Shown here: positions 1-64,000 of the stretch, in pieces
Position numbering within the stretch: position 1 is the first letter of the stretch
Layout: each line of letters starts with the position of its first letter
From: Solirubrobacteraceae bacterium
GTDB lineage: Bacteria > Actinomycetota > Thermoleophilia > Solirubrobacterales > Solirubrobacteraceae
Assembly: GCA_029263125.1 (NCBI GenBank)
Contig: JAJCYD010000052.1
Span: forward strand, 1-64,000
DNA: 64,000 bases
Direction of reading: 5' to 3'
The notes under the pieces: generated by a model
The model's database searches: none
Told to the model about the DNA's origin: nothing
Seen by the model: the letters and a program-made list of their open reading frames with translations, nothing else
Made by a program: the position numbers and the translations under genes

Positions 1-37
1 GGGGGGGGGGGGGGGGGGGCGGCCCCCCCCCCCCCCC
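1..37. other. Homopolymer fold-back at the sequence edge
   Basis: The window opens with 19 G, one C, two G and 15 C, an almost perfect G-run/C-run inverted repeat. It sits inside the truncated reading frame of the first gene. No natural protein of this family carries poly-Gly/poly-Pro there, so an assembly or library artefact is the simplest reading. Confidence 0.7.
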
Positions 38-664
38 GACCTGGTGGCGTTCAATGCCGACAAGCGCTACCTGGCGGACCTCTCCGTGCCCACCGTTTCA
101 ACGGTGTTCACGGCGCCGGGTGAGGCGCTGCCAGCGCTGGACGGGGAGGTGGTGGTGAAGCCGAACTGCTCTGCTGGCGCGTGCGACACCGGACGGTTCA
201 CAACTGCCGCCCACGACGAGGCTCTCGCCCTGATCGGGCGCATCCACGCGGGCGGGAGGACCGCGATGGTCCAGCCATATCTGGCCGCCGTCGAAGAGGG
301 TGGCGAGACCGCGCTCGTGTTCCTCGCCGGCGAGCTGTCGCATGTGCTGAGCAAGCGCGCCATCCTCGCTCCCGACGAGGTGGCACCACGTGCCGACAAC
401 GATCCTCCGACCGCGGCGGCCATGCTCCGAGACGACGTCGTCACCGCAGGCGCGGCGGACGACACGCAACGGGCGCTCGCTCACCGCGCCATCAGGGAGA
501 TCTCCGAGCGATTCGGCACACCGCTCTACGCGCGCGTGGATCTCGTCAACGACCTCCTGGGGGAGCCCGTGGTGATCGAACTGGAAGCCATCGAACCGGA
601 GCTCTATCTCGCGATGAGTCCGGGCGCCTCCGAACGCCTGGCGGCGGCAGTATTGGCGAGCTGA
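38..664 (+). CDS. ATP-grasp domain protein, 5' truncated
   Basis: This is the C-terminal part of an ATP-grasp ligase-like protein; the substrate cannot be told. The frame is open up to the poly-C edge, so the start is missing; the GTG at 44 is internal. Visible family features are the N-terminal NADKRYL segment, a VVVKP strand with a small-residue loop after it (ATP-binding lysine), MVQPYL, a central strand with ETALVF, and the C-terminal ARVDLV and VVIELE acidic strands that normally bind Mg-ATP. Relatives are often annotated as RimK/DcsG-like ATP-grasp proteins of unknown role. The stop codon lies in the 15-nt palindrome at 661-675. Confidence 0.72.
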   Translation, partial: DLVAFNADKRYLADLSVPTVSTVFTAPGEALPALDGEVVVKPNCSAGACDTGRFTTAAHDEALALIGRIHAGGRTAMVQPYLAAVEEGGETALVFLAGELSHVLSKRAILAPDEVAPRADNDPPTAAAMLRDDVVTAGAADDTQRALAHRAIREISERFGTPLYARVDLVNDLLGEPVVIELEAIEPELYLAMSPGASERLAAAVLAS

Positions 665-675
665 GCTGAGCTCAG
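661..675. terminator. Small palindrome over the stop codon of the first gene
   Basis: CTGAGCT-G-AGCTCAG is a perfect palindrome that contains the TGA at 662-664. It lies between the first gene and the convergent relic that ends at 697. It has no T-tract, so a role as terminator is only a guess. Confidence 0.25.
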
Positions 676-696
676 TGCCTCACTCCGGCAACGACG

Positions 697-1196
697 TCAA
701 CGCCGCGACATCGCGAAGGCGTGGGTGCGCAACGAGTCGTATGCGGGCGCACCGGGAACGTCGCCGAGGCTGTGCAGCTCGCCGTGCTTCGTCGTCGGCG
801 GCGGCACGATCGGGGGGCTCGCGAGGCGCTCGGCCGTTGGCGCTTCGCCCGGAAGGTCGCGTGGATGAGCGCCGAGCTCGGCGAGCGCGGCGGCCAGCGC
901 TCCACGTTCGCAGGAGCGGGATCGGGGATCACGTCGAGATCCTTCGTCGTGCGCCGGTGGCCGTGGACCTGGAGGCCAACACCGCCCATCACCGTGTACT
1001 CGACCCCGTGACGACTCAGCGTCGCCAGCAGCTCGCGCACGTCAAAGGACGTTGACGGAAGCTCGTCACCCATCAGGGCTGCCCATGTGGCTCGGGCCTT
1101 CGCGGCCGCGATCTCGAGCTCGGTGGCGACGAGGTTCCACGACGCGGACTCGGCCAGCCGTTGCGCCGGGGTGAGACTATCTGCGAGAACGGACAT
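697..1196 (-). pseudogene. Frameshifted nucleotidyltransferase-type protein (DUF6036/AbiEii-like)
   Basis: The N-terminal frame carries a typical nucleotidyltransferase core: VRELLATLSRHGVEYTVMGG, then GLQVHGHRRTTKDLDVIPDP with the D-x-D metal-binding motif. After NVER, near 895-899, the family-like sequence moves to the next frame (LAAALAELGAHPRDLPGEAP, then HGELHSLGDVPGAPAYDSLR) and ends at TGA 699-697. Restoring one base, for example CTG for the leucine after NVER, would rejoin the halves. The segment before the core (SLTPAQRLAESASWN) resembles the helical lead-in seen in related proteins. Such genes usually belong to mobile toxin-antitoxin-like modules. The break could be decay or a sequencing error. 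Confidence 0.6.
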
Positions 1197-1675
1197 GCTG
1201 GCGGGGGTCATCGCATCCGGTGTCGCCCAGGCCACCCCTGCGATGGCCACGTGGTGCAGGTGAAGCTTGAGCACGGATGGACGTCAAGCGCACTGGACGG
1301 TTGGACGGTTCTTTGAGATCCTCTGGCTGGGTGCGGGTGACCGACGAAGCGAAGAGCAGACCCTTGGGGCTTCACTGAGTCTGTCGCGCGGCTTGGCCCT
1401 TCGAGGGCCCTTGAGATGCGCGCCCCGGTGTCGCGCCCGCACCCGACTTCGCCGGTTCGCTGGCGGTCCAGTCGGCGACGAGCCAGGGCTCTCGGGATCG
1501 CGGGGGCAGCACCGGCGGAGATTCGATGACTGGTTCTTGCATCGGGCGCGAGGTCGAAGCGCAGGTGTCCAGCCGTGAGGGTCGCGTTCGCCACCGGCTC
1601 GGCCATCCGGATGAGATGGCAGGACGACCACGCCGAGGACGGACACGCCGGAGATCAATCGCATGCGATTTCACT
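1197..1675. other. About 480 bases without a supportable gene
   Basis: Short frames exist on both strands but none shows a domain, a plausible start with promoter, or steady third-position GC. A minus-strand stretch near 1372-1606 that switches frames could be another decayed gene, but I cannot name it. With the relic at 697-1196 this makes a degraded accessory patch. Confidence 0.5.
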
Positions 1676-2284
1676 TCAGCATCCGCGCTTGGAGGCGGCC
1701 AGCAACACGACACCCACCCACAGCCCGCCCAGTGCCCAGCCGCCGAGCACGTCGGTGCTCCAGTGCACGCCAAGATAGGCGCGGGAGATTCCCACGATCG
1801 CGATGACCAGGAGCGCGACCGCGAAGAGCGCGCCGCGAGATCGACGGCTCGCGATCACGCCGCCGATCACGAACGCGAGCGCGATCCAGCCGGCCGCCGC
1901 CGCCGTCGCGTGACCGGAGGGAAACGCGTAGCCGATCGCGTTGACCAGACCGTCGTCCGGGCGCGCCCGCGCGACCGCGAGCTTGGTCAGGTTGCTCAGC
2001 GTGCTGGCCCCGGCGAGCGTCGCGGCGAGGATCAGAAACGGCTGCCAGCTCCGCGTGACGCGCCGCAGCACCAGGCCCACCACAGCCCCGAGCGGCACGA
2101 GGACGGCGGTGCTGCCCAGCCACGTGACGATCTCAACGACGCTCGTCAGTCCCGTCCTGCGGTGCGAGAGCATGAACGACGCGACGTCCGCGTCGAACCA
2201 GACCGGCTGCGCGTCGCCCAGGACGGCCGCCAGCGTGACCGCGAACGCGGCGCAGAGGACGGCGAGCGCCGCGAGCCTGACCAC
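1676..2284 (-). CDS. PAP2-family membrane phosphatase
   Basis: This is a PAP2/phosphatidic-acid phosphatase-type membrane enzyme of about 202 residues. It has all three signature motifs: C1 KLAVARARP (K-x6-RP), C2 PSGH, and C3 SRAYLGVHWSTD (SR-x5-H-x3-D). The two histidines are the phosphohistidine nucleophile and its helper. Five to six hydrophobic segments surround them. Likely substrates are lipid phosphates or isoprenyl pyrophosphates; the sequence does not say which. I chose GTG at 2284 because the open frame upstream runs back into the carboxypeptidase gene, which ends at 2305, without another good start in between. Confidence 0.82.
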   Translation of the reverse strand: MVRLAALAVLCAAFAVTLAAVLGDAQPVWFDADVASFMLSHRRTGLTSVVEIVTWLGSTAVLVPLGAVVGLVLRRVTRSWQPFLILAATLAGASTLSNLTKLAVARARPDDGLVNAIGYAFPSGHATAAAAGWIALAFVIGGVIASRRSRGALFAVALLVIAIVGISRAYLGVHWSTDVLGGWALGGLWVGVVLLAASKRGC

Positions 2285-2304
2285 GAGCGGGGGCGTGCGG
2301 GGAG

Positions 2305-4602
2305 CTACGACGACTTCTTCTTGGGGCGTGACGTCTTCTTGGCCGGGGCCTTGACGCCGAAGCGCCTGGTGCACGAGCGTCGGGCGGCGGACCGGCGCGC
2401 CCTGCTCGTGATGCGCTTGGCCCTGCGTGTACACGACGCGAGCTTCAGCGCGCGCTGGCGACGCGCCGACGTGACGCCCGGCGGCACAGGCCGGCCGTTG
2501 ACCGCCGGAGCCGTCGAGCCGGCGGCAGCGCCCGGGTCGCCGCCGACGCGCGAGCCGTCGGAGAACGTCGACGCGCCCGTCCCGCAGCCGATGTCCAGCG
2601 TCGCGGTCTGGCCACGGTCGATGACCAGTGACATGCGCTCCAGCACCGTTCCGTCACGCTGTTCGCAGATCAGCTCGTAGGCCTCCCTGCCGCCGGCCGC
2701 ACCGACGAACGGGCGCGTGGACTGGCCGATGTGCCACTCGTACATCCCGCTGGCCGGCACCGTCGTCGTGGCGTCCAGCTCGTCGGCGATCCTCAGCGGC
2801 GGCTGCTCGCCGGTGAGGCACACGCGCGGCAGGCCGATGTCCACGACGGGCTCGATGCCCTTCCCGCAGTACGGGCTCGTCGTGGTCTGGAAGCGCTTGT
2901 GCAGCCGCAGCACCCTGCCGGCGGGCGCCACGCCGCGCAGGATCGCGTGGTCGGCGTTCTCCGCCGCCGTCTCGGCAGCGATCAACAGGCCTTCGCGCAG
3001 CCCGCCGCGGCCCTGGGCATGCGGGTTCTCGCCCGTCCACTCCGCGACCACCCCGGTTTCGTAGGGCATGTGGAAGTTGCCGTCGGGCGGCCCCATCTCG
3101 ATCGTGTAGCCGTAGCCGCCGGTCGCCGCGTAGGAGTCGTCCTCGGTCGTCCCGGTCGTGTCGTAGAGCTCATATCCATACTGCGAGCTGTAGCCGGTCG
3201 CCTGCCCGATCCGGTCGCCGACGGCCTTCAAGCGCGCTTCGTCGGGCGCCAAGCCCGCCGACCCGGTGCCCGGCGGGCGCAGCACGAGGGCGGCGACGTT
3301 GTGCACGCTGACGAGCGTCGTGACCTGATGCCGGCGGACGTAGTCCCACACCGCGCGGACCTCGGGCTCCGAACGCGGGCCCCTGCCGTGGTAGGTCTGC
3401 CCGGTGACGTCCGACGAGCTCCCCGGGCCGCCCCAGCCCGAGCCGTAGTTGCGGTTGGGATCCACCCCGAAGGCCAGCGCGCAGGGCAGCGACGGCGACA
3501 GCTCGCCGTCGCAGTTCTTGCGCCGGTAGGCGAACAGGCCGCCGGGCGGCGCGATCGATTCGGCGAGCGTCGCAGTGGGGTCCTGGCCGAGCAGCGTGTC
3601 GCCGGGATCGAAGGCGCCGCGCGAGGAGATGAAGCCGTCGGGGTTGACGATCGGCAGGATCACGACGCGCACTCGTGACAGCAGGCCGTCGATGCGCGGC
3701 TCGCCGCGCTGCGCGGTGAGCAGGTGGGCGAACTCCATCGCCGCCTCCATCGACGGCCACTCGCGCGCGTGGTGCAGGGCCATGAGGAAGAAGACGGGCC
3801 GCCCGTCGTCGGCGTCGACGTCGTCGGCGATCTCCACACCGGAGATCTCCCGGCCCTGGTAGGAGGTTCCGAACGTCGCCTTTCGCACCAGGCCGGCGTT
3901 GTCGGCGACCAGCGACTTCAGCTCGGACTGCACGTCGTCGTAGGTGCGGTAGCTCACGCGTCCCGACGGCAGCGGCGACCCGCTTGCGCCGATGCGGCTC
4001 GCGTACCTGCGGTCGGCGTCGCGCGCGGCGGCGAAGGAGGTCGACAGGTCGGCGATCCGCACGGAGAAGCGCATGCCCGACGCGACGACCTTCGCGAGGT
4101 CGACGGCGCCGCCGGCGATCACGTCGGCCCAGTCTCGGCCCTGCTCGTGCGTGACGTCCAGGCCCGAGGATTCCAGCGCCTGAATCTGCTTGTGGCTGCC
4201 GTGCACGCGCAGGAGCGAGACGGGTCCGACGGGGAGCTTGGGCAGCGCGATCGCCGACAGGCGGAACGTCGTCCGCGCGCGCAGCCCGGCGCCGCGCCTG
4301 CGGCAACCGCGTGCGGTGACGCGCTGGCCGGCGCTCACCCACGTCTGCGCGACCTCGCGCCCGCCGAATCCGCGCGAGCTGGCGAGCGTGTTGCGCGCGG
4401 CGTCGCGCAGCTTGAGGTCCCAGTCGCCGCTGCCGCGCAGACGGACGTCGAGGTATCCCGTCAGCGGGGCGCGATAGGTCGTCGACGTGCAGGCCACGCC
4501 CCGCTTGGTCTTCAGCGTCCGGGTGCTCGTCGCGGCCGTCGCCGGCGCCGCGATGACGAGCGCGGCGAGCACGGTGAGTGCGATGAGCGTGAGGCGTGGC
4601 AT
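2305..4602 (-). CDS. Secreted M14-family zinc carboxypeptidase
   Basis: A 765-residue exoprotein. An N-terminal signal peptide ends near the AATA region at about residue 25. The M14 catalytic domain lies at roughly 205-540. It shows the zinc ligands in HHAREWPSMEAAME (H and E of the HxxE-type motif), a substrate-binding NPDG segment, PNRNYGSGWGG, the third zinc ligand in SVHNVAALVLRP, and the general base Glu in YTIEMG. The C-terminal 200 residues are a beta-rich extension ending in a basic tail rich in Lys, Arg and Ser, perhaps for cell-envelope binding. The ATG follows a weak AGGA ribosome site. It probably removes C-terminal residues from extracellular peptides. Confidence 0.88.
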   Translation of the reverse strand: MPRLTLIALTVLAALVIAAPATAATSTRTLKTKRGVACTSTTYRAPLTGYLDVRLRGSGDWDLKLRDAARNTLASSRGFGGREVAQTWVSAGQRVTARGCRRRGAGLRARTTFRLSAIALPKLPVGPVSLLRVHGSHKQIQALESSGLDVTHEQGRDWADVIAGGAVDLAKVVASGMRFSVRIADLSTSFAAARDADRRYASRIGASGSPLPSGRVSYRTYDDVQSELKSLVADNAGLVRKATFGTSYQGREISGVEIADDVDADDGRPVFFLMALHHAREWPSMEAAMEFAHLLTAQRGEPRIDGLLSRVRVVILPIVNPDGFISSRGAFDPGDTLLGQDPTATLAESIAPPGGLFAYRRKNCDGELSPSLPCALAFGVDPNRNYGSGWGGPGSSSDVTGQTYHGRGPRSEPEVRAVWDYVRRHQVTTLVSVHNVAALVLRPPGTGSAGLAPDEARLKAVGDRIGQATGYSSQYGYELYDTTGTTEDDSYAATGGYGYTIEMGPPDGNFHMPYETGVVAEWTGENPHAQGRGGLREGLLIAAETAAENADHAILRGVAPAGRVLRLHKRFQTTTSPYCGKGIEPVVDIGLPRVCLTGEQPPLRIADELDATTTVPASGMYEWHIGQSTRPFVGAAGGREAYELICEQRDGTVLERMSLVIDRGQTATLDIGCGTGASTFSDGSRVGGDPGAAAGSTAPAVNGRPVPPGVTSARRQRALKLASCTRRAKRITSRARRSAARRSCTRRFGVKAPAKKTSRPKKKSS

Positions 4603-4688
4603 CGAGTGTCCTGCCAGCGCCGGAGGCGGCGGCCGGATGGCAGCCTACCGGCACCCCGCCGTCGAGCGCACCGTCTGGGCAGCGACCG

Positions 4689-5372
4689 TCACAGCAGGTC
4701 GTTCAATGCGCGCAGCTCGGCACGCAGCGACGCGACCTGGTCCTCGAGCGATGCGACGCGCTGCTCCAGCGCCGGGTCGTGGGCGGGGGGCTGCGCGGAG
4801 GCCGGCATGGGGGCGGGCGACGGCGCCGCGGGAACCCAGCCGGCGGTCTGCGGCGTCACGGCTGCCGTGGGGGCCGGCGCGGGCTGCGCGTTGTCGCCCG
4901 CACCGAGCAGCTGGGCATAGCGCTCCTCCTTCTGTCCCGGCCGGCGGTCGAGCTGCATGACCAGGTCGCGATCGATCAGCGCTCGCAACGTCGCGTGCAC
5001 CGCGGCCAGGTCGGCGAAGTGGTGCAGGCGGTCGGTGCGCTGCTTGAGCTCGCCGGGGGTCTGCGGTCCGCGCAGCATCAGGACGCACAGCACGGCCAGC
5101 TCGTTGGGCGCGCGCGTGAGCGCCTCGTCGAGCAGGTGGCGGTACTTCGGCGTGCGTCCGCTGCTGGCCAGGCGTCCCCAGCGGCGGCCGTGCAGGCGCG
5201 TCATCGCGTCGCGGACGGTCGCGTCGTCATAGCGGACGACGGGATCGCGGGCGGTCGACTGGTTGCACGCCATGCGCAGCGCGTTGAGCGACAGCGGATA
5301 GGCGTCGGGCGTCGTTCGCTGCTTCTCGATCAAACAGCCCAGCACACGGATCTCGGTGGCCGCGAGGTCCAC
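4689..5372 (-). CDS. DUF480 / YceH-family protein
   Basis: A 227-residue protein of the YceH/DUF480 family, which consists of two winged-helix domains; its biological function is unknown. Family marks are the N-terminal LGCLIEKQRTTPD with YPLSLNAL, the ARDPVV loop, and the second domain LAVLCVLMLRGPQTPGELKQ. An Ala/Pro-rich linker (about 160-195) leads to a short C-terminal coiled coil (LEQRVASLEDQVASLRAEL) typical of actinobacterial members. It starts at GTG 5372, 7 nt after a TAGCCT hexamer that overlaps the stop codon of the upstream M48 gene, so it likely has its own leaderless promoter. Confidence 0.85.
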   Translation of the reverse strand: MDLAATEIRVLGCLIEKQRTTPDAYPLSLNALRMACNQSTARDPVVRYDDATVRDAMTRLHGRRWGRLASSGRTPKYRHLLDEALTRAPNELAVLCVLMLRGPQTPGELKQRTDRLHHFADLAAVHATLRALIDRDLVMQLDRRPGQKEERYAQLLGAGDNAQPAPAPTAAVTPQTAGWVPAAPSPAPMPASAQPPAHDPALEQRVASLEDQVASLRAELRALNDLL

Positions 5373-5379
5373 GGCCGGG

Positions 5380-5385
5380 AGGCTA
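5380..5385 (-). promoter_or_regulatory. -10 hexamer TAGCCT of the YceH-type gene
   Basis: TAGCCT ends 7 nt before GTG 5372 and overlaps the TAG stop of the M48 gene (5383-5385). The spacing predicts transcription starting at or next to the start codon (leaderless). Confidence 0.5.
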
Positions 5386-6459
5386 CTTCGCGTCCGCTCC
5401 CGGCGGCTGCTCGGCGCCGTCCGCGCTGGGCGGCTCGCCGCCGTCGGTGCCCGTCTGCTTCGCCGCGGCGGCGGCCTCCTGCCTGGCGCGCAACCAATCG
5501 CTGAGCTGGTTGCCGGCGTGCGACACAGATTCTCCGGCCTCCTTGAAGATGTTGCGAAACATCGTGCTGTAGTGCGCGGCGGCGTCGGCGGCCTCGGCGG
5601 CGGGCGGCTTGGGCGCGTCGTCGCGGCGGGGGAATTCGCCGCCGACGATGCGGTCGAAGTCGCCGCTTCGCACCCATGCCATCAGCTCGTGCACGCGTTT
5701 GACGGGCATCCCGTGGTCGAGGCTGAGGTCCGAGAACATCCGCTGCAGACGGTCCAGGCCATCGCCGCCCTCGGTGTACTCCATCGCCTGGCGCTCGAAG
5801 GCCTCGAGGTTCAGCTCGTCGGCGGCGGCGCCGCCGGACATCGCCATCAGCATCGAGCAGACGATGCGCGGGTCGCTGGTCGTCAGCGCCGCCGCGCGAT
5901 CGCAGGACAGCTCGGCGGCGCGCGACCACTCCAGCAGGGCGTAGCGCACGGCCAGCAGCGGCAGGTGGCCGCCGGGGATCGGCAGGCGCACGGAGCTGCC
6001 GAGGCGCACGAGCACCATCAGCACCGTGCGGTACAGGACGTGCTCGGAGAGGATGTGGCCGAGCTCGTGGCCGAGCACCGCCTCGATGCCGCGGTCGTCC
6101 AGCAGCGAGACGGTCGCCGAGTTGAGGATGATGATCGGCTTGCCGGCGCCGATCGTCGCCGCGTTGGCCAGCGGCTGCTGCGTGACGTAGAGGTCGTACT
6201 CCTCGGGCATGTCAAGCGCGGTCAGCGCGCGGTGGTAGGCGCTCCAGATCCGCGGCAGCTGATCGGGGCCCAGGCGCACCGACGAGCCGAGGTAGGTCTG
6301 GCGCAGCGCGCGCTCGTAGCCCATCTCGATGAGCTTGCGCACGACGAGGTCGAGCATCGGGATCGAGCCGAGCGCGGCCGTCGCGGCGCGGTCGGCCGGG
6401 TGCTCGTACGCCTTCGACGAGATGTTCGTCAGCCGGTGGGCCTCGGCGGGAACAGCCAC
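5383..6459 (-). CDS. M48-family zinc metalloprotease
   Basis: A 358-residue Ste24/HtpX-type peptidase. The HELGH zinc motif is at residues 131-135 (VLGHELGHILSEH), and the third ligand Glu is in AAELSCDRAA at about 183. The IIILNSATVSLLDDRGIEAV lead-in is typical of M48. Clear membrane segments are few, so it may be peripheral or cytoplasmic rather than HtpX-like. The C-terminal third (after about 285) is acidic and low-complexity. GTG 6459 lies 7 nt after TAGGCT and is divergent from the quinone oxidoreductase. A role in protein quality control is family knowledge only. Confidence 0.85.
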   Translation of the reverse strand: MAVPAEAHRLTNISSKAYEHPADRAATAALGSIPMLDLVVRKLIEMGYERALRQTYLGSSVRLGPDQLPRIWSAYHRALTALDMPEEYDLYVTQQPLANAATIGAGKPIIILNSATVSLLDDRGIEAVLGHELGHILSEHVLYRTVLMVLVRLGSSVRLPIPGGHLPLLAVRYALLEWSRAAELSCDRAAALTTSDPRIVCSMLMAMSGGAAADELNLEAFERQAMEYTEGGDGLDRLQRMFSDLSLDHGMPVKRVHELMAWVRSGDFDRIVGGEFPRRDDAPKPPAAEAADAAAHYSTMFRNIFKEAGESVSHAGNQLSDWLRARQEAAAAAKQTGTDGGEPPSADGAEQPPGADAK

Positions 6460-6466
6460 TGCAGGC

Positions 6467-6472
6467 AGCCTA
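6467..6472 (-). promoter_or_regulatory. -10 hexamer TAGGCT of the M48 gene
   Basis: TAGGCT ends 7 nt before GTG 6459. It faces the plus-strand TACACT at 6503, making a short divergent promoter region with the oxidoreductase gene. Confidence 0.5.
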
Positions 6473-6502
6473 CGCCCTTGCGCAACTACGGCGCGCGCCT
6501 TC

Positions 6503-6508
6503 TACACT
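6503..6508 (+). promoter_or_regulatory. -10 hexamer TACACT of the quinone oxidoreductase gene
   Basis: TACACT lies 8 nt before GTG 6517. A TTGCGC at 6478-6483 could be the -35 with a 19-bp spacer. The 12-mer CTACACTGCGCC recurs before dcd at 57772. Confidence 0.5.
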
Positions 6509-6516
6509 GCGCCACC

Positions 6517-7458
6517 GTGCGTGCCGCCACGATTCGCGACGGCGAGGTTCTCGTCGAGGAACATCCCGACCCCGAGCCCGGGGTCGGCCAGGTGCTCGTT
6601 GGCGTGCGCGGGGCGGGCCTCAACGGCGCCGACATGATGCAGTTGCGCGGGCGCTACCCCGCACCGCCCGGCAGCTCCCCCGACATCCCGGGTCTCGAGC
6701 TCGCGGGGGTCGTCGAGGCCCTCGGGCCGCAGGCGGTGCGCTTCGAGGTCGGCGACCGCGTCATGGGCATCGCCGGCGGCGGCGGTCAGGCCGAGCTGGC
6801 GGTCGTGCACGAGCGCCAGCTCATGCGCGTGCCCGATGCGGTCGAGTTCCCGGACGCAGGCGGCCTGCCGGAGGTCTTCACGACCGCCCACGACGCGATC
6901 TTCACGCAGGGCCGGCTGCGACCGGGCGAACGGCTGCTCGTGCAGGGCGCCGCCGGTGGCGTCGGCACCGCCGCCGTCCAGCTCGCGCTTGCGGCTGGCG
7001 CGCATGTCACCGCGTCGGTGCGCAACCCCGATCTGCGCGGCGGCGTCGCGAAGCTCGGAGCGCACGAGGTCATCGACCCGGAGGGCTTCGTCGACTACGG
7101 CCCGTTTGACGTCGTGCTCGAGCTCGTCGGCGCGCCCAACCTCGGCGGCGACCTCAAGGCGCTGGCGATCAATGGCCGCATCGTCGTGATCGGCGTCGCT
7201 GCCGGCGCGAAGGCCGAGCTCAACCTGCTCGCCCTGATGGGCAAGCGCGCGCGCATCATGGCCTCGACGCTGCGGGCCCGGCCGCTGGAGGAGAAGGCCG
7301 CGACGGCGCGGGCGATGGAGCGCGAGGTGCTCCCGTTCTTCGAGCGCGGTGACGTGCGCGTACCGGTCGCGAAGACCTACGCGCTGAACGACGTTGCGTC
7401 AGCATATGAGCACTTCGCCGGTGGCGGCAAGCTCGGCAAGATCCTGCTGACGTTCTAA
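6517..7458 (+). CDS. Zinc-type medium-chain dehydrogenase, NAD(P)H:quinone oxidoreductase
   Basis: A 313-residue medium-chain dehydrogenase/reductase of the quinone oxidoreductase branch. A GroES-like N-terminal half (GLNGADMMQLRGRYP, PGLELAGVVEALG) is followed by the Rossmann NAD(P)-binding loop GAAGGVGTAAVQLA at about 144-157. The structural zinc cysteines of alcohol dehydrogenases are absent, as expected for QOR proteins. It likely reduces quinones or activated alkenes. The frame stays open far upstream across the M48 gene, but GTG 6517 is chosen for its promoter spacing and because homologous sequence begins there. It is convergent with the small gene at 7471. Confidence 0.87.
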   Translation: MRAATIRDGEVLVEEHPDPEPGVGQVLVGVRGAGLNGADMMQLRGRYPAPPGSSPDIPGLELAGVVEALGPQAVRFEVGDRVMGIAGGGGQAELAVVHERQLMRVPDAVEFPDAGGLPEVFTTAHDAIFTQGRLRPGERLLVQGAAGGVGTAAVQLALAAGAHVTASVRNPDLRGGVAKLGAHEVIDPEGFVDYGPFDVVLELVGAPNLGGDLKALAINGRIVVIGVAAGAKAELNLLALMGKRARIMASTLRARPLEEKAATARAMEREVLPFFERGDVRVPVAKTYALNDVASAYEHFAGGGKLGKILLTF

Positions 7459-7472
7459 GCCCGATCCGGGCT
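7458..7472. terminator. Hairpin between convergent genes
   Basis: AGCCCG-ATC-CGGGCT, a 6-bp perfect stem, fills the gap between the TAA of the oxidoreductase (7456-7458) and the TAG of the small minus-strand gene (7471-7473). There is no T-run. A shared bidirectional terminator is possible. Confidence 0.35.
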
Positions 7473-7812
7473 AAGAGCCCCAGCCGCCCTGGCGCCGCGT
7501 GGCGGCGATCCAGGCGTTGTCGGTGTCGGCGTGCCGGAGGCTCGACGGGTACGGAGGGCGCTTCCAGACATGAAAGCCGATCGTGCCGTAGTGCTCGCGC
7601 AGGTAGGCGACGAGATCGCCGCGGTGCTCGGGGCACGCGTAGCGCGGGGATCCGTACAGGCCGTGGCCGTGGAACATCAGCCACTTGCCCGGCAGCACGT
7701 CCTGATAGGCGCCCCACGTGATCTCCCGCATCGCGCTCGTCAGGCTGAGCTGCGTCAGCGGGTCGGGCCGCTGGTCACAGAACTGACAATGAAAGATGAA
7801 GTTGACGGACAC
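7471..7812 (-). CDS. Small conserved Cys/His protein, function unknown
   Basis: A 113-residue soluble protein. It has a CQFC pair near the N-terminus (HCQFCDQRPDP) and a YACPEH motif near residue 60, so C-x2-C plus C-x2-H could form a zinc site. LREHYG and a Trp-rich tail follow. I associate this pattern with small hypothetical proteins of Solirubrobacterales, but no function is known to me. GTG 7812 is the first start that keeps the conserved NFIFHCQFC beginning. It is convergent with the oxidoreductase, and about 230 bp separate it from the UDG-like gene. Confidence 0.7.
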   Translation of the reverse strand: MSVNFIFHCQFCDQRPDPLTQLSLTSAMREITWGAYQDVLPGKWLMFHGHGLYGSPRYACPEHRGDLVAYLREHYGTIGFHVWKRPPYPSSLRHADTDNAWIAATRRQGGWGS

Positions 7813-8045
7813 GCGTTCAGTGTGGCACCTGTCGTGGCACGTTCGCGAGGGATCTCGGCGAATGCCGCCGGCGTGACGTGCGTGCCGCGGTCGCACGACG
7901 TCACGCGCCCGCGCTCGTGGCGGGGCGCAACAGGCGACCGATCGTGCCCGCGACGAGCACCGTCGGATCTCCGGCGGGCAGCGCCGGCAGTGCGGGTGCG
8001 GCGAGGAAATACGCCAGCGAGAGGAGCGGGACCCGAGCGCGGTGC

Positions 8046-8699
8046 TCAGTACGGGGGCAGGTCGGCGTACCACTCGCCGAGCACCCGAAACGCCGACCAG
8101 AACGCGCGCTTGGCGGACTCCTCGTCAAGCGCCTCGTCGATGTTCGGCACGTACAGCGCCTCGATCGACGGCGTCAGGTGCTGGACCTCACCGGGCAGCG
8201 CGTGCACCTCGTCGCACAGCGGCAGCTGAAGCTCGTTGAGCGTCTGCAGGGCGTCCTCGCCCATCATCACAACCATCTTCGGCTGCACGATCGCGAGCTC
8301 CTCGCCCAACCGCCCGATGCATCCTGGGTCCGCGAGCGTCGTGTCGGGCACAGGGCACTTGACGCACAGCGTCCCGTAGACGGCCAGGGGATCGATCGCC
8401 AGGCGCTTGAAGGCCTTCATCAGCGCGGTGCCCGAGCGCCCGAAGAACGCGACGCCCTCCTCGATCTCCGGCGGCATCGGCGCGTACTTCAGCAGCACGA
8501 TGTCGGCCTGGGGATGTCCCGAGCCGAGCACGGGCATCAGCTGGCCGCGCGGGCAGCGCTCGCACGCCTGCAGCTCGCGCGTGAGGGTGTTCAGCTCTCG
8601 GATCGCCCGCTCGAGGTATTTCTCGCGGATCTCGTCGTCGGTGGCGGGCATGCTCGCCGGTGGTTTCGACGGCTGCGACGGACGACCCTGCGCGTGCAT
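8046..8699 (-). CDS. Divergent family-4-like uracil-DNA glycosylase
   Basis: A 217-residue protein of the UDG superfamily with a 4Fe-4S-type cysteine pattern: CERC at about 46-49 and C115 plus C127 in VKCPVPD...DPGC, the usual family-4 layout. FFGRSGTALMKAF matches the family-4 FVGRAG-type loop. The catalytic loops differ: the GEAPG-type motif A reads LLKYAPMP, and the C-terminal HPS/T-type motif reads LTPSIEALYVPNID without its histidine. It may excise another base, or only bind DNA or an Fe-S cluster. ATG 8699 overlaps the upstream stop as TGATG, implying translational coupling; ATG 8651 is an alternative. Confidence 0.75.
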   Translation of the reverse strand: MHAQGRPSQPSKPPASMPATDDEIREKYLERAIRELNTLTRELQACERCPRGQLMPVLGSGHPQADIVLLKYAPMPPEIEEGVAFFGRSGTALMKAFKRLAIDPLAVYGTLCVKCPVPDTTLADPGCIGRLGEELAIVQPKMVVMMGEDALQTLNELQLPLCDEVHALPGEVQHLTPSIEALYVPNIDEALDEESAKRAFWSAFRVLGEWYADLPPY

Positions 8700-10621
8700 C
8701 ACGACTTGCGCGTGGCCCGCTTGACGCGCCGCTCGCGCCGCGCGGCACGCGCCGCCGGGGGCGTGGCCTTCGTCTCCAGGAACTTCAGCGCCTGCACGTA
8801 GAGCAGCGACGAGGGCTTGGTCGTGATCTCGGCCTCGCGCAACGCTTCGAGGAACTCCTCGGGTCCGTCGAAGTCGGCCATCCGCACGCGGACCGAGCCC
8901 AGGCCATGCGCCACGTGGGAGTCCGAGCCGGCGCCCGCGAGGATGCGGTACTTGGCCGCGAAGCGCTCGGCCTCCTCGTTGAAGGAACCGATCGCCACGC
9001 GCGGGTTGTAGACCTCGATCGCGTCGATGTCGTCGACGATACCGAGCAGGTGCTCGTAGTCGGGCACCGCGTGCATCCGGTCGAAGGGGTGGGGCACGTA
9101 GACCAGGCCGCCCTGGCGCTTGATCTCGGCGACGGTCTGCGCGAGCGTCATTCCGCGCGGGATCTGCTCCTCGATGAACAGGCCGATGACCTCGCCCTGG
9201 TCGGCGGTCTTGACCTCCTCGGCGACGATGATCTTGACGCCGTACTTCGCAGCCTTCTCGCGTGCCTCGTAGGCCCCGGTGATGACGTTGTGGTCGGTCA
9301 CGGCGATCGCTCCCAGGCCCTGGTCGCGCGCGGTCGCCAGCAGCACCTCGACCGGCGTGGCGCAGTCGTGGGAGTGGTCGGTGTGCATGTGCAGGTCGAC
9401 GTCGATCCGTGGTCGGGAGCGCAGGCGCACGGCGATCTCGGGGTTGCCGGCACGCGGGTGGCGGCGAGCGACGAGATCGGCGTAGAGCCGCTCGAGCTCG
9501 TCGGTGACGCGGGGCCACGTGAGGCGCTCGCGCATCGTGATGGCGGCCCGCGCGAGGCGCTCGCGTTGCTCTCGATCCTCGATCAGGCGCTGCAGCTGCG
9601 CGGCGAGGGTGTCGATGTCGCGTGGCTCGAACAGCATGCCGTGGGCGCCCTCGCCGAGCACCTCCTCATAGACGGGCAGGCGCGAGGCCAGCGGCACGAC
9701 GCCGGCCCGCAGCGCGCGCAGCAGCAGCCCGGGAGCGGGCGCCGCGCCCTCCGACGCGGCGATGACCACGTCGGCGCGGGCGAGGGCGTCGGCCTCGGAG
9801 AGCTCGTCTGGCGTCACGTAGCGCACGCGGGCCTCGATGTCGGGGCGCAGCGGGGTGCTGCTCGACGGCCCGCGCGAGGAGATGATCGTCACCTCCCAGT
9901 CGCCGACGGCGTCGAGGCGGCGCAGGGCTCGCAGGAACAGCCGCAGCGCCGCCCGTTCCTCGTCGTCGACGAACAGGATGCGGGTGGCGCCCGGCGGCAG
10001 GGACTCGCGCGCGGCTGGGGCGTCGGCGCCAGGCAGCAGCACGCGGTAGTCGGCGGGGAAGTAGCGCTGCATGAGCTCGCGCGTTGCGCCGTAGCTGGCG
10101 GTGCGCGCGTCGAGGCGGCCGAGCACGAGCTGGACGACCTTGCGCGCCACCTGGGTGGACAGCAGTCGCTCCGTCGGCGTGTGAAACGTGCCGACGTTCA
10201 GCGCCCGCGAGTGGCGCAGCGCCGCGCTGGAGGTCGAGGGAGCGAATGGCTCGTGGACATGGCAGACGTCCAGCGGCAGGATCGTCAGCAGGTCCTCGAT
10301 CGTCCGCGAGATGTCGACCGGCAGGGCGGGCGCGCGTCGCGTGGAGCCGGGCAGATCGGGCATCGCGTCACCGACGGCGAGCACGCGGGGCGGGGCGCCG
10401 GGCTCGGGCAGCAGCAGGATCGGGTCCTCGATAGCCGCCCGCAGCGCCTGGCGCGTCTCGCGGACCGCGTCATGCGAGCGCGACGGCGCGACGATGACGA
10501 CCTGGTGTCCGCGCTGGGCGAGCTCGGTGCTGACGCGCTGGACGTAGGTCGTGACGTCACGCGTCCGGTCGCCCCACGGGTAGGAGGTGACGTGCGCGAT
10601 CGCGAGGCGCTCGGTGGGCAC
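8699..10621 (-). CDS. Glycosyltransferase (GT4-like) fused to a PHP phosphoesterase domain
   Basis: A 640-residue two-domain protein. Residues 1-385 form a GT-B glycosyltransferase (HVTSYPWGD start, CHVHEPFAPS, VGTFHTPTER, a Glu-containing donor loop near 291, GMLFEPRD). Residues 405-640 are a PHP domain with its metal-ligand motifs DLHMHTDHSHD (409-419), VTDHN (441-445), EE (469-470), HPFDR (511-515) and SDSH (566-569). PHP domains are trinuclear metal phosphoesterases. The fusion suggests sugar transfer linked to a phosphate-ester substrate such as a phospholipid or sugar phosphate (inference). GTG 10621 precedes the first conserved strand. It is divergent from vapB and coupled to the UDG-like gene. 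Confidence 0.83.
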   Translation of the reverse strand: MPTERLAIAHVTSYPWGDRTRDVTTYVQRVSTELAQRGHQVVIVAPSRSHDAVRETRQALRAAIEDPILLLPEPGAPPRVLAVGDAMPDLPGSTRRAPALPVDISRTIEDLLTILPLDVCHVHEPFAPSTSSAALRHSRALNVGTFHTPTERLLSTQVARKVVQLVLGRLDARTASYGATRELMQRYFPADYRVLLPGADAPAARESLPPGATRILFVDDEERAALRLFLRALRRLDAVGDWEVTIISSRGPSSSTPLRPDIEARVRYVTPDELSEADALARADVVIAASEGAAPAPGLLLRALRAGVVPLASRLPVYEEVLGEGAHGMLFEPRDIDTLAAQLQRLIEDREQRERLARAAITMRERLTWPRVTDELERLYADLVARRHPRAGNPEIAVRLRSRPRIDVDLHMHTDHSHDCATPVEVLLATARDQGLGAIAVTDHNVITGAYEAREKAAKYGVKIIVAEEVKTADQGEVIGLFIEEQIPRGMTLAQTVAEIKRQGGLVYVPHPFDRMHAVPDYEHLLGIVDDIDAIEVYNPRVAIGSFNEEAERFAAKYRILAGAGSDSHVAHGLGSVRVRMADFDGPEEFLEALREAEITTKPSSLLYVQALKFLETKATPPAARAARRERRVKRATRKS

Positions 10622-10674
10622 GGCTTGAGGATATGCCTTGTCGTGCGACGCAACCGATTTGGCAGCACTGCTGC

Positions 10675-10680
10675 TAGTCT
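10675..10680 (+). promoter_or_regulatory. -10 hexamer TAGTCT of the VapB-type gene
   Basis: TAGTCT lies 7 nt before ATG 10688, leaderless spacing. The 66-bp gap to the divergent glycosyltransferase gene would be the natural site for antitoxin autoregulation, but I see no clear operator. Confidence 0.45.
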
Positions 10681-10687
10681 GCCTGCA

Positions 10688-10924
10688 ATGAGTGTCGCGG
10701 TCACCATCCGAGATGTCCCAGACGAGGTGCGCGACGAGCATGCGGCGCGCGCGGCTCGGGCCGGCAAGTCCCTGCAGGAGTACCTCCGCGGGATGCTCGT
10801 CGAGGCCGCTTCCCGGCCGACGGTCGACGACGTCATCGCACGTGCTCGGGGACGGGTCGACGCGACGGGCGTCCGCGTGGACGCCGAGTCGATTCTCGCC
10901 GCGCGAGACGCCGAGCGGCGGTAG
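10688..10924 (+). CDS. vapB: VapB/FitA-type ribbon-helix-helix antitoxin
   Basis: A 78-residue protein with an N-terminal ribbon-helix-helix: a VAVTIRDVPDEV strand, then a helix, then GKSLQEYLRGMLVEAA. The C-terminal tail (VIARARGRV and after) would wrap around and block the toxin. It starts 7 nt after TAGTCT and ends 2 nt before the PIN toxin gene, the standard antitoxin-first order. RHH antitoxins usually repress their own operon alone or with the toxin. Confidence 0.85.
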   Translation: MSVAVTIRDVPDEVRDEHAARAARAGKSLQEYLRGMLVEAASRPTVDDVIARARGRVDATGVRVDAESILAARDAERR

Positions 10925-10926
10925 GC

Positions 10927-11319
10927 ATGCGCGTCGTGTGCGATGCGTCGGCGCTTGTTGCGCTGCTGCTCGACGGGGGACCCGACGGTCGATGGGCCGC
11001 CGAGGCGCTGACCGGCGCGGCGCTCATCGCGCCCCAGCTCGTGGAGTTCGAGGCAGCGAACATCCTGCGTCGTCACGAACTGGCGGGTCTCGTCACCGCC
11101 GACCAGGCCGCGCAGGCCCACGCCGATCTGCTTGACCTCGCGATCGAGCGCTGGCCCTACGAGCTGCTCGCCGCTCGCGCGTGGCAGCTTCGCAAGAACC
11201 TGTCGTCCTACGACGCCAGCTATGTCGCCCTCGCGGAGGCTGCCGGCGTCACGCTCGTCACGCTCGACCAGCGGATCGCGGGCGCACCCGGCCTGCGCTG
11301 CGCTATCGCGACGCCCTGA
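10927..11319 (+). CDS. vapC: PIN-domain toxin, VapC type
   Basis: A 130-residue PIN ribonuclease. The acidic metal-binding residues are visible: CDASAL (first Asp), VEFEAAN (Glu), SSYDASYVALAE (Asp) and TLDQRI (last Asp). VapC toxins cleave tRNA or rRNA when free of antitoxin; the target here is unknown. It is intact and directly follows the antitoxin. It is convergent with the monooxygenase-like gene, and both stop codons lie in the palindrome at 11315-11325. Confidence 0.87.
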   Translation: MRVVCDASALVALLLDGGPDGRWAAEALTGAALIAPQLVEFEAANILRRHELAGLVTADQAAQAHADLLDLAIERWPYELLAARAWQLRKNLSSYDASYVALAEAAGVTLVTLDQRIAGAPGLRCAIATP

Positions 11320-11325
11320 ATCAGG
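11315..11325. terminator. Palindrome spanning two convergent stop codons
   Basis: CCTGA-A-TCAGG includes the TGA of vapC (11317-11319) and the TGA of the minus-strand gene (11323-11321). A wider GCCC...GGGC pair flanks it. It is short and lacks a T-tract. Confidence 0.3.
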
Positions 11326-11599
11326 TGGGCCCGTAGTCGCGATGCACGGTCGCGATCCGGACGCGGTAGTCGCGGTACCACGTCTCCCGGCCTCGCTCTT
11401 GCGCGACGAGATGCGCGGCGACCTGCTTCCACGATCTCGCTGCCTCGTCGTCGAGCCAGTAGGACACGGTGATGGCGAGCCCGTCGCGAGCGCTCTCGAT
11501 ACCGAGGAAGCCCGGTTGGCGGCTGGCGAGATCCATCATCGCGCCCATCGTCGCGTCGTATCCGGTGTCCACGTCGCTGCGCAGCGACGTGAAGATCAC
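11321..11599 (-). CDS. Antibiotic-biosynthesis-monooxygenase (ABM) superfamily protein
   Basis: A ferredoxin-like dimeric alpha/beta-barrel protein of about 92 residues. Typical ABM segments are VIFTSLRSD at the start, MMDLASRQPGFLGIESARDG, ITVSYWLDDEAARSWKQVAAH and the YRDYRVRIATV end. Members range from small monooxygenases to heme-degrading or stress proteins; no activity can be assigned. GTG 11599 is the first usable start. The frame upstream (TPEPPYTA) resembles the usual N-terminus of the family but offers no ATG, GTG or TTG, so the true start is uncertain. It is 55 bp downstream of the acyl-CoA ligase gene and may be co-transcribed. Confidence 0.75.
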   Translation of the reverse strand: MIFTSLRSDVDTGYDATMGAMMDLASRQPGFLGIESARDGLAITVSYWLDDEAARSWKQVAAHLVAQERGRETWYRDYRVRIATVHRDYGPT

Positions 11600-11654
11600 C
11601 GCGGTATAAGGCGGCTCAGGAGTCGCAGCGATCCGCGCAGGGTCGTTCGTAACC

Positions 11655-13475
11655 TCACCCCGTACCGTCGTAGAGCTCCTTGAAGCGGTCGGCGTAGCGC
11701 TCGTAGACGACGTTGCGCTTGATCTTCAGCGACGGCGTCAACTCGCCTTCCTCCTGGGTTAGGTCGCGCTCGAGGATCTCGAAGCGCTTGACCTGCTCGA
11801 TGCGCGCGAAGCGGCGGTTGGCCTCGTCGACGACGCCCTGGATCTCCTTGCGCACGTCCGCGTTGGCGGCGAGCGCGGCCGGGTCGGCGTCCGGCGCGCC
11901 CACTTTCTCGGCGAGGGCGGCCGCCTCGTCGGGGTCGAGCGTCAGCAGCGCGGTGAGATAGGGCTTGCGGTCGCCGAAGACCACCGCCTGGGAGACCCAG
12001 CGGCCGACCGTGAGCGCGCCCTCGATGTTCGACGGCGAGACGTTCTTGCCGCTGGAGGTGATGATCAGATCCTTCTTGCGGCCGGTGATCGACAGGTAGC
12101 CGTCGCCGTCGATCTCGCCAAGATCGCCCGACAGCAGCCAGCCGTCGCGCAGCGTGGCCGCCGTCGCCTCCTCGTTGCGGTAGTAGCCCTTGCAGACGAT
12201 CGGCCCGCGCATGAGGATCTCGCCGTCGTCGGCGATCTTCACCTCCAGGCCGGGCAGCGGGCGCCCGACGCTCCCCAGTCGGTGCTCCTCGATCGTGTTG
12301 AGCGTGGCCACGGCGGAGGTCTCGGTCAGGCCGTAGCCCTCGAGCACCCACACGCCGCAAGCGTGAAAGAAGGACAGGATGTCGATGTCGATCGGCGCGG
12401 CGCCCGTCAGGGCGAGCTTGATCCGGCCGCCGAAGAGGTCGCGCACCTTGTGCAGGACGAGCTTGTCGGCGAGCTTGAACTGCACGTCGAGCACGAGGCC
12501 GTTGCGACCGCCCTTGCGCTCGCGTTCGCGGACCTTGCGGCCCACGCCGACCGCCCACCAGAAGAGCTTCTCCTTCGGCCCGCCGGCGGCCTCCACCTTG
12601 CTCGTCGCCGCCGTGTAGATCTTCTCGAACACCCGCGGCACGGACGGCAGGTGGGTCGGCGAGATCTCGCCGACGTCGGAGACGATGCGCTTGGGGTCGC
12701 GATGCCAGAACGCCAGCACGGCGCCGGCGTCCAGCACGACGAGTTGCACGATCCGCGACAGCACGTGCGCGAGCGGCAGGAAGATGTAGACGACGTCGTT
12801 GGCGCCCTTGGAGAACGTCACGCGCTCGCGGACCATGTCGATCTCCGCGCGCAGGTTGGCGTGCGAGAGCATGCAGCCCTTCGGCGGGCCGGTCGTGCCG
12901 GAGGTGTAGACGATCGTGGCGGTGTCGTCGGGGCTTGCGCTGTTGGCGCGTTCGGCGAGCTGCTCGTCGGTGACCTGCGCGCCGCCGGCGCGCAGCTCGT
13001 CAAGCGTGATCGCGCCCTCGACCTCGCCCTCGAAGACGACGATGTGGGCCAGTGCGGGCAGCTCGTCGCGAACCTCCAGCAGCTTGGCGACCTGCTCGTC
13101 GTCCTCGCAGAAGATCGCCTTCGCGCCGGAGTGCTCGAGCACGTACTGGCATTCCTCGGGCGAGTTGGTCTGGTAGACGGGGACGACCGCGGCGCCGGCG
13201 CCCATCCCTGCGAGGTCGGCCAGCGTCCACTCCGCGCGGGTGTTGGAGAGGATCGCGACGCGATCGCCGGGCTCGACGCCCAGCGCCATCAGGCCCTTGG
13301 CGATCTCGCGCACCGAGATGCCGAGCTGGCGGTAGGAGATCTCCCGCCAGCCGTCCCCATGCGGGTGCTTGAGGGCCGTGCCGCCGTGCTTGGAGGCGGC
13401 GAACACCAGCGATGCGATCGTGCCGCGGTCCTCCGTCGCGGCGGGCGAAGCCGTGCTCTTCGAAGTCGCGCTCAT
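11655..13475 (-). CDS. Long-chain fatty acid-CoA ligase (AMP-forming)
   Basis: A 606-residue ANL-superfamily adenylating enzyme of the FadD15 / long-chain acyl-CoA synthetase type. Motifs: IVYTSGTTGPPKG (phosphate-binding P-loop), an internal LALTGAAP, EGYGLTETS, DGWLLSGDLGEID (ribose-binding Asp), GRKKDLIITSSGKNVSP, and a C-terminal catalytic Lys region in LTPSLKIKRN. It activates fatty acids to acyl-CoA for beta-oxidation or lipid synthesis. Length and motifs are complete. The ATG is at 13475. Confidence 0.92.
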   Translation of the reverse strand: MSATSKSTASPAATEDRGTIASLVFAASKHGGTALKHPHGDGWREISYRQLGISVREIAKGLMALGVEPGDRVAILSNTRAEWTLADLAGMGAGAAVVPVYQTNSPEECQYVLEHSGAKAIFCEDDEQVAKLLEVRDELPALAHIVVFEGEVEGAITLDELRAGGAQVTDEQLAERANSASPDDTATIVYTSGTTGPPKGCMLSHANLRAEIDMVRERVTFSKGANDVVYIFLPLAHVLSRIVQLVVLDAGAVLAFWHRDPKRIVSDVGEISPTHLPSVPRVFEKIYTAATSKVEAAGGPKEKLFWWAVGVGRKVRERERKGGRNGLVLDVQFKLADKLVLHKVRDLFGGRIKLALTGAAPIDIDILSFFHACGVWVLEGYGLTETSAVATLNTIEEHRLGSVGRPLPGLEVKIADDGEILMRGPIVCKGYYRNEEATAATLRDGWLLSGDLGEIDGDGYLSITGRKKDLIITSSGKNVSPSNIEGALTVGRWVSQAVVFGDRKPYLTALLTLDPDEAAALAEKVGAPDADPAALAANADVRKEIQGVVDEANRRFARIEQVKRFEILERDLTQEEGELTPSLKIKRNVVYERYADRFKELYDGTG

Positions 13476-13515
13476 CTGATCAGTATCGCGCGATGACCTC
13501 CCGATGCGGTCCGAT

Positions 13516-13962
13516 TCAGCGCGAGCGGCGCTGTGCTGCGTCGAAGGCGTCTTCGCCGAGCGCGGCGCGCAGGCCTCGCAGGCGTGCGAGCCGGGTTCCC
13601 GATCCCTGCGCCGGGAAACTCAGGGACACATCGGCGCCGAACGCCCGGCCGCTGACACGCACCGGCTGGTCGGTGATCTGCTGAAGGTCTCGGGTCTCGA
13701 TCCTGATCGGGCTCAACAGCTCGGCGGTCAGCCGCTCACAGGCCGCATCCACGGTCGGCCACGTGCCGCCGTTGGGATCGCAACGCAGGACCCAGGCCTT
13801 CGACGGCGCGCCCTCGTCGGCGTTGGCCGCGATCTCGATCTCCAGGTCGATCGCCGCGCGCGTGGTCGACGTGGCCGGCGGGGGCGTGTCGCCTCCGCAT
13901 GCGGCCAGCAGGACGACCACGGCGAGAGCCGCGGTCGCGGGGATCGCTCGCACGCTCGGCAC
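13516..13962 (-). CDS. SSI-like (subtilisin inhibitor-like) lipoprotein
   Basis: A 148-residue lipoprotein. Its signal peptide ends in a LLAAC lipobox (Cys22). The mature part shows the Streptomyces subtilisin inhibitor pattern: an Ala-Trp-Val-Leu strand, RCDPNGGTWPTVDAACERL (two cysteines and the GGT-P loop), and a C-terminal PVRVSGRAFGADVSLSF strand. The second disulfide and reactive-site loop of classical SSI are not evident, so inhibitor activity is uncertain. It starts at GTG, 5 nt after the stop of the beta-propeller/cupredoxin gene, and is likely in the same transcript. Confidence 0.7.
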   Translation of the reverse strand: MPSVRAIPATAALAVVVLLAACGGDTPPPATSTTRAAIDLEIEIAANADEGAPSKAWVLRCDPNGGTWPTVDAACERLTAELLSPIRIETRDLQQITDQPVRVSGRAFGADVSLSFPAQGSGTRLARLRGLRAALGEDAFDAAQRRSR

Positions 13963-13967
13963 GCCGA

Positions 13968-16268
13968 TCAGCCGACGATCGCGGTCATCGTCATGCCGGG
14001 GGCGTGGATCGTGCAGACGAAGCTGTAGGTCCCCGGCTCGGCGAGGCGCACGGAGGAGGACCCGTCGGTGCGCGGCGGGATGACCACGCGCTGCGGGCTG
14101 CCCGACAGCGAGGTCACCTGGTGAGACTGCCGGGACGCAAAGCGCCAGGTCAGCACGCCTCCGGCCGCCAGGCGCACCGTCGGGCGGTCGCGGCCGCGGT
14201 GAAAGGCGTTGTCGAAGACCGACACGACGGCGGTCCGCGGCCGGCGCGCCGAGCGCGTGCCTCGCGCGCCGGGCGCCGGCGCAAGGCGCATGCCGGTCGG
14301 TGCGCCGCTCGCAGGTCGATCTCCCGCGGGCGCGGCCGCCGCAGCGCTGACGAGCGTCGTCTCGTCGCTGCGCAGGTCGCGCACGAAGACACCGCGCGTG
14401 CCCGCCGACTTGGCCGGGTCGAGGTTCGTCGCCGTCGAGGCGAACGCGACGCGCCGGCCGTCGGCGGAGATCGACGCATCGTCGGCGGCGGCGTTGGCTG
14501 CCGCGCCATCGCCGCCGGCGGCCCGTGAGACGAGCTCGGCGGGCCCGCGGCGGCGGGTGTCGCGGACGAGGACGCGTGCGCGCCCGCCGGCCAGGGCGGT
14601 GTAGGCGACGCGGCCGCCGCCGGCGCTGATCGAGGGCTTCAGCGCGAAGCCGTCCGCCGGGTCGCCGACGAGCAGCGTGCGCCGCTGGCGCAGATCGCGG
14701 ACGTAGATCCGAGAGCTTCCGTCGCCGGCGCCGAGGTTGCCGGCCGTCGAGGAGAACGCGACGTAGCGCCCGTTGCGCGAGATCGACGGATCGGAGGAGT
14801 AGTCGTCGCCGACCGCCGCGCCCGAACGGCTGACGACGCTCGTCGTGTGAGCCTTCAGGTCGCGCACGAACACCTGTGTGTGCGCGCCCTCCGAACCGGC
14901 GCCGAGGTTGGAGGCCGCCGAGACGAAGGCGACCTTCGAGCCGTCGCCGGAGATCGACGGGTGGTAGACGCCGTCGTCGGCGCCCCGGGCCGAGCGCGTC
15001 GCCCGGCTGGCCAGCGTCGTGCGGCCGCTGCGCAGGTCGGTGACGTAGACCGCGCTCTGGCCGCGGCCGCGGACGGCCTGGTAGGCGAGCGTGCGCCCGT
15101 TGGCCGACAGCGCCGGGTTGTACTCCGAGCGCGAGACACCGGCGCGGGCGTTGACCGGCGGCGCGATGCGCCGCGTGCGCCGGGTGACGGTGTCGTAGAC
15201 GTCGACGTGGATCTGGCCGTAGCGCTTGGCGAAGTTCAGGTTGCCCTCGGAGGTCTCGTAGGCGATGACCCGTCCATCGCGCGAGACGGTCGGGTTGTAG
15301 GCCGAGCGCGGCGTCGTGCGTCGATCACGTCGCGACGCGTCGATCTCGCTGCCGCCGTCAAGCGGATGCGAGCGTACGCTGATCTCCCCGCTCTTCAGCG
15401 CCTTGGGCACCTTCTGCAGGTAGGCCTCGAAGGCGACGTGCCTGCCGTCGGCCGACAGCGCCGGGTTGGAGGCGTAGTCGCGCGGCCTGCCCGTCAGCCG
15501 GCCGGCCTTCGTCGGCGGTGGCCCGTTGTAGCGCGCCTGGGCCAGCCAGCGCGGGAGCTGGCTGAGCTGGCGGCGCAGCAGCAGCTCACCCTGCTGCTTG
15601 GTCATCGCCCTCGTGCGCGTGCCGTACGCGACGCGCTCGCGCAGCACGGCGGCGCTGGACCGCTGGATCGCCGACGGCGAGCGCCCCCGCAGCCGCCCGA
15701 TCTCCAGGGGACTCTGCTCGCCGCGGCGCAGCTGGCGAAACGCCGCGTCGGTGACGCCGAAGATCTCCGGCGCCGCGCTCGGGACCGCGAACTGATGCAG
15801 CGAATGAAAGAACAGATGCTGGGCGAGGTGCCCCTGCGTGAGGGTGCGCAGCGCCCGCGAGCGCAGCGTCGCGAGCGTCGAGGCGGATACGTGACGCGCG
15901 CGGGGAGCCACGAGCGCGTCGGCGAGCTTGGCGGGATCCGGCCAGCCGTTCGTGGCGGCGAGCTGGTCAAGCGGCGTGCTGTCGTCGCGCAGATGGCGCC
16001 AGATCGCGCCGCGCGAGACCTTCAGCAGCGAGGAGAGCAGGCCCTCGTCGTAGGGCAGCCAGTGGTTGTAGACCCAGTCCTCCGGCGGCAGCCAGTGCGC
16101 CGGGGCATTGGGCGGCGCCTCGGTGTCGCCGGACGTCGGCACGGCCGGCAGCAGCTGGGCGGCCGGGGAGCCGTCGCCGGAGCGCAGCGCGATGACGCCG
16201 GCGATCACGACGCCCACGATGACGACGACTGCTGCCGCGACGCGAGCGTTCACGGAGGAACGGCGCAC
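13968..16268 (-). CDS. PD40-type beta-propeller exoprotein with C-terminal cupredoxin domain
   Basis: A 766-residue protein with one N-terminal membrane anchor (about 7-27). A helical region (about 60-250) follows. Then come at least six PD40-like repeats with the signature NPALSADGRHVAF / DPSISRNGRYVAFSS / VFVRDLR (about 260-650). The last 90 residues form a plastocyanin-like domain: a His in SRQSHQVTS and FVCTIHAPGM, giving the His/Cys/His/Met ligands of a type 1 copper site (C-x2-H-x3-M). It probably sits outside the cell; the function is unknown. GTG 16268 is preferred over a longer frame into ino1 because TAGGAT ends 7 nt before it. Confidence 0.8.
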   Translation of the reverse strand: MRRSSVNARVAAAVVVIVGVVIAGVIALRSGDGSPAAQLLPAVPTSGDTEAPPNAPAHWLPPEDWVYNHWLPYDEGLLSSLLKVSRGAIWRHLRDDSTPLDQLAATNGWPDPAKLADALVAPRARHVSASTLATLRSRALRTLTQGHLAQHLFFHSLHQFAVPSAAPEIFGVTDAAFRQLRRGEQSPLEIGRLRGRSPSAIQRSSAAVLRERVAYGTRTRAMTKQQGELLLRRQLSQLPRWLAQARYNGPPPTKAGRLTGRPRDYASNPALSADGRHVAFEAYLQKVPKALKSGEISVRSHPLDGGSEIDASRRDRRTTPRSAYNPTVSRDGRVIAYETSEGNLNFAKRYGQIHVDVYDTVTRRTRRIAPPVNARAGVSRSEYNPALSANGRTLAYQAVRGRGQSAVYVTDLRSGRTTLASRATRSARGADDGVYHPSISGDGSKVAFVSAASNLGAGSEGAHTQVFVRDLKAHTTSVVSRSGAAVGDDYSSDPSISRNGRYVAFSSTAGNLGAGDGSSRIYVRDLRQRRTLLVGDPADGFALKPSISAGGGRVAYTALAGGRARVLVRDTRRRGPAELVSRAAGGDGAAANAAADDASISADGRRVAFASTATNLDPAKSAGTRGVFVRDLRSDETTLVSAAAAAPAGDRPASGAPTGMRLAPAPGARGTRSARRPRTAVVSVFDNAFHRGRDRPTVRLAAGGVLTWRFASRQSHQVTSLSGSPQRVVIPPRTDGSSSVRLAEPGTYSFVCTIHAPGMTMTAIVG

Positions 16269-16275
16269 GAGGCTG

Positions 16276-16281
16276 ATCCTA
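16276..16281 (-). promoter_or_regulatory. -10 hexamer TAGGAT of the propeller/cupredoxin gene
   Basis: TAGGAT lies 7 nt before GTG 16268 in the 37-bp gap after the ino1 stop. It decides the start codon and suggests a leaderless transcript separate from ino1. Confidence 0.5.
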
Positions 16282-16305
16282 CGCCGCCGCGCCCCGGCCG
16301 TCCGG

Positions 16306-17490
16306 CTACGTCGCCGCAGCCTTCTTGGTCGCCTTGGCACCGCTCGGCTCGTCGGCCTTGCGCCGGTACGTGGCGATGAACTTCTCGGTGTCGGCGTGCG
16401 CCTCGTCGTCGGGACGCTGGTTCATCGGCGACTTCATGAGGTAGGACGACGGCCCGTCGAGCTGGCCGGATACCCCGTTGTTCAGCGCGAGCTTGCAGCA
16501 GCGCACGGCGTCGATGACGATTCCGGCGCTGTTGGGCGAGTCCCACACCTCGAGCTTGAGCTCGGCGGTCAGCGGGACGTCGCCGAAGGCCTGGCCCTCC
16601 AGGCGGATGTGCGCCCACTTGCGGTCCGTCAGCCATGGCACGTAGTCCGACGGGCCGACGTGGACGTCGCCGGGTGGAAGGTCGTGGCCCATGATCGAGG
16701 TCACGGCGTTGGTCTTGGAGATCTTCTTGGACTCCAGGCGCTCGCGCTCGAGCATGTTGTAGAAGTCCATGTTGCCGCCGACGTTCAGCTGTGAGGTGCG
16801 CATGAGCTTCACGCCGCGGTCGTGGAAGAGGCGAGCGAGGTTGCGGTGCACGATCGTCGCGCCGACCTGCGACTTGATGTCGTCGCCGACGATCGGCAGC
16901 CCGGCCTTCTTGAAGCGCTTGTGCCAGTAGTCCTCGCGGGCGATGAAGACCGGGATGCAGTTGACCATCGCGCAGCCGGCCTCGAGCACCTGCTCGACGT
17001 ACCACTTGGTCGCCAGCTCCGAGCCGACCGGCAGGTAGGAGACGACGACGTCGGTGTGCGTGTCCTTGAGGATCTGCACGATGTCGGCGGTCTCGCCGGG
17101 CGCCTTGGTGATCTTCTCCTTGAGGTACTTGCCGAGGCCGTCGTGGGTCATCCCGCGATGGACCGCGACGCCCAGGTCCTTCGGCACGTCGGCGAACTTG
17201 ATCGTGTCGTTCTGGCCCGACCAGATCGCCTCGCCGAGGTCCTTGCCGACCTTCTCGGCGTCGATGTCGAAGGCCGCCGTGAACTCGACGTCGGAGATGT
17301 GGTAGCCGCCGAGGTCGACGTGCATGAGCCCCGGAACGTCCAGCGTCGGATCGGCGTCACGGTAGTAGTGGACGCCCTGCACGAAGGCGTTCGCGCAGTT
17401 GCCGACGCCGACGATCGCGACGCGGACCTTGTCTGCCTGGTACCGGGCGGCGCCGTTGGAGGCGTGGCCGTTGCCGTTGCTGGGGCTCAT
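16306..17490 (-). CDS. ino1: myo-Inositol-1-phosphate synthase
   Basis: A 394-residue NAD-dependent enzyme that converts glucose-6-phosphate to inositol-1-phosphate, the precursor of phosphatidylinositol and mycothiol-type compounds. Evidence: Rossmann [16 protein letters not shown] near residue 23, [16 protein letters not shown], the catalytic-lysine region [17 protein letters not shown], and [12 protein letters not shown]. Its length fits actinobacterial Ino1. ATG 17490 is chosen over an upstream ATG at 17532 because an AAGGGA ribosome site precedes it. It lies 60 bp downstream of the PIP synthase gene; the Ala/Lys-rich C-terminal tail is a small extension. Confidence 0.93.
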
Positions 17491-17550
17491 GTGCTGTTGG
17501 TTTCCCTTCGATGAACGTTCCGGGGGATACACCCCATCGGGTCGGGCTCG

Positions 17551-18201
17551 TTACACGACACTATCCGGGCGCGTGAGCTGCCGGCGGACGTGGAGGATGC
17601 GCTGCAGGACCGTGAAGGCCGACAGCGCCGCGAGGAGGTAGACGGCCGGCTCCAGCGCGCCGAGCGCGGCGAACACGAGGCCCGCGGACAGGATCACGAC
17701 GCGGATCGCCCGCGTCGCGAGGCCGACCTTGCACTCCACGCCCAGCGCCTCGGCGCGTGCGCGGGTGTAGGACACGACGAGCGAGGCGAAGACGGCGACG
17801 ACGACCGCCGCGACGGCAGCCTCGTTGTTCTGGCTGGCGAAGTACACGGCGACGGCCGTCAGCACGATGCCTTCCTCGATGCGATCGAGCGTCGAGTCCA
17901 GGAAGGCGCCGAACGCCGTGCCCTTGTCGGACATCCGCGAGTAGGCGCCGTCCAGCGTGTCCATGACCGAGCCGACGATGAAGGCGACGCCGCCCCAGAA
18001 GAACTCCGTCTGCCAGATGAGGATCGCCGCCAGGACGTTCAGCGTGAAGCCCGTCAGCGAGATCGCGTTGGGCGTCAGGCGCGATTCGATCAGGCGGTTG
18101 CGGTAGAGCTCGCGGCGGTCCGAGCCAGCCCTGCGGGCGCGCGGCTCCCGATGCGCGTCGGGCCCGGGCGGTGGAGCGGGCTGCTGCGCGCTGGCCTCCA
18201 T
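17551..18201 (-). CDS. CDP-alcohol phosphatidyltransferase, probable phosphatidylinositol-phosphate synthase
   Basis: A 216-residue membrane enzyme. The CDP-alcohol transferase signature reads DTLDGAYSRMSDKGTAFGAF then LDSTLD, matching DxxDG-xx-(A/S)R-...-G-xxx-D-xxx-D. Five to six membrane segments follow. Beside ino1, the likely reaction is CDP-diacylglycerol plus inositol-1-phosphate to phosphatidylinositol phosphate (PgsA1-type); the assignment rests on context. The N-terminal 30 residues are Pro/Arg-rich and cytosolic. ATG 18201 overlaps the stop of the upstream PAP2 gene as TGATG, so the two are translationally coupled. Confidence 0.85.
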   Translation of the reverse strand: MEASAQQPAPPPGPDAHREPRARRAGSDRRELYRNRLIESRLTPNAISLTGFTLNVLAAILIWQTEFFWGGVAFIVGSVMDTLDGAYSRMSDKGTAFGAFLDSTLDRIEEGIVLTAVAVYFASQNNEAAVAAVVVAVFASLVVSYTRARAEALGVECKVGLATRAIRVVILSAGLVFAALGALEPAVYLLAALSAFTVLQRILHVRRQLTRPDSVV

Positions 18202-18998
18202 CAGGTCGTGGCCGACGTGCCGGTCGTCATCGCCGGCGCCGGTTGGAACGTCCAGACCCGCGGCCGTGCGCGAGCGAGCGCGCGGGCGGCCAGCGCGCCC
18301 AGGCCGGCTGCCGCGGCGCCGAGCACGGCATCGGCGATGAAGTGGTTGGCGGTGGCGACGATGACGAAGAGGACGATCAGCGGATACACCGCCCAGAAGA
18401 TCTTCAGCGCCCGCCACTTCACCAGCCGCGAGAGCGGCACCCCGATCATCAGCGCGAAGGCGACGTGCATCGACGGCACGGCCGCGTAGGGGTTGAAGAG
18501 GGCGTTGATCGTCACGCTGTCCTGCGGCACGCCGGTGAAGTCCGAGACGGCGTCGAAGAAGCCCCACTCCGGGAAGAAGCGCGGCGGCGCGGTGGGGTAC
18601 AGGCTGTAGCCGATCAGCGCGATCCCGAATGCCACGAGAAACATGTTGCGCACGAAGTAGAAGCTCTTGTTGCGGAACATGTAAAGCCAGACGAGCGCGC
18701 CGAGCGTCACCGACGTCTGCGCGTTGATGTACATCCACGACGCGGCGTCCAGCAGCCATTGCTGGCCGGACGTGAAGGCCTGCACGGACGGCTCGACGAA
18801 GATCCTCAGACCGCGCTCGATCCCGATCAGCTCGCGAGCGTTGGCGAACGCCGTCGTCGCCGCTTCAGGATGGTTGACCAGGCCGCGCGTGAGGCGGTAC
18901 AGCTGGTAGGCGACCATGAACAGCAGCACCTGGCGCATGAGGTCGAGCGGACCGCGGGGCAGGAGCCGCGCCTGGAACGTGCGGAGACGAGCGGACAT
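18201..18998 (-). CDS. PAP2 / Aur1-like inositolphosphotransferase-type membrane protein
   Basis: A 265-residue polytopic protein of the PAP2/inositolphosphotransferase branch. Motifs: YPTAPPRFFP (C1-like), VPSMHVAFALMIG (C2) and TANHFIADAVLG (C3, H-x3-D). This arrangement resembles Aur1/Ipt1-type enzymes more than soluble PAP2 phosphatases. Directly coupled to the PIP synthase gene, it may dephosphorylate phosphatidylinositol phosphate to PI or use PI as head-group donor (inference). A TAGGAT lies 12 nt before ATG 18998. Confidence 0.8.
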   Translation of the reverse strand: MSARLRTFQARLLPRGPLDLMRQVLLFMVAYQLYRLTRGLVNHPEAATTAFANARELIGIERGLRIFVEPSVQAFTSGQQWLLDAASWMYINAQTSVTLGALVWLYMFRNKSFYFVRNMFLVAFGIALIGYSLYPTAPPRFFPEWGFFDAVSDFTGVPQDSVTINALFNPYAAVPSMHVAFALMIGVPLSRLVKWRALKIFWAVYPLIVLFVIVATANHFIADAVLGAAAAGLGALAARALARARPRVWTFQPAPAMTTGTSATT

Positions 18999-19171
18999 TG
19001 CGCGCCCGCCATCCTACTCAGGGCGTCGATGTCACGAAACATCACAACGTGGCCTGGACCGCCCGTGCGGCGCCGTCCCAGCAGCGCGGGCCGGCGCCGA
19101 TCAGTGCGATCCGCCAGACGGGCATCGCGGCGACCGTAGGGCCGGGCGGCGGCCGGGATGTATCCGTCGTG

Positions 19172-20710
19172 TCACCGCCTGCAGGTCGAGCCCGTCATCC
19201 GCGCCTGCACGCGCACCACGCCGGGCCGCAGGATGCGCAGGCGCGTCATGCCGCCTGGCCCGCGCCGGACGCACGCCTGCCCATCCGTCACCCTCCACCA
19301 GCGCGTGTGGCGCACGCGCACGACGAGGTCGCCGCGCCGCCTGGCGTCCACGACGAAGCCCTGTGGCGTGAGCGAGACCGTGGCGTCCTCGGCCAGCGGC
19401 GCGGCGTCGGCGACGGCGAACACGCGCCAGTGCGCGTCGCGCCAGACGGGACGCAGGTAGGGCAGTCCGGACTCGATCAGCCGCGCCTCATCGCGCGCGG
19501 CGTAGTCCAGCGCGACATCGGGCAACGCGACGAACGCGACGGCATGCTCGTCAAGCCAGGAGCGGTAGGTGGTAGCCGTCAGCGATCCGTCGTAGAACAG
19601 CCCGCCGTATCGACGGTCCAGCTGGCGCTCCCAGCCGCGCGCCAGCGCGACCCGTGGCGCGACGTGCGCGGCCTCCCAGTGGTTCGCGGTGAAGGGGATC
19701 TCCACGCGGAAGCCGTCCGCCGGCGGATCCTGGCGTTCGAGAAAGCCGATCAGCGGCGCGTAGTAGGCGGCGGCGGTCGACGGATCGCCGCCGGCCCGCG
19801 CCACGTCGCGGATCGCGGGAGAGGCCTGCCAGTAGGCGAGCGCCACCGCGAGCGCGGCCAGCAGCGCGGGCCGCCGGCGGTTGGGCGGGTCGAGGCTGAG
19901 CAGCGCCCCCAGCACGACCGGCCCGGCGAGCAGCGCGCCGAGCCGGGTGACGTTGCCGCCCAGCGGCGTCGCGACGACGAACGCAGCGACGAACGCCAGG
20001 GCGTAGATCGCGGCGCCGACGCGCAGCGCCAGCTCACGCGGAGGCAGGACGGCCGCGACGAGCACGATCGCCGCAAGCCCAGGCCAGAACGCCGATGCGA
20101 CGAACGGCTCCGTTCCCCCCTCGGGAAACAGCAGCGCGAGCGCGATCGTCGGAGCCAGTGCGCCGGAGGCGATGGCCGCTCCCCAGATCCGGCGCTCACG
20201 CCAGTCGGCGAGCGCCCAGCCGGCGGCGGCGATCGCCAGGAACAGCCCGGCGACGGGGCTGGCGAGCGCCGTCGCGAACGCCAGCACCGTCGCGAGCACG
20301 GTACGAGCGCGCTGGAGGGCGAGCACTGCGCCGAGCCCGACCGCGACGCCGAGCAGGAACGTCAGGCGGCCACTGAGCAGCGTCGCCGTCGCGCCGGCGG
20401 CAAACCAGATCGCGGCGGCGGCGGCGGCGTTCGGAGCCCAGCGTCGCTGGGCGATGAACGCGAACAGCGCGGTCGCCGCGATCGCGGTCACCGCGCCCGC
20501 GAGGCGAATGCCCAGCAGGGCGCCCAGCGGCGGGAACAGCAGGCTGTAGCCGGGGAGGTGATGGCCGGCGAACCAGCCGTTGTCCCACAGGCCGAGGCCG
20601 ATGGCTGCGCGGTATTGCTGGGCGGCGAGGTCGGCGCTGGCCGGCTGCACCAGCAGGTAGGCGGTGACCCCGAGCGCCGCGACGGCGCAGGACCACCGCA
20701 CGGCGCTCAC
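19172..20710 (-). CDS. Polytopic membrane protein, possibly GT-C-like, function unknown
   Basis: A 512-residue protein. The first about 310 residues hold roughly nine hydrophobic segments. The first outside loop carries ADLAAQQYR and DNGWFAGHHLPGYSLLFPP, which recalls GT-C glycosyltransferases that keep an acidic residue in this loop. The last about 200 residues are soluble and beta-rich, ending with CVRRGPGG and a final Cys. No exact family is recognised. GTG 20710 overlaps the TGA of the alpha/beta hydrolase gene (GTGA), so expression is coupled to it. Confidence 0.72.
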   Translation of the reverse strand: MSAVRWSCAVAALGVTAYLLVQPASADLAAQQYRAAIGLGLWDNGWFAGHHLPGYSLLFPPLGALLGIRLAGAVTAIAATALFAFIAQRRWAPNAAAAAAIWFAAGATATLLSGRLTFLLGVAVGLGAVLALQRARTVLATVLAFATALASPVAGLFLAIAAAGWALADWRERRIWGAAIASGALAPTIALALLFPEGGTEPFVASAFWPGLAAIVLVAAVLPPRELALRVGAAIYALAFVAAFVVATPLGGNVTRLGALLAGPVVLGALLSLDPPNRRRPALLAALAVALAYWQASPAIRDVARAGGDPSTAAAYYAPLIGFLERQDPPADGFRVEIPFTANHWEAAHVAPRVALARGWERQLDRRYGGLFYDGSLTATTYRSWLDEHAVAFVALPDVALDYAARDEARLIESGLPYLRPVWRDAHWRVFAVADAAPLAEDATVSLTPQGFVVDARRRGDLVVRVRHTRWWRVTDGQACVRRGPGGMTRLRILRPGVVRVQARMTGSTCRR

Positions 20711-21531
20711 GACGGCGGATCTCCCGCGAGGTGGCCGACGATCCGCTCGCCCAGCTCGGGCTTGTCCAACCACGGCCAGTGCCCGGCGTCCTGCACGGTC
20801 TCGAGCGTCGCGTCGCCGAGCGTCGCGGCATAGCCCGCGCCGAAGCGCGCGGGGATATAGGGATCGAGGGCGCCCCACAGCACGAGCGCGGGCGCCGTGA
20901 CCGATGCCAGGCCGATGCCGGCGTCGGCCAGCAGCTCGGGTGAGGCGCTGCGCAGGAGCTTCAGGAGGGCACGCTCGGTTCCCAGGTCGAAGTGCTCGGC
21001 GATGCTGCGCACGAACCCGTCGGCCATCGGCCCCGGGCTCGCCGACGCGCCGCGCGAGAGGCGACGTACGATGCGCCGGGTTCCAAGCCCGACGGCGACG
21101 GGTCCCGCCAGCGGCGTGCGCACGACTCGTGCCCAGCCGCGCCATTGAAACCCGCGCAGCAGCGGCACGCCGTTGATGACGACCAGCCGCTCCACGCGGT
21201 CGGGATGATCGATCGCCCAGCGCAGCCCGGCGGCGGCACCCCAGTCATGCAGGCACAGCCGCACGCGCTCGATGCCCAACTGGCCGAGGAGCCGGTCGAT
21301 GAACGACGCATGGCCGTGCAGGGAGTAGTCCAGGTCACCGCGCTTGCCGCTTCGCCCGAAGCCCGGCAGGTCGACCGCGATCCCACCGCCGAGCTCCAGC
21401 AGCGAGATCCAGTCATAGGAGCTCGTCGGAAGTCCGTGCACGTAAAGCGTCGGCACCGCGTCGTTGCCCGCGCGCCGCATGAAGACCGGCTGTCCGTCGA
21501 GCTGGATCGTCTCCTCGTTGACGGTCGTCAC
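20707..21531 (-). CDS. Alpha/beta hydrolase, haloalkane-dehalogenase/epoxide-hydrolase-like
   Basis: A 274-residue alpha/beta hydrolase. YVHGLPTSSYDW gives the oxyanion HG motif. The nucleophile elbow reads LCLHDWGAAAG with Asp at about 96, the Asp-nucleophile type of haloalkane dehalogenases and epoxide hydrolases rather than Ser esterases. LVLWGALDPYIP holds the acid region and DAGHWPWLDKPE the catalytic His (about 251). The substrate is unknown. GTG 21531 lies 8 nt after a TATCTT hexamer that overlaps the divergent -10 of the PfkB gene. Confidence 0.85.
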   Translation of the reverse strand: MTTVNEETIQLDGQPVFMRRAGNDAVPTLYVHGLPTSSYDWISLLELGGGIAVDLPGFGRSGKRGDLDYSLHGHASFIDRLLGQLGIERVRLCLHDWGAAAGLRWAIDHPDRVERLVVINGVPLLRGFQWRGWARVVRTPLAGPVAVGLGTRRIVRRLSRGASASPGPMADGFVRSIAEHFDLGTERALLKLLRSASPELLADAGIGLASVTAPALVLWGALDPYIPARFGAGYAATLGDATLETVQDAGHWPWLDKPELGERIVGHLAGDPPS

Positions 21532-21539
21532 GGTCGCGG

Positions 21540-21549
21540 AAGATAGCCT
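21540..21549. promoter_or_regulatory. Overlapping divergent -10 boxes
   Basis: On the plus strand TAGCCT (21544-21549) lies 6 nt before ATG 21556. On the minus strand TATCTT (21545-21540) lies 8 nt before GTG 21531. The two hexamers share two base pairs, so RNA polymerase can open only one at a time. Confidence 0.55.
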
Positions 21550-21555
21550 TCGCGC

Positions 21556-22458
21556 ATGCGGACCCTCTGTTTCGGCGAAGCCGTCGTCGATCTCATCTGT
21601 CATACGCCGGTCGCGTCGATCCTCGATGCCGACTCCTTCGTGCCCCACCTGGGCGGGGTGAGCGCCAACATCGCGGTGACGGCGGCACGAGGCGGAGCTC
21701 GCATCGCGTTCGCGGGCGGTGTCGGCGACGACGCGTGGGGAAACTGGATCGCCGAGCGTCTCGCCACCGAGCGCGTCGAGCTCGACTGGTTCCGGCTGGT
21801 GGACGGCACGCGGACGGGCGCCACGTTCGTCACGGTCGACGACGGCGGCGAGGCCGAGTACGACCTGATCGGCGCCGGAATGGCGGCGACCGTCAGCGCG
21901 CTGGAGTCTCAGCTGCTCAAGGCGGTCGACGCCACGGACGCTCTGTGCTTCAGCTCGAACATGCTCGCCGGCGATGCGGAGAGGAAGCTCACCATGACGG
22001 CGCGCGAGCGCGCGCTGGAGCTGGGTCATCCGATCGTCTTCGATCCCAACGTGCGCCTCGGCCGCTGGGACAACAATCCGGGCCGTGCGGGCGCAGCGTC
22101 CGCCGCGTGCGTGCCGGGCGCCTTCCTGGTCAAGTGCAGCGAGGACGAGGCCCGCCTGATGACCGGTGAGGACGATCCCGAAGCGGCGGCGCAGTCGCTG
22201 CTTAGCGCGGGCGCGCAGTACGCGATCGTCACGCTCGGCGAGCGCGGTGCGATCCTGCGTGGCGGTGGCCTGCGGCGCGAGGCGGTGGCGCGGCCGGGGC
22301 GGGTACTGAGCACGGTCGGCGCCGGCGACGTCTTCCTCGGCGTGGTGCTCGGCCGCCTCAGCGTGACCGAGTTCTACCCACCGGCGCTGGCCTCGTCGTT
22401 GCCGGAAGCCGTCGAAGAGGCGACCCGCGCCTGCCAGCACTGGGGCGCGCTGGAGTGA
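21556..22458 (+). CDS. PfkB-family carbohydrate kinase (fructokinase-like)
   Basis: A 300-residue ribokinase-fold sugar kinase. The N-terminal GEAVVDLI and LGGVSANIAVTAARGGA segments form the sugar-binding part. VFDPNVRLGRWDN is typical of fructokinases. The C-terminal STVGAGDVFLG carries the anion hole and catalytic Asp (Val replaces the usual Ser after Asp). The natural sugar cannot be fixed. Its stop overlaps the GTG of the endonuclease III gene, an unusual operon pairing. Confidence 0.87.
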   Translation: MRTLCFGEAVVDLICHTPVASILDADSFVPHLGGVSANIAVTAARGGARIAFAGGVGDDAWGNWIAERLATERVELDWFRLVDGTRTGATFVTVDDGGEAEYDLIGAGMAATVSALESQLLKAVDATDALCFSSNMLAGDAERKLTMTARERALELGHPIVFDPNVRLGRWDNNPGRAGAASAACVPGAFLVKCSEDEARLMTGEDDPEAAAQSLLSAGAQYAIVTLGERGAILRGGGLRREAVARPGRVLSTVGAGDVFLGVVLGRLSVTEFYPPALASSLPEAVEEATRACQHWGALE

Positions 22459-23147
22459 GCCTGGCGGCGAGCCGCGCCGCGCGTGCCGCCTGGAGACCGC
22501 CGTCGCGTGCCCGGGTCGCACGGATCCGCAGCCGGCTGGCAGAGCTGTACGGCGTGCCGGTGCAGCAGCCCCACGGCGATGGGCTCGCCGAGCTCGTCCT
22601 GACGGTGCTGTCACAGTCCACCAACGACCGCAACCGTGACGTGGCATTCCTGCGCCTGCGCGAGCGCATGCAGTCGTGGGAGGCGGTCCGCGACGCGCCG
22701 CTCGCGGAGATCGAGGAGGCGATCCGGCCGGGCGGCATCTCGAAGGTCAAGTCCGCGCGCATCCAGGCGATCCTGCGGGCGATCGGTGATCCGCTGGACC
22801 TGTCGTGGATGCGCGATGCGCCGGTGTGCGAGTCGCGGTCGTATCTGTGTTCGCTGCCCGGCGTCGGCCGCAAGACGGCGGCGTGCGTGCTGCTGTTCGC
22901 CTACGGCCTACGCGACGTGCCGGTCGACACACATGTCTCGCGCGTCGGTACCCGGCTTGGCTTGCTGCGTCCCAAGGCGCCCTTCGAGGAGCTGCACAAC
23001 GCGATGGCCGCGCTGACGCCTCCCGGCGCCGAGCTAGAGCTGCACATGAACCTGTTGCGACACGGCCGGCGGACCTGCCATTCGCAGCGGCCGGCGTGCG
23101 AGGCGTGCGCGCTGGCTCGGATGTGCCCGAGCCGGCGGGTGCCGTGA
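22455..23147 (+). CDS. Endonuclease III-like DNA glycosylase
   Basis: A 230-residue HhH-GPD base-excision glycosylase. LVLTVLSQSTNDRN is the typical Nth helix. The helix-hairpin-helix with catalytic Lys reads LPGVGRKTAACVLLF, followed by VPVDTHVSRVGTRLGL with the catalytic Asp. The 4Fe-4S loop CHSQRPACEACALARMC keeps the C-x6-C-x2-C-x5-C spacing exactly. Being longer at the N-terminus than E. coli Nth is usual for actinobacteria. GTG 22455 overlaps the kinase stop (GTGA). Confidence 0.88.
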   Translation: MSLAASRAARAAWRPPSRARVARIRSRLAELYGVPVQQPHGDGLAELVLTVLSQSTNDRNRDVAFLRLRERMQSWEAVRDAPLAEIEEAIRPGGISKVKSARIQAILRAIGDPLDLSWMRDAPVCESRSYLCSLPGVGRKTAACVLLFAYGLRDVPVDTHVSRVGTRLGLLRPKAPFEELHNAMAALTPPGAELELHMNLLRHGRRTCHSQRPACEACALARMCPSRRVP

Positions 23148-23154
23148 GGCGTGG

Positions 23155-24099
23155 CTACTCGTCGGTCGGGTCTGCCAGGTCATCCTCGTCGGGCAGGCCG
23201 CCGGGCGGCTCAGGCGCTCGGCGCCGCCGGACCTCGACGTGCTCCTTGATCGGGCTGCGGTGGGTGACGTGCGTGACGATGTCCGCGAAGAACCGGCTTG
23301 CGTCAAGTGATTCGCTGGGCTGATCGATGCTGGTGACCTGTGGGGGGTTGGCCTGCTCGTCCCAGTCGGCGACGAGCAGGAGCGTCGCGTCAAACGCCTT
23401 TCCCGGCCGTCGCAGTCGCTCCAGGATGTCGTGGAGGATCGCATAGGCGCCCTCCTCCTCGAAGACGTTCTTGCGGACGAGGTAGGCGTATCCCATGGTG
23501 GCCATCGGGTGGCGCGCGCGCAGGCTCATGACCTCGCCGACCGCCTCTTCGTGGCGGTTCTTCAGGTTCTTGCGGTAGGAGGAGAACATCGTCTTGGTGC
23601 TGATGAGGACGTCAGGTCCACGGCGCCAGGACGAGATGGCGACGTCGACCTGCTTCGCGTAGAAGTCGCCGAGGATGTAGGCCTCAGACGCGCCTGGAAG
23701 CATCCCGTCGAGAGCCCGGATCGCCCGGCGCAGCTGCGGCGGCTCGATCTGCTTGCCGCCGGCTTCGGCATCGGCGACCGCCTGTGCGAGCAGGGCGAGG
23801 CTCGCCTCCAGCGGAGCGGCGTCCTCTGGTAGCACGCGAGGTCGCCGCGCTCGTGGCCAGACGGCGTCGTGCGGGAAGCCCGCTCGCCGCAGCTCGTGCG
23901 CGACCCAGGCGTCAAGCGCCTTGGCGACCCGGCCGCTGGCCTGCTTCTCCGCGGTGCTGATCGGCACCGTCAGCAGCTCGCGGAGTACAGCGGTGTTCGG
24001 GACGTAGCGTTCCTGCATCCACGGTGACGTACTGCTGTCGGACGAGCGCAGGATGGGATCGAACGCCGCGAAGACGTCCGGCTTGGCGGGACGCGGCAA
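23155..24099 (-). CDS. Probable type II restriction endonuclease partner
   Basis: A 314-residue soluble protein directly downstream of an adenine methyltransferase; the stop TGA is immediately followed by its TTG start (TGATTG). A candidate nuclease core is VDVAISSWRRGPDVLISTKTM (residues split by one loop), with Asp ahead of an I-S-T-K strand like a PD-(D/E)xK variant in which Ser replaces the acidic residue. SSYRKNLKNRHEEA follows, as in enzymes acting on DNA. An acidic tail closes it. The assignment rests mainly on the neighbour; a methylase-associated protein of other function is the alternative. Confidence 0.6.
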   Translation of the reverse strand: MPRPAKPDVFAAFDPILRSSDSSTSPWMQERYVPNTAVLRELLTVPISTAEKQASGRVAKALDAWVAHELRRAGFPHDAVWPRARRPRVLPEDAAPLEASLALLAQAVADAEAGGKQIEPPQLRRAIRALDGMLPGASEAYILGDFYAKQVDVAISSWRRGPDVLISTKTMFSSYRKNLKNRHEEAVGEVMSLRARHPMATMGYAYLVRKNVFEEEGAYAILHDILERLRRPGKAFDATLLLVADWDEQANPPQVTSIDQPSESLDASRFFADIVTHVTHRSPIKEHVEVRRRRAPEPPGGLPDEDDLADPTDE

Positions 24100-25776
24100 T
24101 CAATCGTCCTTTCGCGTCCGCCGCCTGCGCAGCCGTGACGCCTCGAAGCGCAGCGCGAGCACATCCTGCGGTGGCAAGCCCGCGCCTTGGATGAGCACGG
24201 CCGCATCGATCTCCTCGACGACCTGCTGCCAGTGGCCGGCTCTCAACAGCTCATCCAGGTGCTCGCGTCGCTTGTGGATGGTCTTCCAGGCTCTGGCGAG
24301 CAGGGCCGGGGACGGGACCGGCAGCACCGCGGCCTCGCTGGGCTCCATCTTCAGGATGCCGCCACCGTAGGAGCGGCCGAAAACCTCGGCGCCGAGCATG
24401 GTCACCGAGTTGAGCGCCAGGAGCGGAAGTGCATCGCGGGCGATCGTGGGCGCGTCCGCTCGCAGCACCACGCCGTGCATCGAGTTCACGAACGAGACCC
24501 CGGCCTCGTTGGCGATCAGCCGCGGATAGCGGTGGGACATGTATGTGAAGAACACGTCGGGAGCGCCGACGACCGGTGGACGCCACCACGGCGTTCGAAC
24601 GGTGCATTTGTACGCGTCGTGGACGCCGAGTCCCCGCCCGTGCGCGATGTAGCGGGCCAGCCCACCCCGCGGACGATTCGTCTTGGGATTCAGCAGCCAC
24701 ACCCGTTCGCCCTGCAGCCTGAGCTGTTCCCAGCGGCCCCGTGTGAAGCGCGATCCCTGGAGGTGCTTGGTCCCTGGCGGCACGATCGGCGTCAGGTCAT
24801 TGCCCGCGATGTTGAACCGCTCTCGGGTCGCCTCGGTAAGCGCGAAGAACGCATTGGCGCCCGTGACGGTGCCGAGTTCCGGCGCACCGTAGCTGCCAAG
24901 GTCAGCGAAATGTCTCGTGGTGACACGACGAAACAGCGCACGACGCTCCGTTGGCAGCAGCAGGTCAGTCCACTTTCCCTGGGCCTGCGGCGCCACGGCG
25001 ACTCCGTCGAAGACGTGCAGGCGCTCCAGTTCTTCCGCGTCGCGGACCTGGTGCAGGGCGAACGCGTCGCAGCCTCCGCTGCCCTGGGCGACGAGCAGAA
25101 CGACCTGCTCTTCGGCATCGCGAAACTGCAGCTGCTCGAAGAGGACCAGATGCACTGACGCGAACCGCTCACGCAACCAACGTCGGACCGGCTCCGCGTA
25201 GCCGACCGTCAGCAACTCGGCTGGGAGCACGAGCGCGACCCGTCCGTCGGGCTTGAGGAACGAACAGGCGTGGACGAGCAGCGCCGCCCACGAGGACGCC
25301 AGTCCGGAGAGCCGCACGCCCTGAGCGAGCGCCGCCGCCGCCGAGCGTCTGCGGGTCTGGCCCTTGTGATCGTGGTATCGGACGAACGGCGGGTTGCCGA
25401 CGACCGCGTCCATCCATCCAAGCGTGCCGCCGAGCTGTGCCGGAGTGGGCTGGGCGAAGAAGTCGCCGGCGATCAGGTTCGCGTCGAACCCCTCGGCCTT
25501 CAGCAGCGCCCGCGAGTGCTCCAGCGAGGCCTGGTGAAGGTCGACGCCGTGCAGGACCTCGCCGGTCGTCGCCGGATCCGCGCCGTTGGCGGCCAGTCGT
25601 CGCGCGGCCGCGAGCAGAAAGACGGCCTCGCCGCACGTCGGGTCCAGCACGCGCGCATCGGGTCGGCCACCCGTCGCCCACGCCGCGAGGAAGTCGGCAA
25701 TGGGGGCGGGCGTGAAGAACGCCCCTCGACGCTTGCGAAGGTCTGGTTCGTCGCGGGGTTCGACGGTCGCGAGCAT
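24100..25776 (-). CDS. N6-adenine DNA methyltransferase of a type II restriction-modification system
   Basis: A 558-residue gamma-type amino-methyltransferase. Motif X-like RKRRGAFFTP (about 16-23), motif I VLDPTCGEAVFL (43-54) and catalytic motif IV NPPFVRY (128-134) are in the order used by TaqI/Eco57I-like enzymes. The C-terminal half is a target-recognition domain (TGANAFFALTE, GGGILKMEPSEAAVLPVP). It methylates adenine in an unknown site to protect host DNA. It is followed without a gap by the putative nuclease. Confidence 0.88.
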   Translation of the reverse strand: MLATVEPRDEPDLRKRRGAFFTPAPIADFLAAWATGGRPDARVLDPTCGEAVFLLAAARRLAANGADPATTGEVLHGVDLHQASLEHSRALLKAEGFDANLIAGDFFAQPTPAQLGGTLGWMDAVVGNPPFVRYHDHKGQTRRRSAAAALAQGVRLSGLASSWAALLVHACSFLKPDGRVALVLPAELLTVGYAEPVRRWLRERFASVHLVLFEQLQFRDAEEQVVLLVAQGSGGCDAFALHQVRDAEELERLHVFDGVAVAPQAQGKWTDLLLPTERRALFRRVTTRHFADLGSYGAPELGTVTGANAFFALTEATRERFNIAGNDLTPIVPPGTKHLQGSRFTRGRWEQLRLQGERVWLLNPKTNRPRGGLARYIAHGRGLGVHDAYKCTVRTPWWRPPVVGAPDVFFTYMSHRYPRLIANEAGVSFVNSMHGVVLRADAPTIARDALPLLALNSVTMLGAEVFGRSYGGGILKMEPSEAAVLPVPSPALLARAWKTIHKRREHLDELLRAGHWQQVVEEIDAAVLIQGAGLPPQDVLALRFEASRLRRRRTRKDD

Positions 25777-25808
25777 CGACCGCCGAGCCTATTGGCGGCC
25801 CCGGTCGG

Positions 25809-26279
25809 TCACGGTGCCGCAAGCTCGGCGAGCGTCTTGAGCACGATGTCGTCGTGGGTCTTCGGTGAGACCTTGGGGATCACATGGGCGATCGCGCCGT
25901 CGGCGTCGATGATGAACGTCGCGCGCTGTGCACCCAAGTAGGTGCGGCCGTACATCGACTTCTGCACCCACACGCCGTAGGCGTCGCAGACAGCGTGGTC
26001 CTCGTCGGCGAGCAGCGTGAAGTTCAGCTCGCGCTTGTCGTGGAACTTCTTGACCTTCGCGACGGGGTCGGGCGAGATGCCGAGGACCGTTGCGCCCGCG
26101 GCGGCGTACTCGTCGCGGCGGTCACGGATCGAGCAGGCCTGCGTCGTGCAGCCCGGCGTGTCGGCCTTGGGATAGAAGTAGACGACGACCGTCTGGCCGT
26201 GGAAGTCGGAGAGCTTGACGATCGCGCCGGAGTGGTCGGGCAGCTCGAAATCTGGGGCTGGGGCGCCGGTTTGGATCAT
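25809..26279 (-). CDS. bcp: Peroxiredoxin, BCP/PrxQ type
   Basis: A 156-residue thiol peroxidase that reduces hydroperoxides with thioredoxin. PKADTPGCTTQACSIRD carries the peroxidatic Cys44 and resolving Cys49 at the five-residue spacing of PrxQ/BCP. FELPDHSGAIVKLSDFHGQ and a C-terminal THDDIV helix complete the thioredoxin fold. The ATG is at 26279. The upstream intergenic region is long (344 bp). Confidence 0.92.
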   Translation of the reverse strand: MIQTGAPAPDFELPDHSGAIVKLSDFHGQTVVVYFYPKADTPGCTTQACSIRDRRDEYAAAGATVLGISPDPVAKVKKFHDKRELNFTLLADEDHAVCDAYGVWVQKSMYGRTYLGAQRATFIIDADGAIAHVIPKVSPKTHDDIVLKTLAELAAP

Positions 26280-26623
26280 CTGCGTTCCATTCGTTGGTGG
26301 GTCGCGGTTGTGCTCAGGAGTATGTAAGGGCTGGTCTGGCGGGGCTGGCGCCAGGACGGTCGTGCATCCTGATCGTGGCCTCGGAAGTGCTGACCGGGAG
26401 GGGAGGTAGTGTCGAGTAGCAGTGACCTCGCGTCGTTGCAGCGTCGAGCTCGCTGGTCCACGCCAACCTCCGCGCCACGATGATCCATGCGAGCAACGCG
26501 CGCCAGATCGCGTTCTGCGGCACGCTCGGGGCCCAGCACGCGTCCGACCTTGATGGCGTGGGGTGCTGTTGGCCTGGTCGAGCACCGAGCAGCTTGCCGG
26601 CGGACCGGCGTAGCCTTAGCGCC
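26280..26623. other. 344-base intergenic region between bcp and fpg
   Basis: No reading frame on either strand shows a domain. It must hold the promoters of the divergent bcp and fpg genes; only the fpg -10 (26611-26616) is clear. A CATACT at about 26321-26326 on the minus strand might serve bcp with a leader of about 40 nt. No tRNA, hairpin terminator or repeat was recognised. Confidence 0.5.
26611..26616 (+). promoter_or_regulatory. -10 hexamer TAGCCT of the fpg gene
   Basis: TAGCCT lies 7 nt before GTG 26624, leaderless spacing. It supports the GTG start although the frame is open for another 140 bases upstream. Confidence 0.5.
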
Positions 26624-27472
26624 GTGCCGGAGCTTCCGGAGGTCGAGATCACCGCGCGGCGCCTGCACGCCGCGCTGAGCGGTGCGCGGATCGAGTCGGC
26701 GACGGCGCCCGGGATCAACGCGCTGAAGACCTTCGACCCGCCGCTGCAGGCGCTGCAAGGACGGGAGATCGAGCGCGTCGGTCGTCGCGGCAAGCAGCTC
26801 GTCATCGAGGTCTCGGGCGAGCTCGTCGTCCTCGTGCACCTGATGAGCGCCGGGCGACTGCAGCTCTACGACAAGCGCGCCGGGCCACGCGATCGCACCT
26901 CGCGCCTGCTGCTGCGCATCGACGGCGGCCGCGAGCTGCGCCTCAGGGAGTTCGGTACCAAGCAGGCCGCGTGGGTGAAGGTGCTGCCCGCGACCGCGCT
27001 GGATGACGAGGAGCTGCTGACGACGCTGGGGCCGGAGGCCTGGCCGCAGCCGCCCGAGGACTTGCGCGCGCTGCTGAAGGCCGCGCGTCCGCTGCACACG
27101 CTGCTGCGCGACCAGCGCGTCATCGCGGGCATCGGCCGATCGTGGGTCGACGAGATCCTGTGGACCGCCCGGCTGTCGCCCTTCAAGCGTGGCAACGACC
27201 TCGACGACGACGAGTCCGCCGCGCTGCGCGAGGCGATCGTCACGACGCTCGACGGCGCGCTTGAGCACTACGAGCAGATCGTGAAGCTGCCGATCCCCGA
27301 CAAGCTGCCGCTACCGCTGCAGGTCCACCGCAAGGCCGGCGAGCCCTGCCCGCGCTGCGGCGCGGCGATCGAGGCCGTCCACTACGAGGACTACGTCATG
27401 TGCTACTGCCCCGACGAGCAGACGGGCGGCAAGGTGCTCAAGGACCGTCGTCTGTCGCGGCTGCTGAAGTGA
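26624..27472 (+). CDS. mutM: Formamidopyrimidine-DNA glycosylase (Fpg/MutM)
   Basis: A 282-residue bifunctional glycosylase/AP lyase for oxidised purines. Start GTG gives V-PELPEVE; after initiator-Met removal Pro and Glu2 are the catalytic residues. Other features: GRRGKQLVIEVSG (beta-hairpin Lys), LMSAGRLQLY, a GIGRSWVDEILW H2TH motif, and a C-terminal zinc finger starting CPRCGAAIEAVH. The finger end reads MCYCPDEQTGGKVLKD: the usual fourth Cys (CPxCQ) is replaced by acidic residues and an extra Cys sits two residues earlier. It is 4 nt upstream of the CoA-disulfide reductase gene. Confidence 0.9.
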   Translation: MPELPEVEITARRLHAALSGARIESATAPGINALKTFDPPLQALQGREIERVGRRGKQLVIEVSGELVVLVHLMSAGRLQLYDKRAGPRDRTSRLLLRIDGGRELRLREFGTKQAAWVKVLPATALDDEELLTTLGPEAWPQPPEDLRALLKAARPLHTLLRDQRVIAGIGRSWVDEILWTARLSPFKRGNDLDDDESAALREAIVTTLDGALEHYEQIVKLPIPDKLPLPLQVHRKAGEPCPRCGAAIEAVHYEDYVMCYCPDEQTGGKVLKDRRLSRLLK

Positions 27473-27476
27473 CGTC

Positions 27477-28817
27477 ATGACCACACGACTGGCGATCATC
27501 GGCGGCGACGCCGGCGGCATGAGCGCGGCGAGCATCGCGCGGCGTCGCGACGAGGATCTGGAGATCGTCGCGTTCGAGCGCGGGGAGCACACGTCGTACT
27601 CGGCCTGCGGGATCCCGTACTACGTCGCCGGCCTCGTCGAGGATGCCGGCAGGCTGATCGCTCGCAGCCCGCAGCAGCACCGAGACAGGGGAATCGACGT
27701 GCGTACGTGCTGCGAGGTGCTGGGAATCGACCTCGACGCGCGGATGCTGACCGTGCGCGCGGACGATCGCGAATCCAGCGAGCCGTTTGACCAGCTCGTC
27801 ATCGCCACGGGTGCCGAGCCCGTGCTGCCCAACGTGCCGGGCGCCGAGGCGATCGAACCGGCCCGGACGGTCGACGCGGGCGAGCGCCTGCGCGCGGCGC
27901 TGGACCGCGGCGGGCGCTGCGCGGTCGTCGTCGGCGCGGGCTACATCGGCCTGGAGATGGCCGAGGCGCTCGTCAGCCAGGGCCTCAACGTGACGATGAT
28001 CGAGGCCGCGCCCCAGGTCATGGGCACGCTGGACGCCGACATGGCCGCCCACGTCCAGGAGGCGGCGGAGGGCACGGGCATCCGGGTCGTCTTGAACGAA
28101 GGCGTCGAAGAGATCGTCACCGACGCGTCCGGCGCGCCGACCGAGGTGCGGACGGCGTCGGGCACCTATCCGGCCGACCACGTCGTGATCGGCACCGGCG
28201 CGCGACCCGCGGTGAAGCTCGCCGCCGACGCCGGATTGGCCCTCGGCGACAGCGGGGCGCTCGCCGTCGACGACCACCAGCGCTGCCCTGGCCACGACGG
28301 GGTCTTCGCGGCCGGAGACTGCGTCGAGAGCCATCACCGCGTGCTCGACAAGGCCGTGAACATCCAGCTCGGCACCCACGCCAACAAGCAGGGACGCATC
28401 GCCGGCACGAACGCCACCGGTGGCGACGCGCGCTTCCCCGGCGTCATCGGCACGGCCGTCTCGAAGATCTGCCGCTATGAGGTGGCGCGCACCGGCATCG
28501 GCGAGCGCGAGGCGCAGCGCGCCGGCATCGAGGTCGTCTGCGCGACGATCGAGGATCGCACGCGCGCCGGCTACTACCCGGGCGCCGGCCCGATCTGGGT
28601 CAAGCTTCTCGCCGAACCCGGTACCGGCCGCCTGCTCGGCGGGCAGATCGTCGGCGTCGAGGGGGCGGCGAAGCGCATCGACGTGCTCGCGACCGCCATC
28701 TGGACGGGCCTCGCGGTCGACGAGCTCGCGCTGCTGGACCTCTCCTACGCGCCGCCGTTCAGCGGCGTCTACGACCCGCTGCTGATCGCCGCGCGCGCGA
28801 CCGCGAAGCTCGCGTAG
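27477..28817 (+). CDS. CoA-disulfide reductase / NADH oxidase-type flavoprotein
   Basis: A 446-residue single-cysteine pyridine-nucleotide disulfide oxidoreductase. It has the FAD loop IIGGDAGGMSAAS, the redox motif SYSACGIPYYV (single active-site Cys), the NAD loop VVVGAGYIGLEMAEAL, FAAGDCVES and a dimerisation domain with PFSGVYDPLL. Members reduce CoA disulfide or persulfides, or oxidise NADH. The start is 4 nt after the mutM stop, so the pair likely forms one transcript. Confidence 0.88.
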   Translation: MTTRLAIIGGDAGGMSAASIARRRDEDLEIVAFERGEHTSYSACGIPYYVAGLVEDAGRLIARSPQQHRDRGIDVRTCCEVLGIDLDARMLTVRADDRESSEPFDQLVIATGAEPVLPNVPGAEAIEPARTVDAGERLRAALDRGGRCAVVVGAGYIGLEMAEALVSQGLNVTMIEAAPQVMGTLDADMAAHVQEAAEGTGIRVVLNEGVEEIVTDASGAPTEVRTASGTYPADHVVIGTGARPAVKLAADAGLALGDSGALAVDDHQRCPGHDGVFAAGDCVESHHRVLDKAVNIQLGTHANKQGRIAGTNATGGDARFPGVIGTAVSKICRYEVARTGIGEREAQRAGIEVVCATIEDRTRAGYYPGAGPIWVKLLAEPGTGRLLGGQIVGVEGAAKRIDVLATAIWTGLAVDELALLDLSYAPPFSGVYDPLLIAARATAKLA

Positions 28818-28820
28818 CGC

Positions 28821-29294
28821 TCAGCCCGCGATCCGCGCGATCTCGCGGGGGCGCATCAGCGCGATCAGCTCGCCCCGCCGGGACGCCAGCAGCCGAACGC
28901 CGGCGATCCCGCCCTTCTTCAGGTCGATCCGCGCGCCCGTGAGGTCGTGGACGACCTGCTCGAAGTCGGGGTTGTGGCCCACGACGAGCAGGCGCTTGTC
29001 GAGACCCGCCGCGTGCACGAGCTCGATCGCGTCGTCGGCATCAAAGCCACTGCTCAGCGGCTCGTGCACGACCGGCTCGCCGTCGAGCAGCTCGCACGCG
29101 AGCCTCGCGGTGTCCAGCGATCGCACGCGCGGGCTCGTCGCGACGAGCTGGAAGGTCAGCTCGAGTGCCGCCAGTGCGACCCCCGCAGCGCGTGACTGCG
29201 TCTCGCCGCGCTCGGTGAGGCGGCGCTGCTCGTCCGGCCGCGCGCCATGCGGCTCGGCCTCGCCATGACGCAGGAACCACAGTTGCTGGGCCAT
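28821..29294 (-). CDS. SixA-like histidine phosphatase
   Basis: A 157-residue member of the histidine phosphatase superfamily. FLRHGEAEP holds the phospho-acceptor His (RHG), the second Arg lies in TSPRVRSLDTA, and LLVVGHNPDFEQVVHDLTG contains the second catalytic His. Its short, uncapped form matches SixA, which dephosphorylates phosphohistidine proteins. ATG 29294 lies 9 nt after TAGGTT. It is convergent with the flavoprotein gene, with only 3 nt between stops. Confidence 0.87.
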   Translation of the reverse strand: MAQQLWFLRHGEAEPHGARPDEQRRLTERGETQSRAAGVALAALELTFQLVATSPRVRSLDTARLACELLDGEPVVHEPLSSGFDADDAIELVHAAGLDKRLLVVGHNPDFEQVVHDLTGARIDLKKGGIAGVRLLASRRGELIALMRPREIARIAG

Positions 29295-29303
29295 TGCAAG
29301 CGG

Positions 29304-29309
29304 AACCTA
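29304..29309 (-). promoter_or_regulatory. -10 hexamer TAGGTT of the sixA-like gene
   Basis: TAGGTT lies 9 nt before ATG 29294. It sits in the 85-bp region shared with the divergent ECF sigma gene, next to a perfect ACCGAC-CTGT-GTCGGT hairpin (29334-29349). Confidence 0.42.
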
Positions 29310-29379
29310 CAGGTCCGTCGGCGCACGGTCGTCACCGACCTGTGTCGGTCACATTCCTGGCCGTCGGGGTCCTGTACTG

Positions 29380-29934
29380 GTGGAGTCCGACCCCTTGCCG
29401 CTGAATGCCGACGACATCTCAGATCTCTACGCGTGCCATGCGCGCCGGCTCATCGCGTTCTTCGTGCGCCGCACCTACGACGCCGAGGTCGCGGTGGAGC
29501 TGATGGCCGAGACGTTCGCCGCCGCCGTGGCCGATCGTCGCCGCTTCCGCGGCAGCAGCGACGAGGAGGCGACCGCGTGGCTGTATGGCATCGCGCGCCA
29601 CCGCTACAGCGATTGGCTGCGCCACGCACACGTCGAGCGCAAGGCGCTGTCGCGGCTGGGTCTCGATCCGCCCCAGCTGACCGACGCCGAGCTCGAGCGC
29701 ATCGATGAGCTGGCGGGAACGGCGGAGCTGCGTGCGAAGGTGGCCGAGCAGCTCGAGGCGATGGCACCCGATCATCGCGCGGCGCTGCAGCTGCGCGTCG
29801 TCGACGAGTGCTCCTACGAGGACGTGGCGGCGCGCCTCGGAGTCAGCGAGCAGACCGCACGCGCGCGGGTCTCGCGGGCGTTGCGCGCGTTGGGACAGGC
29901 CGTCGGCGAGGCCGAAGCGGGGCACCTTGCCTGA
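29380..29934 (+). CDS. ECF-type RNA polymerase sigma factor
   Basis: A 184-residue sigma-70 family factor of the ECF class. Region 2 covers DLYACHARRLIAFFVRR through RYSDWLRHAHVERKA (about 10-90). Region 4 is MAPDHRAALQLRVVDECSYEDVAARLGVSEQTARARVSRAL (split helix-turn-helix, about 128-170). It heads an operon with two membrane-anchored proteins and a lipoprotein. No zinc-type anti-sigma gene is present; the next gene may act as regulator only if its 36-residue cytosolic tail suffices. GTG start; no clear ribosome site. Confidence 0.88.
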   Translation: MESDPLPLNADDISDLYACHARRLIAFFVRRTYDAEVAVELMAETFAAAVADRRRFRGSSDEEATAWLYGIARHRYSDWLRHAHVERKALSRLGLDPPQLTDAELERIDELAGTAELRAKVAEQLEAMAPDHRAALQLRVVDECSYEDVAARLGVSEQTARARVSRALRALGQAVGEAEAGHLA

Positions 29935-31129
29935 GCGCGACGACTTCTCGGACTTCCCCGGGCTCGCGCGGTTCGGCGAGGCGCTGCACGACGCCGCGCT
30001 GCGGGCCGGGGCGCCTCGTCGACGCTGGTGGCGCGGCATCACGCTGTCGCTTGTCGTCGCACTCGGCGTTGCCACGAGCGCGACGGGGACGGTGGTCGCG
30101 CTGCGCGGCACGGTGATCTCCACGCCGGACCCGCGCGTGCGCTCCGCGGCGCAGACGCCGCTCGAGCATTCGGCCGTGCTGACGTCGCCGCGCTCGGCCG
30201 ACCCGGCCGGCGGGCCGCCGTGGGCCCTGCGCCTGACGAGCAGTGAGACCGGCCAGACCTGCACGACGGTCGGCCAGGTGCGCGACGACGTTTTCGGGAT
30301 CGTCGGGCAGGACGGCGTGTTCCGCCAGATCCCGCCGGCCGTGACCGATGCGTGCGGACGCGGGCCGCTGCTCGGCAGCCGGATCGTGTCGGCGCCAACA
30401 GCGCGAGCGACGCGTTCGATCGCCTACGGGGTTGGCGGTGAGGACGTCCGTGCGGTGACCATGATCACCGGCGACGAGCGGCGCAAGCTCGAGCTCGGCG
30501 AGCGCGGCACGTTCGTCGCTGCCCTTCCCGGCTACCCCGAGGACACCGCTGCCCGTGTGCAGATCACAGGGCAGGATGGACGGGTCGAGCGCCACGATCT
30601 CGGCGCCCGCCCCGGCCTGGTCACCGACATTGACGGTGCGCCGGCGTGGCGTCTGGCGCGCTACGAGCTCGGCTCACGCCAGTACTGCGCGCGTCTCGGC
30701 GATGCTCGGGGCCCCGCCGATCGCGCCAAGGCTGCGACCAGCGCGAACGGCGGACGTGCGTCCACGCCCACCGCCTGCATCTCTCGGCGCGACGACGTCG
30801 ACTGGGCGGCGCAGGCGCTGCGGCTGCGCCCTGGCCAGAAGGGCGTGCCCGGCTTTGACCGCTGGGACTACAAGCGGCGCCCGCCCCGCACCGTGCTGCT
30901 CGGCGTGGCTCGTGCGTCTGGACTGATCACGCGCGTGACGGTCACCGGAGCGGGGGCGCCGCGCGAGCTGACCCCGGCGCCGAACGGCACGTTCGCGCTG
31001 TTGCTGGCGGTGAGCGTCGATCCGCGCGACCTGCGGATCAGCGTGCGCCTGAAGGACGGCAGCACGCAACAGGGCCGCCCGGGGCACGGGATCGTCAGCG
31101 ACATCGTCCCGTCGAGGAGGCCGCGATGA
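29927..31129 (+). CDS. Membrane-anchored exoprotein of the sigma operon (paralogue 1)
   Basis: A 400-residue protein with a 36-residue basic cytosolic N-terminus, one membrane segment (about 37-59) and a long outside part. The outside part holds a module with ADPAGGPPWALRLT, a pair of Cys about 40 residues apart, IAYGVGGEDVRAVTM and GTFVAALPGY; a similar module recurs later. The next gene has the same modules. TTG 29927 overlaps the sigma stop by 8 nt; other starts downstream are possible. Function unknown; it could sense the envelope for the sigma factor (inference). Confidence 0.7.
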   Translation: MPERDDFSDFPGLARFGEALHDAALRAGAPRRRWWRGITLSLVVALGVATSATGTVVALRGTVISTPDPRVRSAAQTPLEHSAVLTSPRSADPAGGPPWALRLTSSETGQTCTTVGQVRDDVFGIVGQDGVFRQIPPAVTDACGRGPLLGSRIVSAPTARATRSIAYGVGGEDVRAVTMITGDERRKLELGERGTFVAALPGYPEDTAARVQITGQDGRVERHDLGARPGLVTDIDGAPAWRLARYELGSRQYCARLGDARGPADRAKAATSANGGRASTPTACISRRDDVDWAAQALRLRPGQKGVPGFDRWDYKRRPPRTVLLGVARASGLITRVTVTGAGAPRELTPAPNGTFALLLAVSVDPRDLRISVRLKDGSTQQGRPGHGIVSDIVPSRRPR

Positions 31130-32334
31130 ATCTGCGCCGCTGGATCGCAGCCACCCTCGTTGCCGGCGTCGCCCTCGGTGCGGCCGTCGCACTGCGCTAT
31201 CGCGGCGCGCCGTCCCCGGCGTTCGCCGCGCCGGTCGCGGGCGCTGACCCTCCGCCGGTGCAACGCATCCCGATCTCGCCGAGGGGACCGGTCGCGATCG
31301 CCGCGCGCGCCGACGACCCGGGCGGTGGCACGCCGTGGGCGGTGCGCCGCTTTACGACGAGAACAGACGGCCACACCTACCCGTGCAGCCAACTTGGGCG
31401 CCTGGATGGGAAGCGGTTCGGCTGGATCTCCCCCGGCCGGCCGTTTCGCGCCGCGCGCTTCGATCAAGCGGACGTGTCGACGATGTGCGGCGAGCGCTTC
31501 TTCCAGGGCAGGCCGCAGCTCACGCAGGTGACGCTCACCACCGACGGGGCGACCGGTTTGCCTCGGCCCGACCGCACGGTCGTGTGGGGGGTACTGCCAC
31601 CGGGCATCGCGAGCGCGCGGCTCAGCGACGGCACGCGGCTGCGGCCGGGCGCCGGCGGCGTCGTGCTGGCCGTGCTGCCCGGACAGCCGGTCGGAACGCT
31701 GCGGCTCTCCGGCACGCTGCGGACGAGCTCGGGCACGCTTCGGACGTTCCCCGACCCGGCGGCCGGACAGCGGCGGGCGCTCTCGACCGCGCGCCGTCGT
31801 CCCGTGGACGCTGCGCCGCTGAGCGATCGCACGCGCGTCGCGGCGCTGGCCGCGGATCCCGCGGGTGGCGCGGCCTGGGGGATTCTCACCGCCCCCGGCA
31901 CTCGCGGGGCGACCTGCTTCTCCGAGCCATCGCACATCGTCGGCGACCGTGCCGCCCTCGTCGATCCTCGGCTCGGCCTTGCGATGGTCAGCCCGTTGTT
32001 CTTCGGGCTCGACTGCTCCGACCGGCGAGCGCCGACCGCCACCCAGCCGTTGCGGATGGATGTGCTGGTCTCCTCGATTCCCGACGAGGATCCGACGGGC
32101 GCGCGGCAGCTGCGGCGACTCAACGACCGTACGGTGCTGCACGGGCGCACGACCGCCGACGTCACCGCGGTGACGATCACGACGTCACGCGACATCCGGA
32201 CGGTCGTGCCCGATCCTCGCACGCATGTCGTGCTCGCCGTCTACGACGGAACCTTCCCCGCTGAGCGGGTGAAGTTCACGGCGACGCTACGCAACGGGCG
32301 CCACGTCACCGTGCTGCAGTCCTCCGGCGGTTGA
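31126..32334 (+). CDS. Membrane-anchored or secreted exoprotein of the sigma operon (paralogue 2)
   Basis: A 402-residue protein. A signal or anchor segment (about 5-24) precedes two copies of the module seen in the upstream gene: ADDPGGGTPWAVRRFT with CSQLG and TMCG cysteines, then VVWGVLPPGIASARL with VVLAVLPG; later AADPAGGAAWGILTAPG, DCSD and TAVTITT with HVVLAVYDG. The repeat (about 150-190 residues) appears to be an uncharacterised beta-rich fold with conserved cysteines. ATG 31126 overlaps the preceding stop (ATGA), so the paralogues are translated together. Confidence 0.72.
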   Translation: MNLRRWIAATLVAGVALGAAVALRYRGAPSPAFAAPVAGADPPPVQRIPISPRGPVAIAARADDPGGGTPWAVRRFTTRTDGHTYPCSQLGRLDGKRFGWISPGRPFRAARFDQADVSTMCGERFFQGRPQLTQVTLTTDGATGLPRPDRTVVWGVLPPGIASARLSDGTRLRPGAGGVVLAVLPGQPVGTLRLSGTLRTSSGTLRTFPDPAAGQRRALSTARRRPVDAAPLSDRTRVAALAADPAGGAAWGILTAPGTRGATCFSEPSHIVGDRAALVDPRLGLAMVSPLFFGLDCSDRRAPTATQPLRMDVLVSSIPDEDPTGARQLRRLNDRTVLHGRTTADVTAVTITTSRDIRTVVPDPRTHVVLAVYDGTFPAERVKFTATLRNGRHVTVLQSSGG

Positions 32335-32379
32335 CGTGTGGCAACGGACCTCGCGCGCCCGGCGAACCGTACCTCTCAC

Positions 32380-32892
32380 ATGGGCACCAGGACATGCGCC
32401 GGAGCAGTTCTGCTCGGTGCGGCGATCACGGTGGCCGGCTGCGGCTCCGACACGGATGAACGAGCAACGGCATCGGTGTCAGCTCGGAACGCACCGGCGG
32501 CCCAGTCGGTTGATGCTGTGATAGCTCCACGGTGGGGCACTCGCGGCACGCGGTTTGACATTGCGATCACCACGCGCCGCGTCACCGGAGACGTCGGCCG
32601 AGCGAGGCGCGGCTACCGAGTCGAGATTCGATCCGTGAATCCGGCCAGCGCATGTGTCAACAACCGCGACCGCTCGTTCCCGGCCGCGCCCGCCGGCGTC
32701 CGCCTTCGCGTGCGGCTCGGTCCGACGGGAACGGAGGGTGGTCATCTCGGATGGTGTAGCGGGCTGTTTCGAGGGACGATCACGTACTTCTCGGGCTTTG
32801 CCTGTCCGGCCAGGGGCACCTGCCATCCGCCTCGGGAATTTCCGGAGCGCTCTGACGTGGTCGCGCGCTTCGCACGTCGCATCCGGCGCTGA
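32380..32892 (+). CDS. Small lipoprotein, function unknown
   Basis: About 170 residues. From ATG 32380 the first 21 residues form a lipoprotein signal ending in TVAGC; a GTG at 32338, only 3 nt after the previous stop, would give a 14-residue longer N-terminus. The mature part is beta-rich with four cysteines (SACVNN, GWCSG, FACP, GTCHPP), suggesting disulfides outside the membrane. It probably closes the sigma-factor operon. I recognise no family. Confidence 0.65.
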   Translation: MGTRTCAGAVLLGAAITVAGCGSDTDERATASVSARNAPAAQSVDAVIAPRWGTRGTRFDIAITTRRVTGDVGRARRGYRVEIRSVNPASACVNNRDRSFPAAPAGVRLRVRLGPTGTEGGHLGWCSGLFRGTITYFSGFACPARGTCHPPREFPERSDVVARFARRIRR

Positions 32893-33002
32893 CGTGGCAT
32901 CGATGACCAGCCAGTCGGCCCCTTCTGCTCCGTCGCCGCCGATGGTGCGCGGAGCATCACCCACGTGCGCTCACGCGGCGAGCACCGCCGTCGCGACGAC
33001 GG

Positions 33003-33638
33003 CTACGAGCCGCCTGCGCCGACCGCCCGGACGCTGACCCAGCTCTTGACGAGCGGCCCCACGCGCTCGGGCACGGGCGGGCCGAACAGCGCGTCCATCT
33101 CGGCACGCCGCAGCAGGGCGATGTCCTCCCAGTCGCCGGCGACGCCCAGGCGCCAGTAGGGGCGGCGCAGCGCCGGCGGCAGCCAGTGCGCCGCGGGCAG
33201 CAGCGCGTGCGGCTCGACGGGAAACGAGAACGCCGGGGTCTGCACGTACCAGCCGCGCGCGACGCGCCGCAGCTCGCGGGCGAAGGCGTCGCGATCAGCC
33301 GGCGCGACATGCTCGATGACGCTCGAGCAGTAGGCCAGGTCGAACTGCTCGTCCTCGAAGGGCAGTCCGTCGAGCACGTCGGCCACCACGAGGGGGCCGG
33401 GATAGTCCGGTCGCTGCGTGACGTCGACGCCGGTGACGTCGAGGTCGGGCTCGTGGCGGCGCAGGCCCAGGCGCCCGCAGCCGATGTCGACGATGGTGCT
33501 CTGCGCCGTCACCCCGCACAGCGCGAAGAGCTGTTCGTGGCGGCGCATGCGCGCCCGGCCGGAGGCGACCGATGCCGCCCGCGACCGCAGCCCCGCCTTG
33601 GACGTCGCATAGACGTTCTCAGAGCCCCACCGTGACAC
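33003..33638 (-). CDS. SAM-dependent methyltransferase (class I)
   Basis: A 211-residue Rossmann methyltransferase. Motif I reads IVDIGCGRLGL (about 49-59), the acidic residue ending strand 2 is in VTGVDVTQR, and LAYCSSVIEHVAPADRDAF is the post-II/III region typical of Methyltransf_11 enzymes. The C-terminal part (FPVEPHALLPAAHWLP) suggests a glycolipid, quinone or polysaccharide-related acceptor, but no substrate can be named. GTG 33638 lies 7 nt after TACGCT. It is divergent from a second methyltransferase. Confidence 0.82.
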   Translation of the reverse strand: MSRWGSENVYATSKAGLRSRAASVASGRARMRRHEQLFALCGVTAQSTIVDIGCGRLGLRRHEPDLDVTGVDVTQRPDYPGPLVVADVLDGLPFEDEQFDLAYCSSVIEHVAPADRDAFARELRRVARGWYVQTPAFSFPVEPHALLPAAHWLPPALRRPYWRLGVAGDWEDIALLRRAEMDALFGPPVPERVGPLVKSWVSVRAVGAGGS

Positions 33639-33645
33639 GCGCCCC

Positions 33646-33651
33646 AGCGTA
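33646..33651 (-). promoter_or_regulatory. -10 hexamer TACGCT of the methyltransferase gene
   Basis: TACGCT lies 7 nt before GTG 33638. Only 56 bp separate the two divergent methyltransferase genes. Confidence 0.48.
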
Positions 33652-33694
33652 GTCCGCGCCCGTCGGGCAGGTAGCCTGGGCGTCGGCCAGCCAG

Positions 33695-34408
33695 ATGAGC
33701 GAGACCTACGACCCCGAGAACCTCCTCGATCGCCATTCCAAGCCGGCCACGCTCGCCGTGCAGTACGAGCGCGGCAAGCGCCGCGAGCGCGAGCTCCTGG
33801 ATCGCCATCTCGGCCTGGAGGGCGGCGACGCGATCTCGATCGGCTGCGGCTGGCACCCCGGCCGCCACCTGCTGCCCGCGCCGCAATGGCGGCTCGTCGC
33901 GGCCGACCTGGACCCGGAGCGCCCGCGCCAGGCGGTGCAGCGGGGCTTTGCCGACGAGGGACTTCAGGGCGCGGCCGGCGAGCTGCACGCCCTGCCCGAC
34001 GCGTCATTCGACGTCGTCCTGCACCGCCTGGTGCTGCACCACGTCGCCTTCCAGGGGTCCCTGGAGCCCTGCCTGGCCGAGGCCCATCGCCTGCTGCGCC
34101 CCGGTGGCGCGCTCGTGGCGATCGAGCCCAACCTCTTTCACCCGATCGGCGCGACGCTCGCGCTCGCCAACCGCGCGGGACTCGGCGTACGGGTGCACGG
34201 CACGCCCGACGACATTCCGCTGTCTCCGCGCCGGCTGATGGCGCAGGCGCGCGCCGCCGGGCTGGCGCCGCAGCTGCATGCCGTCAGCTTCTCGTGGCGG
34301 CGCCTGCCCGTCGCCGCGCAGCGAGCGGTCGGCGCGCTGGATCGTCATGGATCGGCGCCCGGCCTGCGCTGGGCCGGGCACACCTTCATGCTGATCGCGC
34401 GCCGCTGA
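33695..34408 (+). CDS. SAM-dependent methyltransferase (Methyltransf_11 type)
   Basis: A 237-residue class I methyltransferase. Motif I is shortened to ISIGCGWHPG; LVAADLDPERPRQA carries the ribose-binding Asp, FDVVLHRLVLHHVAFQG the motif IV/V region, and RLLRPGGALVAIEPN the typical strand 5. The acceptor is unknown. A TAGCCT at about 33672-33677 lies 17 nt before ATG 33695. Its stop and that of the convergent glycoside hydrolase lie in one hairpin. Confidence 0.83.
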   Translation: MSETYDPENLLDRHSKPATLAVQYERGKRRERELLDRHLGLEGGDAISIGCGWHPGRHLLPAPQWRLVAADLDPERPRQAVQRGFADEGLQGAAGELHALPDASFDVVLHRLVLHHVAFQGSLEPCLAEAHRLLRPGGALVAIEPNLFHPIGATLALANRAGLGVRVHGTPDDIPLSPRRLMAQARAAGLAPQLHAVSFSWRRLPVAAQRAVGALDRHGSAPGLRWAGHTFMLIARR

Positions 34409-34420
34409 GTCAGCTCAGCG
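34403..34420. terminator. Hairpin spanning two convergent stop codons
   Basis: CGCTGAG-TCAG-CTCAGCG, a perfect 7-bp stem with a 4-nt loop. TGA 34406-34408 ends the methyltransferase and TGA 34417-34415 ends the glycoside hydrolase. It may end transcripts in both directions; there is no T-tract. Confidence 0.38.
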
Positions 34421-35803
34421 CTTGTAGGAGCGGACCGGGTAGCCCTTCAGCTCCTCGCCGGCCTCGTTCTCCCAGGTGACGTTCCAGCGCCGTCCCGAGC
34501 GCCAGTTGGCGCTGAAGCGGAAGTAGCCGCGTGAGTCCGTGCGCACGGTGCGCAGCTTGCGGTACTTGCTGGAGCCCTTGTTGGCGTACGTGACCGTCGC
34601 CGTCGTGCGGCCGCCGGCAGGTCGCACGAGGCCCCAGACCGACACCTTGCGGCCCTTGCGCTGCACAGCCAGCGGCAACGGGAAGGACCGCAGCGACGGC
34701 TTCGCCTTGCCGTCGGAGAAACGCAGCCCTGACTCGAAGCCCGGATAGGACTTCTCGCCGTCGGAGTCGACTTCGGGCTCGGAGTCGGTCAGCAGGTACT
34801 GCGAGAACGAGGCGACGCGCGACGTGTAGTACGCCGTGCGCTCGGCGATCGCGCGGTACTGCACCTGCCGCGACAGCGACACCCCCTGGATCTTGTCGGG
34901 CGTGGACTGGATGCCGAACTCCGTCAGGTGGATCGGCAGCTTCTTCGTCAGCGCCTTCGCCCTGCGGGCGCGATCCAGCGCCCGCGTCAGGCGGCGCAGC
35001 ACGCCGATCGTGACGTCGTCGCGGTTTGCGGGCTTGAAGAACGGGCCCTGGCGCGTCGTATACGCGTGGTGGGCGTAGCCGTCGGGGCTCAGGGCCTTGC
35101 AGGTGCCCATGCGCTTGTACTTCGAGCTCAGGCACAGCATGCCGCGCAGGAAGCGCAGCGGTGCGACGACGCGCCCGGTTCCGCGCGGCGACGTCTCGCC
35201 GATGAGGACGTCGTCGTCCTCCTGGCCGGCCTTCTCGAGGCCGCGCACGCCCGCCTGGTAGAGGCTGCGGTAGAGCTTGGGCGAGGTCGCGCGGCCGCCG
35301 CGCGAGAACTGCGGGCGCAGGAACTGCGGCTGGTTGGGCTCGTTCCAGATCGCCCAGCTGTCGACCTGGTCGCCGTACTTGCGTCCGACCGCGGTCGTGA
35401 AGGCGGCAAAGGCCGACGGCCGCGGACGCGTGAGGTTGTCGAGCTTGGCCTTGGTCGCCCACTTGGGCACGGGCCCCGAGATCGTCATGAGAACCGGCCA
35501 GCCGCGCTCCTTGGCGGCGGCCATGACCGCGTCGTACTCGCCCCAGTTGTAGCCGGCGGGGGTCGTCTGCTGGAAGTCCGGGCGGGTGCGCTGGTCAGCG
35601 CCGGGCGCGACCTTCGACCACGTGAGGATGACCCGCAATCGCTTGACGCCGAGCGACTGCAGCTCTTCGAGCGCGGCCGGGCGCTTGGCGGGGTCCATGA
35701 GGTCGCGCGGGGCCTCGAAGGTCAGCGTCTGCCCGCGCGACGCGCTCGCGGGCGCGCTCAGCAGCAGGCACAGCAGGAGGGTGAGGGGGATCAGTCGTAG
35801 CAC
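34415..35803 (-). CDS. Secreted glycoside hydrolase, clan GH-A (GH39/GH5-like)
   Basis: A 462-residue exoenzyme. A signal peptide ends at about residue 22 (LLLSAPASAS). A TIM-barrel domain carries the clan-A acid/base in WAIWNEPNQPQFL and the nucleophile in IHLTEFGIQS; YAHHAYTT and PVLMTISGPVPKWA support the fold. The last about 100 residues look like a beta-sandwich (VSVWGLVRPAGGRTTATVTY, RSGRRWNVTWENEAGEE). The polysaccharide is unknown. GTG 35803 starts the signal peptide; a longer upstream frame lacks sense as a leader. Confidence 0.82.
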   Translation of the reverse strand: MLRLIPLTLLLCLLLSAPASASRGQTLTFEAPRDLMDPAKRPAALEELQSLGVKRLRVILTWSKVAPGADQRTRPDFQQTTPAGYNWGEYDAVMAAAKERGWPVLMTISGPVPKWATKAKLDNLTRPRPSAFAAFTTAVGRKYGDQVDSWAIWNEPNQPQFLRPQFSRGGRATSPKLYRSLYQAGVRGLEKAGQEDDDVLIGETSPRGTGRVVAPLRFLRGMLCLSSKYKRMGTCKALSPDGYAHHAYTTRQGPFFKPANRDDVTIGVLRRLTRALDRARRAKALTKKLPIHLTEFGIQSTPDKIQGVSLSRQVQYRAIAERTAYYTSRVASFSQYLLTDSEPEVDSDGEKSYPGFESGLRFSDGKAKPSLRSFPLPLAVQRKGRKVSVWGLVRPAGGRTTATVTYANKGSSKYRKLRTVRTDSRGYFRFSANWRSGRRWNVTWENEAGEELKGYPVRSYKR

Positions 35804-35852
35804 CGAGATACCAACCGATCGGCAAGGGCAAGGTTGCGGCGCGGCGGATGAT

Positions 35853-36086
35853 TCAGGCGGCCTTGGGGCCGTCGGATGAGTCGCCGTCCGAGCTGGTCGA
35901 CGCGCTCTGGCCACCGGTCGAGCCGCCCGTGGCTGCGGCGTCGCGCAGCTCGGCGAGCTTGAGCTTGGCCTTGTCGACCTGCTGCTTGGTCTTGGGGTCG
36001 TTTGCGAACTGCTGGGCCTTGTCGACGAGCTTCTTGCCCTGCGGCGACTGGGCGAGCTTCGTGAAACTTCTCATGAGGGAGGACAT
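35853..36086 (-). CDS. Small conserved actinobacterial protein, function unknown
   Basis: 77 residues. The first 50 form an amphipathic helical region (FTKLAQSPQGKKLVDKAQQF, DPKTKQQVDKAKLKLAELRD), and the rest is a disordered Ser/Gly tail. The pattern resembles short Rv-type conserved proteins of actinobacteria; no function is established to my knowledge. ATG 36086 lies 7 nt after TAGTCT, so it seems to have its own leaderless promoter. Confidence 0.72.
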   Translation of the reverse strand: MSSLMRSFTKLAQSPQGKKLVDKAQQFANDPKTKQQVDKAKLKLAELRDAAATGGSTGGQSASTSSDGDSSDGPKAA

Positions 36087-36093
36087 GACGTCC

Positions 36094-36099
36094 AGACTA
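36094..36099 (-). promoter_or_regulatory. -10 hexamer TAGTCT of the 77-residue protein gene
   Basis: TAGTCT lies 7 nt before ATG 36086. It overlaps the TAG stop region of the CtaG-like gene (which ends at 36097), so both signals share bases. Confidence 0.48.
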
Positions 36100-36984
36100 C
36101 CTTCCGGATCCTTCTTGGATCCGGGCTCGAAGCTCTGCCCCGCGCCCGGCCGCGACGGCCCTGGCGGCCCGGCGCTCGTCCAGCGCGACCCCTCCGGCGG
36201 CGGCCAGCTCCAGCAGCTCCTGGCGTTCCTGGCCCTCGCGCGCGCTGCGCAGGAACAGCCAGCAGAACAGGCACAACGTGAGGATCGACCCCTCGACCAT
36301 CATGATCGAGCCGGCCACGACCTGATCGGTCTGCGCAGAGATTCCGCGCGCCCGTTCGCCCGCGGCGTAGACGCCGAAGAACGCGCCCCCCGTCCAGACG
36401 AAGACGTTCGCTAGCACCGTCGTCGTCAGGCGCACCCCGACGATGTAGCCGAGCTTGGCGGCGTTGCCGAACCACGCCGGCTTGGGCAGCGGGCCGAGCA
36501 GCGCCATCCACATGTTGATGCCCAGCCCGACGAACAGCATGTGCTGGACGGCGTGCACGGTGTCGTTGGTCACGGCCGCCTCGTGCGGCCCGACGAGATG
36601 CCAGAACAGCAGGTCGACCGCCCACAGCGAGAACGCCGGCACGGGGTGGGCGAGCCCGCGCATCCAGCCGAGCACCGGCGCGCGTAGCAGCGGCGCCAGC
36701 AGCGGACCGGTCAGCCCGAGCACGAGCAGCAGTGCGCCGAGATCGGCTAACAGCAGGTGCTCGGCCATGTGCGCTGCGAACAGCTCGTCTGACACCGTGC
36801 CAAGCGCCACGAGCGACACGGCGATGATGCTCAGGCCGCCGTACCAGCACCACTGCCGCCAGCTCGCCACGGGCCTGCCCTGCCGGGCGAGCTTGCGCGC
36901 GCGGACGAGGTACAGCACGCCGAAGGCGATGGCCGGCGCAAGCTGCAGCGGGTCGACCTCGACGGCGGCGGCGATCGGAAGCAT
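36097..36984 (-). CDS. CtaG/caa3-type cytochrome c oxidase assembly protein
   Basis: A 295-residue polytopic protein of the caa3_CtaG family (PF09678), with about seven hydrophobic segments. Family motifs: AAHMAEHLLLADLGALLLVLGL, an LFWHLVGPHEAAV loop and HAVQHMLFVGLGINMWMALLG, rich in membrane His residues thought to bind copper. It is involved in heme-copper oxidase maturation. The C-terminal tail is charged and cytosolic. ATG 36984 lies 9 nt after TAGCGT. Confidence 0.85.
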   Translation of the reverse strand: MLPIAAAVEVDPLQLAPAIAFGVLYLVRARKLARQGRPVASWRQWCWYGGLSIIAVSLVALGTVSDELFAAHMAEHLLLADLGALLLVLGLTGPLLAPLLRAPVLGWMRGLAHPVPAFSLWAVDLLFWHLVGPHEAAVTNDTVHAVQHMLFVGLGINMWMALLGPLPKPAWFGNAAKLGYIVGVRLTTTVLANVFVWTGGAFFGVYAAGERARGISAQTDQVVAGSIMMVEGSILTLCLFCWLFLRSAREGQERQELLELAAAGGVALDERRAARAVAAGRGAELRARIQEGSGR

Positions 36985-36993
36985 CGGCTCCGA

Positions 36994-36999
36994 ACGCTA
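36994..36999 (-). promoter_or_regulatory. -10 hexamer TAGCGT of the CtaG-like gene
   Basis: TAGCGT lies 9 nt before ATG 36984 and overlaps the stop codon of the DMT transporter (36997-36999). Confidence 0.42.
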
Positions 37000-37863
37000 C
37001 GCCCCGGCGGCGATCAGCACGACGCCACACAGCGCGACGAGGACTCCCGCGCGCTGGATGCCGCGCACGCGCTCGCCGAGCACGCTCGCCGCGAGGATGA
37101 CGGTGATGACCGGATACAGGGAGCTCGCGACGGCGACGGTCGACAGCTCACCCACCGTCGTGGCGATGTTGTAGAGGCCGTTGGCGCCGAGATCCAGCAG
37201 GCCGATGACCGCCAGCGCGGCGAGTTCTCGGCCCCTGGGCATGCCGCTTGCGAGGCCGCCGGCATGCCTGCGCAGCGCGAGCACGGCGAACGCCACCAGC
37301 AACGGCATGCCCGCGGCACGCGAGCACAGCAGCGTCCAGGCGACGTCCTCGCGCGCGCCGATCTCCGACAGCACGAAGTACCCCCCGAAGCCGAATCCGG
37401 CCAGGACCGCCAGCACGATGCTCTGGCGCTGCTCGCGCGTGCCGGACGACCCGCCGTCATCCTCGCGCGAGGCCAGCACCACGCCGAGGACCGCTGCCGC
37501 GAGGCCGATCGACCGCAGCAGTCCGGGCCGGTCGCCGGTCGCCAGCCCCACGAGCACCGGCAGCGCCACGCCGGTCGCCGCGATCGGGGCGACGATGCTC
37601 ATCGTCCCGATCGCCAGCGCGCGGTAGAAGGCGGCCAGGCCGGTGATGCCGACGAGGCCCGAGCCCAGCGCCGCGAGGATCGCCTGCGAGCTGGGCGGGC
37701 CGGCGCCGCGCGCGAGCACGATCGCCACCATCACCACGAGCGCCGTGGCGTACATGCACGACAGCACGACCGCGACCGCGTAGCGGCGGCTCTTCAGGCC
37801 CCCGAAGAAGTCCGCGGCGCCCCACAGCAGCGACGAGCCCAGCGCGATCGCCAGCGCGGCCAT
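36997..37863 (-). CDS. EamA/DMT-superfamily transporter
   Basis: A 288-residue membrane protein with ten predicted helices in two homologous EamA repeats: WGAADFFGGLKSRR at the first helix and AALAVIGLLDLGANGLYNIA in the second half. The STVAVASSLYPVITVILAASVLGERV segment is the usual EamA end motif. Exporters of amino acids or metabolites share this fold; the substrate is unknown. It ends 12 bp upstream of the CtaG start. Confidence 0.85.
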   Translation of the reverse strand: MAALAIALGSSLLWGAADFFGGLKSRRYAVAVVLSCMYATALVVMVAIVLARGAGPPSSQAILAALGSGLVGITGLAAFYRALAIGTMSIVAPIAATGVALPVLVGLATGDRPGLLRSIGLAAAVLGVVLASREDDGGSSGTREQRQSIVLAVLAGFGFGGYFVLSEIGAREDVAWTLLCSRAAGMPLLVAFAVLALRRHAGGLASGMPRGRELAALAVIGLLDLGANGLYNIATTVGELSTVAVASSLYPVITVILAASVLGERVRGIQRAGVLVALCGVVLIAAGA

Positions 37864-37884
37864 CGACGACCGCTCGGCGCGTTC

Positions 37885-39432
37885 TCAGCCGCGCTTGCGG
37901 CGGCGGCCGAAGAGCAGCCGCAGCCCGCCGAAGAGCGCCTTGGAGGTGCTCGCGCGGTAGGGGAACATGAACGGCTCGCGCTTGAGGTGCAGGCGGCTGA
38001 TCATCAGCGACTGCTGCTTGGCGTACTTGCGGATGCCCCCAGCGCCGTGGCGCGAGCCCATCCCGGAAGCCTTCCAGCCGCCCATCGGCAGCTCCACGGC
38101 CATGTAGTTCATCAGCGCGTCGTTGACGCACACCGCGCCTGCCTGCAGGCGACGTGCCAGCCGATTGCCGCGTTCGCGATCGCCGGTGTAGATCGACGCG
38201 GCGAGGCCGTAGGGCGAGTCGTTGGCCAGGCGCAGCGCCTCCTCGGCGTCGGCGACGCGCATGATCGGCAGCGTCGGCCCGAAGGTCTCCTCGGTCATCG
38301 CGGCCATCGTGTGATCGACGTCGACGAGCACCGTCGGCTCGTAGAAACGGCCCGTGCCGGCGCCGCGGTGACCGCCGGTGAGCACCCGCGCGCCCTTGGA
38401 TACGGCGTCGGCGACGTGGCGCTCGACAATCTCAAGCTGCGCGCCGGTCGTCATCGCGCCGACCTCTGCCGTCGCGGGCCCGGTCGACGCGCCCTGGCGG
38501 ATCGTGCAGACCTTGTCCATGATCCGCGCCAGGAAGTCGTCGTAGACCGGCGCTTCGACGTACACGCGCTCCACGGAGACGCAGGTCTGCCCGCCGTTGA
38601 GCATCGAGTAGTAGACGGCGGCGTTGGCGGCGCGCTCGAGGTCGGCGTCGGCGAGGACGATCAGCGGGTCCTTGCCACCAAGCTCGAGCGACACGGGCGT
38701 CAGCGTCTCGGCGGCGCGTGCCATGACCTTCTTGCCGGTCGCCGTCGAGCCCGTGAACATGATCATGTCGACCTCGTCGACGAGCGCGCCGCCCGTCGCG
38801 CCACGCCCGGTCGCCACCTGCAAGACACCGGCGGGCAGGCCGCACTCGGCCAGGCCGTCGGCGATCAGCAGCGATGTCAGCGGCGTGATCTCCGATGGCT
38901 TGAGGATCACGCAGTTGCCGGCCATGAGGGCAGGGATGGCGTCGCCGAAGGAGTTGACCAGCGGGTAGTTCCAGGGGCCGATGATGCCGACGAGCCCGAG
39001 CGGCTCGTAGCGCGTGACGAGCTTCTTGCCGGCGACGACGAGCGTGCGGACGCGCACCGTCTCCTCGGCGAGGAAGCGCTCGGCGTGCTTGACCCAGAAC
39101 CGCAGGGCGCCGCCGGTGTAGACGAGCTCGATGAGGTTGGCGTCCTCGTAGGTCTTGCCGGTCTCCGAGACGATCGTCGACACGACGCGGTCGGCGTTGT
39201 CCATCAGCCAGCCGCGGAAGTCCGCCAGCACCGCTCCTCGACCCTCGAAGCCGAGGGCCTCCCAGGCGGGCTGCGCGGCCCGTCCGGCGATCGCCAGCTC
39301 GGCGATCCGCGCGGCCGGCATGTCGGGGAGGTGGGCGATCACCTCGCCGGTGGCGGGGTTCTCGACGGCGATCTCCGCGCCCGCTCCGCGGCCGTTGGTG
39401 CTGTGGGCGGTCGTGGTGTCGACGGTGGCCAT
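37885..39432 (-). CDS. Aldehyde dehydrogenase family protein
   Basis: A 515-residue NAD(P)-dependent aldehyde dehydrogenase of the succinate-semialdehyde / coniferyl-type branch. Key elements: GIIGPWNYPL, KPSEITPLTS, FTGSTATGKKV (cofactor loop), SLELGGKDPLIV (general-base Glu) and NGGQTCVSVERVYV (catalytic Cys), with EETFGPTLPIM. The C-terminus has a basic, hydrophobic extension (KALFGGLRLLFGRRRKRG) as in membrane-associated fatty aldehyde dehydrogenases. ATG 39432 has a GAGGAG ribosome site, unlike most genes here; a TATGGT further upstream may be its promoter. Confidence 0.9.
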   Translation of the reverse strand: MATVDTTTAHSTNGRGAGAEIAVENPATGEVIAHLPDMPAARIAELAIAGRAAQPAWEALGFEGRGAVLADFRGWLMDNADRVVSTIVSETGKTYEDANLIELVYTGGALRFWVKHAERFLAEETVRVRTLVVAGKKLVTRYEPLGLVGIIGPWNYPLVNSFGDAIPALMAGNCVILKPSEITPLTSLLIADGLAECGLPAGVLQVATGRGATGGALVDEVDMIMFTGSTATGKKVMARAAETLTPVSLELGGKDPLIVLADADLERAANAAVYYSMLNGGQTCVSVERVYVEAPVYDDFLARIMDKVCTIRQGASTGPATAEVGAMTTGAQLEIVERHVADAVSKGARVLTGGHRGAGTGRFYEPTVLVDVDHTMAAMTEETFGPTLPIMRVADAEEALRLANDSPYGLAASIYTGDRERGNRLARRLQAGAVCVNDALMNYMAVELPMGGWKASGMGSRHGAGGIRKYAKQQSLMISRLHLKREPFMFPYRASTSKALFGGLRLLFGRRRKRG

Positions 39433-39631
39433 GGCGCTTCTCCTCGATTCGACGGTCTGCTGACACCATAGCCCCAGGAGATACCGGCGCCGCGCGGCGC
39501 ACGAGGCCGGCGACGGTCGTCGATCCGCGGTCACTCGGGGCGTCGGCAGGACGACTGGATGCGCGGGAATTGCGCGCCGTCGACGAAACGTTCGCGCTGA
39601 TCCTCGGCCGCTGACGCGCGCTGCGCCGGCA

Positions 39632-40456
39632 TCACGAGATCGCGTGTGTGCCCGCGAGCACGAGCACCGCGCTGCCGAGCACGACCCGGTAGGCCACGAA
39701 GACGCCGGTGGTGTGCGTCATGAGGAACTTCAGCAGGAAGGCGATCGAGGCGTAGCCGGTCACGAACGCCAACAGCGTGGCCAGCGCGGTCGGTCCGGCG
39801 CCGACGGCGCCCTCGGCGCTGCCGTCGAGGACGCCGCGCATCTCGAACAGGCCGCTCAGCACGACTGCGGGGATCGACAGCAGAAACGAGAAGCGCGCCG
39901 CGGCGACACGGTCGAATCCGAGGAACAGCCCTGCGGTGATCGTCGCACCCGAGCGCGAGACGCCGGGGATCAGCGCCAGCGCCTGGGCGAAGCCGATGAC
40001 GATCGCGTCGCGCCGGGTGATCGCCGTGATGTCGCGCCGGCGGCTGGAGACCTTCTCGGCCACCAGCAGCACGAGCCCGAGAGCGATCAGCGTCGTGCCG
40101 ATGATGTAGAGGTTGCGTGCGCCGCCCTCGATCTGGTCTTTGAGCGCCAGGCCGATGATCGAGATCGGCACCGTCGCGATGATCAGATACCACCCGAGGC
40201 GCGCGTCGAGCTCGCCGCGCAGCGACGGATCGCGCAGCGACGACAGCCAGGTGCGGACGATGCGCAGCAGGTCGGAGCGGAAGTACAGGACGACCGCGGC
40301 CATCGTGCCGAGCTGGATCACCGCCGAGAACGCGGCGCCGGGGTCCTCCCAGCCGGCGAACGCGGGAACGATGCGCAGGTGGCCGCTGCTGGAGATCGGC
40401 AGGAACTCCGTGAGCCCCTGGACGATGCCCAGGACGATGGCCTGAAGGAAGCTCAA
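39632..40456 (-). CDS. uppP: Undecaprenyl-diphosphatase (UppP/BacA)
   Basis: A 274-residue membrane enzyme that recycles undecaprenyl pyrophosphate for cell-wall synthesis. Signature motifs: QGLTEFLPISSSGHL near the N-terminus (Glu-rich (E/Q)xxxE type) and IPGVSRSGATITAGLFLG (PGxSRSxxT). About eight membrane helices. TTG start at 40456 gives LSFLQAIVLG. It is 36 bp downstream of the cyclophilin gene. Confidence 0.94.
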   Translation of the reverse strand: MSFLQAIVLGIVQGLTEFLPISSSGHLRIVPAFAGWEDPGAAFSAVIQLGTMAAVVLYFRSDLLRIVRTWLSSLRDPSLRGELDARLGWYLIIATVPISIIGLALKDQIEGGARNLYIIGTTLIALGLVLLVAEKVSSRRRDITAITRRDAIVIGFAQALALIPGVSRSGATITAGLFLGFDRVAAARFSFLLSIPAVVLSGLFEMRGVLDGSAEGAVGAGPTALATLLAFVTGYASIAFLLKFLMTHTTGVFVAYRVVLGSAVLVLAGTHAIS

Positions 40457-40492
40457 CGGGGGAGTCTTGGCCGTCGTCGCGGCCGGAGGCTG

Positions 40493-40951
40493 CTAGTCGC
40501 CGAGCTCGATCGAGGAGATGAAGACGGGTGTCGTCGGCTTGTCGGCGCCGCCGGTCGGCACGTTGTTGAGGCGCTCGACGACGTCCTCGCCCTCGATGAC
40601 CTTGCCGAAGACCGTGTGCTTGCCGTCCAGCCACGGTGCCTCGTCGGCGGTGACGACGAAGAACTGCGAGCCGTTGGTGTTCGGACCGGCGTTGGCCATC
40701 GCAAGCGCGCCGCGCACGATCTTGTGGTCGTTGAACTCGTCCTCGAACTGGTACCCCGGACCACCGGTGCCGGTGCCCTGCGGGCAGCCGCCCTGAGCCA
40801 TGAAGTCCTTGATGATGCGGTGGAAGCTCAGACCGTCGTAGAAGCCATCGGTGGCGAGCTTGCGGAAGTTGGCGACGGTCTTCGGCGCGTCCTCGTCGAA
40901 GAGCTCGAAGACGATCACGCCCTCGGTGGTGCGCATGGCGGCGACGGACAT
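40493..40951 (-). CDS. Cyclophilin-type peptidyl-prolyl cis-trans isomerase
   Basis: A 152-residue cytosolic cyclophilin. The core elements are [57 protein letters not shown] and [12 protein letters not shown], including the catalytic Arg (HRI) and substrate-binding Phe and Trp. No signal peptide. ATG 40951 lies 7 nt after TAGACT. Confidence 0.93.
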
Positions 40952-40958
40952 GGCGCGC

Positions 40959-40964
40959 AGTCTA
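40959..40964 (-). promoter_or_regulatory. -10 hexamer TAGACT of the cyclophilin gene
   Basis: TAGACT lies 7 nt before ATG 40951 and touches the stop codon of the upstream zinc-ribbon gene (40962). Confidence 0.48.
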
Positions 40965-42002
40965 GGGGGTGCCGGCCACGGTCACGTTGCCGATCGCCGC
41001 GCGCGGATCTTTCGCGTTCGTCGGAATCGTCACGTAGAGCAGCAGCAGCTGCTGCTTGCGCTCTGACTTGCCCTGCAGCTTGACGAGGTCGCCGTCCTTG
41101 ACGCCCCTGATGTCGGTGATGTGCTCCCAGCGCTTGTCGAGGATGTCCGCGGGGACCTCCTTCGCGCTGGCGGCGCCGTAGATCTCGACCGTGTACCCCT
41201 CGGTCGGGGTGTCGATGGTGAGCGCGCGCAGGTCGTAGGGCTTGCCGAGGTCCAGCAGCAGACCGGCTCCGATCGGCCTGTCGTCGGCGGGCACCGTGAC
41301 GTCCCAGACGGTCTTCTTGCTCGTGTCGATCGCGTTCTTGGGCGGACCGAACTCGGCGCCTTCGCGCTCGCTGGGGTCATACGTGGTCGCGGCGTCCTTC
41401 TTGAACTTCACGATCTCCGGCTTGGGCTCGTTGGCGGCCTCGCCGCTCGTGGCGGGCGCCTTGCTCGCGGCCGGCGGCTCGTCGCTGGCCTTCGGCTTGG
41501 TCGTGGCGGCCGGCGGCTTGACCGGCGTGTTCGTCGCGGGCGCCGGCGGCTTGACCGGGATGATCGGCGTGCCCGCCGGCGGCTGGCCGGTGGACGGCGC
41601 CCCGCCAGCTGGGGGTGTGACGCCGGGACCGGTCGCGCCCGGCGTGATCGGCGCCGCGGCGATGCCGGGAGGGGCCGTCGCGGGGATCGGCTCACCGCTG
41701 CCGGCGGACGGGGCGGACGCCGCGCGCTCGGCGTCGCTGGTGAGCGCCGCGTAGCTCGCGGTGACCGCGCCGCCGACGAGCAGCAGGGTGACGCTGACCA
41801 CCGAGACGGCAGCACGCCAGCTGGAACGCGTGCCAAGCCGTCCGGGTGCGGCCATACCGCACTCCAGGCACCAGTCCTGGCCAGCCTTCATGCCCGCGCC
41901 ACAGGCGTGGCAGGCGAAGTCGGGGACCTGGACCGGAGCCTCGCCCGGCTCGTGCGACGAGGCGGCGGACGGCGTGGTGCGACCCTTCAGCAGCAGTGCC
42001 AT
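40962..42002 (-). CDS. Zinc-ribbon membrane protein with C-terminal discoidin-like domain
   Basis: A 346-residue single-pass protein. A cytosolic zinc ribbon [19 protein letters not shown] (C-x2-C-x11-C-x2-C, about 31-49) precedes one membrane helix (about 64-86). A long Pro/Ala/Thr-rich linker (90-200) leads to an outside domain (about 210-346) with [18 protein letters not shown] and [16 protein letters not shown], as in F5/8-type (discoidin-like) domains of actinobacterial MviN/FhaB-associated proteins. It may bind the cell wall or glycans. ATG 42002 lies 8 nt after TACCCT. Confidence 0.75.
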
Positions 42003-42010
42003 TGCTGCAC

Positions 42011-42016
42011 AGGGTA
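42011..42016 (-). promoter_or_regulatory. -10 hexamer TACCCT of the zinc-ribbon gene
   Basis: TACCCT lies 8 nt before ATG 42002. Confidence 0.45.
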
Positions 42017-42091
42017 ACGCGCGTGGGTTGCTGGAGTTGCGGCATCCCGCGCGGCCTCAGGAGCGGGCGTCGCCGCGCGTCCGTCTGATCC

Positions 42092-43513
42092 TCAGACCTT
42101 CGCGGCCTCAACGCGGATGCGCCGCCCGCGCACGCGCTCACCGTCGACCGCGGCGGTGATGCGCTCAGCGTCGTCGGCGGGGACCGACAGGAAGGCGAAG
42201 TGCTCGAGCACCTTGACGTTGCGCACGCACTCGCCGTCGACGGAGGCGGCGCTCGTGACGGCGTGGACGAGGTCTGAGACCTCGATGCCGGCGGCGTGCC
42301 CGCCGCTGACGATGAGCTTGGTGTAGGGCTCGTCGCCGTTGTGCTTGAGGTGGGGCTTGGTGTGGCGGCGGGGCTTCTCGGTGATCGTCGGCGGCGAGAC
42401 GTGCACGCCCGGCTGCCAGGTCGAGATCTTGATGCCGACGTGGCGCTCGATTGCCTCGAGCTCCTGCTCCTGCTTGGGCTCGACGAACGTGATCGCGCGG
42501 CCCGAGCGGCCGACGCGGCCGGTGCGCCCGATGCGGTGCACGTACACGTCGGGCGAGCGCGGGACGTCGTAGTTGACGACGTGCGTCACGGTCGAGATGT
42601 CCAGGCCGCGGGCGGCGACGTCGGTGGCCACGAGGATCGGCACGCGGCCGCCCTTGAAGCCGAGCATCACGCCGTCGCGCGAGCCCTGGGTCATGTCGCC
42701 GTGCAGCGCCTTGCAGTTGAAGCCCTTGTCCTTCATCTTCTTGTAGAGGCGGTCGGTGCCGATCTTCGTGCGCGCGAAGACGATCGCCTGGTCTGGCTTC
42801 TCGGCCGCCAGCACCTCGATGAGCTTCTCGGCCTTGTCGCCGGACTTCACGTCGACCTGGAACTGCTCGACGGAGTCGACGGTCAGCGTCGCGTTCTGCA
42901 CCTTGACGAGCACCGGGTCATAGAGATAGTTGTCGGCGAGCTTGCGGATCGGCGGCGGCATCGTGGCGCTGAACAGCGCCGTCTGGCGGCTGTTGGGCGT
43001 CAGGCGCAAGATCTTCTCGACGTCCTCCAAAAACCCGAGGTCGAGCATCTCGTCGGCCTCGTCGAGCACGACGAAGCGGCAGCTCTCAAGCGCCAGCGAG
43101 CGGCGGTTGATGAGGTCCAGCACGCGGCCGACCGTGCCGACGACGATGTGCCCGCCGGCCTTCAGCTGCGCCTGCTGGGTGCGGATCGGCGCGCCGCCGA
43201 AGACCGCGACGACGTCGGCGCCCCTGCGCTGGGCATACGCGCGGATCGCCTGGGTCACCTGGATGCACAGCTCGCGGGTCGGGGTGAGGACGAGTGCCTG
43301 CACGTCGGGCTCGGACGGGTCGACGTACTCGATGATCGGCAGGCCGAAGGCCGCGGTCTTGCCCGAGCCCGTCTGGGCCTGGCCGATGATGTCGCGACCC
43401 TCGAGCATGGGAGGGATCGCCTGCTCCTGGATCGGGCTGGGCTGTTCGTATCCGACGTCCTGGAGGGCTTGGAGGGTGCTGTCTGAAAGGCCGAGGTCGG
43501 CAAAAGCTGTCAT
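42092..43513 (-). CDS. DEAD-box RNA helicase (DeaD/CsdA-like)
   Basis: A 473-residue ATP-dependent RNA helicase. Motifs in order: Q motif YEQPSPIQEQAIP, I AQTGSGKTAAF, Ia PTRELCIQ, II VLDEADEML, III FSATMPP, V VATDVAARGLD, and VI HRIGRTGRVGRSG. The C-terminus (about 395-470) is a DbpA-type RNA-binding domain (KLIVSGGHAAGIEVSDLVHA, RGRRIRVEAAKV). It likely helps ribosome assembly or RNA decay in the cold. ATG 43513 lies 9 nt after TAAGCT. Confidence 0.93.
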   Translation of the reverse strand: MTAFADLGLSDSTLQALQDVGYEQPSPIQEQAIPPMLEGRDIIGQAQTGSGKTAAFGLPIIEYVDPSEPDVQALVLTPTRELCIQVTQAIRAYAQRRGADVVAVFGGAPIRTQQAQLKAGGHIVVGTVGRVLDLINRRSLALESCRFVVLDEADEMLDLGFLEDVEKILRLTPNSRQTALFSATMPPPIRKLADNYLYDPVLVKVQNATLTVDSVEQFQVDVKSGDKAEKLIEVLAAEKPDQAIVFARTKIGTDRLYKKMKDKGFNCKALHGDMTQGSRDGVMLGFKGGRVPILVATDVAARGLDISTVTHVVNYDVPRSPDVYVHRIGRTGRVGRSGRAITFVEPKQEQELEAIERHVGIKISTWQPGVHVSPPTITEKPRRHTKPHLKHNGDEPYTKLIVSGGHAAGIEVSDLVHAVTSAASVDGECVRNVKVLEHFAFLSVPADDAERITAAVDGERVRGRRIRVEAAKV

Positions 43514-43522
43514 GTGCCCACC

Positions 43523-43528
43523 AGCTTA
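43523..43528 (-). promoter_or_regulatory. -10 hexamer TAAGCT of the DEAD-box helicase gene
   Basis: TAAGCT lies 9 nt before ATG 43513. Confidence 0.42.
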
Positions 43529-43555
43529 GGAGGTCGCCCGCTCACTGCGGGGATT

Positions 43556-44953
43556 TCAGTCGCGCGTGCTCGCCTGGCGCACGGATGCGGCCTGGGACTC
43601 GTCGGCGCGCAGTTCGGCCAGGCGCTGGCGGGCCATCCGGATGCGCCGATCGACATGCGTGGCAGCGATCTGGCGCGACTCCCGCTCGCAGTCCCAGAGG
43701 CATTCGACGGCCAGGTCGCCCGCGAACGTCGGGTCGGCGGCCGACAGCGCTTGGACGACGTAGCGCCGCCCGTAGGAGTACGGAATCACCTCATACGCGC
43801 GCGACAGCTCCTCGAAGGGCCCGTGCACCGCGCACCGTCCCAGCGCCTCGGCGAGCGAGCAGACGACGAAGACGTCGGCATCAAGGCCGCGATCGAGCTC
43901 GCGGGCCAGCGCGTCGCGAGCGGGCCTCAGATCCTCCTCCTCGGCCCAGGCGGCGAGCAGCCCGGCCGCCTTGCGCCGCCGCGCCCAGTCCTGCTCGCCC
44001 AGCCAGTCGTGAGCCAGCGCGCGCGTCTGCGACAGCGGCATGGCCTCCAGTGCCAGTGCGATGGCGCCCTGAAGCTTGCCGCGCTGCGCGTGGTGGGTGT
44101 TCTCCTCGGCGATCGTCAGCACCTCGCGACGGCCCTGGTGGCCGAGGGCGAGGATCGCGGCGCGGCGCATCGGCAGATCCGGCGCGTTCGCGGCGGCCAC
44201 GAGCAACTCGATGTCGTATGGCGTCGTTCGCGTGGCGAGCTCCTCGGCGATCTGCGCCCAGCGCGACGCTTCGGTGATCGCCAGCAGCTCGACGGTGTAC
44301 ATCTCGTGCGGCTTGACCTGGCGCTCGCGCGGGCGCCATGCCCGGCTGACGGGCGCGACATGGCTGTGGTCCATCGCCAGCGCCTTCGCGATCGCCTCGT
44401 TCTCCACCGACCACAGCGTCCACGGACGCTCGCGCGGATCGATGCCCGACAGCGCCTCGGCGAGGTCGCCGGGCGTCGCGAAGCGCGCCAGCAGGACGCG
44501 GTCGAGATCGGCGACGACCTCCGGCCACGGAGGCCCGACGCTGACCGCCTCGCCATCGCCGACCAGGCAGGCGATCGCGCGCGCCCAGTGCGCGCCGTAG
44601 GCCACGTACTCGCACAGCACGCGCCGCGCCTCGTCGTGGCCACGGATCGCCATCCGGCCCAGCACGGCGATGATGTCGTGCGCGGTCTCGCGGTCCTCCT
44701 GGCCGCCGGACCGCAGCCACGCCTCCAGCGGAGCGAGGTCCAGCCCGATCTCCAGCGCCAGCGTCGCGTGGTAGTCGTCGCGGTCATCGAGCTGGCGATC
44801 CCAGCGCGGGTCGTTGAAGACGCAATGCACCAGCAGCGCATGCGCCACGGCGCGATCGGCATCCAGTGCCCACAGGTATCCGGATCCCAGGCCGCGCTGC
44901 AGCATGCCCAGCGGATCGGCGGGGTCGGCGAGCGTCGGCGGGGTCGTCGGCAC
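43556..44953 (-). CDS. HEAT-like repeat protein, function unknown
   Basis: A 465-residue soluble, helix-rich protein. Short helical repeats such as APDLPMRRAAILALGHQGRR, RRKAAGLLAAWAEEEDLRPA and FVVCSLAEALGRCAVHG have the spacing and Ala/Leu pattern of HEAT or ARM repeats. No catalytic motif is seen. Such proteins are usually scaffolds. GTG 44953 is the only reasonable start; no -10 hexamer lies at leaderless distance. It ends 43 bp before the DEAD-box gene start. Confidence 0.65.
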   Translation of the reverse strand: MPTTPPTLADPADPLGMLQRGLGSGYLWALDADRAVAHALLVHCVFNDPRWDRQLDDRDDYHATLALEIGLDLAPLEAWLRSGGQEDRETAHDIIAVLGRMAIRGHDEARRVLCEYVAYGAHWARAIACLVGDGEAVSVGPPWPEVVADLDRVLLARFATPGDLAEALSGIDPRERPWTLWSVENEAIAKALAMDHSHVAPVSRAWRPRERQVKPHEMYTVELLAITEASRWAQIAEELATRTTPYDIELLVAAANAPDLPMRRAAILALGHQGRREVLTIAEENTHHAQRGKLQGAIALALEAMPLSQTRALAHDWLGEQDWARRRKAAGLLAAWAEEEDLRPARDALARELDRGLDADVFVVCSLAEALGRCAVHGPFEELSRAYEVIPYSYGRRYVVQALSAADPTFAGDLAVECLWDCERESRQIAATHVDRRIRMARQRLAELRADESQAASVRQASTRD

Positions 44954-45012
44954 ACACGCGATCGTGGCACGGACTCAAGCCCGGTGGCGCTGGAGCGGAA
45001 AGACGTCGTGGC

Positions 45013-45457
45013 ATGGAACGCGCGACGATCCCATCGTCCCGCGTCGATGCGGCCGTCCTGCGCGCCGCGCTGGACGCCCGTCGTCTCCATCGATGCCGAC
45101 GGCCGGATCCTGGAGTTCAACCCCGCTGCTCAACGGATGTTCGGCTATGAGCGCGAGGCGGCGATCGGCGCGGAGATGGCCGACCTGATCATCCCGCCGG
45201 CGCTGCGCGATGCCCATCGCGCCGGACTGCGCCGGCTTCGGGAGGGCGGCGAGAACCGCGTCCTGCACCATCGCATCGAGCTCGAAGCCCAGCGCGCCGA
45301 CGGCTCGACCTTCCCAATCGAGCTTGCGATCACGCGCATCCCCGGAGCCCAGGCGGCTTATACCGGGTTCGTGTACGACATCACGACCACAAGCTCGTCG
45401 AGCGCGCGCGCCGAGCGAGCCGAGCGCCAGGCCCTCGTGGTGGCCCTGGCGCGGTGA
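45013..45457 (+). pseudogene. PAS-domain protein broken by a one-base frameshift
   Basis: From ATG 45013 the frame reads MERATIPSSRVDAAVLRAAL-DA, then the PAS domain goes on in the next frame as VVSIDADGRILEFNPAAQRM, FGYEREAAIGAEMADLIIPP and HRAGLRRLREG, ending VYDIT at about residue 130. The change falls at the CCC run 45077-45079; removing one C restores ALDAVVSIDADGR, the normal PAS entry. The protein also ends soon after the PAS domain without an output domain. It is either a recent pseudogene, a sequencing slip, or a short PAS sensor. Confidence 0.65.
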
Positions 45458-45547
45458 TCGCCCCGGCGCCCGCGGGCCGACGCATGACCGGCCGTCTGCG
45501 CGGCGAGCCACCCGTGCACAAGTGACGGCTGGACACCGCTCGTTTCT

Positions 45548-45592
45548 CGATCCGGCGGTTATGCATCACCTGGATGCACAACCGCCGGATCG
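45548..45592. repeat. 20-bp palindromic element with a partial third copy nearby
   Basis: Two 20-bp arms (CGATCCGGCGGTTATGCATC and its complement with one mismatch) flank a 5-base loop ACCTG. A third partial copy with AGTTGTGCATC lies at 45617-45627 in direct orientation. The element fills the gap between the broken PAS gene and the S4 gene. It could be a REP-like extragenic palindrome, a terminator, or a dyad operator. Confidence 0.6.
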
Positions 45593-45681
45593 GCTGCGGG
45601 CGCCGGTCGAGGCGGCAGTTGTGCATCAGGGTCCGGCGGCGACCATGACCGCTGCGCGAAGAACACCGCGATGATGTGGCG

Positions 45682-46086
45682 ATGGCCGACGCACCGCAGC
45701 GCCTGCGGATCGACAAATGGCTGTGGGCCGCGCGCTTCATGAAGACGCGCTCGCTGGCGTCAGAGGCCGTCAAGGGCGGACGCGTGCACGTCAACGCCCA
45801 GCGCGCGAAGCCCAGCACGCAGATCGGCGCGGGCGATCACCTGCAGATCACGATCGGGCAAACACGACGGACCGTCGTCGTCCTCGGCATCTGCGAGCAC
45901 CGCAGGCCGGCGAAGGAGGCGCAGATGCTCTATGAGGAGACTGCCGACAGCCAGGCCGAGCGCGAGCTTGCGGCCGCGCAGCGGCGGCTTGCCCAGGCGC
46001 CGGGCGCCGAGCTCGGCGGCCGGCCAACCAAGCGCGACCGGCGCCGCTTCGAGCAGACGCCCGGAGCGCGCCGCGGGCGCCGGTAG
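45682..46086 (+). CDS. S4-domain RNA-binding protein (HslR-like)
   Basis: A protein of about 134 residues. The S4 domain sits at the N-terminus: QRLRIDKWLWAARFMKTRSL, ASEAVKGGRVHVNAQRAKPS, GAGDHLQITIG. The tail is basic and disordered. HslR/Hsp15 relatives bind stalled 50S ribosomes with tRNA-nascent chain. ATG 45682 is used; GTG 45676 in frame would add two residues. It ends 18 bp before hrpA. Confidence 0.85.
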   Translation: MADAPQRLRIDKWLWAARFMKTRSLASEAVKGGRVHVNAQRAKPSTQIGAGDHLQITIGQTRRTVVVLGICEHRRPAKEAQMLYEETADSQAERELAAAQRRLAQAPGAELGGRPTKRDRRRFEQTPGARRGRR

Positions 46087-46091
46087 CCGCC

Positions 46092-46097
46092 TATCCT
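46092..46097 (+). promoter_or_regulatory. -10 hexamer TATCCT of hrpA
   Basis: TATCCT lies 7 nt before ATG 46105 and directly follows the S4 gene stop, so hrpA has its own leaderless promoter. Confidence 0.5.
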
Positions 46098-46104
46098 CGA
46101 ACGC

Positions 46105-49100
46105 ATGGAGGCGACCTCGTCCGAGCAAGCCACGCTCGACGAGCTTCGCGAGCGCCTGACACACCTGACGCTTCGTGACGAGCATCGCCTGCGCCGGCGG
46201 CTGGACCGCGTGCGGCGCGGACACCACGACGCCGAGCGCTTCGAAGCCGAGATTGCGGGCTGCGAGGCGACGGTCGCGCGGCGACGTGCTGGGGTGCCGG
46301 CCGTCAGCTACCCGCCGCAGCTTCCGGTCTCCGGGCGCCGCGAGGATCTGCTGGCCGCCATCGCTCACAACCAGGTTGTGATCGTCGCCGGGGAGACGGG
46401 GTCGGGCAAGACGACGCAGCTGCCCAAGATGTGCCTGGAGCTCGGTCGCGGGGTCCGCGGCGCGATCGCGCACACGCAGCCGCGGCGCCTGGCCGCACGC
46501 ACGGTCGCCGAGCGGATCGCCGACGAGCTGGGCGTGCCGCTCGGCGATGCGGTCGGCTACGCGGTGCGCTTCTCGAACATCTCCAAGCGCGACACGCTCA
46601 TCCGGCTGGTCACCGACGGCCTGCTGCTCGCCGAGATCCAGCACGACAGGCTGCTGCGCCGCTACGACACGATCATCGTCGACGAGGCGCACGAGCGCAG
46701 CCTGAACATCGACTTCCTGCTGGGCTACCTGCACCGGCTGCTGCCCCAGCGCCCGGACCTCAAGCTCGTCATCACGTCGGCGACGATCGACCCCGGCCGC
46801 TTCAGCGGCCACTTCGGCGACGCGCCTGTCGTGGAGGTCTCGGGGCGCACCCACCCCGTCGAGGTCCGCTACAGGCCGCTGGCGGTCGAACCCGAGGCCG
46901 GCGACGACGATGACGAGGCGGGACCAGCCGGCCCCGACCGCGATCCGATCGATGCGATCGGCGACGCCGTCGAGGAACTGCTGCGCGACGGGCCCGGCGA
47001 CGTGCTCGTCTTCCTCTCCGGCGAGCGCGAGATCCGCGACACCGCCGAGGCGCTCACCGGGCGCCTGCCCTCGCGGATCGAGGTGCTGGCGCTCTACGCG
47101 CGTCTGTCCCCGCAGGAGCAGCAGCGCGTCTTCAAGCCCCACGACGCCCGCCGCGTCGTGCTCGCGACGAACGTCGCCGAGACGTCGCTGACCGTGCCCG
47201 GCATCGGCTCCGTCGTCGATCAGGGCACGGCGCGAATCAGCCGCTACAGCTCACGGCTGAAGGTGCAGCGACTGCCGATCGAAGCGGTCTCCCGGGCGTC
47301 CGCGGACCAGCGCAAGGGCCGCTGTGGCCGGCAGTCCGACGGCATCTGCGTGCGCCTGTACTCCGAGGACGACTTCCAAGCGCGGCCCGCGTTCACCGAC
47401 CCCGAGATCCTGCGCACGAGCCTCGCGTCGGTGATCTTGCAGATGGAGGCCCTCGGCCTCGGCGATGTCGAGGACTTCCCGTTCCTCGACCCGCCCGACC
47501 GCCGCCAGATCCGCGACGGGATCGCGCTGCTGCACGAGCTCGGCGCGCTGGATCCGAGCGCGGCCGACCGCGCCAGGCGCCTGACGCCACTCGGTCGTCG
47601 GCTGGCGCAGCTGCCGGTCGATCCGCGCCTGGGGCGGATGGTGCTCGAAGCCGATCGTCTCGGCTGCGCCGACGAGGTCGTCGTGATCGCCGCGGCGCTG
47701 TCGATCCAGGATCCGCGCGTCCGGCCGCTGCAGGAGCGCGCCGCCGCCGACCAGCAGCACGCGCGATTTGCGGACGAGACCTCGGACTTCCTCGCCTACC
47801 TGAACCTCTGGCGCTATCTGCGCGAGCAGCAGCGTGAGCTGTCGGGCAACCAGTTTCGCAAGCGCTGCCGTGCCGAGTTCCTGCACTATCTGCGGGTGCG
47901 CGAATGGCAGGACCTCGCCGGCCAGCTGCGCCAGGCGGCACGCGGCGTCGGGGTCACGATCAACCAGGAGCCCAGCGAGCCGCAGCTCGTCCACGTCGCG
48001 CTGCTGTCGGGGCTGCTGTCGCACATCGGCCTGCGCGACGAGCGCCGTCGCGGCGAGTACGCGGGCGCCCGCGGAGCCCGCTTCGCGATCTCGCCCGGCT
48101 CGGTCCTGGTGCGCAGGCAGCCGACCTGGGTCATGGTCGCCGAGCTCATGGAGACCTCGCGGCTGTGGGGGCGCACGGCCGCGCAGATCCAGCCGTCGTG
48201 GATCGAGCCGCTCGCCGAGCACCTGCTCAGGCGCACCTACGAGGCGCCGCACTGGGAGCGCAAGCGCGGGTCGGTCGTCGCGACCGAGCGCGCGACGCTC
48301 TTCGGCCTGCCCGTCGTCCCCGGTCGCAAGATCGCCTACGGCGCGATCGATCCGCAGCTGTCTCGCGAGCTGTTCATCCGCAACGCGCTCGTCGAGGGCG
48401 ATTGGCATACACGACACGAGTTCGTCGCGGCCAACGCCTGCGTGATCGAGGAGCTCGAAGAGCTCGAGCACCGTGCCCGGCGGCGCGACATCCTCGCCGG
48501 CGACGAGGCGATCTTCGGCTTCTACGACGAGCGGATTGCAGCCGACGTGGTCTCCGTCGCGCACTTCGACCAGTGGTGGAAGCGCGCGCGGCGCTCGCAG
48601 CCCGACCTGCTGAGCTTTCCTCGCGACCTGCTCGTCAGCGCCGACGCGACCGAGCTGCTGGACGGGCGCGCGCTCCCGGACGCCTGGCGCCAGGGCGATC
48701 TGACGCTCGCGCTGAGCTACCGCTTCGAACCGGGATCCGAGCACGACGGCGTGACCGTCCACGTGCCGCTCGGCGTGCTGGCGGCACTGCGCGCCAACGG
48801 CTTTGACTGGCTGGTGCCGGGCCTGCGCCACGAGCTGGTCGTCGCGCTCGTCCGCTCGCTGCCCAAGGACCTGCGCCGACCGCTCGTGCCGATCCCGGAG
48901 CTCGCGGCGCAGGTCGTGACGGACCTGCGTCCGCGCAAGGGACGCCTCGTCGACGCGGTCGCGCGCGAGCTCGAGCGCCATCGCGGCGTGCGCGTGGACC
49001 CGGGCGCGTTCGATCTCGCGCGGCTGCCGGCGCACCTGCGGATGAGCTTCAGCGTCGAGGACGACGATGGCCACGTGCTGGCGCGCGGCGAGGATCTCGA

Positions 49101-50067
49101 CGCGCTGCGCGCCGCCGTCAGGCCCCGGCTGCGCGCCGAGCTGGCCGCGGCGACCGCGCAGATCGACCGCACCGGCATGTGCGACTGGGACATCGGCGAG
49201 CTGCCGCGGACGCTCACGCTGCCGGCGGGCGGCGCCTCGGCGTACCCCGCCCTCGTCGACGAGGGCGAGAGCGTGGGCGTGCGAGCGCTGGAGACCCGCG
49301 AGGCGCAGCGTGCGGCGATGCACGCGGGAACGCGCAGGCTGCTCGCGCTGACCGTCGCCTCGCCGGTGCGCGCGGTGCGGCGGGGACTCGACGCGGCGGC
49401 GACGCTGACGCTCGCGGCGTCGCCGCACGGCGGGGCCGGCGCGCTGTTCGACGACGCGGTCGTCGCCGCGCTCGACGAGTCGATCGCGGCGGCCGACGGA
49501 CCCGCCTGGGACGAGGCGGGGTGGATCGCGCTGCGCGACCTCGTCGCCTCCGAGCTGACCGCCGCGACCGCTCGCATCGTCGCCCAGGCCATCGCGATCC
49601 TGGACGCCGCGCGTGACGTGCGAGCCGCGCTCGACGACCTGCCGTCGGACGAGGCGCTGAGGGCCGCGCGGCTTGACGTCGCGGGACAGATCGGCGGGCT
49701 CGTCTATCCGGGCTTCCTGGCGGCGACAGGCGCCGCGCGGCTGGACGACGTCGCCCGCTACCTGCATGGCGCCACGCGGCGGCTGCGTCGCCTTCCCGAC
49801 GCACCGGCGGCCGATCGCGACAAGATGCGCGTGCTGCACGAGCTCGAAGCCGAGCTGGGACGCTGCCGGGAGGCGTCGGGAGCGGGCCGGCCCGAGCTGC
49901 TCGAGATCGGATGGATGCTTCAGGAGCTGCGAATCTCGAACTTCGCACAGGGACTGGGCGTGCGGGGTCAGATCTCCGCAAAGCGGGTACGCCGCGCTCT
50001 TGACGCGTGCGGCGCGGGCTCCTCGACGCGACATGGGGCATCGGCTGGCACCGATGGGAGAGGATGA
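46105..50067 (+). CDS. hrpA: ATP-dependent RNA helicase HrpA
   Basis: A 1320-residue DEAH-box helicase. Motif I GETGSGKTTQLPK (about 98-110), Ia TQPRRLAART, II VDEAHERSLN (DEAH), III TSATIDPGRF, V TNVAETSLTVPGI and VI QRKGRCGRQSDG are all intact. An HA2 domain and OB-like fold follow, then the DUF3418 C-terminal region characteristic of HrpA (VAFEPGSEHDGVTVHVPL-like FEPGSEHDGVTVHVPLGVLA). The length fits the family. HrpA resolves collided or stalled ribosomes and processes mRNA. It has a small acidic insert between the helicase lobes (GDDDDEAGPA). Confidence 0.95.
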   Translation: MEATSSEQATLDELRERLTHLTLRDEHRLRRRLDRVRRGHHDAERFEAEIAGCEATVARRRAGVPAVSYPPQLPVSGRREDLLAAIAHNQVVIVAGETGSGKTTQLPKMCLELGRGVRGAIAHTQPRRLAARTVAERIADELGVPLGDAVGYAVRFSNISKRDTLIRLVTDGLLLAEIQHDRLLRRYDTIIVDEAHERSLNIDFLLGYLHRLLPQRPDLKLVITSATIDPGRFSGHFGDAPVVEVSGRTHPVEVRYRPLAVEPEAGDDDDEAGPAGPDRDPIDAIGDAVEELLRDGPGDVLVFLSGEREIRDTAEALTGRLPSRIEVLALYARLSPQEQQRVFKPHDARRVVLATNVAETSLTVPGIGSVVDQGTARISRYSSRLKVQRLPIEAVSRASADQRKGRCGRQSDGICVRLYSEDDFQARPAFTDPEILRTSLASVILQMEALGLGDVEDFPFLDPPDRRQIRDGIALLHELGALDPSAADRARRLTPLGRRLAQLPVDPRLGRMVLEADRLGCADEVVVIAAALSIQDPRVRPLQERAAADQQHARFADETSDFLAYLNLWRYLREQQRELSGNQFRKRCRAEFLHYLRVREWQDLAGQLRQAARGVGVTINQEPSEPQLVHVALLSGLLSHIGLRDERRRGEYAGARGARFAISPGSVLVRRQPTWVMVAELMETSRLWGRTAAQIQPSWIEPLAEHLLRRTYEAPHWERKRGSVVATERATLFGLPVVPGRKIAYGAIDPQLSRELFIRNALVEGDWHTRHEFVAANACVIEELEELEHRARRRDILAGDEAIFGFYDERIAADVVSVAHFDQWWKRARRSQPDLLSFPRDLLVSADATELLDGRALPDAWRQGDLTLALSYRFEPGSEHDGVTVHVPLGVLAALRANGFDWLVPGLRHELVVALVRSLPKDLRRPLVPIPELAAQVVTDLRPRKGRLVDAVARELERHRGVRVDPGAFDLARLPAHLRMSFSVEDDDGHVLARGEDLDALRAAVRPRLRAELAAATAQIDRTGMCDWDIGELPRTLTLPAGGASAYPALVDEGESVGVRALETREAQRAAMHAGTRRLLALTVASPVRAVRRGLDAAATLTLAASPHGGAGALFDDAVVAALDESIAAADGPAWDEAGWIALRDLVASELTAATARIVAQAIAILDAARDVRAALDDLPSDEALRAARLDVAGQIGGLVYPGFLAATGAARLDDVARYLHGATRRLRRLPDAPAADRDKMRVLHELEAELGRCREASGAGRPELLEIGWMLQELRISNFAQGLGVRGQISAKRVRRALDACGAGSSTRHGASAGTDGRG

Positions 50068-50077
50068 GGGCAAGCCG

Positions 50078-51826
50078 ATGAGTGCGAGCGACAAGTCAGC
50101 GGGGCGGCGGGTGGCCGACGACGACCTGCTCGAAGACGACGCCGAGCGAGGACGGGACGCCGACGCGTCCGAGCGGGCCGGCCCGCAGCGCCCCAGCGCT
50201 CGCGCGGGCTCCAAGGGTCCCGCCAAGCGCGAACGGCCCGATGGCGCGTCGCAACCGGCGCCGTCCGCGGAGCTGGGCGACGTCGAGTCCGCCCAGCCGA
50301 AGGACGGGGCGGCCCGCACACCGTCGGTGAGTGACCCGTCGACCGGCAACGGGCGAGCGCCGGTCAAGAGGCCGGCGGCGACGGCGAAGCGAACGGCCGC
50401 AGCGGGCAAGCCTCCAGCGACGGCCAAGCCCCCGATGGCCGGCGATGCGAGGGCGCGGCCCTCCCGCCCGGCGGCCACGTCGCCGGCGGCCGGGGACGAT
50501 GCAGATCCGCCGCCTCCGGCCGCCACGGGAAAGCCCCCTGGCCGCGATGTGAAGGTGAGCGCGACTCAGAAGACGCGTCCCGCCGCGAAGCGCAAGCCTG
50601 CCGCCGCGGCGAAGCGACCGGCGGCCGCCGGGACGAAGGCGGGCGACGGCTCCAAGCGGCCCGCCGCCTCGACGACGTCGCCCGGCACGGCAGCCAAGAA
50701 GTCGCCCGAGACGGCGGCGCCGTCACGGTCGGCGCCGGCGACGAAGCCCTCTGCGCCGGCCGCGGGGAGGCCGCCGCAGACGGTTGCGAGGAAGCCCCCC
50801 GCGCCGGCGGCGGGGAGGCCGCCGCAGACGGCTGTGAGGAAGCCGCCTGCGCCGGCGGCGCAGAGGCCATCGCAGACGCCCGCCACCGCTGACGATCGAG
50901 CACCCGCTGCCACGCCCGGTGGGCGGCCCGTGGGCGCCTTCGCGAAGACGAGGTCCGATCCTCGCACGCCGCCGGCCGATCAGGACAGGACCGCGACCGC
51001 CGCCGCGACACCCGAGCGGCGCCGGGCTCCGAAGGGCGCGGCCAAGCCACCACCGGCCCCAGCCGTCGAGCCCGAACGTGCCACGAAGACCGACTCGTCC
51101 CCTGTCGCGGACGGTGCGACGCCCGCGAAGCGGCCGCTGACGCAGCGGCGCCCGTCGCTGTGGACCGGGCGCCGGAGGCGCGGGTCGGTCCCCCAGCGCC
51201 AGCAGATCGACCGCAGGGTGATCCCCACGGCCCGCCGGGCGGAGCTCGCGACGGCAGCCGCCGCGATCGCGGCGCGCGACTTGACCGCGCCGCGGGCGAC
51301 CGCCGAGCACGTCGCCGGCACGCGGATCCGCCTGGTCGTCCTCGGCGCGGTCGCGCTGCTCGTGATGGCGATGCTGGCAGTCGTTCTCAGCCGGTCTCCG
51401 GCGACGTCGCTGTCGGAGGCCGACGCGCGCTTCATGAGCGGGCAGCTGCTCGACGCCGACGCGCGCGTTCGTGAGCAGCTGGCGACCGTCAGCCTCGACG
51501 AGATCCGTAGCGCACGCGTTCGCACCCGCGCCGCGCTGGCGACTACGCGATCGCTGTCGGTCGAGATCCGGGCGAAGGACGGCGCCGCGGCGGACGGTGT
51601 GCGGCGCGCACTGCGCCTGGAGCGCGACTGGCTGGACGCGGTCGGCTCGGTGCTCGCCAATCCGGGCAGCCCCCTGCGCGAGCAGCTCGGAGCGCGCGAT
51701 CGCGAGCTGCGGGTGGCGCTCCGTGCGCTGCCCGGCGACGACGTGGCCCGCCGCGACGTCTCGCGCGGTCTCCTGGACTACGCGATGTCGCGCGATCGCG
51801 TTACCGAGGACGCTTCCCCGGGATGA
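50078..51826 (+). CDS. Low-complexity Pro/Ala/Lys-rich single-pass membrane protein
   Basis: A 582-residue protein. Residues 1-390 are disordered, rich in Ala, Pro, Lys and Arg, with tandem APAAGRPPQTVARKPP-type repeats at about 226-268. Basic arginine clusters (TGRRRRGSVPQRQQ) precede one membrane helix (about 424-447, LVVLGAVALLVMAMLAVVL). The 130-residue outside part is helical (SEADARFMSGQLLDADARVR). No family is recognised. ATG 50078 follows GGGAGAGGATGAGGG, a strong ribosome site, 10 nt after the hrpA stop. Confidence 0.62.
   Translation: MSASDKSAGRRVADDDLLEDDAERGRDADASERAGPQRPSARAGSKGPAKRERPDGASQPAPSAELGDVESAQPKDGAARTPSVSDPSTGNGRAPVKRPAATAKRTAAAGKPPATAKPPMAGDARARPSRPAATSPAAGDDADPPPPAATGKPPGRDVKVSATQKTRPAAKRKPAAAAKRPAAAGTKAGDGSKRPAASTTSPGTAAKKSPETAAPSRSAPATKPSAPAAGRPPQTVARKPPAPAAGRPPQTAVRKPPAPAAQRPSQTPATADDRAPAATPGGRPVGAFAKTRSDPRTPPADQDRTATAAATPERRRAPKGAAKPPPAPAVEPERATKTDSSPVADGATPAKRPLTQRRPSLWTGRRRRGSVPQRQQIDRRVIPTARRAELATAAAAIAARDLTAPRATAEHVAGTRIRLVVLGAVALLVMAMLAVVLSRSPATSLSEADARFMSGQLLDADARVREQLATVSLDEIRSARVRTRAALATTRSLSVEIRAKDGAAADGVRRALRLERDWLDAVGSVLANPGSPLREQLGARDRELRVALRALPGDDVARRDVSRGLLDYAMSRDRVTEDASPG
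50753..50880 (+). repeat. 48-bp tandem repeat inside the low-complexity gene
   Basis: Units 50753-50800 and 50801-50848 plus a partial unit to 50880 repeat with a few changes and encode APAAGRPPQT(V/A)(A/V)RKPP. The length is a multiple of three, so copy-number change keeps the frame. Confidence 0.75.
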
Positions 51827-51845
51827 CCCCGCTGCTCAGCCGGGC

Positions 51846-52000
51846 TCAGGCAACGACGGTCATCAGCTCGTCGAGCGACCGGCGCAGCGAGCGCTTCAGC
51901 CCGCCGTGGATCTGGCAGGCACGGCTCCCAAACGCCGCGGCGCAACTCGTCGATGACCGCGCCGTATCGCTCGCGTGGGGTCCAGACCCCAGGTCCGGCC
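51846..52000 (-). pseudogene. Possible remnant of a gene 3' end
   Basis: A minus-strand frame ending in TGA at 51848-51846 reads ACQIHGGLKRSLRRSLDELM, a protein-like helix with high third-position GC. Upstream the likely continuation (RYGAVIDELR) is in a different frame, as if one base were extra near 51938. No start or family is visible. Confidence 0.25.
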
Positions 52001-52024
52001 CCGAATCGCGGACGCGACGGCTGT

Positions 52025-52062
52025 CGATGATGAGGGTTGCTCCCGCGATGACGAGGGTTGCT
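52025..52062. repeat. Pair of 17-bp direct repeats
   Basis: CGATGATGAGGGTTGCT (52025-52041) and CGATGACGAGGGTTGCT (52046-52062) differ by one base, with period 21 (two helical turns). They lie 9 bp after the end of the quinone oxidoreductase gene. Confidence 0.6.
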
Positions 52063-52070
52063 ACGGCGGC

Positions 52071-53027
52071 TCACGAAACCGTTGGGTCCAGGGTGACCTT
52101 TCCCATGGTGCGCCGCTGCGCGAGGTCGCGCTGGGCCTGCGCGGCGTCGGCGAGCGGATAGGCGGGGCCCGTCACCGCGCGCAGCTCGCCGGCCTGTACC
52201 CGCGCGAAGAGGTCGGCGAGCGCTTCGTCGACCATCTCGGGACGCCCGAGGCAGTGCATGAGCCAGAAACCGACCACCGATCGCGAGCTGCGCATCAGCG
52301 CTCCGCTGCGCACGGTGTTCGCCTCGCCGGAGGCGATGCCGTAGGCGACGAGTCGCCCGAAGGGCCCCAGCGCGGCCAGCGAGCGGTCGAAGGTCTTGCC
52401 GCCCGCCATCTCGAAGACGACGTCGACCGGCCTGCCGAGGTTCGCCTCGACGAGACGCTCGGTCAGGTCCTCCGGCGCGCCGTCGATCGCCGCGTCGGCG
52501 CCGAGCTCGAGGGCCAGCTCGCGCTTGGCGGCGGTCGACGCGGTCGCGATCACGCGCCCGGCGCCCATCGGCCGGCCGAGCTGCACGGCCAGCGAGCCGA
52601 CGCCGCCGGCGGCGGCATGCACGACGACGCTCTCGCCCGTGGCCACGCGGCCGCATGTCCGGTACAGATGCCAAGCCGTGAGCCCTTGCAGCAGCAGCGC
52701 CAGGGCCGTGGCGTCGTCGACGGCGTCGGGAATCGGGAAGGTCTGTGCAGCGGCCGCGATCGCGTACTCGGCATAGCCGCCGCGGCCCAGCAGCGCCACG
52801 ACGCGCTCGCCGGTGTCCTCGCGCACGCCGGCGACCTCCGAGCCGGGAACGAGCGGAAGCTCGTCCTTGGCGAGATAGGTGTTCGTTCGCCGGTGGGTGT
52901 CGGCGAAGTTCAGTCCGGCCCGGGTGACGCGCACGAGAACCTCGCCCTCGCCGGGCTCGGGGACCGCCAGCTCGACGAGGTTGAGCACCTCGGGCCCGCC
53001 GTACTCCGACATCTGGATCGCACGCAC
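52071..53027 (-). CDS. NADPH:quinone oxidoreductase-like medium-chain dehydrogenase
   Basis: A 318-residue zinc-free MDR protein, second of this type in the window. Features: the MRAIQMSEYGGPEVLNLVEL start, RAGLNFADTHRRTNTY, VPGSEVAGVRED, the Rossmann loop VHAAAGGVGSLAVQLG (about 136-151) and MAGGKTFDRSLAAL. It is closest in pattern to QorA-like enzymes. GTG 53027 lies 6 nt after TAGCCT and is divergent from the STAND-like NTPase gene with 57 bp between starts. Confidence 0.88.
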   Translation of the reverse strand: MRAIQMSEYGGPEVLNLVELAVPEPGEGEVLVRVTRAGLNFADTHRRTNTYLAKDELPLVPGSEVAGVREDTGERVVALLGRGGYAEYAIAAAAQTFPIPDAVDDATALALLLQGLTAWHLYRTCGRVATGESVVVHAAAGGVGSLAVQLGRPMGAGRVIATASTAAKRELALELGADAAIDGAPEDLTERLVEANLGRPVDVVFEMAGGKTFDRSLAALGPFGRLVAYGIASGEANTVRSGALMRSSRSVVGFWLMHCLGRPEMVDEALADLFARVQAGELRAVTGPAYPLADAAQAQRDLAQRRTMGKVTLDPTVS

Positions 53028-53033
53028 CGTGCC

Positions 53034-53039
53034 AGGCTA
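53034..53039 (-). promoter_or_regulatory. -10 hexamer TAGCCT of the second oxidoreductase gene
   Basis: TAGCCT lies 6 nt before GTG 53027. Confidence 0.48.
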
Positions 53040-53084
53040 CCCCGCGGCTTGTCTGCCCTGAGGTGATCTGCAAGGCTCGTCGGC

Positions 53085-55244
53085 GTGCAAGCCGCGTCGG
53101 GGATGCGCAGCGTCGCCCTCGCCGGAGACGCCACCAACAGTGCGATCGTGACAGGCGACAAGGTCACGGTTCAGCTGCGCGTGGACGGGGAGGATGCCCT
53201 GCTCGCGAGCCTGCTGAGGAGGTCTCCCTCGCGGACGCTTCGCCCGCGCCCGCTCGACGGGCTGGCGCCGCCGTCGCCAGAGCACCTCGACCGCGGCGCC
53301 GAGAGCCAGGCTGTGCGTGCGGGTGTTGGTCCCGGGCGGGTCTTCGAGCTCTGCGGCGAGCCGGGGATCGGCAAGACCTTCGTCTTGCGCAGCGCGCTGC
53401 AGGGCGGCGCGGGGATGCCAGACGGCAGCGTGTGCATGTTCGCGGCGGGCAAGCCGTACTTCGACGTGCTCCAGGAGCTGCACGAGGCGTTCCATGCATC
53501 GGGGCAACCCGCCGTCATCGGCCAGCAGCAGATTCGCCGCGACCTCGCCGACCGCAGCGCGCTGGTCGTGATCGACGCGATCGAGCCCGGGGACGACGAG
53601 CTGCGACAGCTCCCGCTGGTGCTGCCCGGCTGCGCGCTCGTGCTTGCCGGGCGCGAGCCGTTGGGCGTCGAGGGCGTGAGCCTGCAGGTCGGCGGCTTCG
53701 CGACGCTCGACGCGATGAAGCTCGTCGAGCAGGAGCTCGGGCGGCCGCTGCAACCCGACGAGCTCGCCGCGGCCGAGCGGGTGTGCTCGCTGCTCGGCGG
53801 GCATCCTTTCCACCTGCGCCAGGCGACGGCCGGGGTTCGCGCCGGACGGCGCACCGTCGAGCAGCTGGCGCAGGCGCTCAGCGGCGACGCGCGGGCCACG
53901 CTCGCCGCGCTGCTCGTCGACGGCCTGTCGGGCGAGGAGGCGGCGATCGTCTCGCGGCTCGCGGCGCTGGGCGGCGCCGCCGTCGCGGCCGAGCACCTCA
54001 GCGAGATCGCCGGCGCCGACACGCCCCGGGTGCTCGCCGCGCTCGTGCAGGCGCGGCTGATCGCCGCCGACGGCGCCCGCTATCGGATCGCGGGCGTGTT
54101 GCACGATCGCGGGGTGCTGGACTCCGGCGAGCTTGAGCGCGCGAGCGCGTACTTCACGCGCTGGGCGCTGGGCGCTCGGTCGCGCCCCGCCGCGCTGCTC
54201 GCCGAGGCGCCCGCGCTGCTTGCGCTGCTGCGACGCGCCGAGCAGGAGGGCCGCGACACCGACGTCATCGCGCTGGGCCGTGCGAGCGACGCGGCGTTCG
54301 CGTGGGGCCGGCGCTGGCAGACGTGGGGCGAGGTGCTCGACGCCGTCCTCATCGCCGCCGAGCGCAGCGGCGACGCGAGCGCGCGAGCCTGGGCGCTGCA
54401 TCAGGCCGGTACGGTGGCCTACTGCCTGGGGGACTCCAGCTACGCCCGCGAGGCCCTCGACGAGGCGCTGCGGGCTCGAGAGATGCTCGGCGAACGCGAC
54501 CCCGCGGAGGCGACCCGTCACAACCTGCAGTTCATCGCCGAGCCGCCGGTGGCAGGCGGCGGCGTGGCCGACGGCGCGAGCGCGGGGCGCGGCGCGCGCG
54601 ACGGCGAGGACCTGGGCGTCCTCAGCCTGCTCGGCATCCGCGCCCCGTCGGTGGCGGTCGGAGGCGTGGTCGTGGCCGTCATCGTCGGCATCATGGTGCT
54701 GGGCGGCGTCATGGCACTCGCGCTCGGTGGCGGCGACGCGGACTCGTCGGGATTCGTGACGGCGACCACGGCGACCGAGCCCGCGATCACGACCCAGACG
54801 CAGACGACGCCCCCCGTCGAGCAGTTCACGCTCGACGTGTCGGTCACCGGCGACGGCGAGGGCACGGTCCGCTTCGACGGGCGGACGTGCACCGACCGCT
54901 GCGCGTACGACGTCGACGACGGAACCGAGGCATCCCTGGTCGCGACCGCGCGCTCGGGATCGACGTTCGAAGGCTGGACCGATCCCTGCGCGATGAAGCG
55001 GCGCTGCACGCTGGGCGTGACCGGGCCTCGCATCCTCATCGCGACCTTCACCGTCGATGCGACGCCGCCGCCGCCGGAGTGCGACGAGATCGTCGATCCC
55101 GGCTGCCTGACGGATCCCGAGATCCCGCCGCCGGTCACGCCACCTCCGCCCGTGACCACGGCGCCGGTCGTGCCGCCGCCGGTCATCACGCCGCCACCGC
55201 CCCCGCCGGCGACGACGACGCCCGGCGTCCAGGATCCGAACTGA
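53085..55244 (+). CDS. STAND-like NTPase with transmembrane helix and extracellular InlB-type repeat domain
   Basis: A 719-residue protein. Residues 8-30 (SVALAGDATNSAIVTGDKV) match the short glycine/TGD lead-in found before many bacterial NACHT/NB-ARC proteins. An ATPase follows with Walker A GEPGIGKT (91-98), Walker B LVVIDA (160-165), sensor LVLAGR (185-190) and GGHPF (238-242), an NB-ARC-like order. Helical, TPR-like repeats span about 390-480. A membrane helix lies at 521-547. The outside part (582-657) resembles the divergent InlB/Listeria-type repeat with four Cys (602, 606, 635, 641) and GSTFEGW. A proline-rich tail closes it. ATG 53103 is an alternative start. Confidence 0.78.
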   Translation: MQAASGMRSVALAGDATNSAIVTGDKVTVQLRVDGEDALLASLLRRSPSRTLRPRPLDGLAPPSPEHLDRGAESQAVRAGVGPGRVFELCGEPGIGKTFVLRSALQGGAGMPDGSVCMFAAGKPYFDVLQELHEAFHASGQPAVIGQQQIRRDLADRSALVVIDAIEPGDDELRQLPLVLPGCALVLAGREPLGVEGVSLQVGGFATLDAMKLVEQELGRPLQPDELAAAERVCSLLGGHPFHLRQATAGVRAGRRTVEQLAQALSGDARATLAALLVDGLSGEEAAIVSRLAALGGAAVAAEHLSEIAGADTPRVLAALVQARLIAADGARYRIAGVLHDRGVLDSGELERASAYFTRWALGARSRPAALLAEAPALLALLRRAEQEGRDTDVIALGRASDAAFAWGRRWQTWGEVLDAVLIAAERSGDASARAWALHQAGTVAYCLGDSSYAREALDEALRAREMLGERDPAEATRHNLQFIAEPPVAGGGVADGASAGRGARDGEDLGVLSLLGIRAPSVAVGGVVVAVIVGIMVLGGVMALALGGGDADSSGFVTATTATEPAITTQTQTTPPVEQFTLDVSVTGDGEGTVRFDGRTCTDRCAYDVDDGTEASLVATARSGSTFEGWTDPCAMKRRCTLGVTGPRILIATFTVDATPPPPECDEIVDPGCLTDPEIPPPVTPPPPVTTAPVVPPPVITPPPPPPATTTPGVQDPN

Positions 55245-55286
55245 AGCGACCGCGAACGGGCACGCCCCGCCGGGCGCCGACTGACG

Positions 55287-55471
55287 AGTGGCCCATCCAG
55301 AAACGTTGCACCCGAAACGCCGGGCGCCGATCACCGCCATGCGGCGTCCTCGGATCTCGATGTGGCAGAGCCACACCTTCGATCCTGCGTCCTTGCGGGC
55401 ACCGCCGGCGAAGCCGGTGGTCGGCGCCGGCATCCCGGCGTTTCAGGCACAACATTCCTGGACGACCCACT
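55287..55471. repeat. 185-bp imperfect inverted repeat, large predicted hairpin
   Basis: The outer 21 bp (AGTGGCCCATCCAGAAACGTT against AGTGGGTCGTCCAGGAATGTT on the other strand) and the next bases up to CGCCGGG pair with about 80 percent identity; the differences are mostly transitions. Inner arms GCCGATCACCG/CGGTGGTCGGC and GTGGC-AGA-GCCAC continue the fold to the centre at about 55365-55372. The right end touches the TAGGGT promoter of the PfkB gene. No coding sense on either strand. Confidence 0.62.
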
Positions 55472-55476
55472 AGGGT
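55471..55476 (+). promoter_or_regulatory. -10 hexamer TAGGGT of the PfkB kinase gene
   Basis: TAGGGT lies 8 nt before ATG 55485. Its first base is the last of the inverted repeat, so any -35 contact would fall in the hairpin arm. Confidence 0.48.
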
Positions 55477-55484
55477 CCCGGCGC

Positions 55485-56414
55485 ATGAGTGTCACTGTTG
55501 TCGGATCGATTGCCTATGACGCCGTGCAGACCCCGCACGGCAGCCGCGAGCGCATGCTCGGCGGGGCCGCCGTCCATTTCGCGCTGGCGGCGTCCTTCTT
55601 CGACGAGGTCCGAGTCGTCGGTCCGGTGGGAGACGATTTCGGCGACGACGAGTACGCCGTGCTGCACGGCCGCGGCGTCAACACCGACGACATCGAGCAC
55701 GTCGAGGGCGGCAAGACGTTCTTCTGGAGCGGCGTCTATGGCGAGAACATGAACTCGCGCGAGACGCTGGAGACCGACCTCAACGTCTTCGAGACCTTCG
55801 ACCCCAAGCTCTCGGATGCCTCCAAGCAGTCAGACGTGTTGTTCCTCGCGAACATCTTGCCCGAGCTGCAGCTCAACGTCCGCAGGCAGTGCGAGGCGGC
55901 GCGCTTCGTCGCGCTGGACTCGATGGACCTGTGGATCAACATCGCCAAGGACGCGCTGATCGCCGCGATCTCAGAGGTCGACTGCGTCATCCTCAACGAC
56001 GGCGAGGTCGAGCAGTTCACCGGCGAGCGCGAGGTCGTCGCGGGAGCGCGCAAGATCATGCAGCACGGGCCGTCGTCGATGGTCGTCAAGCTCGGAAAGT
56101 ACGGCGCGGCGCTCGTCACGCCCGAGGAGTCATTCTGGATCCCGGCCTTCCCCGTGGACTTCGTCACCGACCCCACGGGCGCGGGCGACTCGTTCGCCGG
56201 CGGGTTCGTCGGCGCGATCGCCGCCCAGGAGGGCGACGTGACCGCCGACGTCCTGCGCCTGGCGATGGCCTACGGCACCGCGGTCGCGTCGTTCAACGTC
56301 GAGGAGTTCGGCACCGAACGCGTCGCGCGGCTGACCGGCGAGGAGATCGTCGAGCGCGTGGCCGAGCTGCAGCGGATCACGACCTTCCAGGCGACCACCG
56401 TCGCGCTGCGCTGA
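55485..56414 (+). CDS. PfkB-family sugar kinase (ribokinase/adenosine-kinase-like)
   Basis: A 309-residue ribokinase-fold kinase. VGSIAYDAVQTPHG and LGGAAVHFALAASFF form the sugar-binding start. LANILPELQ and ILNDGEVEQFTGE are typical of a group often annotated as PfkB sugar kinase near inositol or nucleoside metabolism. The catalytic loop DPTGAGDSFAGGFVG is complete. The substrate is unknown. It is followed after 14 bp by a PAP2 gene. Confidence 0.87.
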   Translation: MSVTVVGSIAYDAVQTPHGSRERMLGGAAVHFALAASFFDEVRVVGPVGDDFGDDEYAVLHGRGVNTDDIEHVEGGKTFFWSGVYGENMNSRETLETDLNVFETFDPKLSDASKQSDVLFLANILPELQLNVRRQCEAARFVALDSMDLWINIAKDALIAAISEVDCVILNDGEVEQFTGEREVVAGARKIMQHGPSSMVVKLGKYGAALVTPEESFWIPAFPVDFVTDPTGAGDSFAGGFVGAIAAQEGDVTADVLRLAMAYGTAVASFNVEEFGTERVARLTGEEIVERVAELQRITTFQATTVALR

Positions 56415-56428
56415 AGCGGCGGCGAGGC

Positions 56429-57421
56429 ATGAGGCGATCGGCCATCTATCGGCGTCGCGGCCCGCACGCCGACAACGCGCTGACCCGGGCGCTCGACGAC
56501 GGGGCCGGCGCTGTCCAGCGGATGCTGCGCGCCCACCGCCGGCCCGTCCGCGTTGCCGCCGCCGCCGCCGTACCGGCGATCGTGGCGCTCACGGTCGCGC
56601 GCAAGCGGGCCGGCCTGCATCCGGCCGCCACCCTGACGATCGCGTGTGGCGTCCCGCTCGGCGCGGCGCTCGCGGTGTCGCCCGGCCGCAAGCGCTACGC
56701 GGCGATCGGGGCCGGCTACATGTACCTCTTCAAGCTCGGCTGGGAGCTGCCCTACGACGAGCCCGAGCAGCTGCGCCGCAAGCTGCTGATCGACGAGCCG
56801 ATCCGCTTCGACACGGTCGTCGGCGGCGGCGTGCCGGTCGGGCTGCGCCTGCAGCGGGCGCTGCGCACGCCGGGCGAGGTCAGCGCGCTGGACAAGGTGG
56901 TCACCGCCGTCTACGGCTCGTGGTTTCTCCCGCACGCGATCTTCTCCTACATCCTCGCGCGCCACACGGAGTTCGCCCCGCGCGCCGCCGGGCGCCTGTC
57001 GGCGGCCTACCACCTGACGACGCCCTTCTACTGGTTCTGGCCGGAGGCGCCGCCGTGGTGGGCGTCGGAGAAGGAGGGCCGCATGGGCGGCGAGCTCGAG
57101 CGCGTCGCGCGGCTCGTGGCGTGCGACATCCTCAAGCGCCCGCCGCCGGAGGCGGGGGTCGTGCCGGGCAATCCGTGGGGGTCGATGCCCTCCGATCACA
57201 TCTCGTCGGCGGCGATCACCGCGATGGGGCTCGCGGAGATCGGACCGCTGTACGGCGCGCTGGGCTGGACCTACGTCGGCGCGGCGGCGTTCGCCGTCGT
57301 CTACCTCGGCGAGCACTACCTCGCCGACGTGATCGTCGGGCTGGCGATCGCCGAGCTCGTGCGGCGCGGCGAGCCGCTCGCGGCGCCACTCGTTCGCTCG
57401 GTGGCTCGCGCCGTGTCCTGA
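56429..57421 (+). CDS. PAP2-superfamily membrane protein
   Basis: A 330-residue polytopic protein. The PAP2 motifs are PSDHISSAAITAMGLAE (C2) and LGEHYLADVIVGLAIAEL (C3, H-x3-D). The N-terminal 45 residues are basic and cytosolic; about six hydrophobic segments follow. The ESPEWWAS-like loop reads EAPPWWASEKEGRMGG, as in Aur1-like inositolphosphotransferases. Substrate unknown, perhaps a phospholipid. ATG 56429 has a weak GCGAGGC ribosome site. Confidence 0.8.
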   Translation: MRRSAIYRRRGPHADNALTRALDDGAGAVQRMLRAHRRPVRVAAAAAVPAIVALTVARKRAGLHPAATLTIACGVPLGAALAVSPGRKRYAAIGAGYMYLFKLGWELPYDEPEQLRRKLLIDEPIRFDTVVGGGVPVGLRLQRALRTPGEVSALDKVVTAVYGSWFLPHAIFSYILARHTEFAPRAAGRLSAAYHLTTPFYWFWPEAPPWWASEKEGRMGGELERVARLVACDILKRPPPEAGVVPGNPWGSMPSDHISSAAITAMGLAEIGPLYGALGWTYVGAAAFAVVYLGEHYLADVIVGLAIAELVRRGEPLAAPLVRSVARAVS

Positions 57422-57472
57422 GCGATGGCGCGTCGCAGCGCCCGAAGTCCTGCGCAGCGTGCTCGCGAGCGC

Positions 57473-57478
57473 TATCGT
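57473..57478 (+). promoter_or_regulatory. -10 hexamer TATCGT of the 93-residue protein gene
   Basis: TATCGT lies 8 nt before ATG 57487. Confidence 0.45.
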
Positions 57479-57486
57479 GCGTTTGC

Positions 57487-57768
57487 ATGAGCGCCACCTT
57501 CATCTTCCTGATGGTGGTGCTGAAACTGCCGATCTTCGCGCTTTTCTACATCGTCTGGTGGGCGATCCGGTCGCCGGTGGAGCCCGAGCCGGTCCCCGAC
57601 GAGGACGGCGGCACGAAGCGGCCTCTGGCGCCGCGCCCGCGCCACCCGCGCCACCCGCGTCCGCCGCTGCCGCGCAATCCCCGCCGCGGCCCGCATGGCG
57701 CGCCCGCCGTCGCTCCCCCGCCGCGCGTGCGCACGGTGGTCGCGCGCGGTCGTCGCATCGTGCGCTGA
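57487..57768 (+). CDS. Small single-pass membrane protein with proline/arginine-rich tail
   Basis: 93 residues. An N-terminal membrane helix (FIFLMVVLKLPIFALFYIVWWAI, split here by position 5-28) is followed by an acidic stretch and a long Pro/Arg/His tail. The hydrophobic start is well supported by third-position GC and by the promoter spacing. The family is unknown to me. It lies between the PAP2 gene and dcd with gaps of 65 and 19 bp. Confidence 0.6.
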   Translation: MSATFIFLMVVLKLPIFALFYIVWWAIRSPVEPEPVPDEDGGTKRPLAPRPRHPRHPRPPLPRNPRRGPHGAPAVAPPPRVRTVVARGRRIVR

Positions 57769-57772
57769 CCCC

Positions 57773-57778
57773 TACACT
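57773..57778 (+). promoter_or_regulatory. -10 hexamer TACACT of dcd
   Basis: TACACT lies 9 nt before ATG 57788, within the 12-mer CTACACTGCGCC that also precedes the quinone oxidoreductase gene at 6502. Confidence 0.5.
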
Positions 57779-57787
57779 GCGCCGCGG

Positions 57788-58396
57788 ATGACCGGGTCCT
57801 CATCGAAGGCGGCGCCCTGCTCCGTCCTCTCCGACGGCACGATTCTGCGTCTCGTGCGCGACGGGCGCATCAAGGTCGACCCCTGGGATCCGGCGATGGT
57901 GCAGCCCGCCAGCGTGGACCTGCGGCTGGGCAACACCTTCCGCGTCTTCCACAACCACCGGACGGCCGCGATCGATCTCGCCAAGCCGCCGACGAACCTC
58001 ACCGAGCAGATCGAGATCACCGACGCCGAGCCGTTCATCATCCACCCGGGCGAGTTCGTCCTGGGACGAACGCTGGAGTGGGTGCAGCTGCCCGACGACG
58101 TCGTCGCGCGGATCGAGGGGAAGTCGAGCCTCGGGCGCCTCGGGCTGATCGTCCACGCGACGGCGGGCTTCGTGGACCCCGGATGGCAGGGCACGCTCAC
58201 GCTCGAGATCACGAACCTCACGCGCGTGCCGATCAAGCTCTGGGCCTCCAAGCCGATCGCGCAGCTGTCGTTCATGACGCTCGACGCGCCCGCCCTTCGC
58301 CCCTACGGCCATCCCGAGCTCGGCAGCCACTATCACGGCCAGGTCGAGGCCACCGAGAGCCGCTACGAGGGCGGGCCCGGCCGGACGAAGCCCTGA
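57788..58396 (+). CDS. dcd: dCTP deaminase
   Basis: A 202-residue trimeric enzyme of the dCTP deaminase/dUTPase superfamily. VLSDGTILRLVRDGRI, QPASVDLRLGNTFRVF, the active-site segment ARIEGKSSLGRLGLIVHATA and GFVDPGWQGTLTLEITN are all conserved. The C-terminal Ser/Arg tail (ESRYEGGPG) closes the active site. It deaminates dCTP to dUTP; whether it also hydrolyses dUTP (DCD-DUT type) is not decided here. It fits with the BER genes in this window that act on uracil-type damage. Confidence 0.93.
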   Translation: MTGSSSKAAPCSVLSDGTILRLVRDGRIKVDPWDPAMVQPASVDLRLGNTFRVFHNHRTAAIDLAKPPTNLTEQIEITDAEPFIIHPGEFVLGRTLEWVQLPDDVVARIEGKSSLGRLGLIVHATAGFVDPGWQGTLTLEITNLTRVPIKLWASKPIAQLSFMTLDAPALRPYGHPELGSHYHGQVEATESRYEGGPGRTKP

Positions 58397-58402
58397 TAGG
58401 GT
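58397..58402 (+). promoter_or_regulatory. -10 hexamer TAGGGT of the 85-residue membrane protein gene
   Basis: TAGGGT lies 10 nt before ATG 58413, starting directly after the dcd stop codon. Confidence 0.45.
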
Positions 58403-58412
58403 CGCCCGCGCC

Positions 58413-58670
58413 ATGAGCGTCACCTTCTACCTCCTTGCCGCCGCAGAACAGGCCGGCGAGGCTGCCGGCGGGGCCGTCGAGCACGAGAAGTCCGAGGTGC
58501 CGTTCTTCGTGATGGGGCTCCTGCTCGCCGTGTTCGCAATCGCGCTCAGCGTGTTCGGCTTCAAGCGCCCCGAGTTCCCGGCGACGGCCTCCGCCGCGCG
58601 CGGCGTGATGACCGCCGGCGCATTGCTGGTCGCCGCGGCGATCGGCACCGCCGTGTATGTGCCGCTCTGA
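58413..58670 (+). CDS. Small two-helix membrane protein
   Basis: 85 residues with two membrane helices (about 29-50, FFVMGLLLAVFAIALSVFGF, and about 66-84, MTAGALLVAAAIGTAVYV). A short Gly/Ala/Glu-rich N-terminus precedes them. It resembles small conserved integral proteins next to respiratory or stress genes in this order, but no function is known. It overlaps the next gene by 14 bp. Confidence 0.7.
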   Translation: MSVTFYLLAAAEQAGEAAGGAVEHEKSEVPFFVMGLLLAVFAIALSVFGFKRPEFPATASAARGVMTAGALLVAAAIGTAVYVPL

Positions 58671-59004
58671 CGACGACGGCCACGCGATCTCCTACAAGGT
58701 GCTCGAGCCGGGCACCCCGGTGCATGCCTCCGACGGCAGCGCGATCGGTGCCGTCCGGGAGATCCTCGAGAACGTCGCCGAGCACATCTTCGACGGCTTG
58801 GTGATCGACACGCCGGACGGCCAGCGGTTCGTCGATGCGCCGGAGATCGCTCGGATCGCCGAGCGCCGCGTGACGCTGACGCTCGACGCGGAGAGCGCCG
58901 CGGGCCTTCCCGAGCGGGATTCTGCGGGCGGACCGACGTACCGGGCACCTTCCCGTGGAGGCCGTCTGAGCAGGCTTTTTGGCGGCGGATGGAGGCGCGA
59001 TTGA
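58657..59004 (+). CDS. PRC-barrel-like (DUF2171-type) protein
   Basis: A 115-residue cytosolic protein. ISYKVLEPGTPVHASDGSAI, GAVREILENVAEHIFDGLVI and DTPDGQRFVDAPEIARIAER follow the beta-barrel pattern of PRC/DUF2171 domains. The tail is basic. ATG 58657 overlaps the end of the upstream gene by 14 bp, so they are coupled. Function unknown. Confidence 0.72.
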   Translation: MCRSDDDGHAISYKVLEPGTPVHASDGSAIGAVREILENVAEHIFDGLVIDTPDGQRFVDAPEIARIAERRVTLTLDAESAAGLPERDSAGGPTYRAPSRGGRLSRLFGGGWRRD

Positions 59005-59058
59005 TCCTCGTCACGAGAAATTCACACGATGGCGACGCCGATGATGTCCTCGCGGGGG

Positions 59059-59064
59059 CATAAT
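59059..59064 (+). promoter_or_regulatory. -10 hexamer CATAAT of gltA
   Basis: CATAAT lies 8 nt before GTG 59073. It is the closest match to the TATAAT consensus among the promoters of this window, which fits a highly expressed TCA-cycle gene. Confidence 0.5.
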
Positions 59065-59072
59065 CGGGGGAC

Positions 59073-60431
<1,359 letters not shown>

Positions 60432-60456
60432 GGTCCGCCCCGGGCCCAGTCCTCCG

Positions 60457-60507
60457 GGGGGTGTGTCGAATCAGTCGCGCTCGGCACGATTGATTCGACA
60501 CACCCCC
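60457..60507. repeat. Perfect 17-bp inverted repeat after gltA
   Basis: GGGGGTGTGTCGAATCA (60457-60473) and its exact complement (60491-60507) flank a 17-nt centre that is itself partly symmetrical. Both strands therefore read nearly the same short peptide frame. It lies 25 bp after the gltA stop. It is a terminator or REP-like extragenic element; no T-tract follows. Confidence 0.65.
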
Positions 60508-60528
60508 AAGCGTGTGCCGGCTGGCGAC

Positions 60529-60534
60529 TACGAT
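60529..60534 (+). promoter_or_regulatory. -10 hexamer TACGAT of the 117-residue protein gene
   Basis: TACGAT lies 7 nt before GTG 60542, just after the inverted repeat. Confidence 0.45.
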
Positions 60535-60541
60535 CGGCGGC

Positions 60542-60895
60542 GTGTCCTACACCGTCACCGTCCGCGTGGGCCCGCGGGTCACGCGCCGCCGCGTGCCCTC
60601 GCTGTCGGACGCGATCGACGTGCTGGAGATGGAGCTGCGCAGCCTCGGCCCGGCGGCGCAGCGCGACACGGCGCGCGCGTTCGCGCGCAAGATCGAGCCG
60701 ATCGCGCAGGTCTCCGCGCGCGGCGAGCTGCGTGGTCCCGGTCGCCTGGCGCCGAAGGTGCGCGCGGGCGCCGACGTCCGCGGGGACGGGTCGATCGAGG
60801 CCTATCGGGGCAAGGTGCAGCGCGAGGTCATCGAGCGCAAGCGCGGCGAGTCGCCGTTCGACGCGCTGCGCCGGGTCCTCGGCGATGACGCGTGA
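60542..60895 (+). CDS. Small conserved protein, function unknown
   Basis: 117 residues, soluble and basic. A SYTVTVRVGPRVTRRRVPSL strand pair, a helix (DAIDVLEMELRSLG) and RKIEPIAQVSARGELRGPGR suggest an alpha/beta fold. RGDGSIEAYRGKVQREVIER follows. I take it for a small conserved protein of this order, with no known function. It overlaps the next, broken gene by 4 bp (GTGA). Confidence 0.7.
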   Translation: MSYTVTVRVGPRVTRRRVPSLSDAIDVLEMELRSLGPAAQRDTARAFARKIEPIAQVSARGELRGPGRLAPKVRAGADVRGDGSIEAYRGKVQREVIERKRGESPFDALRRVLGDDA

Positions 60896-61151
60896 GCTAC
60901 CGCGACTACCTGCGCTGGGAGGGCGGCTGCTCGGCCGTCCTGGGCCTGGCGCTGGCACCGGGCTGGCGAGCGTCGCGTTCGGGATCGTGCAGGCGCTTGC
61001 GGCGAGTCAGCGCATCGCCCGAGCGGAGGCCGCCGGCGGCCACTGCTTCCTCGTCGCGCGGCGCCCGGGGCTGGGCACGCCGCAGCTGACCACCAGAGCG
61101 AGCTCCGAGGAGCAGCCCCCCACGACCGTCGCGGCGAGCGCGGTCCGCTGA
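60892..61151 (+). pseudogene. Small membrane protein gene with a one-base frameshift
   Basis: From GTG 60892 the frame reads MSYRDYLRWEGGCSAVLGLA-LAPG. At GGG 60960-60962 the protein-like sequence moves to the other frame: LASVAFGIVQALAASQRIAR, then AGGHCFLVARRPG, ending at TGA 61149-61151. Adding one G rejoins a small protein with a membrane helix. The downstream frame alone can start at ATG 60885, so an intact gene without frameshift is possible but has a poor N-terminus. Confidence 0.5.
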
Positions 61152-61161
61152 TGCCTCGGTG

Positions 61162-62028
61162 CTACGGGATCTCGGCGAGCTCCGCGCCGTAGGGCCCGCG
61201 CCCGGTCAGGCATGTCGCCCCGCAGCGAGCGCCGAGCGCGATCGCGTCGTCGAGCATCATGCCGGCGCCGAGGCCGAAGGTCAGGCCGGCGGCGAAGGAG
61301 TCGCCGCAGCCGTAGGCGTCGACGGGTGGCCCGGGCAGCGGTGCGGCCTCCCAGTCGCCGCTCGTCACGCCGGTGGGCAGCCACGGCGCCTCGACGCCGG
61401 CGTCGCCGAGCTCCCAGTGCCCACCTGCGCCGCCGTTCGTGCGAACGATGGCGCGCGGCTGCGGGTCGAGCGTCCCTGTCTCATATCGCTCGCCGGGATC
61501 GTTCGCGCTGCCGACGAGCACGTCGATCCGCACCCTCGCGGCGACCAGCGGCTCCAGCGCCCGCGCGGTTGCGACGAGCACCCGTGCGGCGCGCGCGGCC
61601 CGCACGGCGTCCGCGTCGCCGCCCGTCAGGTAGATCGCGTCCAGCTCGCCCAGCGCATCCCATGGCAGCGGATCGGCGCGCATGGGAACGATGCGGTCGC
61701 CCAGGACGGTGATCGTGCGCTCGGACAGGTCGTCGACGAACGTGAACGCGCGGCGCTGCGGGCCGGGGCGTGGCGCGGCGTGCAGCGTGACGCCGTAGTC
61801 CTCGCTCAGCTGCGCCGCCGATCGCTCGCCTTCAGATCCCGTGCCAAGCGCCGTCAGGAACAGCGCCGACCCCGCCAGCCTGCGCAGCTGCACCGCAGCG
61901 ACCCCGCCCCCGCCGGCGGGCACCGAGAAGAACTCGCTGGCGTGGACGATCTCGCCGGCAAGCGGCACGCGCGCCACGCGCGCGAACTCCACCCATTCGA
62001 CGTGCCCGACGACGCCGACCCGCGTCAC
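61162..62028 (-). CDS. PfkB-family sugar kinase
   Basis: A 288-residue ribokinase-fold kinase, third in the window. GHVEWVEFARVARVP opens it. The catalytic loop AYGCGDSFAAGLTFGLGAG keeps GxGDSF with Cys after Gly. FLTALGTGSEGERSAAQL is a typical sugar-side helix. No defined sugar. GTG 62028 overlaps the MCE stop (GTGA), which is unusual for a kinase. Confidence 0.82.
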   Translation of the reverse strand: MTRVGVVGHVEWVEFARVARVPLAGEIVHASEFFSVPAGGGGVAAVQLRRLAGSALFLTALGTGSEGERSAAQLSEDYGVTLHAAPRPGPQRRAFTFVDDLSERTITVLGDRIVPMRADPLPWDALGELDAIYLTGGDADAVRAARAARVLVATARALEPLVAARVRIDVLVGSANDPGERYETGTLDPQPRAIVRTNGGAGGHWELGDAGVEAPWLPTGVTSGDWEAAPLPGPPVDAYGCGDSFAAGLTFGLGAGMMLDDAIALGARCGATCLTGRGPYGAELAEIP

Positions 62029-63446
62029 GGAAGCACGCCGCCGGGACCGGCCTCGCGCACCTGCGGGAAGCGCTGGCTGAGGCCGCCGAATCCGATCGGC
62101 CCGGCCACCTTGCAGCCCGGCCGGTTCGTCGGGCCCTTCTCGCCGGAGTTCGCGCAATCGAAGCTCGGCAGGATCTGCGCTGTGGGGTCGGGGCTCGAAT
62201 CCGGCGGCAGGTACGCGTTGCCGCGGTTGCCCTTCGTGCGCGTGAGCGCCGGCAGCGTCTCCTCGCCCAGCACGATGACCTGCGGCAGCACGTGGCCGTT
62301 GCTCTTGCTGCCCGGCACCGTCGAGCGGATGCCGCCGAGCGTCGCCGGCGGGATCGCGAAGAAGTCCGAGATCTTGACCTGGTTGAGCTCCAGGAAGCTC
62401 AGGATCGGGTTGAGCTGGCGCAGGAACGGGCCCGTCGTGGCCAGCGTCGGATCCAGGCCGCGCAGCGTGCGAGACAGCGCCGGCAGGCCCTTGTCGCCGG
62501 CGGCGATCAGCGGGTCGATGTTGTCGAAGAGGTTCTGCAGGTCCGGCGACAGGCCGCGCAGCGAGACGAGCGTCGGCTGCAGGTCGTCGAGCACCGGATC
62601 GAGGTCGCGCAGCAGCGGCTCGGTGTTCGCCGAGAACGTCCGCACGCGCGCCAGCGTCGACTTGGCCTCACCGAGGAACGTCGGCAGGATCGCGATCGAC
62701 TCGGCCAGCGCGTCGCGGCGCTCGCCGAGCTCGCCGAAGAGCTCGCTGTTGCGTTTGATGAGCGTCGTCAGGGCCGACTCGTCGCGCGTGATCTCCTCGA
62801 AGGTCCTGCCGGCGTTGAGCACGAGGTCGCGCAGCGCGCCGCGGCGCCTGTCGAGCACGTCGACGACGCTGCGCGCGTTCTCGGTGAAGCGGGGCAGGTT
62901 GCCCAGCGCGTCGCCGAGGTCGCGTCCCCGACGGGCCGTCGCCTCCGCCAGGCTCGACTGCCATCCGCGGAACGCCTCGCGCGTGGGCTTGTCGAAGATC
63001 TCCAGCAGCTCGTCGAACTCGACCGCCGGCTTGACCTGCCCCTCGGGCAGCGCGGCGCCCTCCGCAAGCCACGGCGCATCGGGGGTGCCGCCCCCGAGCT
63101 CGACGTAGGTCTCGCCGAGCAGCGTCTTCTGGCGCAGGATCGCGCGCGAGTCCGAACGTAGCGGCGCGTACCGATCGTCGAGCTCGATCGTCGCGAGCGT
63201 GCGGTTGCCGCCCGGCGCGAGCTGCTTGTCGACGACCTTGCCGATCGTCACGCCGGCCGTGCGCACGTCGGCGCGGTCGGCGAGCGTCGCGGCGTCGGTG
63301 AAGGCGACCTGCACGCGGTAGCCCTTGGGCTTGAGCGGGATCGGGCCGCCGAAGGCCAGCCAGAACACGAGCAGCAGGGCAAAGCACGACAGCGCGAAGC
63401 CCACGATGACGAGGATTCGCCCGCGGCTGGGTGCGGTCGTGTTCAT
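62025..63446 (-). CDS. MCE-family (MlaD-type) protein
   Basis: A 473-residue envelope protein. One membrane helix (about 12-34) precedes the MCE domain (about 45-125): YRVQVAFTDAATLADRADVR, TAGVTIGKVVDKQLAPGGNR, LLGETYVELGGGT. A long helical, coiled-coil-like region (about 150-350) would form the lipid tunnel, followed by a Pro-rich tail with two Cys (FDCANSGEK and RPGCK). MCE proteins carry lipids through the envelope with a YrbE permease. ATG 63446 overlaps the previous stop (ATGA). Confidence 0.88.
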   Translation of the reverse strand: MNTTAPSRGRILVIVGFALSCFALLLVFWLAFGGPIPLKPKGYRVQVAFTDAATLADRADVRTAGVTIGKVVDKQLAPGGNRTLATIELDDRYAPLRSDSRAILRQKTLLGETYVELGGGTPDAPWLAEGAALPEGQVKPAVEFDELLEIFDKPTREAFRGWQSSLAEATARRGRDLGDALGNLPRFTENARSVVDVLDRRRGALRDLVLNAGRTFEEITRDESALTTLIKRNSELFGELGERRDALAESIAILPTFLGEAKSTLARVRTFSANTEPLLRDLDPVLDDLQPTLVSLRGLSPDLQNLFDNIDPLIAAGDKGLPALSRTLRGLDPTLATTGPFLRQLNPILSFLELNQVKISDFFAIPPATLGGIRSTVPGSKSNGHVLPQVIVLGEETLPALTRTKGNRGNAYLPPDSSPDPTAQILPSFDCANSGEKGPTNRPGCKVAGPIGFGGLSQRFPQVREAGPGGVLP

Positions 63447-64000
63447 CCGCCGGCCGCCTTCTTCTTCGACGACGCGCCGAGCTGCTTGAGCGTCTTGCTG
63501 ACGCTCAGCGAGGTCGTCGACGGGTTCTTGCAGACGGTGTTCAGCAGCGGCGACAGACCGAGCAGGAACTCTGCCGCGGGCAGGTCGTTGGCAAGGCTCG
63601 TGAACGTCGAGCACAAGCCGGTGAGCAGGATCGGGCGCTGTGGCCCGAGCGCGTCATCGTTGCTCTGCAGGTTGGTCGTCTGGTGGGCCAGCCAGCCGAG
63701 TTGGAAGAGGTAGCCCTCGTCGCGGCCGGCCTTGTCGGGCGCCTCGCGACCGTTGTCGTTGTTGGCGAGCTTGTTGGCGGCGGTGTTCGCCGACCGCAGG
63801 TTGCGCTGCAGCTCGGGGAACGTGCGCGCCAGCCCGCGAGCAGCGGGGGCCAGATCGCGCACGAGCGGCTGCGCCTTGCGGATGAACGGCCGGATCTGCT
63901 CGCGCACGATCGGCGTCGCCTCGCGCGCGAACGGGCTGACGGCGGCGTTGACGGTCTGAAGCTCGCGCACGGCCGGCAGCAGGGCCCGCGTCGTCGGCCC
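63443..64000 (-). CDS. MCE-family protein, C-terminal part (cut by window edge)
   Basis: The frame is open to the right edge; 185 codons are visible. TVNAAVSPFAREATPIVREQ, IRPFIRKAQPLVRDLAPAAR and FPELQRNLRSANTAANKLAN form the helical tunnel region and GYLFQLGWLAHQTTNLQSND the tail found in MCE proteins. The N-terminal membrane helix and MCE domain must lie beyond 64000. It is upstream of, and coupled to, the next MCE gene. Confidence 0.8.
   Translation of the reverse strand, partial: GPTTRALLPAVRELQTVNAAVSPFAREATPIVREQIRPFIRKAQPLVRDLAPAARGLARTFPELQRNLRSANTAANKLANNDNGREAPDKAGRDEGYLFQLGWLAHQTTNLQSNDDALGPQRPILLTGLCSTFTSLANDLPAAEFLLGLSPLLNTVCKNPSTTSLSVSKTLKQLGASSKKKAAGG

Follow-up and report, generated by a model that had tools for sequence, protein, structure and literature searches.

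A conserved short cytosolic tail marks candidate minimal membrane anti-sigma factors encoded beside one clade of ECF sigma factors in Solirubrobacteraceae and other families

The sigma operon and its genes

The window, the whole 64,000-nucleotide stretch of Solirubrobacteraceae DNA that was analyzed, contains a forward-strand operon in which an extracytoplasmic function (ECF) sigma factor gene is followed by genes for two ectoproteins. The features discussed here are the following.

29348..29353, + strand: GTCACA, putative -35 element of the sigma operon
29371..29376, + strand: CCTGTA, putative -10 element, separated from the -35 element by 17 nt and kept in the two closest orthologous operons
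29380..29934, + strand: ECF sigma factor gene, 184 aa, GTG start at 29380, without C-terminal extension
29927..31129, + strand: ectoprotein 1 gene; its 400-aa product, a type II membrane protein, is the proposed minimal anti-sigma factor
29957..29998, + strand: cytosolic tail motif PGLARFGEALHDAA, residues 11-24 of ectoprotein 1, proposed sigma-binding helix
30032..30106, + strand: transmembrane helix of ectoprotein 1, residues 36-60, from hydrophobicity and the AlphaFold model
30167..30610, + strand: ectodomain module 1 of ectoprotein 1 (C112, C143)
30611..31126, + strand: ectodomain module 2 of ectoprotein 1 (C254, C284)
31126..32334, + strand: ectoprotein 2 gene, overlapping ectoprotein 1 by ATGA
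32338..32892, + strand: putative lipoprotein gene, outside the conserved unit

The sigma gene at 29380-29934 matches PF04542, PF08281 and TIGR02937 above the cut-off in Pfam and NCBIfam scans. Its product contains sigma-70 regions 2 and 4 only, with the C-terminal end right after region 4. The ectoprotein 1 start codon, TTG at 29927, lies within the 3' end of the sigma gene, such that the ectoprotein 1 gene overlaps the sigma stop. Neither ectoprotein, nor the lipoprotein, matches a Pfam or NCBIfam family at its cut-off, and no match was found by PADLOC or by a plasmid search. The closest operons are in Solirubrobacteraceae MAGs, with 67-69% identity in ectoprotein 1. An initial annotation stated that the operon lacks a zinc anti-sigma domain, and this is correct: zf-HC2 has no match among the proteins of the window at E<=10. 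The genome has four zf-HC2 matches, three of them beside sigma genes and none on the contig of the window.

The lipoprotein gene (32338-32892) is a genuine open frame that encodes a lipobox Cys and four further Cys downstream of it. The initial annotation counted it as a component of the operon, but it does not belong there: it has no match in those loci of the alignment scan described below that extend beyond ectoprotein 2, and none in G002 and G006, two genomes with orthologous operons. Weak relatives occur in five other genomes. Since orthologous operons lack the lipoprotein, it is placed outside the unit.

Ectodomains of the two ectoproteins

Ectoprotein 2 has an N-terminal membrane anchor preceded by few residues, without a cytosolic tail, and is kept immediately 3' of ectoprotein 1 in many relatives. 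Its ectodomain consists of two modules (C87/C121 and C264/C297) of the same kind as those of ectoprotein 1. A shared Cys-bearing module had been claimed from the outset, with an alignment as the check, and the two proteins are indeed similar. Module 1 of ectoprotein 1 aligns with module 1 of ectoprotein 2 by BLASTP (E 3e-7, 27% over 139 columns), and a profile comparison of the four modules placed all six pairs at a probability of 98-99% (E 9e-14 to 9e-21). The pairwise similarity of all four modules means that each ectoprotein has two module copies rather than one. Thus, ectoproteins 1 and 2 together carry four homologous modules, with one conserved Cys pair apiece. C112 and C143 of ectoprotein 1 are invariant in 25 of 25 rows, and all four of its module cysteines (C112, C143, C254 and C284) are invariant in 18 of 18 rows. 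For ectoprotein 2, counting gap-free rows, C87 is kept in 25/25, C121 in 23/23, C264 in 23/23 and C297 in 22/23.

The AlphaFold model of ectoprotein 1 has a mean pLDDT of 80.3, with most of the ectodomain modelled well and the tail poorly (blocks of 30-53). In this model, the modules are predicted to contain a generic Ig/Fn3-like beta-sandwich. Fold searches with the model returned generic matches only (Foldseek: best E 1.8e-4, TM-score 0.15; VIA: best Z 5.2), and a PDB search with the ectoprotein profile returned nothing at E<=1. The fold searches barely cover the opening, Cys-bearing portion of the modules (84-145), so no new fold is claimed.

Coupling of the ectoprotein family to sigma genes

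A contig scan with ectoprotein 1 as a single sequence gave no confirmed relative, and a scan with an alignment gave 19 loci. The genome of the window has six matches besides the query at E<=1. Matches at E<=1e-5 occur in at least 52 of 146 genomes of the host family, Solirubrobacteraceae, and in at least 3 of 296 genomes sampled across the phylum, all three of Solirubrobacteraceae; both counts are lower bounds, as the first pass scored at most 12 candidates per genome for the family and at most six for the phylum. Neighborhoods were read for the better matches plus some weak ones, and 125 non-redundant rows reaching the N-terminal part of the model make up the family set.

Genes of this family are coupled to sigma genes. 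In 91 of the 125 rows, the start lies no more than 20 nt from a sigma stop, at an offset of -1 in 69 cases and -5 in 14. Another 17 are second ectoproteins, and in these the sigma gene lies further upstream. Three rows are odd, namely L105 (at +52) and two rows of a decayed locus, L010. The remaining 14 have no same-strand sigma gene in the available stretch; about six of these are at contig ends or are second proteins there, and eight are unexplained, mostly weak partial matches (L031, L098, L044(-), L033(+), L018(+), L041, L046 and L151(+)).

A conserved cytosolic tail motif

The cytosolic tail of ectoprotein 1 comprises 35 residues before the transmembrane helix, with the pattern LxxLGxxLxxAA followed by Arg and then the membrane helix. 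Over 90 tails, the length ranges from 20 to 111 residues, with a median of 37.5. A 14-residue motif built from 62 non-redundant tails among these 90 holds 20.1 bits, compared with a mean of 8.5 bits (sd 0.2, maximum 8.9) for 12 shuffled control sets. Its frame, Leu-x-x-Leu-x-x-x-Leu-x-x-Ala-Ala, has the spacing of residues along one face of a helix and is followed by an Arg-rich stretch and the transmembrane helix. In the ectoprotein 1 tail, a helix is predicted at residues 11-25 with low confidence (pLDDT about 50). The motif is duplicated in some members (L025, L052 and L054; L152 and L153).

The same motif occurs on different ectodomains. In the genome of the window, proteins encoded directly 3' of other ECF genes have the motif in front of another kind of ectodomain. 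With a score matrix built from 59 tails of other genomes, all 12 scored partners of clade sigma factors (the clade is defined below) have the motif at P<0.05, eight of them with other ectodomains; L021 (P 0.04) and L194 (P 0.02) are the weak cases. None of the eight scored partners of non-clade sigma factors reaches P<0.05 (P 0.11-0.64). The family profile matches six of the proteins with other ectodomains over model positions 1-71 or slightly beyond, the longer matches being 1-87 in L175 and 7-114 in L187; L180 and L194 have no match to this profile. Eight of these proteins match no Pfam family at the cut-off.

The tail type matches a sigma clade. A tree built from 39 ECF rows of the genome places all 11 sigma factors labelled as tail-type within a 13-member clade (support 100/98), although constraining the 11 labelled rows to one clade costs 13.5 log units (p-AU 0.2). 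Two extra rows of the clade were reinterpreted as tail-type only after inspection of the tree. One of them, L192, has a frameshifted sigma gene, and the next gene was judged tail-type by eye after that inspection; the other, L194, has a weak motif (P 0.02). L196 has a split sigma gene and a neighbor that is tail-type by eye; and L019 is a decayed copy that has lost sigma region 4 and the tail. In total, the tail-type system covers about 15 ECF loci in the genome of the window, against just four zf-HC2 matches. The operon does lack a classical anti-sigma factor, as first described, but it is not one odd case.

The association extends to other genomes. In all 19 loci read that match the clade profile at more than 140 bits, the next gene encodes a transmembrane protein with a short tail, and the motif is present at P<=0.005 in 15 of the 19, these P values being somewhat optimistic because the start codon was picked among candidates. 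For loci below 118 bits in the same search, the count is 3 of 36. Besides the host family, the 19 loci represent two further families of its class and three families from elsewhere; the window itself and one close ortholog are among them. The motif is weak in L202 (P 0.036), L204 (P 0.10), L230 (P 0.13) and L203 (P 0.22). In one family outside the class, DUF4349 lies behind the tail in six of six scanned proteins (a seventh was left out), and LytR_C lies behind the tail in L207. In the genome of the window, DUF4349 in L165 lies behind a cytosolic domain of ~80 residues without the motif; to judge from the sequences, this looks like an exchange of the sigma-binding part on a common sensor.

The promoter element

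The sequence GTCACA-N17-CCTGTA ends 4 nt ahead of the GTG at 29380. Of 118 clade sigma genes, 93 have GTCACA in the roughly 130 bp ahead of the gene, where shuffled sequences would give 2.5, although some rows are closely related, such that the 118 genes are not independent events; the other 25 clade genes have no upstream GTCACA. Among other ECF genes, 3 of 56 have the element, including L192. Measured from GTCACA, the first in-frame start codon follows at 34-36 nt in 52 of the 93 genes and at 29-40 nt in 75 of them. Such spacing is consistent with a -35 element, a -10 element and transcription that begins at the start codon, and we infer that the sigma operon probably yields a leaderless transcript beginning at the sigma start codon. 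The exact pattern GTCACA-N15..19-CCTGTA has one match in the whole genome, at the sigma operon, which proves little alone because the reversed control pattern also matches once. Promoter patterns with a shorter spacer matched 2 of 118 and were replaced.

A model for the operon and its alternatives

The operon probably encodes an autoregulated signaling unit in which the sigma factor is kept inactive at the membrane by ectoprotein 1 acting as a short-tailed anti-sigma factor. The best reading of the combined analysis is that ectoprotein 1 would be a minimal, CnrY-like (class II-like) membrane anti-sigma factor, with interchangeable sensors and a self-regulated operon. The initial annotation had pointed to the short cytosolic tail as a possible holder of the sigma factor. 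Conservation of the motif far beyond this operon, in step with the sigma clade and despite differing ectodomains, makes the tail the likely sigma-binding part. The sigma factor and its membrane partner, ectoprotein 1, would be co-produced, and the amphipathic LxxLGxxLxxAA helix, which is followed by a basic stretch before the membrane helix, would occupy the sigma factor at the membrane. The ectodomain, with its two disulfide-type modules, would sense an envelope or redox signal; the signal is perhaps redox, since one Cys pair is kept per module. Ectoprotein 2, lacking a tail, may be a co-sensor. The signal would free the sigma factor, through either proteolysis or a conformational change, and the freed sigma factor would transcribe its own operon from GTCACA-N17-CCTGTA.

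It is quite possible, if still tentative, that these proteins form an undescribed class of anti-sigma factor in Actinomycetota. In this class, one amphipathic helix on a transmembrane anchor would be the entire sigma-binding device, combined with many sensors (Cys-paired beta modules, DUF4349, LytR_C and unnamed domains) and diversified together with one clade of self-regulated, leaderless GTCACA ECF genes. A rather doubtful but credible alternative is that ectoprotein 1 is a divergent class II anti-sigma factor, in which the motif helix would bind one sigma domain and a second contact would come from the basic juxtamembrane stretch, as in CnrY. A short cytosolic part with a single transmembrane helix is what CnrY has, and the duplicated tails of some members would supply two helices. 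However, prediction and conservation both point to a single helix ahead of the basic stretch. A PDB search with the tail profile also brought up no anti-sigma chain at E<=10, its two matches (E 0.9 and 2.3) being irrelevant, though a 32-position profile has little power in such a search.

Some FecR-type proteins are required for sigma activity. Tail conservation and gene coupling would look identical if ectoprotein 1 were such a positive partner, tethering or protecting the sigma factor and needed for its activity. This role is unlikely; a FecR domain is much longer than the tail, and the Pfam and NCBIfam scans gave no FecR match. Least plausible, and improbable in our view, is that the real anti-sigma factor is encoded elsewhere or missing, with the ectoproteins simply belonging to the sigma regulon and the tail serving just as a signal anchor. 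In favor of this, the ectoproteins, as members of the sigma operon, would be targets under autoregulation. However, a 20-bit motif is unexpected for a plain anchor, the motif is retained on differing ectodomains and tracks the sigma clade, and ectoprotein 2, which shares the ectodomain type, is anchored without a tail. No pointer to an unlinked anti-sigma factor was found in the genes and genomes examined here.

The anti-sigma reading of ectoprotein 1 has several implications. The same short tail beside many related sigma factors, on proteins with differing outer parts, is apparently an overlooked kind of off-clamp, and the motif is a simple means to recognize tail-type partners. Through it, many unnamed membrane proteins can be assigned to named sigma factors, and it provides sensors to test. 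If the reading is true, it indicates how small a working anti-sigma factor can be.

Comparison with known systems

About a third of ECF sigma factors adjoin a recognized class I anti-sigma factor, whose cytosolic part averages 101 residues, according to the portions of the PMC7406223 survey used here. Like class I anti-sigma factors, both zinc-binding (ZAS) and non-zinc, ectoprotein 1 has a membrane anchor and is encoded right after the sigma gene. Unlike them, it has no zinc-finger match, and its ~35 cytosolic residues are below a 50-residue criterion. Those same portions state that the survey removed domains of <50 residues (PMC7406223), a blind spot into which a tail of this length would fall. 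A literature search found no earlier description of such a tail, with the 2021 ECF reclassification outside the search, and the portions of PMC7406223, PMC8103513, PMC8999054 and PMC3426412 used here do not mention such tails. The sigma clade may be a numbered group of the 2021 reclassification with an unnamed anti-sigma factor, in which case the novelty would be lower.

Two other systems share single features with the operon. ECF41 sigma factors have a specific -35 element, TGTCACA, as given in the part of PMC3426412 used here. This type of element is shared by the GTCACA at 29348 and in the 93 of 118 clade genes. In contrast to ECF41, the sigma factor at 29380-29934 has no SnoaL match or other C-terminal extension, and its partner is a membrane protein rather than a neighboring carboxymuconolactone decarboxylase, oxidoreductase or epimerase. 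The CU044_5270 family is of Streptomyces type and also found beside ECF sigma genes. Some tail-type members match it weakly in NCBIfam over the tail and transmembrane helix (E about 0.001-0.006; 16-19 bits, where the cut-off is 100), but the proteins of the window do not.

In the CnrY system, CnrX is a separate extracytoplasmic partner, and ectoprotein 2 would be its counterpart here. CnrY itself, a class II anti-sigma factor, resembles ectoprotein 1 in its short cytosolic part, single transmembrane helix and co-operonic ECF sigma factor, as far as the consulted portions of PMC7406223 and PMC8103513 describe it, and it consists of two helices that bind sigma-4 and sigma-2 (PMC7406223, same portions). 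Ectoprotein 1 differs from CnrY in its single predicted tail helix, its ectodomain of Cys-paired beta modules and its Actinomycetota host. On balance, the nearest known design appears to be CnrY, together with CnrH and CnrX.

Architecture of the cytosolic and extracytoplasmic parts

Two tandem copies of the tail motif, LxxLGxxLxxAA, the proposed sigma-binding helix, are found at ectoprotein N-termini in two different sequence groups, one comprising loci L025, L052 and L054 and the other L152 and L153. Judging from these sequences, the motif behaves as if it were a unit capable of duplication. The DUF4349 ectodomain occurs on two kinds of cytosolic part: in L165:738-1946(-), on contig C34 of the same assembly, it is carried by a longer cytosolic domain, and in other loci it is preceded by the short tail.

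Decayed and disrupted loci in the same genome

A paralogous operon is in decay at L019 (C24:38200-43500), at about 933-3674. It retains sigma region 2 and has lost region 4 as well as the tail of the ectoprotein, while the reading frames of both ectoproteins are still open. At L192 and L196, on contigs C48 and C47, the clade sigma genes are frameshifted or split, and at each locus a tail-type gene still follows the broken sigma gene.

Neighboring genes

Two further genes flank the ectoprotein operon in the window:
28821-29294, (-), gene just before the operon, on the other strand
32338-32892, gene for a lipoprotein that has four Cys past its lipobox

The lipoprotein has weak relatives in five other genomes of 61, with none found in the orthologous operons. 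By eye, the product of the gene at 28821-29294 resembles a SixA-type histidine phosphatase of small size. Beside each of the tail-type sigma loci L033 and L151 lies an extra opposite-strand Cys-module gene without a sigma gene of its own, the product of which is possibly a secreted partner.

What the first reader, a model, noticed from the sequence alone, without database searches (positions are those of the whole stretch)
53085..55244. Membrane STAND-like NTPase with an outside InlB-type domain
One protein joins a TGD-type lead-in, an NB-ARC-like ATPase (Walker A 91-98, Walker B 160-165), TPR-like helices, a membrane helix and an extracellular four-cysteine InlB/Listeria-type repeat with a proline tail. 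STAND proteins are mostly cytosolic switches in defence and signalling. A version that could sense a surface event through an outside domain is not a combination I know. This is the best candidate for an undescribed system.
Basis: partly seen in the sequence, partly recalled or inferred. Interest (0 to 1): 0.7.

Follow-up and report, generated by a model that had tools for sequence, protein, structure and literature searches.

The report
Membrane-spanning bacterial NLR-type receptor
This gene encodes an immune-receptor-like ATPase switch of the Apaf-1/NLR type that appears to cross the cell membrane and carry a surface domain; relatives in several bacterial phyla often sit beside small predicted cell-death proteins, suggesting that bacteria have cell-surface versions of NLR receptors.

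Summary
53085-55244(+) is an intact 719-aa gene: a short beta-motif lead-in, an Apaf-1-like STAND NTPase with TPRs, one membrane helix (528-546) and an InlB-type domain (PF18998) predicted outside. It belongs to a family I traced through Actinomycetota, Chloroflexota, Armatimonadota and Cyanobacteriota: the same N-motif/STAND/TPR core, usually a membrane helix, then interchangeable outside domains (InlB, HYDIN/Ig, cadherin, TIG, FGE-sulfatase, LysM). In the window's own clade the STAND gene normally follows, by 2-12 nt, a small helical-bundle gene whose C-terminus carries the STAND N-terminal motif. This is the layout of bacterial amyloid-motif (BASS) Bell-NLR pairs. Remote relatives pair with a Bell-like protein or a caspase bearing the motif. 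So the best reading is a surface receptor feeding a motif-templated death effector, a new variant of a known kind. The window copy itself is an orphan: no partner in cis or elsewhere in the 95%-complete assembly, inserted as a solo gene between two conserved genes that adjoin (44-79 bp apart) in three relatives. There is no defence island and no PADLOC match. Amyloid formation, ligand and phage or cell-death function are untested.

The parts
53085..55244 (+). STAND NTPase-TPR-membrane helix-InlB-type domain protein, 719 aa (GTG start; ATG alternative at 53103)
53100..53174 (+). N-terminal beta motif, residues 6-30 (GMRSVALAGDATNSAIVTGDKVTVQ), resembling the C-terminal motif of the relatives' partner proteins
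   Evidence: only copy found in the genome
53277..54119 (+). NB-ARC-like NTPase with winged-helix region, residues 65-345
   Evidence: AF2 and VIA-align/Foldseek: Apaf-1, PH0952, NRC1; profile against PDB: AfsR 8k60 E 5e-17
53355..53378 (+). Walker A GEPGIGKT, residues 91-98
   Evidence: sequence; conserved in most relatives
53562..53579 (+). Walker B LVVIDA, residues 160-165
   Evidence: sequence and alignment
54120..54545 (+). TPR-like helical repeats, residues 346-487
   Evidence: AF2 helices; TPR_12 18.0 bits, below cut-off
54666..54722 (+). predicted membrane helix, residues 528-546
   Evidence: hydropathy and AF2 helix
54810..55061 (+). predicted outside domain, InlB B-repeat type (PF18998), residues 576-659, four cysteines
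   Evidence: E 6.7e-7; AF2 beta-sandwich, pLDDT about 65
55062..55241 (+). proline/threonine-rich tail, residues 660-719
   Evidence: sequence
53028..55484 (.). insertion between a conserved divergent pair (zinc dehydrogenase 52071-53027 -, PfkB kinase 55485-56414 +); the pair lies 44-79 bp apart in three relatives

Best explanation
It is a single-pass membrane NLR-type receptor. The outside InlB-type domain meets a cue at the cell surface or in the wall. The signal passes through the one membrane helix to the TPR/winged-helix part and releases the ADP-held STAND switch, which oligomerises with ATP. Clustering brings the N-terminal beta motifs together as an amyloid-like seed. In relatives the seed templates the same motif at the C-terminus of a small helical Bell-like effector encoded just upstream, which then attacks the membrane and kills or arrests the cell. 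Shown here: the STAND fold, the membrane helix, the outside-type domains, the shared motif and the tight two-gene layout in relatives. Inferred: topology, ligand sensing, amyloid templating and the death outcome. The window copy is a solo, inserted member whose partner is missing from this assembly; it either uses an undetected partner or has lost its output.
For: STAND fold; NB-ARC above the Pfam cut-off in relatives L089 (31.0 bits) and L091 (33.4). Six loci with the same motif class have a 136-140 aa helical-bundle gene ending 2-12 nt before the STAND start: G004, G001 (two), G081, G430, G759. Effector C-terminus against cognate STAND N-terminus scores z 4-12 against shuffles. The window motif matches the G430 and G081 effectors at z 11.0 and 9.2. 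The window is sister to G081 inside a supported clade (98/96, 100/99) whose other members all have the partner. The partner family also sits upstream of soluble NLR/TPR genes carrying a like motif (Aulosira and Acaryochloris plasmids, G789). In remote relatives the neighbour is a Bell-like protein with the motif (L111) or a caspase (PF00656, E 8e-18) with the motif (L113). Interchangeable outside domains after the helix fit receptor diversification. The membrane helix is clear (Kyte-Doolittle 1.9 or more) in 24 of 36 proteins. Published layout: Bell plus BASS plus NLR, adjacent or overlapping genes (PMC7889193, PMC8086366).
Against: The window copy has no partner in cis and none detected elsewhere in its genome. 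Only about a third of the surveyed relatives have a motif-bearing neighbour in the held flanks. BASS profiles were not available, so assignment to a BASS family is by pattern and layout. The effector model rests on two sequences (pLDDT 59) and shows only a helical bundle. In the Scytonema/Fischerella-type cyanobacterial relatives the membrane helix is marginal or missing. No defence context was found.
Confidence: 0.55

Rival explanations
1. The outside domain is not a sensor but an anchor: the InlB, HYDIN or cadherin domains fix an otherwise ordinary cytosolic-facing NLR to the wall or envelope, so that its pore-forming partner works at the membrane; the cue is internal (for example a phage protein) and read by the TPRs.
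For: TPRs are the usual sensor in STAND proteins (PH0952, MalT); InlB and Ig-like domains are often adhesive; the partner family also works with soluble NLRs.
Against: A plain anchor would not need such varied and sometimes enzyme-like outside domains (FGE-sulfatase, LysM, TIG, PD40).
Confidence: 0.25
2. It is a membrane-bound regulator of the AfsR/MalT kind that controls an adaptive response (wall, adhesion, development) rather than cell death.
For: Best PDB sequence match is AfsR; MalT and PH0952 are close folds; the window copy has no death effector and sits among housekeeping genes.
Against: No DNA-binding or other output domain is present; the relatives' partners are helical membrane-type proteins or a caspase carrying the same motif.
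Confidence: 0.12
3. The window gene is a decaying orphan: an inserted receptor that lost its effector and no longer signals, or acts as a decoy that absorbs foreign motif-bearing proteins.
For: All clade-mates have the partner and the window does not; solo insertion between a conserved gene pair.
Against: The ORF is intact with intact Walker A and B motifs and a well kept N-terminal motif; a few per cent of the genome is not assembled.
Confidence: 0.3

Closest known systems
Bell/BASS-NLR amyloid signalling pairs of bacteria (Dyrka et al. 2020, as summarised in PMC7889193 and PMC8086366)
   Same: STAND/NLR with a short N-terminal motif; adjacent upstream gene for a small helical protein with a hydrophobic N-terminal helix and a like C-terminal motif
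   Different: Here the NLR has a membrane helix and an outside domain, which the texts I could read do not describe; the window copy lacks the partner gene
Apaf-1 / plant NLR / PH0952 / MalT / AfsR STAND proteins
   Same: NTPase, winged-helix and repeat core (VIA Z 20-24)
   Different: Those are soluble with intracellular sensing; no membrane helix plus outside domain
GAP1-N2 and EACC conflict systems (PMC7159879; EACC2 in PMC8195603)
   Same: Membrane-tethered conflict proteins with variable, sometimes extracellular domains (cadherin, CHASE2)
   Different: Built on GTPase-associated, caspase or other cores; not on a STAND receptor with an N-terminal amyloid-like motif
KAP NTPases
   Same: Membrane-associated STAND-clade P-loop proteins (own knowledge)
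   Different: Their membrane segments lie within the NTPase domain (own knowledge); here the helix follows the TPRs; no KAP match for the window protein

Membership tests
STAND / NB-ARC-type NTPase | Walker A and Walker B motifs | tested here: met
   GEPGIGKT 91-98, LVVIDA 160-165
STAND / NB-ARC-type NTPase | NTPase, helical and winged-helix fold | tested here: met
   Apaf-1 Z 23.7 over 407 residues; PH0952, MalT, NRC1
STAND / NB-ARC-type NTPase | Pfam NB-ARC or NACHT match above the curated cut-off in the window protein | tested here: not met
   Only AAA_22 17.6 bits (cut-off 27); relatives L089 and L091 pass NB-ARC
STAND / NB-ARC-type NTPase | C-terminal superstructure-forming repeats | tested here: met
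   Helical repeats 346-487 in the model; TPR_12 below cut-off
Bell/BASS-NLR amyloid pair | Short N-terminal motif on the NLR shared with the C-terminus of the partner | tested here: met
   In relatives z 4-12; window motif matches relatives' effectors at z 9-11
Bell/BASS-NLR amyloid pair | Adjacent gene for a Bell-type effector | tested here: not met
   Window: none in cis, none detected in the genome. Met in six related loci
Bell/BASS-NLR amyloid pair | Match to a BASS1-10 profile | not testable with these tools
   Profiles not held; source paper not in the library
Bell/BASS-NLR amyloid pair | Motif forms and seeds amyloid | not testable with these tools
   needs peptide assays
InlB B-repeat (PF18998) | Profile match above the curated cut-off | tested here: met
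   29.6 bits against 23.6
Known anti-phage defence system | PADLOC match of the protein | tested here: not met
   No match for the window protein or the three effectors tested; among five relatives only a generic TPR hit in one
Known anti-phage defence system | Location in a defence island | tested here: not met
   Flanks are HrpA-type helicase, dehydrogenase, PfkB, dCTP deaminase, citrate synthase
KAP NTPase | PF07693 match | tested here: not met
   No match for the window protein

The most novel reading that the evidence does not exclude
Bacteria have true cell-surface NLRs: single-pass STAND receptors with interchangeable outside domains that convert an extracellular cue into amyloid-like templating of membrane-killing Bell-type or caspase effectors inside, a bacterial parallel to death receptors.
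Probability: 0.4. Interest if true: 0.85.

Novelty: new variant of a known kind. Interest (0 to 1): 0.66.

Why it matters
NLR/STAND immune switches are thought of as inside sensors. A conserved family in which the same switch and the same motif-coupled effectors are tied to varied outside domains would mean that bacteria can trigger NLR-type responses from surface events such as kin recognition, phage adsorption, predator contact or wall damage. Compact two-gene examples (G081, G004) make this directly testable.

Tried and rejected
A genome hit for the effector at G000:C17:96560 (E 3.5e-5) is on the antisense frame of a polynucleotide phosphorylase-like gene and was discarded. The profile hit at 53055-53174 (E 0.025) is the STAND's own N-terminal motif, not a relic of the effector. 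The single-sequence scan of genome contigs found no relative; the alignment scan did. A regular expression for the motif in the window found nothing useful, not even the known motif. I looked for cognate specificity of motif pairs: only G430 scores clearly best with its own partner, so specificity is not claimed. A defence-island setting was looked for and not found. KAP family membership was considered and not supported.

Full report
OBSERVATION. The gene at 53085-55244(+) is an open 719-aa frame. Pfam finds PF18998 (divergent InlB B-repeat) at 585-657 with E 6.7e-7, and sub-threshold AAA_22 and TPR_12. AlphaFold2 with 24 relatives gives residues 65-485 at pLDDT about 90, low-confidence strands at 16-40, a helix at 528-546 and a beta-sandwich at 578-657. 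VIA-align matches residues 56-489 to Apaf-1 (Z 23.7, 407 residues, 4.5 A), PH0952 (Z 23.0), NRC1 (Z 21.7) and MalT (Z 21.5). By profile the best PDB sequence is AfsR, E 5e-17. There is a single strong hydrophobic helix, with flanking charge +1 before and -2 after.

FAMILY. In its own genome the gene is single-copy. Relatives with about 40% identity over residues 5-486 occur in two congeneric MAGs and more distantly in the order. The named records are Solirubrobacteraceae and Thermoleophilaceae MAGs. An alignment scan of genome contigs found 40 loci in Actinomycetota, Chloroflexota, Armatimonadota and filamentous Cyanobacteriota. The core is motif, STAND, TPR. A clear membrane helix follows in 24 of 36 proteins examined; it is marginal or missing in the Scytonema/Fischerella type. 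What follows the helix differs: one to five InlB repeats, PKD/Ig, HYDIN or choice-of-anchor D, cadherin/Big_9, TIG plus Big_3, FGE-sulfatase, LysM plus SdrD_B, or PD40. This is what one expects of receptors with swapped outside parts.

PARTNER. Directly upstream of the STAND gene in G004:C127, G001:C10, G001:C13 (where the STAND is frame-broken), G081:C6, G430:C77 and, in another family of the phylum, G759:C129, lies a 136-140 aa gene ending 2-12 nt before the STAND start. Its product has a hydrophobic N-terminal helix and a helical bundle (AF2 on two sequences, bundle pLDDT 75-80). Its C-terminal motif (for example GERSVAVGGSVTGGVIVTGDSATV) resembles the STAND N-terminus (SVALAGDATNSAIVTGDKVTV in the window). 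Local alignment of cognate pairs gives z 4-12 against shuffled sequence. The same partner family stands upstream of soluble NLR-type genes on Aulosira and Acaryochloris plasmids and in G789, again with shared motifs. Among remote members of the STAND-helix family the neighbour is a Bell-like protein (L111), a ~144-aa protein with an N-terminal copy of the motif (L089, L091, L094), or a caspase-domain protein (PF00656) with the motif near its C-terminus (L113). A null test against ORFs of other loci supports nine of these neighbourhoods, while the window's own neighbour scores at chance. This is the published layout of bacterial amyloid-signalling (BASS) pairs (PMC7889193). A published BASS3 peptide has the related GDGN pattern (PMC8086366, Table 2).

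THE WINDOW COPY. No partner lies beside it. The 57 nt upstream separate it from a divergent dehydrogenase gene, and profile searches of the genome with the effector alignments and with the motif alone find nothing credible. A tree of the STAND core puts the window sister to G081 (98/96) in the InlB clade (100/99), whose other members all have the partner, so the partner was probably lost or left behind. The dehydrogenase and PfkB genes that flank it are adjacent with 44-79 bp between them in G001, G004 and G081, and are separated by a 9 kb block with a haemin-type ABC uptake look in G006. The gene is thus an accessory insertion in a variable spacer, next to housekeeping genes.

MECHANISM. Best reading: outside cue, then the membrane helix, release of the ADP-held STAND switch, clustering, seeding by the N-terminal motif, recruitment of a Bell-type effector, and membrane damage. 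The fold, the modular outside domains, the motif sharing and the gene coupling are shown by computation. Topology, sensing, amyloid and death are inferred. Rivals are an anchored inside sensor, an AfsR-like regulator, and (for the window copy) an orphan or decoy.

NOVELTY. The switch, the motif-coupled pair and InlB domains are each known. Their union in a membrane-spanning receptor family was not found described in the library I could search. The nearest published idea is membrane-tethered conflict proteins with extracellular domains on other cores (PMC7159879; PMC8195603). I file it as a new variant of a known kind. The primary BASS paper was not held, so prior mention of membrane NLRs there cannot be excluded.

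Noticed in passing
window 55271-55490: Imperfect inverted repeat (arms about 70-75% alike) between the STAND stop and the PfkB gene, inside the inserted segment; could be a terminator-like or small mobile-element remnant.
   Followed up: partly
L147 (G006:C23) between PfkB and the dehydrogenase gene: The same spacer that holds the STAND gene in the window holds about 9 kb with ABC transporter genes of haemin-uptake look in a congeneric genome, so the spacer is a variable site.
   Followed up: partly
L005, L008, L026, L027: Small membrane proteins of the genus (about 270-330 aa) with a membrane helix, one InlB domain and repeats of DNDGDGLTDTAQDPGC type share the helix-InlB part with the STAND protein.
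   Followed up: partly
L032 8616-10800: The second STAND copy of G001 is frame-broken after the Walker region although its partner gene is intact; pseudogene, phase variation or assembly error not resolved.
   Followed up: no
L113 7700-8758 and L114 5204-6298: Caspase-domain proteins next to the STAND genes; in L113 the C-terminus carries the STAND-type motif, and zinc ribbons occur on both partners (clearest in L114), possibly a second pairing device.
   Followed up: partly
L100 4962-7529: The part after the membrane helix is an FGE-sulfatase/GldK-like domain, an unusual enzyme-type outside domain for a STAND protein.
   Followed up: no
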